The position numbers and the translations under genes are program-made. The notes beneath the pieces are model-generated. The model saw nothing but the letters and a program-made list of their open reading frames with translations. It made no database searches and was not told where the DNA came from. Positions 1-43,807 of a stretch of DNA of 43,807 nt are shown here, in pieces. Positions within the stretch are counted from its first letter, which is position 1. Each line of letters begins with the position of its first letter. Source of the DNA: Salinivibrio siamensis (GTDB lineage: Bacteria > Pseudomonadota > Gammaproteobacteria > Enterobacterales > Vibrionaceae); NCBI RefSeq assembly GCF_001996005.1, contig NZ_MUFB01000004.1, positions 95,334 to 139,140 of the forward strand. The letters run 5' to 3'.

Positions 1-1521
1 GAACCGCTCGCACAAGCAGTGAGTAGCCACTATCATTATCAACACGGCGCAGGTCTCGGTCTATCCATCAGTCGTCAACTTGTTGAGCTGATGGGCGGCC
101 AGCTGTACGTCAGTAGTCAGCCGCAAGTGGGGACCACCTTTAGCTTCACCCTTCCGAGCGTCGATGAGCCTCCGGTGTTGACCACCGAGCTTTCCGCCGT
201 CTCTACCCAACACATTCATCAAGATGACACGCGAGAGACCCTCGCTCACTCCTCTTCGGACGTTGTTTCGCAAAGCCAGCATAATCACAATGGCTTACAT
301 ATTTTAGTGGTCGATGATGAGCCAACCAACCAACAAGTACTGACCAGTTTTCTTAATATTGAAGGCTATCAGGTCAGTACAGCCAGTGATGGACGTACAG
401 CGATTGATCATATCGCCACCACAAAGCCAGATCTCATCTTACTCGATGTGCTAATGCCCGGAATGAGTGGATTCGAGGTCTGTGAGCAGCTGCGTGCACG
501 CTATGACCATGCTGCACTTCCGATTATCATGCTAACCGCCTTAAATCAGCCTGATGATCGCATCTATGGCTTTGAGGTCGGCGCGAATGATTATCTCTGT
601 AAGCCCTTTGATAAAAGAGAGCTCGCCGCACGGATAGCAACACATCTTGCCGCTAGCCAAGCGGAACAGCGCCGCCAAGAAAATCAGCGCCTCGAGCAGG
701 CGCTTGAACAAAGTGCTCGGCAACAGGCCAGTCTACTCGAAACCCAGTCTTGGTTGATTTCACAGCTCTCTCTCGCTCCTGAAGCTATGTTAGGTATGCG
801 AAAAGATGGCCAGGTTCGCTTTGTTAACCAAGCGGCAGCCTCCTTGTTTGAGCGTGAGCAAGACGAGGTAAAACGGATGCATGGCCAAGCCTTAGTGAAA
901 GCGCCCGAGCAAGCCAATCAGATGGAGCGCTATCAAGGCCCACTGACCATTTATATTGAAGGACGTCCCCGAGACGTCGACGGTATGGTGCTGCGTTTTC
1001 CCGCAGAGTCTGACATTGACAGCCTGTATGTCATCAACACAGACGCTCCCGTGTCTCAGTCTCGTATACAGAGCCTAGAAAGCGCCATCGAAGCCTTATC
1101 TGGCTACGCATTAGGCGGAGACTCGCGCCAACTTGAAACGCTAAAAGCCATGGGGGGCGAATTTGAAGCTATCGCTGAAAAAGCGCAACACCAACAACAA
1201 GATAAAGCCAACGCACGCAGACAGCTAATTGTTGATGCCATGGTAGCCAGCTTGCATTACTGGGAAGAAGCCACAGGCAAAAGCAAATTCGATTTTGCCG
1301 AGCAAAGTGGTCTTTGGCGCGTCTACCTTGACCGTAGTAGCTTACAAACCCGCACATTGGATAAGTACCTGCTCATCGAAACCCTGCCAAAAACCCCGCG
1401 ATGGCGCACAGTGCTGAGCTCCATTCGCTTTATCCTCGATCATTGTGACAAACGTAGTACGACCCGTACTCAGCTGGAGTCCTATTACCAACAACTTCGC
1501 CAGCTACTGCTAGAAGACTAA
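1..1521 (+). CDS. chiS: ChiS-type hybrid sensor kinase/DNA-binding regulator, 3' part
   Basis: The frame is open from base 1, so the gene is cut by the left edge. Visible in order: the end of a histidine-kinase ATPase domain (G2-type GAGLGLSISRQLVELMGG), a linker, a receiver domain (ILVVDDEP; phosphoacceptor Asp in LLDV at codon 445-447; KPFDK lysine), a coiled segment rich in Gln/Glu, a PAS-like stretch and a C-terminal region of about 100 residues ending in QLLLED. In V. cholerae, ChiS is a membrane hybrid kinase that senses chitin oligosaccharides through the periplasmic binding protein and activates chitin genes directly with a cryptic helix-turn-helix domain at its C-terminus. The identification rests on domain order and on the chitooligosaccharide transporter operon that follows, as in V. 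cholerae. The sensor and dimerisation domains lie outside the window. Confidence 0.85.
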   Translation, partial: EPLAQAVSSHYHYQHGAGLGLSISRQLVELMGGQLYVSSQPQVGTTFSFTLPSVDEPPVLTTELSAVSTQHIHQDDTRETLAHSSSDVVSQSQHNHNGLHILVVDDEPTNQQVLTSFLNIEGYQVSTASDGRTAIDHIATTKPDLILLDVLMPGMSGFEVCEQLRARYDHAALPIIMLTALNQPDDRIYGFEVGANDYLCKPFDKRELAARIATHLAASQAEQRRQENQRLEQALEQSARQQASLLETQSWLISQLSLAPEAMLGMRKDGQVRFVNQAAASLFEREQDEVKRMHGQALVKAPEQANQMERYQGPLTIYIEGRPRDVDGMVLRFPAESDIDSLYVINTDAPVSQSRIQSLESAIEALSGYALGGDSRQLETLKAMGGEFEAIAEKAQHQQQDKANARRQLIVDAMVASLHYWEEATGKSKFDFAEQSGLWRVYLDRSSLQTRTLDKYLLIETLPKTPRWRTVLSSIRFILDHCDKRSTTRTQLESYYQQLRQLLLED

Positions 1522-1542
1522 CACAGCCAAATCGCTCCTTCT

Positions 1543-1928
1543 CCCAGTGCCTCTCCTATCGGGACAGGCACTGCTGCGTTCCCGCTATCGTTTCTCCACC
1601 CTCTTAAGCATCCCTTCTTCTGAGGACAGGCACTTTTACCCTGACAAGCACCCTCTTAAGGCACCCTCTTACGGGGACAGGCACTGTCTCTTATGAGGAC
1701 AGTCGTACTTCTTGCGCTCTCATTTCTTGTAAGGACAGGCACCTACATGTTAGCCGCAGGCCCCTCGTTCTGTCCGACACACTATCAGCTCTTGTGGGGA
1801 CAGACACTTATAGCACTCCCTTTTAGCGCCCTATCAGGACAGGCGCATCGAAGTAAGTGAGCAAACCTCGGTGACTGTCCTATGAATAGTTCGCGGGAAC
1901 AGACACTGTCTCTTATGAGGACAGTCGT
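1543..1928 (+). repeat. Cluster of about ten GGGGACAGGCAC-family repeats between chiS and the transporter operon
   Basis: Cores begin near 1561, 1622, 1673, 1695, 1731, 1796, 1836, 1895 and 1917 (forward) and at 1871 (reverse, GTGACTGTCC). The copy at 1561 is preceded by an inverted half (AGTGCCTCTCC, from 1544), giving a possible hairpin. Two copies (about 1680-1715 and 1900-1937) belong to a longer near-identical block containing CACTGTCTCTTATGAGGACA, so copies spread partly by local duplication. Many copies are preceded by CTCTTA or CTATC and followed by TTTTA. The rest of the gap (1930-2500) is AT-rich and has no credible gene; it should hold the promoter of the binding-protein gene, but I could not place -35/-10 elements with confidence. 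Confidence 0.85.
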
Positions 1929-2438
1929 ATTTCTTGGGTTCTCTTAACGTGCCCGTCCTCTGACTGACGAGCTAAAATCGCTCATTAATAATCTTTGCGA
2001 ACCAACCTCATTTCAATCGCAATGCTTCTTAGCAAAAATCCCCTTTTATGTCGGATATAACTCAGAAATGCGCGACTTGTCACAACAAAATAGATACTGA
2101 TTTTTCTCGTTAAAAAATAAGAGTGTTTTGGTGTGTGACATGCATCGCCCAAAAGATAATTAAACATAACATTATGATTTTTATATTATTATAATTCCAT
2201 CCAGGGTCGTTATCAGGAGATAATCGTAATTGCATCCTGAAGCGGACAACCTTTTTAGCTGTTTTTTTTAACGAAAATAACGTCAACGTCGCGCTTTTTT
2301 ACGGTTTTAACGATTATTCACATTGCAGCCTTCACTTAACTTGGGCTTAGTGAAGATGTTTGCTGGCCTGGAGCAACAAGTATCGCTTGGGGCATCCCAT
2401 CCATAATCACAACGTCAGGGTCGGCAACACAGTAAGCT

Positions 2439-2470
2439 TGAGCTCGCGAAGGTTGTAAGCAACGAGCTCA
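2439..2470 (+). other. Inverted repeat in the leader of the chitooligosaccharide-binding protein gene
   Basis: TGAGCTCG (2439-2446) pairs with CGAGCTCA (2463-2470), and inside it GTTG (2452-2455) pairs with CAAC (2460-2463). The structure lies about 40 bases before the start codon. It could be an RNA hairpin in the leader or a protein-binding palindrome. The right arm also begins a 16-base sequence (2464-2479) that recurs with one mismatch at 2614-2629 inside the coding region, exactly 150 bases away. Confidence 0.45.
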
Positions 2471-2511
2471 CTATCCATCACGTGAACTGAAAGCAACAGT
2501 AAGGAATGGCT

Positions 2512-4200
2512 ATGTTTTCGAGTAACATTAGAGTTGCCAGCAAGACCCTACTTGCCTCTGCAATCATCGGTGCGCTGAGCGCAAGTGCTGGCGTTAGTGC
2601 CGCCGAGCGCAGTGAGCTCACTATCCACCCGAAAGAATTCAATACTTTTGTCCGTAACTTTAACCCTTTCCTCGGCGCTACCTATCTGCACACCACCACT
2701 GACTTTATCTATGAGCCTTTAGTGGTGTTTAACGAAATGAAAGGCAACCAACCTGTCTTTCGTCTCGCGAGCGGCTATGAAATGGCGGATGACCTGAAAA
2801 GTGTCACCTTCACCCTTCGTGAAGGGGTGAAATGGTCAGACGGTGAGGCCTATACCGCCGATGATGTGGTGTATTCGTTTGATTTGGTCAAAAACCACCC
2901 TGAGTTGGATCAATCTGGGATTAACCAATGGGTTGATGATGTGAAGAAGCTAGACGACTACACCGTCCGCTTTGAACTCACTGAGGCAAACTCGAATGTC
3001 CCCTACGAAATTGCGAAAGTACCTGTGGTGCCTGAACACGTCTGGAAAAATGTTGAAGAGCCCGCGTCTTACACCAATGAAAACCCGGTAGGCTCTGGCC
3101 CCTTCACCACCATCGATACCTTCACGTCACAGCTCTATATTCAATGTCGTAACCCGCATTATTGGGATAACGACAACCTCGATGTTGACTGTCTGCGCGT
3201 ACCACAAATTGCCAATAACGATCAGTTTTTAAGTAAAGTGATCAACGGCGAAATGGACTGGACCTCATCGTTTATTCCTGACATTGATCGCACCTATGCC
3301 GCCGCTAATCCAAACCATCACTATTGGTATCCTGCCGCCGGCACCCAAGCCTTTATGGTTAATTTTAATGACCCAGACCCTGCCAAGCGTGAAGCGCTAA
3401 CCAATGTCGACTTCCGTCGCGCCTTTTCGATGGCGCTGGACCGTCAAACCATCATTGATATCGCGTTTTATGGTGGTGGTACGGTAAACGACTTCGCCTC
3501 TGGCTTAGGTTATGCCTTTGAGTCTTGGTCCGACGAAGCAGTGCATGAAAAATATCGCCAATACAATACGTACGATCTAGACGGCGCCAAAGCACTGCTC
3601 GCTAAAGCCGGCTTTAAAGATCAAGACGGCGATGGCTTTGTGGAAACGCCATCAGGTAAGTCGTTTGAGCTCGAGATCCAATCCCCCAATGGCTGGACCG
3701 ATTTCAACAACACCGTTCAACTAACGGTTGAGCAACTTGCCGAGGCCGGTATCAAAGCCAAAGCACGTACCCCTGATTTCTCGGTATACCGCCAAGCGAT
3801 GCTCGAAGCCGACTACGACGTCGCCTACACCAACTACTTCCACGGTGCTGATCCTTACACCTATTGGAATAGCGCGTATAACTCCAACTTACAGGAAGGG
3901 GATGGCATGCCGCGGTTCGCAATGCATTACTACCAAAATGCCGAGCTCGACAAGCTGTTAGACAGCTTCTACAAAACCGCGGACAAGGCTGAGCAGCTGG
4001 AAATTGCCCACCAAATCCAAGCGATTATCGCCAAGGATCAGGTCACTATTCCGGTGCTTTCTGGTGCACAAATGTATCAATACAACACCACCCGCTTCAC
4101 CGGTTGGTGGAACGAAGACAATCCGAAAGGTCGCCCCTCTATCTGGGCCGGCATTCCTGAGCGTCTTCTTCATGTGCTGGACCTTAAGCCCGTTCAGTAA
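2512..4200 (+). CDS. Periplasmic chitooligosaccharide-binding protein of an ABC importer (CBP type)
   Basis: Family 5 extracellular solute-binding protein of 562 residues. A Sec signal peptide (basic NIRVASK, then a hydrophobic run ending ASAGVSA) is followed by a typical SBP_bac_5 body with LREGVKWSDGEAYTADDVVYSF and DFRRAFSMALDRQ motifs. In V. cholerae the equivalent protein (VC0620) binds chitin oligosaccharides in the periplasm, feeds the importer and holds ChiS inactive when empty. Start choice: AAGGA at 2501-2505 directly abuts an ATG at 2506, whereas the second ATG at 2512 has a normal 6-base spacing, so 2512 is preferred; 2506 would add only two residues. First gene of the operon; a GC hairpin follows it. 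Substrate is inferred from chiS and the hydrolase genes around it. Confidence 0.92.
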   Translation: MFSSNIRVASKTLLASAIIGALSASAGVSAAERSELTIHPKEFNTFVRNFNPFLGATYLHTTTDFIYEPLVVFNEMKGNQPVFRLASGYEMADDLKSVTFTLREGVKWSDGEAYTADDVVYSFDLVKNHPELDQSGINQWVDDVKKLDDYTVRFELTEANSNVPYEIAKVPVVPEHVWKNVEEPASYTNENPVGSGPFTTIDTFTSQLYIQCRNPHYWDNDNLDVDCLRVPQIANNDQFLSKVINGEMDWTSSFIPDIDRTYAAANPNHHYWYPAAGTQAFMVNFNDPDPAKREALTNVDFRRAFSMALDRQTIIDIAFYGGGTVNDFASGLGYAFESWSDEAVHEKYRQYNTYDLDGAKALLAKAGFKDQDGDGFVETPSGKSFELEIQSPNGWTDFNNTVQLTVEQLAEAGIKAKARTPDFSVYRQAMLEADYDVAYTNYFHGADPYTYWNSAYNSNLQEGDGMPRFAMHYYQNAELDKLLDSFYKTADKAEQLEIAHQIQAIIAKDQVTIPVLSGAQMYQYNTTRFTGWWNEDNPKGRPSIWAGIPERLLHVLDLKPVQ

Positions 4201-4208
4201 CCAATATC

Positions 4209-4231
4209 GGGCGCCTTGCGCGCCCGCTTTT
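4209..4231 (+). terminator. Intercistronic terminator/attenuator after the binding protein
   Basis: GGGCGC (4209-4214) and GCGCCC (4220-4225) form a 6-bp GC stem with a 5-base loop, followed by GCTTTTCC. It sits between the binding-protein gene and the first permease. A partial terminator here would give more binding protein than membrane components, a common arrangement in ABC import operons. Confidence 0.6.
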
Positions 4232-4283
4232 CCACGGTGTTCACGCCACGAACATCACCACTTCGCTGTGTAAGGTGTGGGTT

Positions 4284-5270
4284 ATGGGTTATTTTTTCCG
4301 ACGGCTAACTTTTTACATGATTGCCCTTTTAGTGGCAGCAACACTCAATTTTATTATTCCTCGTGCCATGCCCGGTGATCCTGTCACCATGATGTTTGCC
4401 AACGCCTCGGTGCAAGTCACTCCAGAGCGAATTGAGGCAATGAAACAACTACTGGGCTTTGTCGATGGCCCCCTCTATATGCAGTATTTCACCTACATGA
4501 AAAACGTGTTGAGCTGGGATTTAGGCACCTCCATCCAATTTTATCCGTTGTCAGTAAACGAGCTCCTCGGCAAAGCCTTTGGCTGGTCGCTGTTTCTCGC
4601 CGGCAGTGCAGTGCTGCTGTCTTTCTCGTTGGGCTCGATTTTGGGGATTTTTGCCGCTTGGAAGCGCGGCGGAAAATACGATGCTGTGATCACCCCAGGA
4701 ATGCTAATCATCCAAGCGGTACCACAAGTGGTTATCGCCATGTTGGCGCTGTTTATTTTCGCGATTGGGCTGAAATGGTTTCCAACCGGATACGCCTACA
4801 CGCCGGGCGTTACCCCTGACTGGACCAGCTGGGCCTTTATTAAAGATGTGGCCTATCACGCCGTACTCCCGCTTTTTTGTGCCTCCATCATTCAAGTGGG
4901 CGGCTTTTTGGTCAACATGCGCAACAACATGATTAACCTGCTTGCGGAAGACTACATCACCATGGCCCGCGGCAAAGGGTTAAGTGAAAACCGCGTGGTA
5001 TTTAACTACGCCGCCCGGAACGCGCTCTTGCCCAGTGTCACGGCGCTATCAATGTCGCTGGGTATTGCCATCGGGGGCCAACTGATTGTGGAGATCATTT
5101 TTAACTACCCCGGTCTTGGCTCGGTGCTCTTGAATGCGATCAACGCGCGTGACTACCAAGTCCTGCAAGGCCAGCTACTGATTATGACCTTGTTTATGCT
5201 CTCGTTTAACTTAATTGCTGACATGCTGTACGTGGTCCTTGACCCACGCCTGCGCAAAGGAGGCAAATAA
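4284..5270 (+). CDS. Chitooligosaccharide ABC transporter permease, OppB/DppB type
   Basis: Inner-membrane permease of 328 residues with about six hydrophobic segments. It has the OppB-type N-terminus (FFRRLTFYMIALLVAATLNF, then PRAMPGDP) and the cytoplasmic EAA loop (EDYITMARGKGLSENRV, about residues 222-240) that contacts the ATPases. Start at ATG 4284 with AAGG at 4272-4275; a GTG at 4275 in the same frame would add three residues but leaves no room for a ribosome-binding site. It forms the membrane channel with the next gene product. Equivalent by position to VC0619. The specificity is from context only; sequence alone would fit any peptide/opine/nickel-class importer. Confidence 0.9.
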   Translation: MGYFFRRLTFYMIALLVAATLNFIIPRAMPGDPVTMMFANASVQVTPERIEAMKQLLGFVDGPLYMQYFTYMKNVLSWDLGTSIQFYPLSVNELLGKAFGWSLFLAGSAVLLSFSLGSILGIFAAWKRGGKYDAVITPGMLIIQAVPQVVIAMLALFIFAIGLKWFPTGYAYTPGVTPDWTSWAFIKDVAYHAVLPLFCASIIQVGGFLVNMRNNMINLLAEDYITMARGKGLSENRVVFNYAARNALLPSVTALSMSLGIAIGGQLIVEIIFNYPGLGSVLLNAINARDYQVLQGQLLIMTLFMLSFNLIADMLYVVLDPRLRKGGK

Positions 5271-5271
5271 T

Positions 5272-6300
5272 ATGAAAGATCTCCTCACGCTTATCGTACG
5301 CAATAAAATTGCCCGCGCTGGCTCCATCATTGTTGGTTTATTTATATTGATGGCGGTCTTCGCGCCTTTATTAACCCAGCACGCGCCAGATAAACGCACC
5401 GGTAATCCGCATGAATACCCCAGCTTTATCGTCAAAGCGGCGCAAGCCAATCCAGACGGCTGGGTCGCCACGCACTTAGCGGATGATCGTCGCACCCTAC
5501 TGATGTCGAAAAAGGCCGACCATGTCCTTGGTACCACCCGTATGGGTCGTGATGTCTGGTCGCAGTTAGTACATGGCGCCCGTGTTTCGTTAGCGGTGGG
5601 TTTTGGGGCAGGTATCACCGTGTGTGTGCTCGCCACCTTAATTGGTATTACCGCCGGCTATTTAGGCGGTTGGGTTGACGATGTGCTCACCGCCGCGATG
5701 AACATTATGTTGGTGATCCCGCAATACCCACTCTTGTTCGTGCTCGCCGCGTTTATCGGCGAAGCCGGACCGCTGACGATTGCCATCATTATTGGCTGCA
5801 CCTCGTGGGCGTGGGGCGCACGGGTGGTTCGGTCGCAAACCCTTGCCCTGCGCGAAAAAGAGTTCGTGAAAGCCGCCGAAGTGCTGGGTGAATCGCGCTT
5901 TCGTATCACCTTTGTCGAGATCTTGCCTAATCTCGTGCCCATTGTTGGCGCTAGCTTTATTGGTTCGGTGATGTATGCCATTGCCATGGAGTCGATTATC
6001 TCCTTTCTAGGCCTTGGCGATCCCAACACCATCAGCTGGGGGATCATGCTCTACAACGTGCAAACCTCTTCATCCATGTTAATTGGCGCGTGGTGGGAGC
6101 TGCTCGCGCCTTGTATTGCGCTGACTTTACTGGTTACGGGGCTTGCGTTACTCAACTTCGCAGTGGATGAAATTGCCAACCCGCAATTACGTGCGCAAAA
6201 AGGGATGAAGCGCTGGAAAAAACTCAGCCAACAAGAAAAGAAAGCCCGCGACGAGAATCCCGTTGCCGAACACATGCTGATCAGTGGAGATAAATCATGA
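5272..6300 (+). CDS. Chitooligosaccharide ABC transporter permease, OppC/DppC type
   Basis: Second permease, 342 residues. One N-terminal transmembrane segment (GSIIVGLFILMAVFAPLL), a periplasmic region, the OppC hallmark GTTRMGRDVWSQLVHGARVS, then five hydrophobic segments with the EAA loop (LREKEFVKAAEVLGESRFR, about residues 194-212). The start at ATG 5272 follows AAAGGAGG at 5257-5264 in the end of the preceding gene; longer in-frame starts would overlap that gene by about 55 bases. Its stop overlaps the ATG of the next gene (ATGA, 4 bases), a sign of translational coupling. It carries a longer lysine-rich C-terminal tail after the last segment than a minimal OppC protein. Confidence 0.9.
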   Translation: MKDLLTLIVRNKIARAGSIIVGLFILMAVFAPLLTQHAPDKRTGNPHEYPSFIVKAAQANPDGWVATHLADDRRTLLMSKKADHVLGTTRMGRDVWSQLVHGARVSLAVGFGAGITVCVLATLIGITAGYLGGWVDDVLTAAMNIMLVIPQYPLLFVLAAFIGEAGPLTIAIIIGCTSWAWGARVVRSQTLALREKEFVKAAEVLGESRFRITFVEILPNLVPIVGASFIGSVMYAIAMESIISFLGLGDPNTISWGIMLYNVQTSSSMLIGAWWELLAPCIALTLLVTGLALLNFAVDEIANPQLRAQKGMKRWKKLSQQEKKARDENPVAEHMLISGDKS

Positions 6301-7283
6301 GTCGCACCCCACTTATCTCAATCCGTGACCTGTGCGTGGACTACATTACCGATGCCGGCGATGTCCGAGCCTGCGATCATGTCAGTTTTGACATTGCCCC
6401 CGGTGAAGTATTCGGTCTGGCTGGCGAATCGGGATGCGGTAAATCCACCGTTGCCTTTTCGCTGATGCGTCTGCATAAGCCACCCGCCTTTATCACCGGC
6501 GGCGAAGTCATCTTTAACGGCGAGAATATCCTCGATTACAGCGACGCTCGGATGCACGACTTTCGCTGGCGGGAGATGTCGATGGTGTTTCAAAGCGCCA
6601 TGAATGCCCTTAATCCAGTGCTGACGCTCGAAGAACAGTTTTGCGATGTGTTGATGCGCCACACCAACCTGACCCGCAAACACGCGGTCAAACGGGCTCA
6701 AGGCTTGCTGGAAATTGTCGATATTCACCCTAGCCGCCTGACCGATTATCCGCACCAATTTTCGGGCGGGATGCGTCAGCGCTTGGTAATTGCCATTGCG
6801 CTAGCCTTAAATCCGAAAATGATCATCATGGATGAGCCCACCACCGCATTAGACGTGGTGGTACAGCGTGAGATCTTGCAAAAAATCTATGCGTTAAAAG
6901 AAGAGTTTGGCTTTTCGATTCTGTTTATCACCCATGATTTATCGCTCATGGTCGAGTTCTCCGACCGGATTGGAATCATGTATTCCGGCGAGCTGATTGA
7001 GGTCGCGCCGTCCAAACAAGTACTCACCAATCCGTATCACCCCTACACCGAAGGGCTGGGCAGCTCATTCCCCTCACTTACCGGACCTAAGCGCCAGCTC
7101 ACGGGGATCCCAGGCAACCCGCTCAACTTGCTCGAAATCCCGACCGGCTGCCGCTTTCAAGCACGCTGTGCTCAGGTGCATGATCGATGTCGCACCACCC
7201 AAACGGCGCTGCGCCAAATCGAACCGGGACGGTATTCCAACTGCCATCTATACGGCGAGCCCATCGCCCAACAAAAACTCTAA
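6297..7283 (+). CDS. Chitooligosaccharide ABC transporter ATPase, OppD/DppD type
   Basis: Nucleotide-binding subunit, 328 residues, cytoplasmic face of the inner membrane. Walker A GESGCGKST (about residue 43), Q-loop MVFQSAMNALNP, signature FSGGMRQR (about 155), Walker B MIIMDEPTTALD (about 175), H-loop ITHD. The C-terminus has the OppD-type oligopeptide extension (NPYHPYTEGL and the cysteines of CRFQARCAQVHDRC), which in characterised relatives can bind an iron-sulfur cluster. It pairs with the next gene product to power import. It overlaps the preceding permease gene by 4 bases. Confidence 0.92.
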   Translation: MSRTPLISIRDLCVDYITDAGDVRACDHVSFDIAPGEVFGLAGESGCGKSTVAFSLMRLHKPPAFITGGEVIFNGENILDYSDARMHDFRWREMSMVFQSAMNALNPVLTLEEQFCDVLMRHTNLTRKHAVKRAQGLLEIVDIHPSRLTDYPHQFSGGMRQRLVIAIALALNPKMIIMDEPTTALDVVVQREILQKIYALKEEFGFSILFITHDLSLMVEFSDRIGIMYSGELIEVAPSKQVLTNPYHPYTEGLGSSFPSLTGPKRQLTGIPGNPLNLLEIPTGCRFQARCAQVHDRCRTTQTALRQIEPGRYSNCHLYGEPIAQQKL

Positions 7284-7310
7284 TAACGCGACAATGTGAG
7301 GAAGTCAGTG

Positions 7311-8306
7311 ATGAGTACAGGTTTTGGAGAACTGCTGGTTGAAGGGAAAAACGTGGTGAAAGATTTTCCCATTAACAGTCATGCCCTTAAACAACCCATG
7401 ATGCGAGCGATCAATGATGTCTCGTTCAAAATGTACAAAGGCCGTGGACTTGCCGTGGTGGGGGAGTCGGGCTCGGGCAAATCAACCACCGCGAAAATGA
7501 TTGCCAAAATGTATGCCCCGACCGATGGCTGCATTGAATATCGCGGCCGCGATATCACCACCATTAAAAAACGTGATGAGCTGATGCGCTATCGCGAAGG
7601 CCTGCAAATGGTCTGGCAAGACCCTTTTGGCTCGCTCAACCCCACGCATAATGTGTTTCATCATATTGCGCGCCCATTATTGATCCACAAAAAAGTCGCC
7701 AAGCGCGACAAAGCACAACTGAAAGAGCGAGTGTTCGAGCTACTCGAGCAAGTGGGTCTCACTCCGGCCAAAGAAACGGCGGAGAAATTTCCCCACCAGC
7801 TGTCGGGCGGCCAGCGTCAGAGGATTAACCTGGCGAGGAACATCGCCGTCGGCGCGGAAGTGGTACTCGCCGATGAGCCAACTTCGATGCTGGATGTGTC
7901 GATTCGTGCCGGTGTACTTAATCTGATGGAAGAAATGAAAGTGGAGAAGCAAATGTCGCTGCTCTACATCACCCATGATATCGCTACCGCACGTTACATT
8001 GCTGAAGACTTGGCAGTGATGTACGTCGGCCATATGGTCGAATGGGGAGACACCGAAGAGATTATTCATCGCCCTCAGCATCCTTACACCCAGCTATTGG
8101 TCTCAGCCGTGCCCGACCCGAGCAAGTCTATTCACGAAAAACTAAAGGGCAACAAGGGTGAAATTCCTCTGTGGACGCCGGATTCTGTCGGCTGCCCTTT
8201 TGCTGGCCGCTGCCCACATGCGACAGCCAAATGCACTGAGCAGTTGCCCCGCGTGACCAAGCTCGCCGACAACCACTATGTGCGCTGCTATTTGTACGAG
8301 CAATAG
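7311..8306 (+). CDS. Chitooligosaccharide ABC transporter ATPase, OppF/DppF type
   Basis: Second nucleotide-binding subunit, 331 residues. Walker A GESGSGKST (about residue 51), Q-loop MVWQDPFGSLNP, signature LSGGQRQR (about 164), Walker B VVLADEPTSMLD, H-loop ITHD, and a C-terminal extension with GCPFAGRCPHATAKC. The start ATG 7311 is preceded by TGAGGAAG; an in-frame GTG at 7296 would put the ribosome-binding site inside the gene. It completes the five-gene importer, matching the position of VC0616 in V. cholerae, and leads after about 20 bases into the GH9 gene. Confidence 0.92.
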   Translation: MSTGFGELLVEGKNVVKDFPINSHALKQPMMRAINDVSFKMYKGRGLAVVGESGSGKSTTAKMIAKMYAPTDGCIEYRGRDITTIKKRDELMRYREGLQMVWQDPFGSLNPTHNVFHHIARPLLIHKKVAKRDKAQLKERVFELLEQVGLTPAKETAEKFPHQLSGGQRQRINLARNIAVGAEVVLADEPTSMLDVSIRAGVLNLMEEMKVEKQMSLLYITHDIATARYIAEDLAVMYVGHMVEWGDTEEIIHRPQHPYTQLLVSAVPDPSKSIHEKLKGNKGEIPLWTPDSVGCPFAGRCPHATAKCTEQLPRVTKLADNHYVRCYLYEQ

Positions 8307-8326
8307 CGACCAATAAGGATACCATC

Positions 8327-10324
8327 ATGCAAGTGCTGACCAATCACATTGGCTACTCGTTACACGGTGACAAATACGCGGTGATCGTCAGTGACAGCGA
8401 CCGCCTCACCGGTACGCCCGTGGCACTGATTTCCCTGCCTCCTCTTAAGGGGACAGGCACATTTAGCTCGGCGGACAAAGCTGCCTCCTCTTCTGGGGAC
8501 AGGCACTTTAATGAAGCCGCAGAAGGCGCGCAAAATTTTACGGGGACAGGCACTCTTACTCACGGGACAGACACTTTTGTTCGTGGGACAGACACAGCAC
8601 CACTCGATAACGTGGTCGCGCAGTTTGAATTACACCAAGGCACACAGTTAAGCAACTGGCAGATGGGTACGGCTTATACCCTCGATTTCTCTGCCTTTGC
8701 ACATCGCGGAAGCTATCAACTAGCATTACTAACAGAAACACCTGTGTATTCGCATCCGTTTGAGATCATTGACGATGGCCTGTTTCACACCACGTTTTCC
8801 GATTTGCTGCATTATTTTAAATCGCAGCGGTGTAGCGGCATCTATGAACACGCGGATCAGCACGCCAAGGTATTCGGCTCTGATGAACGCGTGGATGTAT
8901 CCGGCGGTTGGTACGATGCCTCTGGCGATGTGAGCAAATACCTGAGCCACCTTTCCTACGCCAATTACTTTAATCCGCAACAAATCCCGCTATTGGCTTG
9001 GGGACTGGCCGATCTTACCAGCCAATTTAGCTCGGACACGCTCCCCGCGTTTATGCGCACGCGCTTAGCCGATGAAGCGAAACACGGCGCTGATTTTCTT
9101 CTCCGTATGCAAGACCCCAGTGGCTTTTTTTATATGACGGTGTTTGATCAATGGTCGAAAGACCCAGAGCGCCGCACTCTTTGCGCTTACGCGACGCAAG
9201 ATGGAGTGATGAGTGAGGCTTACCAGGCCGGTTTTCGTCAAGGCGGCGGCATAGCGATTGCTGCCCTTGCCGCCGCAAGCCGATCCCCGCTTTGCGCGGA
9301 TCCAGACCAACAAGCACGCTATTTAGACGCCGCCATTCGCGGCTACTGGCATTTGGTTGAACATAACCATCATTACCTTGATGACGGAGAGCCCAACATT
9401 ATTGACGAAACCTGCGCTCTTCTCGCCGCATGTGAGTTGCATCACGCCAATCGGCAGTCTACCGAGGAGCAACCTACCGGGGACAGTCACGCTTATTTGA
9501 CGGGACAGGCACCTTTAGGTTCTGGGGACAGACATATTAGTGCGAACAGTGACTGTCCCTTCTTGAACGAGGCACGAGGCTGGATGACAAAGCTGATAGC
9601 ACGGCAGTGCAGTGATGAAACTTGCCAGTATTATTGGTCAGCAAATACTGATGGCGGCCGCCCGTTTTACCATGCCGCCGATGCCGGTCTACCCGGCTTG
9701 GCATTAGTTCGCTACCTCGATGTGGAAACCGACCCCAGCCATCAAGCTATCGCGCAAACAGCACTGGAACGCGCCTGTCAGTTTGAGCTCAACCTAACAC
9801 AAACAGCCGATAATCCATTCGCGTATCCGCGTCAGTACGTCAAACCCGTCGATGGCGTCAAACAGGTACGTCACTTTATTCCTCACCACAATGAAACCGG
9901 CTATTGGTGGCAAGGCGAGAATGCACGCTTGGGATCACTGGCAACCTTTGCGTGTCATGCCACGCGCCACATTCAAGACAATGCGCTAAATGCGGCCCTC
10001 CACACCTTTAGCCAACGGGCGCTTAATTGGATCCTCGGTTTAAACCCATTTGATATCTGCATGCTCGATGGACATGGTCACAACAACCCAGATTACCTAC
10101 CGCACTTGGGATTTTTTAATGCCAAAGGGGGGATCTGCAATGGCATTACCGCAGGGATGGAGGATGAAACACAGATTGCCTTCAACCCCGCGCCATATTG
10201 CGATGATATGGCGCAAAACTGGCGATGGGGCGAGCAATGGTTGCCACATGCAAGCTGGTTTATGCTCGCCATCAGTGCGCAAACACTGGTTGGCAACGGC
10301 CACTCGAACAAGGAGAACGCGTGA
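8327..10324 (+). CDS. GH9-family glucosaminidase/endoglucanase-like enzyme carrying in-frame repeat insertions
   Basis: Cytoplasmic (no signal peptide) glycoside hydrolase family 9 protein, 665 residues. It has an N-terminal Ig-like domain and an (alpha/alpha)6 barrel with GGWYDASGDVSKYLSH (catalytic Asp region, about residue 195), WWQGENARLGSLATF (likely acid Glu, about 531) and ILGLNPFDICMLDGHG. The V. cholerae counterpart VC0615 is described as an exo-glycosidase acting on glucosamine or glucose oligomers. Start ATG 8327 with AAGGAT six bases upstream. Oddity: residues about 40-90 and 382-413 are low-complexity peptides (GTGT, GDRH, GTDT, GQAP) encoded by GGGGACAGGCAC-type repeats in different frames, with no stop or frameshift. 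The protein is longer than the roughly 570-580 residues I recall for relatives, which fits two insertions. Whether it is still active is unknown. Confidence 0.85.
   Translation: MQVLTNHIGYSLHGDKYAVIVSDSDRLTGTPVALISLPPLKGTGTFSSADKAASSSGDRHFNEAAEGAQNFTGTGTLTHGTDTFVRGTDTAPLDNVVAQFELHQGTQLSNWQMGTAYTLDFSAFAHRGSYQLALLTETPVYSHPFEIIDDGLFHTTFSDLLHYFKSQRCSGIYEHADQHAKVFGSDERVDVSGGWYDASGDVSKYLSHLSYANYFNPQQIPLLAWGLADLTSQFSSDTLPAFMRTRLADEAKHGADFLLRMQDPSGFFYMTVFDQWSKDPERRTLCAYATQDGVMSEAYQAGFRQGGGIAIAALAAASRSPLCADPDQQARYLDAAIRGYWHLVEHNHHYLDDGEPNIIDETCALLAACELHHANRQSTEEQPTGDSHAYLTGQAPLGSGDRHISANSDCPFLNEARGWMTKLIARQCSDETCQYYWSANTDGGRPFYHAADAGLPGLALVRYLDVETDPSHQAIAQTALERACQFELNLTQTADNPFAYPRQYVKPVDGVKQVRHFIPHHNETGYWWQGENARLGSLATFACHATRHIQDNALNAALHTFSQRALNWILGLNPFDICMLDGHGHNNPDYLPHLGFFNAKGGICNGITAGMEDETQIAFNPAPYCDDMAQNWRWGEQWLPHASWFMLAISAQTLVGNGHSNKENA
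8449..8595 (+). repeat. Five in-frame GGGGACAGGCAC-family copies inside the GH9 gene (N-terminal insertion)
   Basis: Cores at 8449-8460, 8495-8506, 8542-8553 and two GGGACAGACAC forms at 8564 and 8585. They are read as Gly-Thr-Gly-Thr (first, third), Gly-Asp-Arg-His (second) and Gly-Thr-Asp-Thr (last two), so at least two reading frames of the same motif are used. The stretch lies between the conserved start of the Ig-like domain and the sequence FELHQGTQLSNWQ. Confidence 0.9.
9479..9560 (+). repeat. Four further in-frame repeat copies inside the GH9 gene (catalytic-domain loop)
   Basis: GGGGACAGTCAC at 9479 (read GDSH), GGGACAGGCAC at 9502 (read GQAP), GGGGACAGACAT at 9524 (read GDRH) and a reverse copy AGTGACTGTCCCT at 9548 (read SDCP). 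Together with the first cluster, all three forward frames and one reverse frame are translated. The insertion falls between ACELHHANRQ and EARGWMTKLI, presumably a surface loop between barrel helices. Confidence 0.88.
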
Positions 10325-12288
10325 TGACTTACCGCCTCGATCTTAGTGTGATCAACGAGTATCCCAATGACACCCCACCGCGCAGCCGAATGGGGTTAAC
10401 CTTGCATAATCTCACCGACCGCCCGTTAGAAACGCTGTCCATTGCGGTATTGTTTGATCGCTTCATCAACCCCAATACCCTGTCACAAGGCAGTATTGAG
10501 CAAATCGGTAGTTATTGCGTCATCACACCGGCGCATCAAACACTCGATGCCAATCAAAGCTTATACATCGAGTTTGATGCCCACACGCCGCCGTTGCGGT
10601 TCCTTTGTGCCGGCTTTAAAGATGCGCTGATCTATGCCAATGGCGAGCAATATTCAGTGATGCTCACCCCCATTAACTTGGCGCACACTTACACCACACG
10701 ATCACCGATTCCAGATGTTCATCCCGCCGAGCACGCCATTATTCCGGTGCCCAAATCAGTGCGCCACCAACCAGGGTACTTTACGCTTTCACCCACGACA
10801 CCGTTAATCGCGGTGGATCCACAGGCCGTTCCCGCCGCGCAGTGGTTAAGTAACGAGTGGGTTCGTCTATACCCGCAGGCCGATATTGCACTCGACCCAC
10901 GCCACCAAGATGCAGTCACTGGCGATCATGCCATTATCTTACGGCCGTTACCCGACTCGGCACTTCGAGATATCGCCCACCGTGATGAGGCCTATCAGCT
11001 CACCGTCACCGACCAAGGCGTGGTTATCCAAGCCTGTGCTGAGCGAGGGTTTATTCACGGCTGCGCATCACTGTTACAACTTTGCCAAGAGCATGAAACA
11101 CAGCTTCGAATACCGGCAATCAAAATCAGCGATGCACCACGCTTTGCTTATCGAGGGATGATGCTCGATTGCGCGCGCCATTTTCATTCGGTGGACACGG
11201 TAAAGCGACTGATTAACCAGTTGGCCTACTTTAAGTTCAATACCTTTCACTGGCATTTAACCGACGATGAAGGTTGGCGACTGGAGATTAAAGCCCTGCC
11301 TGAATTGACGCGCTATGGAAGTCAACGCGGCCCCAATACCCGCCTTGCTCCGCAGTTCAGTCATATTGCAGAACGTCACGAAGGCTATTATCGCCAAGAA
11401 GAGGTGCGTGACGTGATTGAATACGCCGCGGCCCGAGGTATTACCGTCATTCCAGAAATTGATATTCCCGGCCACTGTCGCGCAGCCATCAAAGCGCTGC
11501 CTGATTGGCTACACGATGCCGACGACCGCTCTACTTACCGCAGCGTACAACACTACACCGATAACGTATTATCGCCAGCCCTTGATGGCACGTATAGATT
11601 TTTAGATACGGTATTAAGTGAAGTCGCCGAGCTTTTTCCTGCCTCATGGGTCCATATTGGCGCCGATGAAGTCCCTGACGGGGTATGGACGGATAGCCCA
11701 ATTTATCGGGACAGACGCATGAACGGAGAAACGACCGCTTCGCTACAGGGACAGATACTGACCTACGCTGAGCAAAAGCTACGCGCCTTGGGCAAACGTA
11801 TGGTTGGCTGGGAAGAAGTGCAGCACGGCGATAAAGTCAGCAAGAATACCGTGATCTATTCATGGCAAAGCGAAGACGCCGCATTGCACTGTGCGCAGCA
11901 TGGTTTTGATGTGATTTTAACCCCCGGTCAGGCGACCTATCTCGATATGGTGCAAGATTATGCTGCCACCGAGCCTGGGCTCGACTGGGCGGGCGTCACG
12001 CCATTAGAAAAAGCCTACCAATATGAGCCGCTGGCAAGCCTCGCCAGTGACGACCCCGCCCGTGAGCACATACTAGGCGTGCAATGTGCACTCTGGAGTG
12101 AACTGATCACCAATCAGGACAGGCTCGATTACATGGTATTTCCAAGGCTTACCGCCATTGCGGAAGCGGCTTGGAGCCACAGTGAGCGCCGTGACTGGCT
12201 CGATTATCTAGCCAGACTCAAAGCGCAATTACCGCGTTTAGACAAGTTCGGTATTCAATACCGTTCCCCTTGGGCATCGAACAAGTAG
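10324..12288 (+). CDS. Cytoplasmic beta-N-acetylhexosaminidase, GH20
   Basis: GH20 enzyme of 654 residues that removes terminal N-acetylglucosamine from imported chitin oligosaccharides, matching VC0613 of V. cholerae. An N-terminal beta domain (about residues 1-135) and a GH20b-type domain (about 140-265) precede the barrel. The catalytic pair is in WVHIGADEVPDG (D448, E449); FHWHLTDDEGWR and IPEIDIPGHC are further GH20 motifs. There is no signal peptide, in line with hydrolysis after uptake. The start ATG 10324 overlaps the last base of the GH9 stop codon, with AAGGAG at 10310-10315; a GTG at 10321 is an alternative. Last gene of the operon, followed by a terminator. Short repeat-like strings at 11707 and 11747 may be chance. 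Confidence 0.93.
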   Translation: MTYRLDLSVINEYPNDTPPRSRMGLTLHNLTDRPLETLSIAVLFDRFINPNTLSQGSIEQIGSYCVITPAHQTLDANQSLYIEFDAHTPPLRFLCAGFKDALIYANGEQYSVMLTPINLAHTYTTRSPIPDVHPAEHAIIPVPKSVRHQPGYFTLSPTTPLIAVDPQAVPAAQWLSNEWVRLYPQADIALDPRHQDAVTGDHAIILRPLPDSALRDIAHRDEAYQLTVTDQGVVIQACAERGFIHGCASLLQLCQEHETQLRIPAIKISDAPRFAYRGMMLDCARHFHSVDTVKRLINQLAYFKFNTFHWHLTDDEGWRLEIKALPELTRYGSQRGPNTRLAPQFSHIAERHEGYYRQEEVRDVIEYAAARGITVIPEIDIPGHCRAAIKALPDWLHDADDRSTYRSVQHYTDNVLSPALDGTYRFLDTVLSEVAELFPASWVHIGADEVPDGVWTDSPIYRDRRMNGETTASLQGQILTYAEQKLRALGKRMVGWEEVQHGDKVSKNTVIYSWQSEDAALHCAQHGFDVILTPGQATYLDMVQDYAATEPGLDWAGVTPLEKAYQYEPLASLASDDPAREHILGVQCALWSELITNQDRLDYMVFPRLTAIAEAAWSHSERRDWLDYLARLKAQLPRLDKFGIQYRSPWASNK

Positions 12289-12303
12289 GCCGAATTCGCC
12301 CAC

Positions 12304-12334
12304 CTGGCAGCGCGCCCTGCGCTGCCAGCTCTTT
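12304..12334 (+). terminator. Rho-independent terminator of the chitin operon
   Basis: CTGGCAGCGC (12304-12313) pairs perfectly with GCGCTGCCAG (12319-12328) around a 5-base loop, followed by CTCTTT. A 10-bp GC-rich stem close behind the hexosaminidase stop; the T-run is short. Confidence 0.75.
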
Positions 12335-12360
12335 GCGCTCACATCCCATCTGTTTATAAT
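12332..12360 (+). promoter_or_regulatory. Probable sigma-70 promoter of miaE
   Basis: A perfect -10 TATAAT at 12355-12360 lies 17 bases after TTTGCG (12332-12337), a weak -35. Transcription would start near 12367, downstream of the ATG at 12359 but upstream of the ATG at 12398, which supports the later start of miaE. Confidence 0.55.
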
Positions 12361-12397
12361 GCCCAACCATTGTTGTCAGTCTGAGAGTGTTTCCGGC

Positions 12398-13165
12398 ATG
12401 CTACGCCAAGAAATTAATACCCTACTCACCCCTATTCATGGTTTTCTGCACTGTCAAACCCCCGACAGTTGGATTGACGCGGCCATTCAGCCTGACAATC
12501 AATCGATTCTTTTGCGCGATCACGCAAACTGCGAATTAAAAGCCAGCCAAACCGCGATGTGGCTGATCCGTAAATATGCCGTTGATGCGGCGAGTGGCGA
12601 GCAACTGCTGGCATGGGCCAAACCCTATGAGGACTTTGTCTATCGCGGCGTTCGCGATGAAATTTTTCATGGACGCAAAAACGGTCTCAGTGCACCTTTA
12701 ACCCCTAAAGCGGGCTTTGCCCACGGCCAAGCCTTGATTGATAAAATGGTCCGATTAATCAAAGAAGAGTTTCATCACTTTGAGCAAGTGATTGAAATCA
12801 TGGACGCACGCGGCATTCCTTATCAACCGTTAGAAGCAGGCCGCTACGCCAAAGGATTAATGCGCGCGGCACGCACTCATGAGCCCGCAACCTTGGTCGA
12901 TAAATTGATTATTGGCGCCTACATTGAAGCACGCTCCTGCGAGCGCTTTGCTAAAGTCGCCCCACACCTTGATGATGAACTGCAAAAGTTCTACATCTCG
13001 CTATTGCGCTCGGAAGCACGCCATTATCAAGATTACCTCACGCTTGCAGAAACTATCGCCGGCGGAGACATTCGCGACCGCATTCAAACCATCGGCGAGC
13101 GCGAAGCCGAACTCATCCAAGCACCCGACAGCCAATTCCGCTTTCACAGCGGCACCCCTGCTTAG
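12398..13165 (+). CDS. miaE: tRNA-(2-methylthio-N6-isopentenyladenosine-37) hydroxylase
   Basis: Ferritin-like di-iron oxygenase, 255 residues, which hydroxylates the isopentenyl group of ms2i6A at position 37 of tRNAs reading U-starting codons. Strong resemblance to enterobacterial MiaE: FLHCQTPDSWIDAA at the N-terminus, HANCELKASQTA, IKEEFHHFEQV, LIIGAYIEARSCERF, LLRSEARHYQDYL and the terminal FRFHSG. The Glu and ExxH residues in EEFHH, EARSCE and SEARHY are the expected iron ligands. An ATG at 12359 in frame overlaps the -10 box of the likely promoter, so ATG 12398 is taken as the start; the resulting length fits the family. It stands alone, after the chitin operon terminator and before a repeat cluster. 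Confidence 0.95.
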   Translation: MLRQEINTLLTPIHGFLHCQTPDSWIDAAIQPDNQSILLRDHANCELKASQTAMWLIRKYAVDAASGEQLLAWAKPYEDFVYRGVRDEIFHGRKNGLSAPLTPKAGFAHGQALIDKMVRLIKEEFHHFEQVIEIMDARGIPYQPLEAGRYAKGLMRAARTHEPATLVDKLIIGAYIEARSCERFAKVAPHLDDELQKFYISLLRSEARHYQDYLTLAETIAGGDIRDRIQTIGEREAELIQAPDSQFRFHSGTPA

Positions 13166-13176
13166 CTTCTTCTTAT

Positions 13177-13416
13177 AGGGACAGGCACTTGTTATTTCTC
13201 GCGAGGACAGTTTCCTGCCAGGACAGACACCTTTACGCATCCATAATTGATTTCTAGCGAGGACAGTCACCTCTTGATGACTATCCTCGTCGTTTTTCTC
13301 CAACGTTCGAACCTTTTCCCCTATCAGGACAGGCACTCTGTAGTGACTGTCCCTGTTATGACTTCCTACGCCATCACTACTCACTATTCTCGAGAAGTAC
13401 TTCTTGGGACAGACAT
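13177..13416 (+). repeat. Repeat cluster upstream of the RAYT gene, with hairpin pairs
   Basis: Family copies at 13177, 13203 (partial), 13220, 13259, 13326 and 13406 (forward) and at 13278 and 13342 (reverse). Two inverted pairs are close enough to fold: 13259-13288 (GAGGACAGTCA against TGACTATCCTC) and 13326-13354 (AGGACAGGCACT against AGTGACTGTCCCT, 4-base loop, one mismatch in the inner arms). Inverted pairs like these are the form of REP sequence that RAYT proteins are known to recognise. The remaining 13420-13547 shows no gene. Confidence 0.85.
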
Positions 13417-13547
13417 GTTAAGAAAATAACAACTCTCACAATTACACCACTTCTTGCACTGTCACCAAAACTCTAGCTAGAAAAGATGAAGACTGTTCAT
13501 TTATACAGTACCTTTTAGTCATACCAAGATGCTAAGAGGGACCGACG

Positions 13548-14489
13548 ATGACTAAAGCTCGCGCATCGCAAATAAATTTAGCCGCCACACCTTATTACCA
13601 TTGTGTCTCACGTTGTGTGCGCCGCTCGTTTTTGTGCGGCTATGATGCGCAGTCACAAAAAAGCTATGAGCATCGTCGCACATGGATAGAAACGCGTTTA
13701 CTTACACTCGCCAAAGCATTTTGTATCGATATCTGTGCTTATGCCATTATGAGCAATCACTATCACGTTGTTTTGCATATCAACGCCAAAGCGGCTCAGT
13801 CTTTAACCAATATCGAGGTTGTTGAACGCTGGCTAGCCTTTCATCAAGCGCCTGCGCTTATCCAACGTTTTTATCAGGGTGAATCGCTCTCTCACTCAGA
13901 GCGAAAAGCGTGTTTTCGCATCATTGAGAACTGGCGCGAACGTTTGATGTCTGTCAGCTGGTTTATGAAGCTGCTCAATCAATATATTTCGACGCTAGCG
14001 AACCGAGAGGATCAATGTTCAGGGCATTTTTGGGAGGGACGCTTTAAAAGCCAAGCCATATTAGATGAAAAAGCACTCGCTGCGGCGATGGCCTATGTCG
14101 ATTTGAACCCAGTGCGAGCAGGTATCACCAAGCAGCCTAAACATGCCAATTACACATCGATTAAAAAGCGCGTTGAATCACTCGAGCAAAATAAAGCGAC
14201 CCCAGCCGGCTTATTCCCCTTCGCCGGGAACCCGAGAAAGCCGATGCCCGACGGTATCCCTTTTCGCCTTATGGACTATTTGGCTCTGGTAGAATGGACG
14301 TGCGATCAGGACCAGAACGCCAATTCACTCCCAAGACCACAGCTACTCACACAGCTGAACATCTCACGTGAAACCTGGTTAAGTACATGCTCTCACTTAG
14401 AGGGCGGGAATATCGTAGGTTCACTATCGAGTATTCAGGCGGTCTTGCCGACACTCGGTCTAAAACGCATGACCGGCGTCATGATCTAA
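13548..14489 (+). CDS. REP-associated tyrosine transposase (RAYT, Y1_Tnp / HUH family)
   Basis: Single-strand DNA transposase-like protein of 313 residues. The HUH motif is N-H-Y-H-V-V-L-H-I (H71, H73) and the candidate catalytic tyrosine is Y146 in KLLNQYISTLANRE, followed by SGHFWEGRFKSQAI and YVDLNPVRAGI, all typical of the family. A C-terminal extension of about 110 residues follows the core. RAYTs are usually single-copy, immobile genes linked to short palindromic repeats that they bind and nick; dispersal of the repeats is attributed to them. Here the gene is flanked on both sides by the GGGGACAGGCAC family (13177-13416 and 14750-14833). Start ATG 13548 with AAGAGGG upstream. No terminal repeats of an insertion sequence are evident around it. 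Confidence 0.9.
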   Translation: MTKARASQINLAATPYYHCVSRCVRRSFLCGYDAQSQKSYEHRRTWIETRLLTLAKAFCIDICAYAIMSNHYHVVLHINAKAAQSLTNIEVVERWLAFHQAPALIQRFYQGESLSHSERKACFRIIENWRERLMSVSWFMKLLNQYISTLANREDQCSGHFWEGRFKSQAILDEKALAAAMAYVDLNPVRAGITKQPKHANYTSIKKRVESLEQNKATPAGLFPFAGNPRKPMPDGIPFRLMDYLALVEWTCDQDQNANSLPRPQLLTQLNISRETWLSTCSHLEGGNIVGSLSSIQAVLPTLGLKRMTGVMI

Positions 14490-14554
14490 AGTGAGTTGGG
14501 CTTGTCGTTGAAGGCATCCCAATAACGTAAACACGAAATAAACTCGCTAAGACC

Positions 14555-14668
14555 TCATCCAATCCAATAGGCCAGCACCATTATCAGTACAAACAACACA
14601 CCCACCGCTTTTAAGAGCGGCTTTAGCCCTTTTGCTCCACCTTCCGGGGATTGATTACAGCATCCCAT
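14555..14668 (-). CDS. Small single-pass membrane protein, 37 residues
   Basis: A short frame on the minus strand with a strong ribosome-binding site: CAGGAGATAAT directly before the ATG at 14668. The peptide begins MGCCNQSPEGG, continues with a basic segment (KGLKPLLK) and ends with one hydrophobic helix (VGVLFVLIMVLAYWIG) before TGA. The Gly-Cys-Cys start is conspicuous. The layout (short polar Cys-bearing N-terminus, C-terminal helix) is that of small membrane proteins; function unknown. It stands between the RAYT gene and yciI and no other gene shares its strand nearby. Confidence 0.6.
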   Translation of the reverse strand: MGCCNQSPEGGAKGLKPLLKAVGVLFVLIMVLAYWIG

Positions 14669-14749
14669 ATTATCTCCTGACCGTTTTTCCAGAAGAATAA
14701 GCCTTCCAGTAACAGGAAGGTAAAGGGCTATCCAGTTTTTGATCTTGTT

Positions 14750-14833
14750 GGGACAGGCACGTTAAATACTTAAGAATGCTTAAGTGTCTGTCCTACTCTC
14801 GGTAAGACACTTTTAACCTTGGTGCCTGTCCCC
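14750..14833. repeat. Inverted repeat copies upstream of yciI
   Basis: A forward core GGGACAGGCAC at 14750-14760 is matched by reverse cores at 14783-14794 (AGTGTCTGTCCT) and 14821-14833 (GGTGCCTGTCCCC), with a degenerate copy near 14803. The first pair encloses the palindrome ACTTAAGAATGCTTAAGT (14767-14784), so a long stem can form. This mirrors the cluster on the other side of the RAYT gene. Confidence 0.85.
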
Positions 14834-14916
14834 CCAACACACTCACTAATACACTGTACTCAGAAATCTAGACTCTGTATCCTAGTGGCTATAAACATCT
14901 ATCAAGGACAATGACG

Positions 14917-15228
14917 ATGTGGTATCTCATTTATTCGCAAGACGTCGAGAACAGCCTACCGCTACGCAAGCAAGCGCGCGACGCACACCTTGAGCGCTTA
15001 CACCAACTGGAAAAAGAAAACCGCTTGATGATTGCAGGACCAAACCCTGCCGTTGATAGCGACGAGCCGGGCGAAGCTGGGTTTACGGGGTCAACCGTTA
15101 TTGCATGGTTTGAGTCATTATCAGCCGCCCAAGCCTGGGCCGACAAAGACCCTTATATTGCCGCTGGCGTCTATGCAGACGTGACCGTTAAACCTTTCAA
15201 AAAAGTGCTTCCTCAGGATCCTGTCTAA
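14917..15228 (+). CDS. yciI: YciI family protein
   Basis: A 103-residue protein of the YciI family (dimeric alpha-beta barrel fold). It closely follows the E. coli YciI pattern: [82 protein letters not shown]. The His in DAHLERL and Asp of the DSDEPG loop correspond to the conserved putative active-site pair. Physiological role is not settled. The ATG at 14917 is chosen because AAGGA (14904-14908) is 8 bases away; an ATG at 14911 leaves only 2. Its stop overlaps the ATG of the next gene (TAATG). Confidence 0.92.
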
Positions 15229-15605
15229 TGCGATTAGTAAAAGTATTGATGATGACAGGCCTTGGGCTAATACTGAGTGCATGTAGCAGCACCCAGCATG
15301 ATCAAGCCGCAGAAGCAGCAACCCAACGTGCAGACATGATTGCACAGTTACTGCCGATGGATATTGAAGGCTACTCACTCGTTCGCGCTCGTGCGCAAGA
15401 TGCCATTATCGAGCTGACGCTTCTGGAGAAGAATGCCAAAAAAACACCGGGGCAGCTCTTTTCCGGCTTAGAGCGTCGTTATTGTGAGGATAACGATATC
15501 CGCAATATGTTAGACAGTGGCATCAGCTATACCATTTTGGTTCGCGATACCCGTGGTCGACAAATCCTCAAAAACGCCATTACTGCACCAAGCTGTGCTA
15601 GCTAA
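15228..15605 (+). CDS. Lipoprotein, possible type II secretion pilotin (GspS/AspS-like)
   Basis: A 125-residue lipoprotein with a short signal and lipobox LSAC (Cys19), so probably lipid-anchored to the outer membrane. The mature part has QRADMIAQLLPMDIEGYSLVRARAQ, YCEDNDIRNMLDSGISYTILVRDTRGR and a second Cys near the C-terminus (APSC). This pattern (LP-x-xx-G-Y-xx-RA, two cysteines, LRNTRG-like strand) recalls the AspS/YacC pilotin family of Vibrio and E. coli, which guide secretins; the match is from memory and moderate. It overlaps yciI by one base. No type II secretion genes are in the window. Confidence 0.6.
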   Translation: MRLVKVLMMTGLGLILSACSSTQHDQAAEAATQRADMIAQLLPMDIEGYSLVRARAQDAIIELTLLEKNAKKTPGQLFSGLERRYCEDNDIRNMLDSGISYTILVRDTRGRQILKNAITAPSCAS

Positions 15606-15661
15606 AGAAGGGGGGGCTAGATGAAGCCCTCTCCAACGGTAAAGCCGAGAGGTACTTACCT

Positions 15662-15985
15662 GTGATAGCCGCCTTGCTCTATATTATGACGGTTGGTTTT
15701 TATCTCTTTACCAACTCTAAGGAAACCTCACTCAAAGAAGCGATCATTTGCATCAGCGTCGTGGGGATTTATTGTCTTTGGCACCTAGCTATTCCACCTT
15801 TTGCTGCCACCCCTAATTTTTACACAGAAAGAGCGTTTGGTATCGTGCCATTTGTTTCGATGTGGGCAATCCTATTCCCACACTTTGCTATCAATCAAAT
15901 CCCCACCGTTACACGTACATTAGGTTGGATTGGTCTGTTCACGATGACAGTTATTCTCGCGATTTTTAAGCTACTTGTTTGGTAA
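15662..15985 (+). CDS. Small multi-pass membrane protein, hypothetical
   Basis: A 107-residue hydrophobic protein with about four predicted membrane segments (AALLYIMTVGFYLFT, AIICISVVGIYCLWHL, FGIVPFVSMWAILFPHF, LGWIGLFTMTVILAIFKLLVW). The start is GTG 15662 with GAGAGG nine bases upstream. I do not recognise the family. It follows the lipoprotein gene by 56 bases on the same strand and may be co-transcribed. Confidence 0.55.
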   Translation: MIAALLYIMTVGFYLFTNSKETSLKEAIICISVVGIYCLWHLAIPPFAATPNFYTERAFGIVPFVSMWAILFPHFAINQIPTVTRTLGWIGLFTMTVILAIFKLLVW

Positions 15986-16021
15986 CCTGTGCATCACTTC
16001 CCAGCGCTCAGTGAAACAGAA

Positions 16022-16687
16022 TTAGAGCAGTGAAAACGGGACATCCCACTCCACCGGTAAGGCTGGCCACAACTCGCCTTCGCTCGGGGGCAGCACATAG
16101 CTGTAGTGCTTGGCTGGCTGATCATCGGCAAAACGACACGTAAATTGCAGCCCATAAGCGTGTAAGTAGCCACGATCGGCAGGCTCGCCGCCATAGTAAT
16201 CATCACCGATGAGCGGAGAGCCAATGCTTTTCATCGCCACGCGAATTTGATGGGTTTTGCCTGTGTAAGGACGACAGAGAAAAAGTCGCCGCCCCTCACC
16301 ACCAGCAATAGAGGTAAAACGCGTTCTCGCAGGGTTATCTTTGCTGGTCAGTAATTTCCAGCTACCTCGCCGCCCCTTAGTCATATCACCAACGATCAAT
16401 CCCTGCTTCTTACGCGGCTTGTTGGCACTTAATGCCAAATAGAACTTTTCTATCTCGCGAGAAGCAAACAGCCCAGAGAGGACAGACGCCGCATGAGAAG
16501 AAGTTGCCAGCAGCAGCAAGCCCGATGTCATCTTGTCCAACCGATGCACAAGGTAGACTTTCTCAACCCCAATGTGCGCCGCCACGGCCGGTAAAAGTGC
16601 CGCGTGATCGGCTTCTTTTTGCACGCTAACGCTGTGGTGCTTATTGATCACCACAAAGTATTGGTTTTGGTCGACAATTGAAAACAT
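16022..16687 (-). CDS. RluA-family pseudouridine synthase
   Basis: RNA pseudouridine synthase of the RluA type, 221 residues from the ATG at 16687. The catalytic motif is VHRLDKMTSGLLLLA (catalytic Asp), followed by KFYLALS, RPYTGKTHQIRVAMKSIGSPLIGDDYYGG and LHAYGLQF, all family hallmarks. It has no N-terminal S4 domain, so it belongs with the short RluA-like proteins; target RNA unknown. An upstream in-frame ATG at 16729 would add 14 residues, partly encoded by a GTCCT-type repeat copy (16716-16727), and is less likely to be original. It may have acquired the repeat in its leader. Transcribed toward the small membrane-protein gene (convergent). Confidence 0.85.
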   Translation of the reverse strand: MFSIVDQNQYFVVINKHHSVSVQKEADHAALLPAVAAHIGVEKVYLVHRLDKMTSGLLLLATSSHAASVLSGLFASREIEKFYLALSANKPRKKQGLIVGDMTKGRRGSWKLLTSKDNPARTRFTSIAGGEGRRLFLCRPYTGKTHQIRVAMKSIGSPLIGDDYYGGEPADRGYLHAYGLQFTCRFADDQPAKHYSYVLPPSEGELWPALPVEWDVPFSLL

Positions 16688-16715
16688 AACGAGGCGATTT
16701 ACCGGTTGGCCACTG

Positions 16716-16904
16716 AGGACAGGCATCATAACGACTTCACACTTACGTCGCTAGGGCAATCATATAAGTGACTGTCCCCCGAGTGTTCACCCTAGAGCAA
16801 TTATAAAGGTATAAAGGTGCCTGTCCCGTTAGTTCTAGCTCTTAGCTTAAAGTGCCTGTCCCCAATAGTCGCCCAATAGTCGTTAACTTAAAGTGCCTGT
16901 CCCC
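16716..16904 (-). repeat. Repeat cluster between rbsR and the RluA-type gene, with a 41-bp tandem duplication
   Basis: A forward copy at 16716 and reverse copies at 16767, 16816, 16851 and 16892. The last two belong to a tandem duplication of period 41 (16846-16886 and 16887-16927), each starting CTTAAAGTGCCTGTCCCC and containing a second conserved part (ATAGTCGCC/ATAGATCGCC, AATAG). The second unit runs into the stop codon of rbsR at 16924-16926. Confidence 0.85.
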
Positions 16905-16923
16905 GATAGATCGCCTAATAGCT

Positions 16924-17928
16924 CTATACCCGCTTCACACTCTCGCGCACTACCAGCGTTGGCTCGAGCTGAACGGTTTGGCTGTCACTTTGAGGGTCAT
17001 CCAGTTTGTGGAGTAGCGTTTCGACGGCCGCTTGACCGAGACGGTACTTGGGCTGGTGAATAGTGGTCAGGGAGGGCGAGACAAATTTTGCGAGGTGGAT
17101 ATCATCGTACCCCATGATAGAAAGATCCTCGGGTACCCGAATGCCGAGTGCATTGGCAGCATTGATCGCACCCATCGCCATCATGTCATTGCCTGCAAAA
17201 ATCGCGCTCGGCAAGGAGCCGCTCGCGGCGATCGCTTGCATGCCTTGATAGCCGCCCTCACACTCAAAGTCCGCTTCTACCATCCAGTCGGCGTTCTCAG
17301 TAAGTCCAGCATCGCGCAGCGCATCTTTAAAGCCTTGAAAACGGCGCTGTGCTTGTTGTTTAAGCAAAGGACCACTGATACAACCAATCTGGCGGTGGCC
17401 GCAGTCAATCAAGTGCTGGGTCGCTAAATAGCCGCCTTGATAGGAATTGTCTTGAATTTTATCGCAAGCAAAATCAATCGGCCCCCAATCCATCACCACC
17501 ACGGGAATATCCGGATAACGATCAAAGCCTTCAATCCGCTCACCTTCCAAGGTCGAACACATCAAAATCAAACCATCGACCCGCTTTTGCAACAGCGTAT
17601 CAATTGAAGCACGCATACGCTCAGCATCGCCTTCCGTGTTGCATAAAATCAAACTGTAGCCATTGTGATAACAGCTGCGCTCGACGCCTTTTACTACTTC
17701 GCCAAAAAACGGATTGGTGGAAGTGGTCACCAGCATGCCAAATGTTTTAGTTCGATTCACTTTTAGGCTGCGAGCCAGTGCCGACGGGGCGTAATAGTTA
17801 AGCTCTTTCGCGGCTTGGTTTACCTTCTCAGCAATCGCCTCACTCACATAACGGGTGTTGTTAATGACATGACTGACCGTCGATGTCGACACGCCCGCCC
17901 GTTTGGCAATATCTTTCATGGTCGCCAT
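16924..17928 (-). CDS. rbsR: Ribose operon repressor, LacI family
   Basis: A 334-residue LacI/GalR protein: N-terminal helix-turn-helix [28 protein letters not shown], hinge [12 protein letters not shown], then a periplasmic-binding-protein-like core ([47 protein letters not shown]). In E. coli, RbsR represses rbsDACBKR and is released by ribose. Its place as the last gene of rbsDACBKR and the palindrome ahead of rbsD (23041-23056), which contains the CGAAACGTTTCG core of the E. coli operator, support the call. It follows rbsK by 34 bases. Confidence 0.95.
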
Positions 17929-17962
17929 TTATCGCGCTCCGCTGACTAAGGTGAAATAACGA

Positions 17963-18892
17963 TTAAGCATCTTGATGGGCCAAAAACGCCTCAACCTCTG
18001 AACGAGAAGGAATCGAAGTTTGTGCGCCACGCTTTGTCACGGATAATGCCGCCGCGGCATGCGCAAAGCGAATTGCCTGATAAAGTGTCTGTCCCTCTAT
18101 CAGTCCTGTCACCAATGCCCCATTAAAGGTATCACCCGCGGCAGTGGTATCGACAGCATCGACACGGAACCCAGGAATAAGCTGGCCCGATTGTTCGCCT
18201 TTTTCACTCAGCCATACGCCTTGTTTGCCGAGGGTGATCAGTACAGTCCCTACCCCTTTTTCATGAAGCACGTCCGAGGCCGCTTGGGCGCTGGCGGTGT
18301 CTGTTACCGCGATACCCGTCAGGCTTTGGGCTTCCGTTTCATTCGGGGTGATAATATCGACCGCGGCAAGAAGCGCGTCGCTCAGCGGTGCGGCAGGGGC
18401 GGGATTAAACACCACCTGTGTCTTTGCCGCTTTAGCATGAAAAGCCGCCTTTTCAATGCCGCACATCGGTGTTTCTAACTGCATCAGTAAATAGTCAGCG
18501 TCGGCGATTTTAGTGAGATTATCGCTGATGGTCTCCGCTGTCAGATTGGCATTGGCTTCTGCCGAGAGCGCAATACTGTTCTCACCTTGATCAGTCACTT
18601 GGATCATCGCAATCCCAGTCAGCGTATCAGGCTGTACTTTTATCGCACTGACATCCATCCCCTCTTGCGCGTAAGACTGACGAATCTGCTGGCCAAAGGC
18701 GTCGTCACCCACACTGGCAATAAAGGCAACATCGGCACCGCAACGCACCGCCGCGACTGCTTGATTGGCCCCTTTGCCGCCCGCAATTACGGCATAATCG
18801 TGGCCGTGTAACGTCTCGCCCGGACGCGGAAAGTGAGGGACGCGTAAAACATGATCAGCATTGACGCTGCCAAGAACAACCAATCGGCTCAT
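17963..18892 (-). CDS. rbsK: Ribokinase
   Basis: PfkB-family kinase, 309 residues, which phosphorylates ribose to ribose-5-phosphate with ATP. First PfkB signature GGKGANQAVAAVRCGADVAF and second signature VDTTAAGDTFNGAL (catalytic Asp in AGD), with NPAPAAPL and NETEA substrate and metal motifs. Fourth in the operon between rbsB and rbsR. A repeat-like string (AGTGTCTGTCCCT, 18084-18096 on the plus strand) encodes EGQTL just after the second signature; the length here still matches E. coli RbsK, so it is either a sequence-replacing copy or coincidence. Confidence 0.95.
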   Translation of the reverse strand: MSRLVVLGSVNADHVLRVPHFPRPGETLHGHDYAVIAGGKGANQAVAAVRCGADVAFIASVGDDAFGQQIRQSYAQEGMDVSAIKVQPDTLTGIAMIQVTDQGENSIALSAEANANLTAETISDNLTKIADADYLLMQLETPMCGIEKAAFHAKAAKTQVVFNPAPAAPLSDALLAAVDIITPNETEAQSLTGIAVTDTASAQAASDVLHEKGVGTVLITLGKQGVWLSEKGEQSGQLIPGFRVDAVDTTAAGDTFNGALVTGLIEGQTLYQAIRFAHAAAALSVTKRGAQTSIPSRSEVEAFLAHQDA

Positions 18893-18917
18893 TACTATTC
18901 CTTACCGTTTTTAAATC

Positions 18918-18953
18918 AAAAAAGCACCACCCAGTGCGAACCCGATGGTGCTC
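18918..18953 (-). terminator. Intercistronic terminator between rbsB and rbsK
   Basis: Read on the minus strand, AGCACCA pairs with TGGTGCT around a 16-base loop and runs into six T (AAAAAA at 18918-18923 on the plus strand). It lies directly behind rbsB and could reduce rbsK and rbsR expression relative to the transporter. Confidence 0.65.
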
Positions 18954-18974
18954 ACTATACGTTTCCCTGACGGC

Positions 18975-19868
18975 TTATTCAGCGATCGTTTCTTGGCTAA
19001 TCACCTTAAGCGGCACAGGGATGTAGCTGTCTACCGACTCGCCTTTCAGCACTTTATCCGCGGTTTCGACACCCAGCTCACCAATCATACCCGGTTGCTG
19101 AGCGATGGTCGCTGCCAGATGACCACGCTCGACGGCCGCAATACCATCTTTGGTGCCATCAAAACCAACAATGGTGACATCTTTGCCTGATGCTTGCACC
19201 GCGCGCAACGCGCCAAATGCCATTTCATCGTTTTGGGCGAATACCGCTTCAACATCTGGGTGGGCGGCAAGCAGGTTTTCCATCACATTCAGGCCTTTGG
19301 TGCGGTCAAAATCCGCAGGCTGACTGGCGAGTAGTTCAACGTCGGTACCTTCAATGGCATCCATAAAGCCTTCACCACGCTCGCGTGCTGCTGACGTGCC
19401 GGCAATACCCTCAAGTTGGATCACTTTAGCTCGCTCACCGACTTTGCCGATGATGTATTCCGCCGCCATTTTACTGCCTTGAGCGTTATCAGAAGCAATA
19501 TGACTCACCACTTCCCCACGGCTCGCGCCACGGTCTAGGGTGATCACCGGGATCTCGGCGCGATTCGCAATACGAATGGCGTTTGAGACCGCATCTGAGT
19601 CAGTCGGATTAATCAAAATGGCTTTAACGCCACGGATGGTTAAATCCTCCACATTCGATAGCTCTTTACTGGCGTCGTTTTGCGAATCAAGCACCAAGAG
19701 CTCATAACCAAGATCTTGTGCTTTTTGCTCTGCGCCCTCTTTCATGGTGACAAAAAATGGATTGTTTAAGGTTGAGACCACGATTGCCATTCTATCTTCC
19801 GCTTGCGCACTGATGCTCAGCGTTGACGACAGTAGCGCAGTGGTAATCAAGGTAGTCAGTTTTTTCAT
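18975..19868 (-). CDS. rbsB: Periplasmic ribose-binding protein
   Basis: A 297-residue family 1 periplasmic binding protein. Sec signal peptide [23 protein letters not shown] with cleavage likely before EDRM. The mature part follows RbsB closely: [13 protein letters not shown]-like start, [86 protein letters not shown]. It delivers ribose (and, in E. coli, mediates chemotaxis via Trg) to RbsAC. A gap of about 145 bases holding two repeat copies separates it from rbsC; a terminator-like hairpin follows it. Confidence 0.95.
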
Positions 19869-19929
19869 GCGTTCAGTCCTTTTGTGTTTGTAGGGTATTG
19901 TTTTTGCTTGCTAATAAAACAGAAATAAA

Positions 19930-19976
19930 AGTGTCTGTCCTGCTAAATTCTGCTGCTAACTAAAAGTGCCTGTCCC
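19930..19976 (-). repeat. Two repeat copies between rbsC and rbsB
   Basis: GTGTCTGTCC at 19931 and AGTGCCTGTCCC at 19965-19976, both in reverse orientation and both preceded by the AT-rich TAAAA/ATAAAA part of the extended motif. They sit inside an otherwise compact operon, so they are transcribed within the rbs message. Confidence 0.85.
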
Positions 19977-20013
19977 AACAAGCTACTATTTCGAAAAGCT
20001 TTGTCTAAAGCGG

Positions 20014-21003
20014 CTATTTGTTTTTGTTATCCACCAGCACGGCGAGCAAAATCACCACCGCTTTGGCAATCATTTGGTAGTAAGACGACACGTCCAGCAG
20101 GTTGAGGGCATTGTTCAAAAAGCCGATGATCAGCGCACCGATCAATGTACCCATGATCTTGCCTTTACCGCCCATCAAGCTGGTGCCGCCCAGCACCACC
20201 GCGGCAATCGCATCAAGCTCATAGCCAGTACCGGCAGTCGGTTGTCCGGAGGAAAGACGCGAGGTGACGATGATCCCTGCCAGCGCCGCGAGCATGCCAC
20301 ACAGGCTATACACGCCCACCTTAATTCGGTCGACATTAATGCCCGACAACCGCGCCGCCGATTCATTGCCACCAAGTGCGTAAATATAACGGCCAAAACG
20401 GGTGTGATTGAGCAGATACCAAGCGCCGATAAACACGATTGCCATCAGCCACACGGGGACGGGAATGCCCAACAGGTAGCCGGTACCAAACCAAGCGAAC
20501 GCATCGGCGGTATCAGTAAAGCCCGTTGAGATGGGGCGACCATCGGTATACACCATAGTGACACCACGATAGAGGGTCATTGCCACCAGGGTAGCAATAA
20601 ACGCCTGTACCTTGCCTTTGGCCACCACGACGCCTGTCATGGCACCAATCGCCGCGCCTGCAAACAAAGCGGTTGGCACTGCCACTAACACCGGCACTTC
20701 GACCGCAATCAAGCTGGCGGCAAACGCCCCGCACAGCGCCAACACCGAGCCAACACTCAAATCGATACCCGCGGTTAAAATCACCAATGTCATCCCCACG
20801 GCAATAATGGCGTTTACCGAGGTTTGACGCAGGATGTTAAGCAGGTTGTCGACCATGAAAAAGTTGCTGTTTAAAAATGACATCACCACGATCAACACCA
20901 GCAGGGCAATGAGTGATTTTTGCTCAATCAACCACGCTTTGCTGAACAGGGGTTTACGTCCATCTTCTGACGGCTGGGACTTATTCATTGCATTCTCGCT
21001 CAT
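20014..21003 (-). CDS. rbsC: Ribose ABC transporter permease
   Basis: Inner-membrane permease of 329 residues with eight or more hydrophobic segments ([60 protein letters not shown], and others). The motif [16 protein letters not shown] and the C-terminal [19 protein letters not shown] and [19 protein letters not shown] are characteristic of the RbsC/XylH/AraH permeases. It overlaps rbsA by 4 bases (ATGA). A slightly longer cytoplasmic N-terminus than E. coli RbsC ([17 protein letters not shown]). Confidence 0.95.
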
Positions 21004-22505
21004 GCTGCATCCTCATTGGCATCTTTGCCTACCGCACAGGCAAGCAGGGTTTCTTGGTTAGCGTCTTTGGCATCAAACTCACCGCATACGCGGCCTTCGT
21101 GCATCACTAAGATACGGTCGCTCATGCCGAGTACTTCGGGCATTTCTGACGACACCAAGATGATACTCATGCCCTCGGCTTTAAATTGATTAATTAGCTG
21201 ATAAATCTCTTTTTTGGCACCGACATCGACCCCCCGAGTCGGCTCGTCCAAGATCAGCACTTTCGGTTTAGTCATCAGCCCTTTGGCGATCGCCACTTTC
21301 TGCTGATTCCCGCCCGATAAGTTGCCAATGATTTGCTCGCGGGTTGGGGTTTTGATGTTAAAAAGACGAATAAAATCATCCACTGCCATCACTTCATCGC
21401 GCGGCTGTATTTTCCCCCAATGGGTGAGCTTATCGAGTGCACTGAGTGACATGTTGTCTTTCACCGATAAGCCCAACACCAAGCCCTCACCTTTGCGGTC
21501 TTCAGAGATGTAAGCAATGCCGTTGGCCAGCGCATCTTGCGGACTCACTGGGTTAATCACTTTGCCATCAAGCCGAATCACGCCGGCATCACGCGGCATG
21601 GCACCATAGATAATTTTCATTAACTCCGTGCGCCCGGCGCCCATCAGACCCGATACACCCAGAATTTCACTACGGTGCAGCTGAAAACTCACCGCTTCCA
21701 CCCCGTGGCCGCTGACATTTTCCACCTCAAGGCTTATTCCATCAGGGGTGACGTCACTTCGTGGATATTGTTCGGCGAGTTTGCGGCCCACCATCATTTC
21801 AATCAGGCCGTCTTCATCGGTATCACTCACGGGACACTCACCAATAAACTTGCCGTCACGTAACACGGTGATCCGATCGCAAATCTCAAAAATTTCTTTT
21901 AGTCGGTGGGAGATATAAACAATGCCGCAGCCTTGCGCTCGCAGCTCGTTGATCACCGCAAACAGCGAGGCGGTTTCGGTGTCGGTCAAAGCATCCGTCG
22001 GCTCATCCATAATGATCACTTGCGACTCAAACGACAGCGCTTTGGCAATTTCCACCATTTGCTGCTCACCCAAGCTCAAGCTGCCAAGTGGCGTGGTGCC
22101 ACGTGCTTTCACATTTAAACGCGCCAACAGCTTATCGGCTTCTTCAGCCATCTTGGTCCAGTCAATCTTGCCAAACCGGTTAGTAAACTCGCGGCCTAAG
22201 AAGATGTTCTCGGCAATGGTCAGCTCTGGGATCAAATTGAGCTCTTGGTGAATAATACTGATCCCCGCTTGCTGCGAATCACGCGGGCCTTTAAACGAGA
22301 CCGGTTCACCTTGATAGTTCACGTCGCCACTGTCGGCGTGATAAATCCCGGTGAGTACCTTCATCAACGTGGACTTGCCCGCGCCATTTTCACCGAGTAG
22401 CGCCATTACCTCGCCGGGATAGACATTTAAGCTCGCCTCATCGAGGGCCCGCACCCCGGGAAAGGTTTTTACGACTTGGCGGAGTTGTAAGATAGGTTGC
22501 GTCAT
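21000..22505 (-). CDS. rbsA: Ribose ABC transporter ATPase (duplicated nucleotide-binding domains)
   Basis: A 501-residue protein with two ABC domains. N-terminal half: Walker [10 protein letters not shown], signature [13 protein letters not shown], Walker [14 protein letters not shown]-terminal half: degenerate Walker [10 protein letters not shown], signature [13 protein letters not shown], Walker [15 protein letters not shown]. This is the sugar-transporter (RbsA/XylG/MglA) arrangement, and 501 residues is the length of E. coli RbsA. The ATG at 22505 ([18 protein letters not shown]) is chosen; an upstream in-frame ATG at 22577 lies within rbsD. It lies 23 bases after rbsD and overlaps rbsC. 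Confidence 0.95.
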
Positions 22506-22528
22506 TGTGGTTACTCGCTTAGGCCCAC

Positions 22529-22948
22529 CTAAAAGGTGACACCGGCTTGAAAAATCACATTGGCATAAGGCGTGCACTCGCCGGTGCGTACCACCGCTTT
22601 GCTCTGCACCGTACGTGCTTTAAACGCCTCGTGGCTGATCGTGGTCACAGTGATCGGCTGCTGACGCGCCGCACTCTCTTGCTCCAATCGCGCAAGCAAG
22701 GCTTGGTGCAGCGCCGGGCTCACCGCAGCAAGCTCTTCTGCAATCACCACCGACTCAATGCAGGTGTGAGTTAACACCGTCTCGACCGTCTGCATAAAGC
22801 TCGGCACGCCTTGGGTCAGCGCTAAATCAATACGCGGCACCGAGTTGGGGATCGGCAGCCCCGCATCACACACAGTCAGCTCATCGGTATGCCCGATTTG
22901 GGTGACTAGCTGTGCAAGTTCTGGATGGAGCAAACCATGTTTATTCAT
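22529..22948 (-). CDS. rbsD: D-ribose pyranase
   Basis: A 139-residue protein, same length as E. coli RbsD, that interconverts the pyranose and furanose forms of ribose so that ribokinase receives the furanose. Conserved blocks: [42 protein letters not shown] (catalytic His in GHTD, Asp in CDAGLP) and [19 protein letters not shown] at the C-terminus. First gene of rbsDACBKR; the operator palindrome is about 95 bases upstream. Confidence 0.95.
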
Positions 22949-23040
22949 TCATCACCTTCTCACTCACGATAGGATCAATCAGCGCTCACTATGCGCTGGC
23001 ACGTTTTCTTGTGATCAACGTTTTCTCTCAGGAAAACACC

Positions 23041-23056
23041 ATCGAAACGTTTCGAT
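23041..23056 (-). promoter_or_regulatory. RbsR operator upstream of rbsD
   Basis: ATCGAAACGTTTCGAT is a perfect 16-bp palindrome about 95 bases before rbsD. Its core CGAAACGTTTCG is shared with the known E. coli rbs operator and is the classic LacI-family half-site arrangement with a central CG. I could not place the promoter hexamers around it with confidence. Confidence 0.85.
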
Positions 23057-23212
23057 ATAGGCAAATAATGCAGATGAAAGAAAAATTTCACCATCTGTAA
23101 ACATCACAGATGTGAGGGGGATCGACTATTGATATTGAAATCATTAGTAAAGGGAGGGGAAGATCACATTAGGGGGTTGGGAGAACTAGAGACTAGAAAG
23201 AGCCTAGGGGAC

Positions 23213-23305
23213 GGAATACGGAAAAAGCGTATCGTGCCTGATCCTGTAGATAAAGGGCCTAGGTTCCTTGGTCCTAGGCACTGCTTCCCGCTCTTTCCCG
23301 TATTC
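23213..23305. repeat. Imperfect inverted-repeat element bounded by GAATACGG / CCGTATTC
   Basis: GAATACGGAAAAAGCG at the left is mirrored by CGCTCTTTCCCGTATTC at the right. Inside are CGTATCGTGCCTG, GTAGATAAAG and two CCTAGG strings. Nearly the same inner sequence recurs at about 36711-36775, next to the GAATACG tandem array, so this is a second dispersed intergenic family. Confidence 0.7.
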
Positions 23306-23360
23306 AAGATCCCGAATCAAGGTCGGATAAGCACCAATAGCACCACCGAAATAAAAACCA

Positions 23361-23521
23361 GGCGTAGGTCGGACAAGCGCCAACACGATGTGAGCCTCGT
23401 TCCCCGGTGCAACTGGCGCGCCTCCGACATTGATGATTAAAATTGGCACTGATCGTGACAGGCGCCCGTTAACATGGTGCATGATTTTTGACACGGTGCC
23501 GGGGCTTGTGTCACCTACGCC
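23361..23521 (+). repeat. About 160-bp repeat element, copy A
   Basis: Bounded by GGCGTAGGT and its inverse ACCTACGCC (161 bp). Inner arms GTCGGACAAGCGCC and GGCGCGCCTCCGAC also form an inverted pair. The right part holds GATCGTGACAGGCGCCCGTT and GGTGCCGGGGCTTGTGTC, shared with copies B and C. The left arm resembles the REP-type GTAGGTCGGA repeats of other gammaproteobacteria. The space 23057-23210 has no recognised gene. Confidence 0.85.
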
Positions 23522-23579
23522 AATGGCACCTTCGGGCTTAAGTGTAGAAAAAGTCCCTAGGCACAGCTTTACGCTTTTC

Positions 23580-23617
23580 CTAGCCTCTCGTTTCTAGAAG
23601 CGCAGCGTCTCAGTTCT
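23580..23617. repeat. CTAGAAGCGCAGCGTCTC element, copy 1
   Basis: CTCGTTTCTAGAAGCGCAGC followed by GTCTCAG; the sequence TCTAGAAGCGCAGCGTCTC recurs at 25070-25092. It overlaps the 3' end of the small CXXC gene (stop at 23610-23612). Confidence 0.6.
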
Positions 23618-23804
23618 CGTCCTTCTCCATCGGCTCACTCAAACCCGGCACCGCTTGGCAAAACGTGCATTCTTCATTATCCACCGAGGCACCGCCCGAC
23701 TCGACGTAGCGAATACGATGACTCGCTTTGCCTCGGTTAGCCGACACCGCAAACCGCCGTTGGTCACGCTCGGGAATGGTCTTTTCTGTGTCATGGTTAG
23801 TCAT
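23610..23804 (-). CDS. Small CXXC protein, 64 residues, hypothetical
   Basis: A strong ribosome-binding site (TAGGAGG, seven bases before the ATG at 23804) marks this as a real gene. The protein is hydrophilic and basic in its first half (PERDQRRFAVSANRGKASHRIRYVES) and has a C-terminal acidic tail with one CTFC pair (a CXXC motif able to bind metal or form a disulfide), then QAVPGLSEPMEKDEN. No signal peptide or membrane segment. I do not recognise the family. It stands between 160-bp elements A and B on the same strand as the neighbouring toxin-antitoxin pair. Confidence 0.6.
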   Translation of the reverse strand: MTNHDTEKTIPERDQRRFAVSANRGKASHRIRYVESGGASVDNEECTFCQAVPGLSEPMEKDEN

Positions 23805-23875
23805 GATTTACCTCCTAAGAATGCCGAAACCAACTCAGCCATAGTTAGCTTAGCGCCCGAACGAGCCCAACCAAA

Positions 23876-23888
23876 AGTGACTGTCCTC
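23876..23888 (-). repeat. Single GTGACTGTCCTC copy
   Basis: An isolated reverse-orientation member of the GGGGACAGGCAC family (AGTGACTGTCCTC), followed at 23903-23920 by overlapping CCTAG-containing strings of the second intergenic family. Confidence 0.7.
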
Positions 23889-23959
23889 GATAGCCGATAC
23901 TAGGTCCTAGTTCCTAGGAATTGTTTTCCGCTTTTCCCTAACTCACGATCCCAAATTTC

Positions 23960-24117
23960 GCGTAGGTCGGACAAGCGCCGGGGTAATGTTAATCTTATAA
24001 CTCGATGTAGCCGCGCGCCTCCGACATCGAGGTCAAATCGGGCAACGATCGTGACAGGCGCCCGTTGGCATGGTGCATGATTGTTGACATGGTGCCGGGG
24101 CTTGTGTCACCTACGCC
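23960..24117 (+). repeat. About 160-bp repeat element, copy B
   Basis: 158 bp from GCGTAGGT to ACCTACGCC, same orientation as copy A. It shares the whole right half with copy A (GATCGTGACAGGCGCCCGTT, then GCATGGTGCATGATT). Its middle segment, containing ATGTTAATCTTATAACTCGA, is shared instead with copy D, so the copies look mosaic. Confidence 0.85.
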
Positions 24118-24165
24118 AATGGCACCACCAAAAGTCCCAATAAATTACGATAAATTACTAACTAG

Positions 24166-24462
24166 CTAATCCAGAAGTCTTTCAGGTGCGTCCATGTCCT
24201 CGTGCAGCACACGAACAACGAGTACCTCCGACTCAAGTACTTGATAGAAAACAGCGTGATGCTCGACCTGCAACCTTCGATACCCAGAAAAAACATAGGC
24301 GTAGTTCGTGCCGAGTGATGGATGATTAATCAGCTGTTTCATGCCGGTCTCAAGCTGATCTAGATATTTATCTGCCTGATCAGCACCCCATTTTTCGCAG
24401 GTATATACCCAAATTCCAATGAGATCAGATTCGGCCTTCGGCGTGACGCTCAGCTTAAGCAC
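24166..24462 (-). CDS. parE: ParE/RelE-superfamily toxin
   Basis: A 98-residue ParE-like toxin: MLKLSVTPKAESDLIGIWVYTCEKWGADQADKYLDQLE, the family pattern of a helical N-terminus, then NHPSLGTNYAYVFSGYRRLQVEHHAVFYQV and VLHEDMD at the C-terminus. ParE toxins poison DNA gyrase and are neutralised by ParD; whether this member does so is inferred. Its first base overlaps the last base of the antitoxin gene, the usual co-translation arrangement. The module lies between repeat elements B and C, a typical accessory setting. Confidence 0.88.
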   Translation of the reverse strand: MLKLSVTPKAESDLIGIWVYTCEKWGADQADKYLDQLETGMKQLINHPSLGTNYAYVFSGYRRLQVEHHAVFYQVLESEVLVVRVLHEDMDAPERLLD

Positions 24463-24716
24463 TAATCAGCCGCCTTCATCCGTTGACGGCCAGTTGCCTT
24501 GATAGCCGATACATCGAGTACCTTAGGTTTCCCGCTTGACTCACCCTCAGCGAGAGCCTGCCTCAGCACGGCAATACGTTCTTGAGCCTGCTGATCTCGA
24601 CGGATGAGGTAACGGATATACTCACTGTCATTGCCAAACTGACCGCTTTCAATCTGGCTTTTCACCCAACAGTCTTGTTGTTCAGTCAGCGTAATGGTTT
24701 TCCGATGCATGCTCAT
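24462..24716 (-). CDS. parD: ParD-family antitoxin
   Basis: An 84-residue ParD-type antitoxin. N-terminal ribbon-helix-helix (MHRKTITLTEQQDCWVKSQI, GQFGNDSEYIRYLIRRDQ) for operator binding, then a charged C-terminal segment that should wrap the toxin. ATG 24716 or ATG 24710 could be used; neither has a strong ribosome-binding site. First gene of the pair, with a palindrome upstream at 24741-24759 likely bound by the antitoxin or the complex for autoregulation. Confidence 0.88.
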   Translation of the reverse strand: MSMHRKTITLTEQQDCWVKSQIESGQFGNDSEYIRYLIRRDQQAQERIAVLRQALAEGESSGKPKVLDVSAIKATGRQRMKAAD

Positions 24717-24740
24717 ATCTGGCCATCCTAATATATCACG

Positions 24741-24759
24741 GGTATGACAATATCATACC
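24741..24759 (-). promoter_or_regulatory. Operator palindrome of the parDE pair
   Basis: GGTATGA and TCATACC flank a 5-base centre (CAATA), 25 bases upstream of the antitoxin start. A perfect 7+7 inverted repeat at this place is what ribbon-helix-helix antitoxins bind. Confidence 0.65.
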
Positions 24760-24854
24760 ACCCGACTGCGCCGAATCAATTACTGCTTCTTATCGACTCG
24801 CGTCTTGAGACACAAGCACCAATGGCACCAATGGCACCACCAAAATAAAAACCA

Positions 24855-25013
24855 GGCGTAGGTCGGACAAGCGCCAACACGATGTGAATCCTGTATACCC
24901 AAGCCGAAGCGCGCCTCCGACGTTGAGGTCAAAGACAGGCGCAGTGCAACTAGCGCATAGGCGGTATAGTGCATTGTTGTTGGCCTAATCCCGAGGCTTG
25001 TGTCACCTACGCC
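24855..25013 (+). repeat. About 160-bp repeat element, copy C
   Basis: 159 bp from GGCGTAGGT to ACCTACGCC. The left third is nearly identical to copy A (GACAAGCGCCAACACGATGT); the right part is diverged but ends in GGCTTGTGTCACCTACGCC as in A and B. It is preceded by a short triplicated string CAATGGCACC (24817-24840), the sequence that follows the right ends of copies A and B. So the array unit extends beyond the inverted ends. Confidence 0.85.
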
Positions 25014-25055
25014 AATGGCACTATCGAAAAACGCCAATACGAGTGCGATCTGCTC

Positions 25056-25126
25056 TGTCTAGTTTCTAGTCTCTAGAAGCGCAGCGTCTCGTCTCTTTCT
25101 GTGTTCAGACTAAAGTGCCTGTCCCT
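25056..25126. repeat. CTAGAAGCGCAGCGTCTC element, copy 2, and the last GTGCCTGTCCCT copy
   Basis: TCTAGAAGCGCAGCGTCTCG (25070-25093) repeats the element at 23580-23617. Just behind it AGTGCCTGTCCCT (25114-25126), preceded by CTAA, is the last clear member of the GGGGACAGGCAC family in the window. Confidence 0.7.
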
Positions 25127-25143
25127 ATAAAACGGCCAAAAAA

Positions 25144-26175
25144 CTAATTTTTCCTTGCGGTGCTGGCGCGATGTGCGAGTTTAAATGGAATAGTTTGAGC
25201 GCCTGTAAGCGGTTGCCCTTCAATAGCTTGTAAAATGGCCGACGCGGCCTGTACGCCGAGGGATTGATAGTCAATTTCAGCGCTCGTTAAGCTCGGAAAA
25301 GCATGCTCACTCATGGAGGAGCCCTCCAAGCTGATAATCGCGATATCAGTCGGCACTTTTAACACCCGTCGGTGACACTCAAACAACGCGCCGATAGCTA
25401 TCTCTTCATGGCTACATACCAGCGCATCCAACGTGGCATCGCGAAGCAACAATTTCGCCAACCCATCGGCCCCCAATTGCGCCGATGGGGCCTCATGCGT
25501 TGTCAGAAAATGGTCAGGGGTTAAATAGTGCTCAATCATCGCGCCCTGCCAGCCCTGTAGCTTGCGCTGCAAGGTGGCATGGTTGCCCCGTGCACCAATA
25601 AAACCAATATGATGAAAGCCCTGACTAACAAGGTGGGATGTACAGCGCTTGCCGATGTCGTGGGGGTCGCTGCCCATGCTGGCATAGCTATTCATGGAAG
25701 GCGACTCAGCAATTTCGAGGACAGGCGCATTGGCCATCTCAAGCAATTGATGGGTACGCTGAGTATGCTCATTGCCAAATAGCACCACTGCCGCTGGCCG
25801 ACTTTCTAAAAAACCGGCCAATAAATCCTCTTCCTGCTGGACCGAATAGTCACTGTAACCCAGCAACAATTGATAGCCCGCTTTATTTAGCCGCTGTTGA
25901 AAACGAGGCAAAAACAAGGCGCACGCCTTTTCCAATAGAGAAGGAATGATCAACGCAATGGCATAGCTTTGCGCTGATGCCAAAGCACCCGCAGCTTTAT
26001 TGGGAATATAACCCAGTTGCTCGACGGCGCGTTGAACCTTATCGCGCAATTTGTCAGAGACAGCATCCGGGGTGCGCAACACCCTGGAAACCGTCATGGT
26101 GCCTACCCCAGCCTGTTTGGCAACATCCGCAAGCGTAACTTTACCCGTATTGCGTCGTTTTCTTGGTTCACTCAT
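25144..26175 (-). CDS. LacI-family repressor of the adjacent PTS operon
   Basis: A 343-residue LacI/GalR protein: helix-turn-helix KVTLADVAKQAGVGTMTVSRVLRTPDAVS, hinge YIPNKAAGALASAQS, then a sugar-binding core. The N-terminus resembles GntR-type gluconate repressors (RKRRNTGKVTLADVAKQAGV). It diverges from the IIA-IIB-IIC operon, and the shared gap holds three AGCGCT-centred palindromes that are probably its operators, so it likely controls that operon and itself. Effector unknown. The string GAGGACAGGCGC at 25717 falls in a normal coding context (NAPVLE) and is not treated as a repeat. Confidence 0.88.
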   Translation of the reverse strand: MSEPRKRRNTGKVTLADVAKQAGVGTMTVSRVLRTPDAVSDKLRDKVQRAVEQLGYIPNKAAGALASAQSYAIALIIPSLLEKACALFLPRFQQRLNKAGYQLLLGYSDYSVQQEEDLLAGFLESRPAAVVLFGNEHTQRTHQLLEMANAPVLEIAESPSMNSYASMGSDPHDIGKRCTSHLVSQGFHHIGFIGARGNHATLQRKLQGWQGAMIEHYLTPDHFLTTHEAPSAQLGADGLAKLLLRDATLDALVCSHEEIAIGALFECHRRVLKVPTDIAIISLEGSSMSEHAFPSLTSAEIDYQSLGVQAASAILQAIEGQPLTGAQTIPFKLAHRASTARKN

Positions 26176-26290
26176 TATATCTATTGATTACTCATCATTT
26201 TATGACACCGTATCCTATCACAGCCATCAGCGATTAATCCGTGCCCCGCATGGCCTCTTTGTAGCATGACGCATAGGTAGACAGAAAAAA

Positions 26291-26339
26291 TGATAGCGCT
26301 ATCACATCTTATGGTAGCGCTATCAGATAGCGCTACCAT
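26291..26339. promoter_or_regulatory. Cluster of three palindromic operators between the LacI gene and the PTS operon
   Basis: Three AGCGCT-centred sites. TGATAGCGCTATCA (26291-26304) is a perfect 14-bp palindrome. The sites at 26313-26324 (GGTAGCGCTATC) and 26326-26337 (GATAGCGCTACC) are mirror images, so 26311-26339 as a whole is a perfect 29-base palindrome around A26325. Centres are 21 and 13 bases apart. The central CG is typical of LacI-family operators. About 95 bases before the IIA start and 115 before the repressor start. Confidence 0.85.
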
Positions 26340-26433
26340 TTGTGATCGTTGTCCATTTATTGCTCAGTTTTCAGCGATAGAGTTATCAACAATTCTCCAA
26401 CAACCTAATAAAACCTTTAAAACGGATAGAGCC

Positions 26434-26877
26434 ATGTTACGAGATCTGATTACCGCCGACGTTATCCGCATTCACCAGGATGCCAACGATTGGCAAGATG
26501 CCATCAACAAAGCCTGCGCAGCACTTTTGGACAACGGTGCCATTGCGCCAAGCTATGTCGACGCGATTTATCGCTCACACCAAGAAATCGGTCCCTACTA
26601 TGTGGTGGGCCCGGGTATCGCGATGCCCCACGCACGACCTGAGGATGGCGTTAACCGCCTCGCCCTGGCTATCACAGTGATCAAAGACGGGGTCAATTTT
26701 GACAGCGCCGAAAACGATCCGGTTAAGGTGCTGGTCACCCTCGCGGCCACCGACAGTAATAGCCATGTCGAGGCTATCTCCCAACTGGCGAACCTTTTTA
26801 TGAATGACACACACATCGCACAAATCAGCCGCGTCACCAACGTGGAAGAAGTATTAGCCATTATCGCCAACTACTAA
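26434..26877 (+). CDS. PTS EIIA component, ascorbate/mannitol-fructose (PtsN-like) type
   Basis: A 147-residue PTS_EIIA_2 domain protein. The phosphorylated His is H66 in GPGIAMPHARPEDG, with SHQEIGPYYVV before it and LVTLAATDSNSHVEAISQLANLF after it. It takes phosphate from HPr and passes it to the IIB of the same operon. Start ATG 26434 (MLRDLITADV); longer frames reach into the operator region. Grouped with the UlaC/SgaA relatives because its partners are Ula-type IIB and IIC. Confidence 0.9.
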   Translation: MLRDLITADVIRIHQDANDWQDAINKACAALLDNGAIAPSYVDAIYRSHQEIGPYYVVGPGIAMPHARPEDGVNRLALAITVIKDGVNFDSAENDPVKVLVTLAATDSNSHVEAISQLANLFMNDTHIAQISRVTNVEEVLAIIANY

Positions 26878-26994
26878 CCCTTACATCGGTAGCTACAAAA
26901 CGCAAAGACACAAAGGGCTCGCCCTTAGCTATCGGCTTTAAAACAACGAACATGCTGAAAATGCATCTGTTAACCCAAATAAAAGGTCAGAATT

Positions 26995-27282
26995 ATGAAA
27001 ATCACAGTCGTATGCGGCCACGGTCTTGGCACCAGCCTAATGATGGAAATGAGCATCAAAACAATCATCAACGATCTTGGCGTCGAAGCCAGTGTCGACC
27101 ATATCGATCTGGGCTCAGTCTCTGGGACAGAGGCCGATGTATTCGTCGCCACCAATGATATCGCCCAACAGTTACAAGCGATGAATGTATCGCCGCGCAT
27201 TGTCACACTCGACAACATGGTGGACAAAGAGGCAATGAAAACCCGCTTGTCTGAGGCCCTACAAGCACTCGGTGCCCTATAA
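26995..27282 (+). CDS. PTS EIIB component, ascorbate (UlaB/SgaB) type
   Basis: A 95-residue PTS IIB (lactose/ascorbate fold). The phosphocysteine is C7 in KITVVCGHGLGTSLMMEM. It relays phosphate from the IIA to the sugar held by the IIC. It lies 117 bases after the IIA gene and 11 before the IIC gene. The start ATG 26995 follows AAAAGGTCAG. Substrate cannot be told from sequence. Confidence 0.92.
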   Translation: MKITVVCGHGLGTSLMMEMSIKTIINDLGVEASVDHIDLGSVSGTEADVFVATNDIAQQLQAMNVSPRIVTLDNMVDKEAMKTRLSEALQALGAL

Positions 27283-27293
27283 GGAGTGACGTT

Positions 27294-28550
27294 ATGCCCT
27301 TTTTTAACTTCCTGATGAAAGACGTACTCTCTGAGCCCGCGGTATTAGTGGGTTTGATTGCACTGATTGGTTTAATCGCCCAGAAAAAACCCGCGACTGA
27401 ATGCATCAAAGGCACCATCAAAACCATTTTAGGCTTTGTGATCCTAGGGGCCGGTGCCTCATTGGTAGTCAGCTCACTCGGGGATTTTGCCACCATTTTC
27501 CAGCATGCGTTTGGTATCAGTGGCGTGGTGCCCAACAACGAAGCCATTGTCTCCATCGCGCAAGAAGCCTTTGGTAAGGAAATGGCAATGATCATGTTCT
27601 TCGGCATGCTGGTTAACATCCTTATCGCACGCTTAACCCCGTGGAAATTCATCTTTTTAACCGGTCATCACACCTTGTTTATGTCGATGATGGTCGCCGC
27701 GATTCTTTCCACCAGCGGCATGGAAGGGATCCCATTGGTCGCATTAGGCTCTGTGGTTGTCGGCTCGGTGATGGTGTTCTTCCCTGCCATCGCCCATCGC
27801 TACATGCAACAAGTCACCGGCTCAGATGAAGTCGCCATTGGTCACTTTTCAACCCTCTCTTACGTGTTAGCCGGCTTTATTGGCAGCAAGTTTGGCAACA
27901 AAGCCCACTCCACCGAAGACATGGACGTGCCCAAAAGCCTCTTGTTCTTGCGTGATACCCCAGTCGCCATCTCGTTCACCATGGGGATTATTTTTATGGT
28001 GACGTGTCTGTTTGCGGGCGGAGACTTTGTGCGCGAAGTGAGTGATGGTAAACACTGGTTTATGTTTGCATTAATGCAATCCATCACCTTTGCGGGTGGG
28101 GTGTATGTAATTTTGCAAGGGGTAAGAATGGTGATTGCCGAGATTGTGCCAGCATTTAAAGGCATCTCCGACAAACTGGTGCCCAATGCCAAGCCAGCAC
28201 TCGATTGCCCCGTGGTCTTCCCCTACGCGCCCAATGCCGTGTTAGTAGGGTTTTTATCCAGCTTTGTCGCCGGATTAGTGGGTATGTTCTTGCTTTATAT
28301 CTTAGGGCTCACCGTGATCATCCCAGGCGTTGTGCCACACTTTTTCGTCGGCGCGGCAGCAGGTGTATTCGGCAATGCCACCGGCGGACGACGCGGCGCA
28401 ATTTTAGGCGCCTTTGCGCAAGGCCTACTGATCACCTTCCTGCCGGTATTCCTGCTCCCAGTGCTCGGCGACCTGGGCTTTGCCAACACCACCTTTAGCG
28501 ATGCAGATTTCGGCGTGGTCGGCATCCTACTCGGACTGATTGTGCGATAA
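27294..28550 (+). CDS. PTS EIIC component, UlaA/SgaT (ascorbate) family
   Basis: A 418-residue inner-membrane transporter with about 10-11 hydrophobic segments and the family sequences NFLMKDVLSEPAVLVGLIALIGL, GTIKTILGFVILGAGA, TPWKFIFLTGHHTLFMS and GNATGGRRGAILGAF. These are typical of PTS_EIIC UlaA-type permeases, which transport L-ascorbate in E. coli. Start ATG 27294 with AAGGAG at 27281-27286. No 3-keto-gulonate decarboxylase or epimerase genes of the ula pathway accompany it, so the substrate may be ascorbate or another sugar acid or pentitol whose catabolic genes are elsewhere. Confidence 0.93.
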   Translation: MPFFNFLMKDVLSEPAVLVGLIALIGLIAQKKPATECIKGTIKTILGFVILGAGASLVVSSLGDFATIFQHAFGISGVVPNNEAIVSIAQEAFGKEMAMIMFFGMLVNILIARLTPWKFIFLTGHHTLFMSMMVAAILSTSGMEGIPLVALGSVVVGSVMVFFPAIAHRYMQQVTGSDEVAIGHFSTLSYVLAGFIGSKFGNKAHSTEDMDVPKSLLFLRDTPVAISFTMGIIFMVTCLFAGGDFVREVSDGKHWFMFALMQSITFAGGVYVILQGVRMVIAEIVPAFKGISDKLVPNAKPALDCPVVFPYAPNAVLVGFLSSFVAGLVGMFLLYILGLTVIIPGVVPHFFVGAAAGVFGNATGGRRGAILGAFAQGLLITFLPVFLLPVLGDLGFANTTFSDADFGVVGILLGLIVR

Positions 28551-28561
28551 CCACAAACAAA

Positions 28562-28600
28562 AAAGGATGAACAGGCCAATTGGCTTGTTCATCCTTTATT
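28562..28600 (+). terminator. Strong, possibly bidirectional, intrinsic terminator after the PTS operon
   Basis: AAAGGATGAACA (28562-28573) pairs with TGTTCATCCTTT (28586-28597), and the inner GCCAATTGGC (28575-28584) is itself a perfect palindrome. The combined stem of about 17 bp is flanked by A-runs on the left and TTTATTTAAAA on the right. Confidence 0.9.
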
Positions 28601-28694
28601 TAAAATTGACTACCCTCAGTAAAGGTAAGGATAGAAACAATTCAATACCTTAGTTTCACATAGCTGTATGAACACTACTTATATTTAGCATCCA

Positions 28695-28796
28695 ATTTGG
28701 AAAGTGGGCCTCGTTCCTCGATGTAACTGGCGCGCCCGCTAACAATGCTCCCCTATCCAACACCGTGCTGGAGCTTGTGTCACCAAGGCCAATGAC
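28695..28796 (+). repeat. Degenerate fragment of the 160-bp element
   Basis: The pieces GCCTCGTTCCTCGATGTAAC, TGGCGCGCC, CGCTAACAATG and GCTTGTGTCACCAAGGCCAATG match parts of copies A and C with deletions. It immediately precedes copy D and marks an older, decayed unit. No gene is seen in 28601-29064. Confidence 0.6.
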
Positions 28797-28815
28797 AACA
28801 TCAAAATACAAACCA

Positions 28816-28958
28816 GGCGTAGGTCGGACAAGCGCCGAGGAATGTTAATCTTATAACTCGATGTAGCCGCGCGCCTCCGACATCAATATCAAATTTGGCG
28901 TCGATCATGACAGGTGCCCGTTAGCAATGTGCATCCATCAAACACCGTGCTAGGGCTT
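28816..28958 (+). repeat. About 160-bp repeat element, copy D, right end lost
   Basis: It starts with GGCGTAGGTCGGACAAGCGC as in the other copies, shares the middle segment with copy B, and keeps GATCATGACAGGTGCCCGTT. It loses the ACCTACGCC end where CCTAGG-type sequence of the other intergenic family begins (about 28958-28975). Confidence 0.8.
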
Positions 28959-29064
28959 AGGATCTAGGACCCTAGGCCCTTTTTAGTCCTTCCCATCTTC
29001 CACTAAAGTCCGTATTCTGTAGCTCATATTGACAGAACTTGGTATTAAACTAGGCAGATAAATC

Positions 29065-30075
29065 ATGAAGGTACTCGTCACCGGTGGCACGGGATATATT
29101 GGTAGCCACACTTGCATTCAACTGATTGAACAAGGCTACACGCCTGTTGTTATCGACAATCTATGCAATAGCAAAGAAATGGTGCTCGATCGTATTGAGC
29201 AAGTCACTGGCGTACGACCAACTTTTATGCAAGGCGATATCCGTGACAGTGCGTTCTTAAAGCGCGTGTTTGCGAAACACAGTATTGACAGCGTGATCCA
29301 CTTTGCGGGGTTAAAAGCTGTGGGTGAGTCGGTTGAAAAGCCACTGAAATACTACGACAACAATGTCTCCGGCACCTTGACTCTAGTTAGTGAAATGGAT
29401 TTAGCTGGGGTGAAATCGCTCATTTTTAGCTCATCAGCAACCGTTTATGGCGATCCAGCATCCGTACCAATTAAAGAAGATTTTCCCACCTCGGCGACCA
29501 ACCCCTATGGACGCAGCAAATTGATGGTGGAAGAGTGCCTACGAGATTTTCAACAAGCCAATCTCGACTGGAGCATCACTTTGCTGCGTTACTTTAATCC
29601 CGTGGGTGCGCATGAATCTGGCCTGCTCGGCGAAGATCCACAAGGCACGCCCAATAACTTACTGCCTTTTGTGGCACAAGTGGCCGTCGGCCGACGCGAA
29701 AAACTGGGCGTATTTGGTAACGATTACAACACGCCTGACGGTACCGGCGTGCGCGATTATATTCATGTAGTTGACTTAGCCGATGGTCATTTAGCCGCAC
29801 TGGACAAAATGAAACATCAACCTGGCACCCACATTTTTAACCTCGGCACCGGCCAAGGCAACAGTGTGCTAGAAATGGTGCATGCCTTTGAAACCGCAGC
29901 AAATCGCCCGATTCCTTACGAGATTAAGCCTCGTCGAGCCGGCGACATCGCCGAATGCTACGCTGATCCGACTTATGCTGAAGCCCACTTGGGTTGGAAG
30001 GCGACGCGCGATTTACAAACGATGGTAGAGGATACTTGGCGCTGGCAGTCTCAAAATCCAAACGGGTACCAATGA
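29065..30075 (+). CDS. galE: UDP-glucose 4-epimerase
   Basis: A 336-residue extended short-chain dehydrogenase. NAD-binding GGTGYIGSHT (residues 7-16), VIDNLCNSK, VIHFAGLKAVGESVEKPLKYYDNN, the catalytic SSSATVYG Ser/Thr, YGRSK (Tyr-x3-Lys), LLRYFNPVGAHESGLLGEDP and the C-terminal RRAGDIAECYADP are all GalE hallmarks. It interconverts UDP-glucose and UDP-galactose (some relatives also act on the N-acetyl forms). It is not with other gal genes but beside a WecA-type gene, so a role in surface-glycan precursors is likely. Follows a repeat-rich gap. Confidence 0.95.
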   Translation: MKVLVTGGTGYIGSHTCIQLIEQGYTPVVIDNLCNSKEMVLDRIEQVTGVRPTFMQGDIRDSAFLKRVFAKHSIDSVIHFAGLKAVGESVEKPLKYYDNNVSGTLTLVSEMDLAGVKSLIFSSSATVYGDPASVPIKEDFPTSATNPYGRSKLMVEECLRDFQQANLDWSITLLRYFNPVGAHESGLLGEDPQGTPNNLLPFVAQVAVGRREKLGVFGNDYNTPDGTGVRDYIHVVDLADGHLAALDKMKHQPGTHIFNLGTGQGNSVLEMVHAFETAANRPIPYEIKPRRAGDIAECYADPTYAEAHLGWKATRDLQTMVEDTWRWQSQNPNGYQ

Positions 30076-30186
30076 AGCCACTGTGAGAGCACAAAACAAC
30101 CAAACTGATGTGATATGGGCTCGCTGACTTCCTACCTGCTCTAAAAATCATTAAACTGGCGCCTGATTGACGTTGAGGGATACCAC

Positions 30187-31251
30187 GTGCTCATACCATT
30201 TATTGAACTGGCCTTTCTGTGCTTTTTTGCCTTTTGCTCTCTCTTTGTGATTCGAAAGATGGCCAAGGCTGTAGGTTTGGTCGACATTCCCTCTGGACGC
30301 AAGCAACATACTGATAACGTTCCCCTCGCAGGCGGCATAGCGACCAGTATAACGCTATTGTATTTTGTGTTTAATAATCCCTCCGTCCTGCAGTCACCAA
30401 CTCTCTATGCGTCATGTGTGATCGTGCTCGTTATCGTGGGGGCGCTGGATGACAAGTTCGATATAAGCTACAAAATCCGTTTATTTGTACAAGCGCTTTT
30501 ATCCATTGCAATGATGTGGGTCGGCAACCTCGAGCTAACAAATTTGGGCAACTTACTGGGAACAGGCGAAATAAACCTGGGATCTGCTGGGTACGCGGTG
30601 ACTGTGTTGGCCGTAATTGCCGCTATCAACGCGTTTAATATGGTGGACGGCATCGATGGCCTATTAGGTGGGTTATCTATCGTTACATTCGGCGGATTAG
30701 CGCTGCTTTTGCTCCATGATGGCCAAGCTCATATGGCTTACTTTTGTTTTGCCATGGTCGCCATTCTTTTACCTTATGTTGTTCTCAATATGGGATTGCT
30801 AGGCCGCCAAAGAAAGGTGTTTATGGGTGACGCCGGTAGCATGCTAATTGGCTTTACCGTTGTTTGGGTACTGCTTTTTTCCAGCCAAAATGGTAAAGCG
30901 CCGCCATTACGTCCCGTCACCGCATTATGGCTAATTGCTGTTCCGTTGATGGACATGGTTGCGATAATGATCCGACGTATCCGCAGAGGCGAGTCACCGT
31001 TCAAACCCGATCGTGACCACCTTCATCATATTTTTCAACGAGTCGGCTTTACCTCGAAACAAACACTATTTGCTATTTGTAGCATCTCTGCTTTGTATGC
31101 TGGCATTGGAATATACAGTGATATCGCTCAAGTGCCAGAATACATCATGTTGATTGCATTCTTAGCCTGCTTTGGGCTTTACTTCCTACTTGTAACGCAT
31201 ATTTGGCGAGTGACGTCGTTTGTGAAAACACTTTTTACGCGAAGCGTTTGA
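30187..31251 (+). CDS. wecA: Undecaprenyl-phosphate N-acetylglucosaminyl-1-phosphate transferase, WecA type
   Basis: Polytopic inner-membrane enzyme, 354 residues, about 11 hydrophobic segments. It starts O-antigen or enterobacterial-common-antigen-type glycan synthesis by moving GlcNAc-1-P to undecaprenyl phosphate. Motifs: DIPSGRKQHTDNVPLAGG, GALDDKFDISYKIR (DD pair), NAFNMVDGIDGLLGGL, KVFMGDAGSMLIGF and DRDHLHHIFQRVG (the HxHH loop). Start is GTG 30187 with GAGGGAT six bases upstream. The polysaccharide genes it should serve are about 6 kb away on the other strand, separated by a PTS locus. Another initiating sugar is possible for some relatives. Confidence 0.88.
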   Translation: MLIPFIELAFLCFFAFCSLFVIRKMAKAVGLVDIPSGRKQHTDNVPLAGGIATSITLLYFVFNNPSVLQSPTLYASCVIVLVIVGALDDKFDISYKIRLFVQALLSIAMMWVGNLELTNLGNLLGTGEINLGSAGYAVTVLAVIAAINAFNMVDGIDGLLGGLSIVTFGGLALLLLHDGQAHMAYFCFAMVAILLPYVVLNMGLLGRQRKVFMGDAGSMLIGFTVVWVLLFSSQNGKAPPLRPVTALWLIAVPLMDMVAIMIRRIRRGESPFKPDRDHLHHIFQRVGFTSKQTLFAICSISALYAGIGIYSDIAQVPEYIMLIAFLACFGLYFLLVTHIWRVTSFVKTLFTRSV

Positions 31252-31260
31252 GGAGCTGAA

Positions 31261-31563
31261 ATGAACATCGTCGCAATTACTGCTTGCCCTACAGGTATCG
31301 CACACACCTACATGGCTGCTGAGCAACTGGAAAAAGCAGCCAAAAGTCTTGGTATCCAGATAAAAGTAGAAACCCAGGGAGCGATGGGAATTGAAAATGC
31401 ATTATCGCTTGATGAAATCATGCAAGCGGCATGCGTGGTTATCGTTTCTGATATTGAGCTTGAAAAAGCAGAACGATTTAGTAACTCCACGATCGTTCGT
31501 CTTGCCATGGAGGACGTCCTTACAGACGCCAAAGCAGCACTACAAAAGCAATTGCCCCGATGA
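31261..31563 (+). CDS. Stand-alone PTS fructose-type EIIB domain
   Basis: A 100-residue PTS IIB of the fructose family. Phosphocysteine C9 in VAITACPTGIAHTYMAAEQLEKAA, then VETQGAMGIENALS. The same fold appears as the middle domain of the IIABC permease at 33428. Only 9 bases after the WecA-type gene, and overlapping the next gene by 4 bases (ATGA). It lacks an own IIC, so it may serve the nearby permease or a regulatory relay. By content and order it recalls VC1823 of V. cholerae. Confidence 0.9.
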   Translation: MNIVAITACPTGIAHTYMAAEQLEKAAKSLGIQIKVETQGAMGIENALSLDEIMQAACVVIVSDIELEKAERFSNSTIVRLAMEDVLTDAKAALQKQLPR

Positions 31564-32324
31564 CAGGCGCTTTTGTTTGCTTTTCCGCCTCGCAACAAGG
31601 CTTAGCCAGTTGGCAATTAAGCGAGTTGGCAAGACTATGTTCACTTTTTAGTGGGCAAAGCACCTTTGTTAATGTCAGCAAAGATCGCACAGCTTCCCCT
31701 ACCGATACATTGTCGATCCTTGCAACTGGCACCCAATCCAGTGATATTTGTCTGCTTTTGATTGAGGGAGTTGATGCCGAATTGATGTGCTTAGTGCTTG
31801 CAGAATATGTCAGTAAGCACTGGCATTTACTCAGTACCTCCGCTTTCGCTGCGCCTACAAATGATAAGTCCGATTTTAAATCGCCTGTTACTTATCTAAA
31901 CCTGCGTTTTGAGGGTTTAAAAACCAAAGCCATACAGTATGAGTCGCTGTTGAGGGAGATCGTTGAACGCGTTGCGGAACAAGACACGTCAATGCAAGCT
32001 TATGCCGCTTTTATGGCGCGAGAAGCACATTCATCTACCTACCTAGGTGATGGTGTTGCGCTTCCTCATATTATTGATAGCAGCATCTCCCATGCCACCA
32101 TCATAGTCACTCGCTGTCAGCCAGCGATTACCTGGCGGAATAGAGAGTCGGTTTCACTATGCATTGCGCTTGCAGTCCCTAGTGACATCGAGCGTCCAAT
32201 ACTACGCGCCATCAGTCGCTTATCTCGCCGGTTATCTTCATCTACATTCCGGCGCTGGCTAACACACTGCGATGATATTCCTACCCAAATTGCGATGCTA
32301 CATGCTGTTTTAGATCAGGATTGA
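31560..32324 (+). CDS. PTS EIIA (fructose/PtsN type) domain fused to an unrecognised N-terminal region
   Basis: A 254-residue protein. Residues about 115-250 form a PTS_EIIA_2 domain: LREIVERVAEQ, FMAREAHSSTYLGDGVALPHIIDSSISHATIIV (phospho-His H170), then a diverged C-terminus (ITWRNRESVSLCIALAVPS). The first 110 residues (FSASQQGLASWQL, LSILATGTQSSDICLLLIEG) are not recognised; they could be a decayed PTS or HPr-like domain. Translationally coupled to the IIB before it. Its stop overlaps the stop of the convergent AraC gene by 10 bases. It recalls VC1824 by position; a regulatory role is possible. Confidence 0.82.
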   Translation: MTGAFVCFSASQQGLASWQLSELARLCSLFSGQSTFVNVSKDRTASPTDTLSILATGTQSSDICLLLIEGVDAELMCLVLAEYVSKHWHLLSTSAFAAPTNDKSDFKSPVTYLNLRFEGLKTKAIQYESLLREIVERVAEQDTSMQAYAAFMAREAHSSTYLGDGVALPHIIDSSISHATIIVTRCQPAITWRNRESVSLCIALAVPSDIERPILRAISRLSRRLSSSTFRRWLTHCDDIPTQIAMLHAVLDQD

Positions 32325-33184
32325 TGACTGAGCTGCCGATATTCCGAGGGGGTCTTGCCCGTTCTCGCTTTAAACACGCGGCAAAAATAGTTCACATCAT
32401 TGAACCCACAACGACAGGCAATATCGACTAATCGGAACTCATAACGCATCAGCATAAACTTGGCTCGGTCGATACGCACCCACACAATGTAATCAGCCAA
32501 CGTCATATGCCCATACTGTTTAAACAAACGTGACAGGTGGCTCGGGCTGATGTGAAAATGTGCGGCAATGTCCGCGCGCGAAAGGGTTTGTTGATAATGT
32601 TCTTGAATATAGATACATATCCCTTGGTAGAGATCTTCCCCGCGAGAGTGGGCATTGAATATCGGTTTATCGACCAATTGATGGGTATAGGACAACAATG
32701 CCTTAATCAAGTACCCATCGGTTAAGCGCTTGTTTGGCTCTTTGGAGAGCGCGTTTAACGCTTCAAGAATGTTATCCACCGCAAAGCCCGAGCGCATAGG
32801 TACTGAGAATTTTTGCACCCCATAAAAGCCCGACACACTCGCTCGTTTATTCACCAAACTAAACCCTAGTTGCCGACGGCCATATAGTAAACTCAGCACC
32901 GAGCATGAATGCTGCCAATCAGGTTTATTCCAACAGTTTGGCGCGATATAAAGCGCCTCTCCACCGACCACCGTATGCGTTTTCACGCCTTCCGGTGTCG
33001 AGATGATATTGGTGTATTGACCGGACACAACAACTTCTAGGCGCGGAAAGTTGACTTGGTAACTGAAAGGCTCAGGCTCCTGCCAATCATTAGCAAAGAT
33101 AACTCGACCAAAGGGTTCACCAGGAGATTCCAGTAATGCAAGCAAGTTAGAAAAGCTGGTAAGTGTCGAGGCTTTCATTATCAT
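32315..33184 (-). CDS. AraC-family transcriptional regulator
   Basis: A 289-residue regulator with an N-terminal cupin-like sensor domain and a C-terminal double helix-turn-helix: ISPSHLSRLFKQYGHMTLADYIVWVRIDRAKFMLMRYEFRLVDIACRCGFNDVNYFCRVFKARTG (the first and second helix-turn-helix). It is divergent from the IIABC permease gene, with 243 bases between them, so it probably controls that permease and manA. Starts at ATG 33184 or ATG 33178. V. cholerae has an AraC regulator (VC1825) in the same place beside the mannose transporter. Confidence 0.9.
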   Translation of the reverse strand: MIMKASTLTSFSNLLALLESPGEPFGRVIFANDWQEPEPFSYQVNFPRLEVVVSGQYTNIISTPEGVKTHTVVGGEALYIAPNCWNKPDWQHSCSVLSLLYGRRQLGFSLVNKRASVSGFYGVQKFSVPMRSGFAVDNILEALNALSKEPNKRLTDGYLIKALLSYTHQLVDKPIFNAHSRGEDLYQGICIYIQEHYQQTLSRADIAAHFHISPSHLSRLFKQYGHMTLADYIVWVRIDRAKFMLMRYEFRLVDIACRCGFNDVNYFCRVFKARTGKTPSEYRQLSHQS

Positions 33185-33298
33185 CCCTATCCGATTGTGT
33201 TCGAGCTCGCTTCCGAAAACGGAAAACTTCCACTAGCGACGTGAGTACGACGCATCAACAACACGATCATTATACCCATACCATCGCTGAACCCGACT

Positions 33299-33314
33299 AA
33301 TGAGCAAGATCACA
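33299..33314 (+). promoter_or_regulatory. Possible CRP site upstream of the IIABC gene
   Basis: AATGA-GCAAGA-TCACA matches the right half of the CRP consensus perfectly and the left half at three of five positions, 114 bases before the start codon. Carbon-catabolite control of a PTS sugar gene is expected, but the match is incomplete. Confidence 0.3.
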
Positions 33315-33427
33315 CTAAACACGGTTGGGCACAATCTTCCAGTAAATGCTATTTCTCTGCACTATTTTCCACCTGTCGACGGGAGCAAACTAATCAGTAT
33401 GTTCATACGAACCGGCAGGAGCCTATC

Positions 33428-35338
33428 ATGATATCTGAACTGATTAACGAACGATTAATACTGCTCAATCTAGACGCCACCAGCAAGCAAGATGTGTTTA
33501 AGGAACTGAGCCAAGCATTGGTCAATAATGGCCGTGTCAGTGATCAAGCCGCTTTTATTGCGGATGTTAATGCGCGCGAAGCACTCGGTAATACGGGGTT
33601 TGAGGCTGGTATCGCGCTTCCTCACGCAAAAAGTGACGCCGTGACTACGCCAGGCGTGGTAGTCGGTATTAGCCGAGACGGTATCGACTATGGTGCAGAA
33701 GATGGTGAGTTATCGCACATCTTTTTTATGATCGCCTCTCCCACAAACGGTGGAGATCATCATATTGAAGTCCTAGCCACCCTTTCATCCAAACTTATCG
33801 AGCCAGGATTCACACAAGCACTGCTGGCAGCCAATGCTGCCAGTGAAGTCATGACTCTGCTGACTCAGCCCAGCAAAGAAAGCAATAATACGGGACCGAA
33901 AAAAGGCTTAATCATTGGCGTAACGGGCTGCCCTGCGGGCGTCGCCCACACTTATCTAGGCGCTGAAGCGCTAGAGAAAGCCGCTGACGAATTAGGTTAT
34001 GAAATAAAAGTTGAAACCAACGGCTCAATTGGGGTTAAAAACACCCCCACCCAAGACGATATATTGCGCGCTGACGCCATTGTCGTTGCCTGTGATAAAC
34101 AAACTGACATGAGCCGCTTCAACGGCAAACCAGTAGTCGAAGTCGGCGTCAAAGAAGCGATTCGAGACGGTAAAGGCTTAATCGAATCCGCTCTCAATGC
34201 AAGTCCTTACCACGCGAGCAGTACATCAACACACAATACAAACAACAGCACATCATCGACCACCTCAACAAACTGGCGAAGTAACTTATATCGCTATCTG
34301 ATGAATGGGGTCTCGCACATGATCCCCTTTGTGGTCACTGGCGGGTTGTTAATCGCGCTTTCTCTTGCCATTGGCGGTGAACCGACGGAAGCGGGCATGG
34401 CGATTCCTGAGGGCAGTGCATGGCAACAAGTACTGGATGTCGGTGTAATAGCCTTCCAATTAATGATCCCAGTGCTTGCCGGCTATATCGCCTATGCGAT
34501 TGCGGATCGCCCGGCACTTGCGCCAGGGTTAATTGGTGGCTGGATAGCGAATACCGGCAGCTTTTACGGCGCTGAAGCGGGAACCGGCTTTATCGGGGCA
34601 ATCATTGCTGGTTTGCTTGTGGGGTATTTCGTCAAATGGATCAGTGACATAAATTACCATAAATTCCTCCAACCACTCGTTCCGATTATGATTGCGCCGA
34701 TTTCCGGTACGCTGTTTATCGCCGCGCTATTTATCTTTGTAATTGGTGCCCCCATTGCCAGCCTAATGGATTCGCTCACGGCCATGCTCACCGCCATGAG
34801 CACCGGTAACTACATTTTATTGGGGATTGTACTCGGCGGCATGGCGGGCTTCGATATGGGGGGCCCATTTAATAAAGTGGCTTTCTTATTCTCCGTTGGG
34901 ATGATTGCCAGCGGCCAAACCCAATTTATGGGCGCAATGGCCTGTGCCATTCCAGTGGCTCCGCTGGGCATGAGTTTGGCGACCGTATTAGGCCGTAAGC
35001 TTAATATCTTTGAGGCCACTGAACATGAAGCCGGTAAAGCGGCGGGGGCTATGGGCCTGGTCGGCATTTCAGAGGGTGCAATTCCCTTTGCGGCGCAAGA
35101 CCCTATTGCGGTGATCCCGGCCAATATGGTTGGCTCGATGGTAGCTGCGGTGATGGCCTTCGGTTTAGGCGTGACGAACAGTGTAGCGCATGGAGGCCCC
35201 GTAGTGGCATTACTTGGCGCGATGAACAAGCCAGTGATTGCCCTTGTTTGTATGGTTGCCGGCGCGGTGGTGACTGCATTGGTTTGCGTCAGCTTGAAGA
35301 AGGCGCGTAAAGCCCAGTGGCTGCAATCAGCCGCCTAG
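33428..35338 (+). CDS. PTS fructose/mannose EIIABC permease
   Basis: A 636-residue three-domain PTS transporter. IIA: residues about 1-145 with phospho-His H66 (GIALPHAKSDA). IIB: about 158-255 with phospho-Cys C168 (GVTGCPAGVAHTYLGAEALEKAA). A Ser/Thr/Asn-rich linker (about 260-285), then IIC with about nine membrane segments (GGLLIALSLAIGG, IMIAPISGTLFIAALFIFVIG, GGMAGFDMGGPFNKVAF). It belongs to the fructose family; in V. cholerae the protein in the same gene context (VC1826, next to manA) imports mannose. Mannose is therefore likely here too, as manA follows. Start ATG 33428 with GGCAGGAG upstream. Confidence 0.93.
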   Translation: MISELINERLILLNLDATSKQDVFKELSQALVNNGRVSDQAAFIADVNAREALGNTGFEAGIALPHAKSDAVTTPGVVVGISRDGIDYGAEDGELSHIFFMIASPTNGGDHHIEVLATLSSKLIEPGFTQALLAANAASEVMTLLTQPSKESNNTGPKKGLIIGVTGCPAGVAHTYLGAEALEKAADELGYEIKVETNGSIGVKNTPTQDDILRADAIVVACDKQTDMSRFNGKPVVEVGVKEAIRDGKGLIESALNASPYHASSTSTHNTNNSTSSTTSTNWRSNLYRYLMNGVSHMIPFVVTGGLLIALSLAIGGEPTEAGMAIPEGSAWQQVLDVGVIAFQLMIPVLAGYIAYAIADRPALAPGLIGGWIANTGSFYGAEAGTGFIGAIIAGLLVGYFVKWISDINYHKFLQPLVPIMIAPISGTLFIAALFIFVIGAPIASLMDSLTAMLTAMSTGNYILLGIVLGGMAGFDMGGPFNKVAFLFSVGMIASGQTQFMGAMACAIPVAPLGMSLATVLGRKLNIFEATEHEAGKAAGAMGLVGISEGAIPFAAQDPIAVIPANMVGSMVAAVMAFGLGVTNSVAHGGPVVALLGAMNKPVIALVCMVAGAVVTALVCVSLKKARKAQWLQSAA

Positions 35339-35369
35339 GTATGCTATAACCGCATCATTATTATCATTT

Positions 35370-35397
35370 CGGCCTCGTCAATCGGGGCCGCTTTTTT
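35370..35397 (+). terminator. Terminator between the IIABC gene and manA
   Basis: CGGCCTCG (35370-35377) pairs with CGGGGCCG (35383-35390, one T-G pair) over a 5-base loop, followed by CTTTTTT. A complete intrinsic terminator, so manA may have its own promoter or depend on read-through. Confidence 0.85.
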
Positions 35398-35436
35398 CAT
35401 TTGAGACTACATTTCTCGTTTAAGAGTACAGCTAGT

Positions 35437-36645
35437 ATGAATAGCCCATTTCACTCACAGCCCTTTTTTTTAATGCGCAATCCCATCCAAACCTATCAAT
35501 GGGGGAGCCGCACTGCATTACCCAGAATGTTTCATATTCCGAACCCCGATCAGCAGCCACAAGCGGAAATCTGGATGGGCGCCCATCCTAAAGCCAGCTC
35601 CGAGATACAAGTTGGTACAGACTGGCTGCCACTCAACACACTGATTGAATCTGATCCGCAATCCGCCTTATCCACGGAGGTTTACCAACGCTTTGGTGAG
35701 CTGCCTTTTCTATTCAAAGTCCTAGCGGCTGACACAGCGCTATCCATCCAGGTACACCCAAGCAAACAAGAAGCCGAACACGGCTATCAAAAAGAAAACC
35801 AACAAGGCATTGCCCTATCAGCCGCACATCGTAACTACAAAGATCCCAATCACAAGCCTGAACTGATTTATGCGCTGACCCCGTTTAAAGCGATGAACGG
35901 GTTTCGCCCTTATTCAGACATTATTGCGAACATTGCAAAAATCAATCACGATTCACTCACTCCTATTTTTCAATCCTTTACCGATTCCCCGGCTGAAGAC
36001 TCGCTACAAAGCGCCTTTGCTCAGCTATTAGCGCTTGAGGCAACCGATAAAGCGGCAGCAGTCGGCGGTTTAATGGCAGTGGCCAATCAAAACGCGACGG
36101 TAGCCCCTTTCGATACCATTATTGATTTGGCGACACAGTATCCAGGAGATATCGGCCTCTTTGCGCCGTTATTGCTCAATGTCGTGACACTCGCGCCGGG
36201 GGAAGCGATGTTTTTGCACGCGCGTACGCCTCACGCATACATCAATGGTGTCGGGCTCGAAGTCATGGCCAACTCCGACAACGTATTGCGAGCCGGACTC
36301 ACCCCCAAGCATATCGATGTTGATGAGCTGATTGCCTGCACAAGCTTTGCTCCCATAGCAACGGCTAACATAACACTCGAACCGACACGCACTGACCAAG
36401 GAACGCATTACCCGGTCGCGGTGCCTGATTTTTCTTTTACGCATTACCTTCAGGTTGACGATCTCACATGCCATATGCACAGCGGTGAAATCATCTTCGC
36501 CATTGATGCCCCACTGACTGTTTCTCATGGCGACCACAAGCTGACCATTGAAAAAGGCGAGTCTATTTTTATACCGGCGTGTACGAGCGAGTATCAATTA
36601 CACTGCCAGGGCGGCGCTGTGAGGGTGTTTAATCAGATAGGATAA
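35437..36645 (+). CDS. manA: Mannose-6-phosphate isomerase, type I
   Basis: A 402-residue zinc enzyme that converts mannose-6-phosphate to fructose-6-phosphate. Family motifs: RNPIQTYQWGSRTALP, AEIWMGAHPKASS, FLFKVLAADTALSIQVHPSK (zinc ligands Gln and His), DPNHKPELIYALTPFKAMNGFRP (ligand Glu) and HARTPHAYINGVGLEVMANSDNVLRAGLTPKH (ligand His). Start ATG 35437; an ATG at 35473 is the nearest alternative, and neither has a clear ribosome-binding site. Placed after the mannose-type PTS it completes entry of mannose into glycolysis; run backward it could supply mannose-6-phosphate for glycans. Confidence 0.93.
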   Translation: MNSPFHSQPFFLMRNPIQTYQWGSRTALPRMFHIPNPDQQPQAEIWMGAHPKASSEIQVGTDWLPLNTLIESDPQSALSTEVYQRFGELPFLFKVLAADTALSIQVHPSKQEAEHGYQKENQQGIALSAAHRNYKDPNHKPELIYALTPFKAMNGFRPYSDIIANIAKINHDSLTPIFQSFTDSPAEDSLQSAFAQLLALEATDKAAAVGGLMAVANQNATVAPFDTIIDLATQYPGDIGLFAPLLLNVVTLAPGEAMFLHARTPHAYINGVGLEVMANSDNVLRAGLTPKHIDVDELIACTSFAPIATANITLEPTRTDQGTHYPVAVPDFSFTHYLQVDDLTCHMHSGEIIFAIDAPLTVSHGDHKLTIEKGESIFIPACTSEYQLHCQGGAVRVFNQIG

Positions 36646-36660
36646 ATTAGGAGGGGCCTA

Positions 36661-36716
36661 GAATACGGAATACGGAATACGGAATACGGAATACGGAATA
36701 CGGAATACGAAAAAAG
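36661..36716 (+). repeat. Tandem array of eight GAATACG heptamers
   Basis: Eight perfect copies of a 7-bp unit (56 bases), 15 bases after the manA stop. The single heptamer at 23214 in the related element suggests that this is an expansion of its left end by replication slippage. Confidence 0.95.
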
Positions 36717-36785
36717 CGTATCGTGCCTGGCCCCGTAGATAAAGTTCCTAGGGCCTGGGGCCTAGGCATACGGAAAACGCATGAA
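36711..36785 (+). repeat. Second copy of the GTATCGTGCCTG / CCTAGG intergenic element
   Basis: It shares AAAAAGCGTATCGTGCCTG, CCGTAGATAAAG and CCTAGGC with 23223-23280. The rest of the gap to 37093 is increasingly AT-rich and contains no recognised gene, promoter or strong terminator; a weak imperfect hairpin lies at about 37048-37073 behind wbuC. Confidence 0.7.
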
Positions 36786-37093
36786 CACCCGCGTCATGAA
36801 AGGCTTCCCCGCATGGTCGCCAGGTACTCCTGGTCCATAGCGCACATGATCCTTTATTTTCACTTATTTTAATTAATAAACATGGCATAACGCACAGTTT
36901 TTAGGCTATAGTGACAAATTAGTCATTAAATCGCTACCCTAGGCATGGCGCGGATCCTGATGCGTTTGTCCCTGAGTGTTTAACAATCTCGAATGAAAAT
37001 GGAAATTTGTATTAACTCATCTGTCATCTATTATGTAGTATCTAAGTGCTTGCTCTTTAATTAAGAGATAAGCATAACTAACAATTAATTTAG

Positions 37094-37501
37094 CTAAGTC
37101 GGACTGAAAATTACCTTTGCTTTCTCAGGGTCAAATGGTCCTTCCTTTATCTCTAAAAGCAATGCTTTCTCGGAAATACATTCAACGCTGTGAATATCTC
37201 TTGGGTTTATTTCGATTGCCTTGATCGATTGCCCATCACCTGCAGTTAGCTTCTGTTTTACCTTTCCGTCATCGTCGTAAAGTGCTACTTTAACCTCACC
37301 ATGAATAACTACAAACATTTCCCATTGATGATCTAACTCATGATAGTGGGGCTCAACGTAACTCCCTTGTGTAAGAGCAATAAAGAGCCGTTGCACCTTT
37401 TCAGCATAGCTGTTATGTAAATTAAGATGCGCTCTTCTTCTTTCTGATATTTCTGCATCATCAAATAACGCCGAAAAGCTATCATCATTGTATACTTTCA
37501 T
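37094..37501 (-). CDS. wbuC: WbuC family cupin protein
   Basis: A 135-residue cupin-fold protein: RRAHLNLHNSYAEKVQRLFIALTQGSYVEPHYHELDHQWEMFVVIHGEVKVALYDDDGKV, with the metal-binding PHYH motif, and ALLLEIKEGPFDPEKAK near the end. WbuC proteins accompany the UDP-L-FucNAc genes in E. coli O26 and many other surface-polysaccharide clusters; the exact reaction is not established. Last gene of the cluster, overlapping wbuB by 17 bases. Confidence 0.9.
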   Translation of the reverse strand: MKVYNDDSFSALFDDAEISERRRAHLNLHNSYAEKVQRLFIALTQGSYVEPHYHELDHQWEMFVVIHGEVKVALYDDDGKVKQKLTAGDGQSIKAIEINPRDIHSVECISEKALLLEIKEGPFDPEKAKVIFSPT

Positions 37502-38702
37502 CTTTTTCTTTCAAATTATCGATAATTGCTTGTGCAGCAGATTGCACTGAAAATTCACTCTCAAGTAGAGTGAAAGCGTTTTTTCCCACATCCTTTCTCA
37601 ATAACTCGTCATGGTAGAGAGACAACGCATTTTGGTATAGCATCTCATCTTCACCATTAACCGAGATAAAACCAGCTTGGTTATCATTGATGACGTCTAG
37701 CAAATCATTGCCTTGGTTTACACTGCCTAAGATAGGTATAGATTGAACCATATAACCTAAAAGTTTACCTGGAAAATTATGAGCCGTATGCTTTACTGAA
37801 AGAGAGAAAAGCCCAACATCAATATCAGCCAGTAAGTTCTTAAATTCATGCTGATTAACCGATGGAAGATAAGTGAAATTACTGAGTGACCACTCTTCGG
37901 CTAACTGATTAATGAGATTAACTTCATCTCCTTGTCCAACAAAAAGAAAGTGGGCTTCTTCATAATCGGTCATTGATCGTGCAAGACGCATCAAGTTGGA
38001 CATATCTTGCGCATGACCAATGTTACCCCCATAGAAGTAAATAATTTTATCTTCTAAGTTCAGTTTTCTACGGATACTCTCATCCACATTTGTTAAAATG
38101 TGCGGTTTTAGTTCAGCCCAGTTCCTAAGAATTTCAGACTGATATTGATTATTTGTGGCCGCATTGAAAACCTGTCGATTTTTTTCTGACATCAATCCGA
38201 TCTTATCTGCTTGCCGATAAGACTGCCCTTCAAAAAAACGAAAGTACTTTTCAATCACAGAACCTTGATTAATCATGCCTGCATCAATGGCCCATTGAGG
38301 AAATAAATCACGAAGAACTAAATAAGCTTTACATTGGCAACGCAACTTTATCATTTCAACGAGTTTCCCCCAGAATATAGAGGGGGAATAGTAAATAATA
38401 CCATCAAAAGTCTCGGGTTGTATCTCGTCGGAAATAGCTCGCCAAGCACGGAAAGAAAGCATAGTTTCGTTTATGGCACGTTTAGCCTTTGTCGTATCCT
38501 TTATCACACCACTGGAAAAATACCAAACATTCACGCCATCCAACTGCGTTTTTGTTAGTTGTTGCTCCTGCGTCTCAGATGGCGTAATCACCGTGACTTG
38601 ATAACCTAATCCGACATAGTAACAAGCCAACTCATGAAACATCTTTGCTCCAACGCGAGTGCTATGGGGCAAGTAATCATCAATAATTAACGCTAACCGC
38701 AT
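37485..38702 (-). CDS. wbuB: Glycosyltransferase, WbuB type (probable L-FucNAc transferase), GT4
   Basis: A 405-residue GT-B family 4 enzyme: N-terminal Rossmann domain MRLALIIDDYLPHSTRVGAKMFHELACYYVGLGYQVTVITPS, then YFYGGNIGHAQDMSNLMRLARSM, FLFVGQGDEV and VGLFSLSVKHTAHNFPGKLLGYMVQSIPILGSVN (nucleotide-sugar binding). WbuB homologues next to fnlABC are taken to transfer L-FucNAc to lipid-linked glycan. The ATG at 38702 overlaps the fnlC stop (TAATG); a TTG at 38717 is unlikely. Confidence 0.9.
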   Translation of the reverse strand: MRLALIIDDYLPHSTRVGAKMFHELACYYVGLGYQVTVITPSETQEQQLTKTQLDGVNVWYFSSGVIKDTTKAKRAINETMLSFRAWRAISDEIQPETFDGIIYYSPSIFWGKLVEMIKLRCQCKAYLVLRDLFPQWAIDAGMINQGSVIEKYFRFFEGQSYRQADKIGLMSEKNRQVFNAATNNQYQSEILRNWAELKPHILTNVDESIRRKLNLEDKIIYFYGGNIGHAQDMSNLMRLARSMTDYEEAHFLFVGQGDEVNLINQLAEEWSLSNFTYLPSVNQHEFKNLLADIDVGLFSLSVKHTAHNFPGKLLGYMVQSIPILGSVNQGNDLLDVINDNQAGFISVNGEDEMLYQNALSLYHDELLRKDVGKNAFTLLESEFSVQSAAQAIIDNLKEKDESIQ

Positions 38703-39832
38703 TAGTATTTTTTCCAAACGACACGGTTTACATAATCGGTATAAGAATGGATAATCCGCACAACTTTTTCTGACACATTTGGCATCGAATAATCATAAAC
38801 TTGCCGCAATAATCGCTCTTCACCTGAAGGCTGAGATTCAAGAACTTGTAGTGCTTGCATAACCCTTTCAACACCTAAACCAACCATCATCACCGACGCT
38901 TCTTCCATTCCTTCTGGTCGCTCATGCGCTTCTCGCATGTTTAGTGCCGGAAAGTTCATAATCGATGACTCTTCGTTAATCGTTCCACTATCAGAAAGCA
39001 CGGCTTTTGCGTTCTTTTGTAAATGGTTATAGTCATGAAACCCTAATGGTTTAAGTAATTGAATGTTTGAGTGGAATTCTAAGCCCTGCGCTTCAATACG
39101 ATTACGAGTACGAGGGTGCGTAGAAACAATAACTGGCAGGTCGTAGTCCTTTGCGAGGGTATTAAGTGTCTCCGCTAACTTTGCTAGCTGCCTAGGTGCG
39201 TCTACATTTTCTTCACGATGAATACTGACAACAAAAAACTGTCGTTTCGATAGCTCTAAACGCGATAGTACGTCAGAACCATCAATTCTTGCCATGTAGT
39301 GATTTAACACTTCAAACATTGGACTACCTGTTTTAATAACACGATCAGCAGGTAAGCCCTCAGCGAGTAAATAGTCACGCGCTATCGTGCTATAAGTTAG
39401 GTTAATATCTGCGGTATGGTCGACGATACGGCGGTTGGTTTCTTCAGGGACACGCTGATCAAAACAGCGATTGCCTGCTTCCATATGAAAAATGGGCACT
39501 TTACGCCGTTTAGCGGGAATAGCAGAGATACACGAGTTCGTATCGCCTAGCACTAACATCGCCTCTGGTTGCACCTCTTCAAGCACTTGATCCACTTTAA
39601 TAATAACTTGACCAATGGTTTCTGCCGCACTTTTACCGGCTGCATTGAGAAAGTAGTCCGGCTTGCGCACACCCAGATCGTTAAAGAATACTTCGTTTAA
39701 TTCATAATCATAGTTTTGTCCTGTGTGTACCAAAACATGCTCACAATGTAAATCTAATTGAGCTAATACGCGAGACAGTCGAATAATTTCTGGACGTGTA
39801 CCCACGACGGACATTACTTTGAGTTTTTTCAC
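38702..39832 (-). CDS. fnlC: UDP-N-acetylglucosamine 2-epimerase-like enzyme of UDP-L-FucNAc synthesis
   Basis: A 376-residue non-hydrolysing UDP-GlcNAc 2-epimerase family protein (WbjD/Cap5G type). Motifs: VMSVVGTRPEIIRLSRV, HVLVHTGQNYDYELNEVFF, LVLGDTNSCISAIPAKRRKVPIFHMEAGNRCFDQRVPEETNRRIVDH, VVSIHREENVD, LSDSGTINEESS. Catalyses the last step, C-2 epimerisation of UDP-L-PneNAc to UDP-L-FucNAc. It follows fnlB by 15 bases and is coupled to wbuB. Confidence 0.93.
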   Translation of the reverse strand: MKKLKVMSVVGTRPEIIRLSRVLAQLDLHCEHVLVHTGQNYDYELNEVFFNDLGVRKPDYFLNAAGKSAAETIGQVIIKVDQVLEEVQPEAMLVLGDTNSCISAIPAKRRKVPIFHMEAGNRCFDQRVPEETNRRIVDHTADINLTYSTIARDYLLAEGLPADRVIKTGSPMFEVLNHYMARIDGSDVLSRLELSKRQFFVVSIHREENVDAPRQLAKLAETLNTLAKDYDLPVIVSTHPRTRNRIEAQGLEFHSNIQLLKPLGFHDYNHLQKNAKAVLSDSGTINEESSIMNFPALNMREAHERPEGMEEASVMMVGLGVERVMQALQVLESQPSGEERLLRQVYDYSMPNVSEKVVRIIHSYTDYVNRVVWKKY

Positions 39833-39847
39833 TTCACTACTCTCGGA

Positions 39848-40954
39848 TCAAGATAACGGAAAGGCAACTGTATCGGGTGCTTCACGGTCAAAAATTTCAT
39901 TAGCCCAAAGCATCACGATCATCTCTTCATCACCAATATTGGTAATGTCGTGTGACCAACCAGGCACAGTTTCGACAATTTGAGGTGAGTTACCATCTGT
40001 ATAAAGCTCATAACGTTCACCCGTTGCAATATGTTCAAACTTAAATAAAGCTTTACCTTTGAGAACCAAAAACTTTTCATTTTTACTGTGGTGATAATGA
40101 CCACCACGCGTAATACCTGGGTGAGCGGTAAAGAACGAAAACTGGCCCGCTTGCTTGGTTTTTAACATCTCACTAAACACGCCACGCTCGTCACCATAGC
40201 TAGGGATAGAGTAGCTAAACTGCTCTGGTGTCATATAGCTAAGATACGTAGAGTAGAGCGCGCGCGTTAAGCCTGTGCCAACATCTTCTGTGACCAAGTT
40301 ATCTCTACTGTTTTTAAAAGCACGTAGTAGACTCGCAACCTCACCTACCGTAGTCGGATATTCTGGCGTTATCCGCTTGTAACCACTTTCCGAGCCACCT
40401 TCCAATAGTGCCATTAAGCTGGTGCAAATATCATCAATATAAACTAAGTTAACGGCTGCATTAGGATCGTTTATCGTGATGTCTAGCCCATTCAGAATGT
40501 TGTGACAAAACGTTGCCACAAACGAGTTGTAATTGGGGCGACACCATTTTCCAAACACATTAGGGAAGCGATAGATAAAATAGGGAGACTGAGTTTGCTG
40601 CCCGTATTGCTCGACAAACTGTTCGGCTACCCGCTTACTTAATCCGTACGCGTTATCTCGATCCGCTTGTATAGAGGAGCTCAGCAGTATCGGAGTTCGC
40701 TTACTGCTACGACTTAGTTCATCGACAATAAACTGGGTAAGGTCAGCATTCCCGTACTGAAATTCTGCCTCATCTTTAGGCCGATTAATGCCCGCCAAAT
40801 GGTATACGAAGTCCGCAGAGCCGAGTGACTCGGATAAAACTGTTTTTGGTGTTTCGCGATCAACTTCAACAATGTCCTGATAACCACGCTCACGAAGCAT
40901 CACGCACAAGTTTTTGCCGATAAAACCTTTCGCTCCCGTCACAACAATTTTCAT
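39848..40954 (-). CDS. fnlB: UDP-L-FucNAc synthesis reductase/epimerase (SDR plus cupin domain)
   Basis: A 368-residue bifunctional protein (WbjC/Cap5F type). The N-terminal short-chain dehydrogenase has TGAKGFIGKNL, HLAGINRPKDEAEF, SSSIQADRDNAYGLSKRVAE (Tyr-x3-Lys) and YRFPNVFGKWCRPNYNSFV. The C-terminal cupin (from about residue 260) has FFTAHPGITRGGHYHHSKNEKFLVLKG (metal-binding His). In Cap5F the cupin does C-3 epimerisation and the dehydrogenase C-4 reduction. Starts one base after the fnlA stop. Confidence 0.93.
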   Translation of the reverse strand: MKIVVTGAKGFIGKNLCVMLRERGYQDIVEVDRETPKTVLSESLGSADFVYHLAGINRPKDEAEFQYGNADLTQFIVDELSRSSKRTPILLSSSIQADRDNAYGLSKRVAEQFVEQYGQQTQSPYFIYRFPNVFGKWCRPNYNSFVATFCHNILNGLDITINDPNAAVNLVYIDDICTSLMALLEGGSESGYKRITPEYPTTVGEVASLLRAFKNSRDNLVTEDVGTGLTRALYSTYLSYMTPEQFSYSIPSYGDERGVFSEMLKTKQAGQFSFFTAHPGITRGGHYHHSKNEKFLVLKGKALFKFEHIATGERYELYTDGNSPQIVETVPGWSHDITNIGDEEMIVMLWANEIFDREAPDTVAFPLS

Positions 40955-41992
40955 TTATACCCCCTCAGGTACAACTAAGCTACCTGCTTCAATATCACCA
41001 ATGAAGTCGAGTTTCCTTAGCAGCGCCATCATACCGTCCACATCTAAACGTTCGGTATTATGCGAGTTGTAATCTTCGATAACAGATAAGTCTCTTTCTC
41101 CTTCCTCATGATATTTAGCGTAATTTAAATCACGGTTATCTGAAGGGATTCGATAGTATCCAACCTGGTCTTCGGCAACAAACATCTCTTCGCGACTGCA
41201 TAACGCTTCATAGAGCTTCTCACCATGCCGTGTACCAATAACGTTCACAACATGCTCTGGCTTATCGGTTATTCGTTTCAGTGCTTCCACTAACGTTTCA
41301 ATCGTTGCTGCCGGTGCCTTTTGTACAAAAATATCACCGTTTGTTCCATGTTCAAACGCATGTAACACTAAGTCAACCGCATCGTTAAGTGTCATCATAA
41401 AACGCGTCATATTTGGATCTGTTACCGTCAATGGTTGGTCATTGAGCATTTGCCGCAAAAACAGAGGGATCACTGACCCACGCGATGCCATCACGTTACC
41501 ATAACGTGTAGCTGCTATCATGGTTTTAGCTGGATCCACATTGCGAGACTTCGCGACAATCACTTTCTCCATCATCGCCTTTGAAATCCCCATCGCATTG
41601 ATGGGATAGACGGCTTTATCAGTACTCAAACAAACTACACGCTTCACTTCATTTTGGATGGCCGCTTCTAGGACATTTTCGGTTCCTAAAACGTTGGTTT
41701 TTACTGCTTCCATAGGGTGAAATTCACAAGATGGCACTTGCTTCAGCGCCGCAGCATGGTAAATGTAGTCAACACCACGCGTCGCGTTCAATATACTTTG
41801 AGGATCTCGCACATCGCCAATATAGAACTTTAACTTTGAACTATTATATTTCCTGCGCATGTCATCTTGCTTTTTTTCATCGCGAGAGAAAATGCGGATT
41901 TCTTTAATATCAGTATCTAGGAAACGATCAAGCACTGCATTACCAAATGAGCCTGTACCGCCAGTAATCAGTAGTATTTTATTCTTAAACAT
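40955..41992 (-). CDS. fnlA: UDP-N-acetylglucosamine 4,6-dehydratase/5-epimerase of UDP-L-FucNAc synthesis
   Basis: A 345-residue SDR enzyme (WbjB/Cap5E type), first step of the pathway. NAD(P)-binding TGGTGSFGNAV (residues 10-20), FSRDEKKQDDMR, YHAAALKQVPSCEFHPMEAVKTNVLG, LSTDKAVYPINAMGISKAMMEK, ATRYGNVMASRGSVIPLF. At the usual Tyr-x3-Lys position a Met is seen (M134, K138), as I recall for the WbjB/CapE branch, which distinguishes it from FlaA1/PseB. Followed at once by fnlB and fnlC. Confidence 0.93.
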   Translation of the reverse strand: MFKNKILLITGGTGSFGNAVLDRFLDTDIKEIRIFSRDEKKQDDMRRKYNSSKLKFYIGDVRDPQSILNATRGVDYIYHAAALKQVPSCEFHPMEAVKTNVLGTENVLEAAIQNEVKRVVCLSTDKAVYPINAMGISKAMMEKVIVAKSRNVDPAKTMIAATRYGNVMASRGSVIPLFLRQMLNDQPLTVTDPNMTRFMMTLNDAVDLVLHAFEHGTNGDIFVQKAPAATIETLVEALKRITDKPEHVVNVIGTRHGEKLYEALCSREEMFVAEDQVGYYRIPSDNRDLNYAKYHEEGERDLSVIEDYNSHNTERLDVDGMMALLRKLDFIGDIEAGSLVVPEGV

Positions 41993-42000
41993 AAAAAACC

Positions 42001-43092
42001 TTAATAGCTGTCAATTATAGAGCAATACTTTCTCGCCCTATCTTTTGCGGTAAAAGTCATAAACTCAGAGCTAAAATCCAGTTGCAAATCTTCATTCCGA
42101 TTTAAATATGCATGATATATTTTTTTAGCCATATCATTTGCGTCGGTTGGATCAAAGTATATTGTTGAACTAGGGCAGCATTCCTTCATGAAAGGAAGAT
42201 CTGATGCTATGACTCGTTTCCCCATAAAACTAGCTTCTATAGGAGCCGCAGAAAAACATTCCAATAAACTAGGAAATATCAAACAGTCAATGTTTTTATA
42301 AAAACCAGGACACTGTTGCACTTTAATTTCACCAGTGGAAAGGAAGTTATTTAAATCACTGAAGCCTAATTCATCCATTTCTCTATCAGTAAATGAGAAA
42401 AGTATAACGACTTCGAGATCAAAACTTTCTTTTAATATTTCATCTACTGTCTTCAATATTCTAATATTTTTATGAACGTAGGGTCTACCTAAAAAACCTA
42501 AACAAAATTTATCGCTAGGTTTATCTTTCACCTCTATGTTTTTCCATCTATGCGGCTCGTTATATATAGACGATATTGTATTGCTTACTATTTCTATTTT
42601 TTCTTTTTTGAAGCCACGATTTACTAAAGCATCCTTAACATGATTTTGTTCAACAACAAGCATATCGTAATTTAAAAATAACTTTTTCTGAATATAATAC
42701 TTCAGTTTTCTTTTCATTCGATCAAAAAAACCGAGTAATGTGTATGCATGTGAATCAGGATAGATAATCCAAGGTTGAGCAAAGCCACAAATGTGTACTT
42801 TACAATCGATTGGATAATAAAATGGACCGAAGATAGTAAAACAAATGTTATAACCGCTAAATATCTCTTTGGCTTTACTGTTGTAGAAACTTAACCCATA
42901 AACATCGAAAATGATAATACGCTCTAATTCATCTTTGCAAAGTAATGATATCAAGTTATCGAAAACTTTAGAAGATACAACGATGTCATAATCGTACCTT
43001 TTATTTTTTATCAACTCAACGATAAAGGAAACAGCGACTTGAACGCCCCCTCCAGAATGAAGGTTACTTGCATTAACAAGCTTGTTCCTCAT
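42001..43092 (-). CDS. Glycosyltransferase, GT4-like
   Basis: A 363-residue GT-B protein. N-terminus NKLVNASNLHSGGGVQVAVSFIVELIK (glycine-rich acceptor loop); C-terminal domain KFCLGFLGRPYVHKNIRILK and DCLIFPSLLECFSAAPIEASFMGKRVIASDLPFM with the E-x7-E motif of retaining GT4 enzymes. Adds a sugar to the cluster's repeat unit; donor and acceptor unknown. Clearly AT-richer, with more Lys/Ile/Asn codons, than the metabolic genes to the left, as is common for horizontally exchanged polysaccharide genes. It lies 8 bases upstream of fnlA. Confidence 0.88.
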   Translation of the reverse strand: MRNKLVNASNLHSGGGVQVAVSFIVELIKNKRYDYDIVVSSKVFDNLISLLCKDELERIIIFDVYGLSFYNSKAKEIFSGYNICFTIFGPFYYPIDCKVHICGFAQPWIIYPDSHAYTLLGFFDRMKRKLKYYIQKKLFLNYDMLVVEQNHVKDALVNRGFKKEKIEIVSNTISSIYNEPHRWKNIEVKDKPSDKFCLGFLGRPYVHKNIRILKTVDEILKESFDLEVVILFSFTDREMDELGFSDLNNFLSTGEIKVQQCPGFYKNIDCLIFPSLLECFSAAPIEASFMGKRVIASDLPFMKECCPSSTIYFDPTDANDMAKKIYHAYLNRNEDLQLDFSSEFMTFTAKDRARKYCSIIDSY

Positions 43093-43093
43093 G

Positions 43094-43807
43094 TTAGCTC
43101 CTTAATACAGGGAAAAGTGTATGTTCAATTGAGGTTAAAGTTTTATCTTGAGCATCATTTAGTCTCTTTGAAAAATCTGAGGAAGATTGAGAAAGGTAAA
43201 TAAGCTTATTCGCAATATCCTCACCAGTAAATGAATCAATGGAGTAACAGATATCTTCAAGTTTAATGTCTTTCAAGATATATTCTGCTTTAGGTTGATA
43301 CGAAATAGAGATGAGGGGGCATAACACCTGTATTGAGAATAGAGCACTATGGAAGCGACTAGCAACAACACCCTTGCTGTATCTCATCCTAGATTTTAAT
43401 ACCGTAGGATCCATTGCACTACTGTCATGTTTTACAATACCCCCACATTTATCAACGATTTCTTTTATTAAAATCTCGTCTAATGATGTGCCATCGCCAT
43501 TTCCTACCTGATTATAGATTATAAAAGGTTTACCTGATTCCTTCACTAAGATCTTAATTGCTTTTATATATTCGCCAATATATCTCTGTCTATATTCATT
43601 TTTATTTAAGCCAGGAAAATCCCAATCAATTACTGTACCAATATAATGTCCTGACCATGATCTATCTTCCTGTAATTCTCCGCTAGCTAGCCATGCAAGA
43701 TCGTGACAGTAGCGAGTATTAAGCCCCATATCATTACTTAAATCAAATGAATAGCTCTCTCTAGTAAACACAGTATCTAAAGAAGAAAAAGCAAATTTTG
43801 AAATCAA
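43094..43807 (-). CDS. Polysaccharide pyruvyl transferase family protein, 5' end cut by the window
   Basis: The frame is open to the right edge, so the N-terminus is missing; 237 residues are visible. FTRESYSFDL, DLAWLAS, YNQVGNGDGTSLDEI and the conserved SKGVVASRFHSALFSIQVLCPLISISYQPK (His in SRFHSA) are typical of the PS_pyruv_trans family (CsaB/WcaK), which add ketal pyruvate to exopolysaccharide or secondary cell-wall sugars. AT-rich. It lies one base upstream of the GT4 gene on the same strand, so the cluster continues beyond the window. Confidence 0.82.
   Translation of the reverse strand: MISKFAFSSLDTVFTRESYSFDLSNDMGLNTRYCHDLAWLASGELQEDRSWSGHYIGTVIDWDFPGLNKNEYRQRYIGEYIKAIKILVKESGKPFIIYNQVGNGDGTSLDEILIKEIVDKCGGIVKHDSSAMDPTVLKSRMRYSKGVVASRFHSALFSIQVLCPLISISYQPKAEYILKDIKLEDICYSIDSFTGEDIANKLIYLSQSSSDFSKRLNDAQDKTLTSIEHTLFPVLRS

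Follow-up and report, generated by a model that had tools for sequence, protein, structure and literature searches.

A RAYT gene with inverted GGACAG-type ends in Salinivibrio: a fixed breakpoint 10 nt outside the motif as a possible footprint of one-ended copying

The RAYT gene of Salinivibrio siamensis and its inverted GGGGACAGGCAC-type ends appear, with moderate probability, to make up a small mobile element of the TIRtron kind with a single-tyrosine (HUH/Y1) enzyme, which would copy one-endedly from a nick 10 nt outside the motif. New here are the breakpoint at -10 of head-to-tail motif copies and the micro-duplications at the element ends. Based on these footprints, a mechanism is proposed, at slightly under even chances, in which the TnpAY1 element amplifies its own ends in place through a nick exactly 10 nt outside GGACAG, extension and re-ligation, resulting in head-to-tail arrays and about 10 nt of donor flank per copy. 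The enzymology of one-ended copying is deduced, the position of the presumed nick being read from the duplication boundaries.

The window, i.e. the whole stretch of 43,807 nucleotides that was analyzed, contains the RAYT gene flanked by miaE and a YCII-family gene on its two sides (Table 1). The gene is single in the 3.44-Mb Salinivibrio genome, where one further match was weak (30% identity), and its nearest protein was found in Salinivibrio sp. ES.052 (97%). A preliminary description made from the window had noticed clusters of a motif on both sides of the gene and about 30 more copies in the window, and both points were borne out: GGGGACAGGCAC with at most 2 mismatches was matched 33 times against 2.4 expected, with a maximum of 6 in 100 shuffles, and the clusters extend over 13177-13417 and 14749-14833. 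Some of the 33 matches (25717, 36723) may be due to chance. The same description spoke of a dispersed repeat family, and this was not upheld. The exact 11-mer GGGACAGGCAC occurs 17 times in the whole genome, 14 of them within C34:96.9-120.5 kb around the RAYT gene, and 31 of the 50 genome copies of GGACAGNCAC lie in that same interval (reversed-pattern controls for the genome counts, 1 and 25, respectively). In this genome the motif family is local, clustered at the RAYT gene within about 24 kb, and genome-wide dispersal was rejected for Salinivibrio.

Table 1. Coordinates of the proposed element, its gene and the motif copies in the window
Feature	Position	Strand	Remarks
Proposed mobile element, RAYT + inverted GGACAG ends + about 10 bp outside each motif	13397..14803	+	ends inferred from relatives, copy alignment limits and -10 breakpoint; right limit uncertain, 14803 or about 14841
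RAYT / TnpAY1-type transposase, 313 aa	13548..14489	+	NHYH 70-73, WE 162-163, YVDLNP 183-188
Upstream end motif GGGACAGACATG	13406..13417	+	about 140 bp before RAYT start codon
Downstream end motif, GGACAGACAC on - strand	14784..14793	-	inverted position also in relatives
Second downstream copy, exact GGGGACAGGCAC	14822..14833	-	alternative right end
Copy just downstream of RAYT gene	14749..14760	+	inward pair with 14784-14793
Array spot A, 5 copies + then 2 copies -	1560..1960	.	
Array spot B, 5 head-to-tail copies in GH9 ORF	8449..8595	+	
Array spot C, 3 + and 1 -, in GH9 ORF	9479..9560	.	
Array spot D, between miaE and element	13177..13354	.	
Array spot F, 1 + then 4 -	16715..16904	.	
Single copy in pfkB-family ORF	18085..18096	-	kept in 6/6 genomes shown, including gene-free G004
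Array spot H, 2 copies	19931..19977	-	
Single copy, outlying right side	23877..23888	-	
Outermost right copy	25115..25126	-	

The RAYT protein carries the motifs NHYH (N70-H71-Y72-H73), WE and YVDLNP, and H71, H73, Y183, N187 and P188 were invariant across 42 aligned sequences, comprising the window protein and 41 of 79 fetched relatives. The HUH motif was thus placed correctly by the preliminary description, which also listed Y146; this residue does not occupy a conserved column, and the invariant tyrosine is Y183 in YVDLNP, the Y motif of the family and the probable catalytic nucleophile. Presence of both the HUH motif and the class-2 Y motif (Y---NP) identifies the protein as RAYT/TnpAREP (TnpAY1 class 2). 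Pfam Y1_Tnp matched it weakly (E 2.9e-5), and the NCBIfam RAYT/TnpAREP model NF047646 gave 44.8 bits, under the curated cut-off of 80, so that the protein is related but falls outside that model. An AlphaFold model with a pLDDT of 86.6 had the E. coli RAYT 4er8 as its best PDB match (Z 13.3 over 159 residues, rmsd 3.0), the next one scoring 7.5. Foldseek/VIA matches outside the transposases (Thg1 and others, Z up to 7.5) were taken as common folds.

Around the genes of 79 relatives, a motif of the GGACAGNCAY type (fifth base A or G) was found 177 times at up to 1 kb from the gene, where the reversed pattern occurred 2 times; the counts were 72 against 3 at 1-3 kb and 147 against 9 further out, 53 of these 147 coming from four Salinivibrio loci. 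Within 1 kb the motif is inverted on the two gene sides (upstream 94 + and 9 -, downstream 67 - and 12 +), often with a + copy 86-162 bp before the start and a - copy 196-290 bp after the stop. When 19 of 20 loci fetched later were added to the 79, the pattern located a 5' end in 63 of the 98 loci, a 3' end in 53, and in 44 an inverted pair beside the gene as in a TIRtron, spanning an element of 1276-1435 bp. The motif keeps the same places relative to the gene in Salinivibrio, Enterovibrio, Photobacterium, Vibrio, Thalassolituus, Marinomonas and others. The upstream end in the window contains GGGACAG, and GGACAG alone is found in many relatives. A diverged clade of enzymes (43-46% identity) has GGACAGCCA in place of the motif; of 20 loci fetched, 18 show it as an inverted pair around the gene, and of the two that do not, L138 belongs outside that clade. 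In G022 (Bacterioplanes sanyensis, L087), 24 protein matches, many of them fragments, were observed together with zero exact 11-mers, and its flanks suggest GGACAGTC as a variant of the end motif.

Alignment of copies at different sites extended from near one motif to near the other in about 12 of the best 60 of 960 pairs, among them L066/L071 (98.8%), L023/L024 and L051/L055; many of these best 60 pairs end short of the downstream motif, and others continue where the site is the same. Pairs within one genome are either close (L049/L050 97.2%, L087/L091 94.2%) or diverged (L086/L098 90.9%, L024/L059 84.0%). At the site where L144 has an element inserted, L142 and L143 show uninterrupted sequence, L142 bearing its own element further on; this comparison covers the left junction, the right one lying beyond the fetched stretch. 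L139 and L140 have insertions at one place that differ by about 25 bp just outside GGACAG. Target-site duplication within 5 nt of the motif was not found above control, 4-5 nt being shared in 11 of 44 elements against about 8.5 in permuted pairs, in a search that a duplication beyond a carried 10-nt flank would escape. At -6, G is absent from all 44 left and 44 right ends, with T or A mostly at -6 and -5, and a weak TTA at -6 to -4, outside the motif, is perhaps part of the recognition site. In two genomes, L134 and L135 share the left flank of the element and differ in the right one, possibly by an adjacent deletion or rearrangement. At G163:C3:1011595-1013812, two gene copies lie head to tail with equal scores and starts 1270 bp apart, as if an end were shared.

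Genomes hold numerous gene fragments, some of which retain the end motif at its usual place, and the element is found at many sites; these observations also suit an ordinary TIRtron that moves only as a whole element, in which solo motifs are decayed nearby copies and arrays arise by host slippage or unequal crossing-over. Such an explanation seems unlikely; one point against it is that motif spots of the window other than the gene hold no RAYT remnant detectable in a protein search at E 0.001.

Motif number follows the gene. Across 150 genomes of the family (presumably Vibrionaceae), exact copies average 5.83 in the 53 genomes with the gene and 0.90 in the 97 without it (medians 3 and 1; reversed-pattern control means 0.64 and 0.39), with a p of 9e-8. 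By a hand-made list, whose source names all matching genomes and individual matches only in part, 12 of the 53 gene-bearing genomes have only diverged enzymes and average 0.75 copies, no more than the gene-free ones, for which their variant end is the proposed explanation. The other 41 average 7.32, and the 34 of these left when Salinivibrio is excluded average 5.35 (p 3.5e-8), both p values being too small since the genomes are related. Within Salinivibrio, the gene is present in seven of eight genomes, and gene-free G004 has 3 exact copies against 12-27 in the others. Equal motif density in relatives lacking the gene, which the preliminary description had named as the finding that would overturn its link between RAYT and motif, was not seen; together with the set positions in many genera, these numbers support that link strongly. 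With a looser pattern, gene-free G004 still keeps 16 copies in 40 kb, which counts against the preferred reading; the window has 35, and 40-kb stretches from four other genomes have 26-38. The largest number of exact copies among the 150 genomes, 39, was observed in G087 (same family, genus g8).

Gene loss in G004 is likely, because the window strain is a near relative (94-97% over five blocks, with 71% and 84% over another two) and other genes occupy its miaE-YCII interval. In G004:C8 (L106-L107), at 22380-24960 of the joined stretch, permease-like and dioxygenase-like ORFs, so named from a reading of their translations, stand between miaE and the YCII gene. Locality is not general beyond Salinivibrio: of the 135 exact copies in 15 other genomes, 53 have a gene hit at 20 kb or less (5.3 expected) and 82 lie farther, a count that omits G022 (the sixteenth genome searched, with no motif match), its gene hits left out.

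Salinivibrio copies occupy shared spots, and their number differs among species. Arrays at shared spots, including those of gene-free G004, might be expected if the motif were a selected regulatory or protein-binding site of the host with RAYT merely among such sites. This explanation is highly improbable and already largely refuted, as the motif accompanies the gene to different places in many genera and is near background number in gene-free genomes of the family.

Neighboring copies mostly follow one another in the same direction. At the loci of the 79 relatives, neighbors at most 120 bp apart were oriented head-to-tail in 130 cases, inward in 25 and outward in 4. The preliminary description spoke of a hairpin that arises only where two copies meet in opposite orientation; the hairpin or REPIN arrangement was rejected as a rule, because copies seldom meet head-on. 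Motifs more than 1 kb from the gene tend to point inward in other taxa (left 64 + and 29 -, right 27 + and 44 -; Fisher p 1.3e-4, the loci not being independent). The side effect was clear beside - strand genes (left 18 + and 8 -, right 11 + and 31 -) and weak beside + strand genes (left 46 + and 21 -, right 16 + and 13 -). In Salinivibrio the bias in motif orientation agrees with the direction of the gene, and gene strand as the whole explanation of motif orientation was rejected on the side counts in the other taxa.

The footprint became visible when neighboring head-to-tail copies were aligned on the motif and compared base by base, identical stretches being counted once, here and in the duplication tests, and pairs spaced less than 26 left out of the later -10 profiles. 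Four loci (L020, L021, L022 and L037) from the same genomes as G001, G005, G006 and G007 were likewise left out. For 169 adjacent pairs with a spacing of 26-120, identity was 0.28, 0.32, 0.27 and 0.26 at -14 to -11 and 0.41, 0.43, 0.51 and 0.43 at -10 to -7. In 1973 same-strand control pairs, separated by over 1 kb within their locus, it was 0.27 at -11 and 0.26, 0.26, 0.27 and 0.31 at -10 to -7. Of 2000 cluster bootstraps drawn from 44 sources, 1699 placed the step at -10, and it was seen separately in Salinivibrio and in other taxa; on the inner side of the copies, identity falls off gradually. As judged from these profiles, the duplicated units appear to have a fixed left breakpoint 10 nt outside GGAC, with chance identity at -11. 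A first reading, with units of variable start that all stop at the motif, was dropped once the profile placed the fixed point on the -10 side. Host slippage in an ordinary TIRtron offers no reason for a unit start at -10, and copies more than 1 kb apart lack raised identity there, although spot B in G004, by eye, resembles the loss of units between direct repeats.

Furthermore, micro-duplications accumulate at the element ends. In a search over the outer 50 bp together with the first 4 bases of the motif, direct duplications of at least 8 bp were found outside 37 of 115 ends (shuffled mean 3.5, largest 6), and 13 of 115 in the inside flanks; at a length of at least 12 bp there were 17 against 0 shuffled, and 8 inside. 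An earlier test on all motifs, with a minimum listed length of 9 instead of the 8 used for element ends, found them in 28 of 274 cases on the outer side, 13 of 249 on the inner side and 30 of 4367 at randomly chosen places. The second duplication copy ends at -1 to +4 in 28 of the 37, and this placing of breakpoints at the element ends also argues against an ordinary TIRtron. The periods are 9-16 in 30 of the 37. This would fit a staggered double-strand break with one nick at the motif and another on the other strand about 10-14 nt off, roughly one turn of the helix, whose ends are then filled in and joined. Such a break is an improbable source of the whole pattern, since it yields short duplications and not units running past the motif or into the gene, and related IS200/IS605 transposases are described in PMC6006769 as using single-stranded intermediates. 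Orthologous Salinivibrio ends differ in having the duplication (G005 versus the window, W, and G007; G001 versus G006), as displayed for five of the seven gene-bearing genomes, G002 and G003 missing.

Longer units were traced by eye. In L144, L168 and the left flanks of L122 and L136, a gene copy breaks off and a new motif begins after about 10 nt; in L144 (G071:C41), the truncated RAYT copy is directly followed by another copy, with the 10 nt and new motif at the junction. The + motif is kept at its usual place in 11 of 20 5' truncated fragments, 4 of the 20 ending at a contig end, and the - motif in 4 of 10 3' fragments. Because the two ends are equivalent, a comparison of 5' with 3' fragment numbers has no diagnostic value and was given up. 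On visual inspection, AAAAGAATAAT stands outside the left motif in both L132 and L144, and L066 and L071 have ACGTAGTC in common outside the right motif with unlike left flanks, as if some donor flank traveled along.

A fixed start and a variable end would be the traces left by a nick with subsequent extension and re-ligation. In the one-ended copying preferred here, the enzyme would recognize the motif on the G-rich strand, Y183 would nick 10 nt 5' of GGAC, and the enzyme would keep hold of that 5' end; the free 3' end would be extended over a variable distance and then re-joined to the enzyme-bound end. HUH enzymes are known to leave a 5'-phosphotyrosine and a 3'-OH able to prime synthesis or attack, according to PMC8266576. 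Extension by a few bases would produce the 10-14-bp micro-duplications, extension slightly past the motif the head-to-tail arrays, extension over several hundred bases the 3'-truncated gene copies, and extension to the opposite end whole elements. If the bound end were now and then joined to a different 3' end close by, further spots would be seeded at distances of up to about 15 kb. Micro-duplications, arrays and truncated copies would thus follow from the model, as would inward orientation and locality; copying beside itself alone leaves the spread to distant sites and the seeding of far spots unexplained.

The kind of element is already known, because the inverted ends fit the TIRYT/TIRtron motif GGGGWSAS. 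RAYT-like HUH genes with terminal inverted repeats that lack GTAG were named TIRYT or TIRtron in 2013, and in the accessible text of Di Nocera 2013 (PMC3733652) the repeats form dimers and clusters at moderate copy numbers, as here. GGGGACAG in the window fits that consensus, a match judged on the consensus and not on the TIR sequences of Figure 9 in Di Nocera. That portion of the paper makes no mention of duplicated ends, of a breakpoint at a constant place or of copies gathering around the gene. By its NHYH, WE and YVDLNP motifs, the enzyme appears to fit TnpAY1 subclass 2.3, which, in the consulted sections of Quentin 2018 (PMC6006769), has the same motifs and a median of 325 aa versus 313 here, and occurs mainly in Chromatiales and Alteromonadales. 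The 26 published TIRYTs belong, in the same sections, to subclasses 2.1 (20), 2.2 (4) and 2.5 (2), with none in 2.3, and the authors found no associated repeat for 2.1 and 2.3, for 2.3 by either automatic or manual search, in contrast to the conserved end motif here. Subclass 2.3 genes are also present in several copies in many genomes, as are the genes here, Salinivibrio having a single one. The claim of the preliminary description that no formal description exists therefore fails for the element kind and stands for subclass 2.3, as far as those sections go; its observation as a whole is partly confirmed and its interpretation partly supported.

RAYT/TnpAREP systems with REPs, REPINs or BIMEs share a related fold (4er8, Z 13.3) and the association with short repeats. 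The motif here differs in having neither a GTAG foot nor an internal stem-loop, in being mostly head-to-tail, and in being local in Salinivibrio; the conserved flank signal GGACAGNCAY contains no internal palindrome and no GT[AG]G foot, so the preliminary description was right in setting this architecture apart from GTAG-headed REPs. The IS200/IS605 family (IS608, ISDra2) likewise has an HUH enzyme, but its signals are subterminal hairpins and not inverted ends. Elements of the IS200/IS605 type and of the IS91 type, which transposes one-endedly, cut on the 5' side of the recognized signal, the IS91 enzymes being of the Y2 type. In the literature searched, no report of one-ended, rolling-circle-like copying or of end duplications for RAYT/TIRYT was found, the 12-mer GGGGACAGGCAC occurred in one unrelated paper, and none of the matches listed for GGGGACAG had it together with RAYT, TnpAREP or IS200. 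Mechanisms of RAYT repeat dissemination were called poorly understood in 2021 (PMC8266576).

For a subclass in which repeats were reported as not found, the footprints predict to the base where the cut should lie, 10 nt 5' of GGAC, and they suggest a route from a solo end to an array. If true, one-ended, rolling-circle-like spread would be one way in which repeat families might arise. One array is carried in frame by a glycosidase gene and is variable among species: the GH9-type glycosidase ORF at 8327-10324 holds spots B and C in its coding sequence, spot B has 2 to 5 copies across the seven genomes shown, and the length differences at spots B and C are all multiples of three. The GH9 protein has a variable repeat-coded insert, because the array length changes only in threes. 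At spot F, compared in six other genomes with G002 unresolved, the stretch measures 133-308 bp in five and 1552 bp, with other DNA inside, in the sixth.
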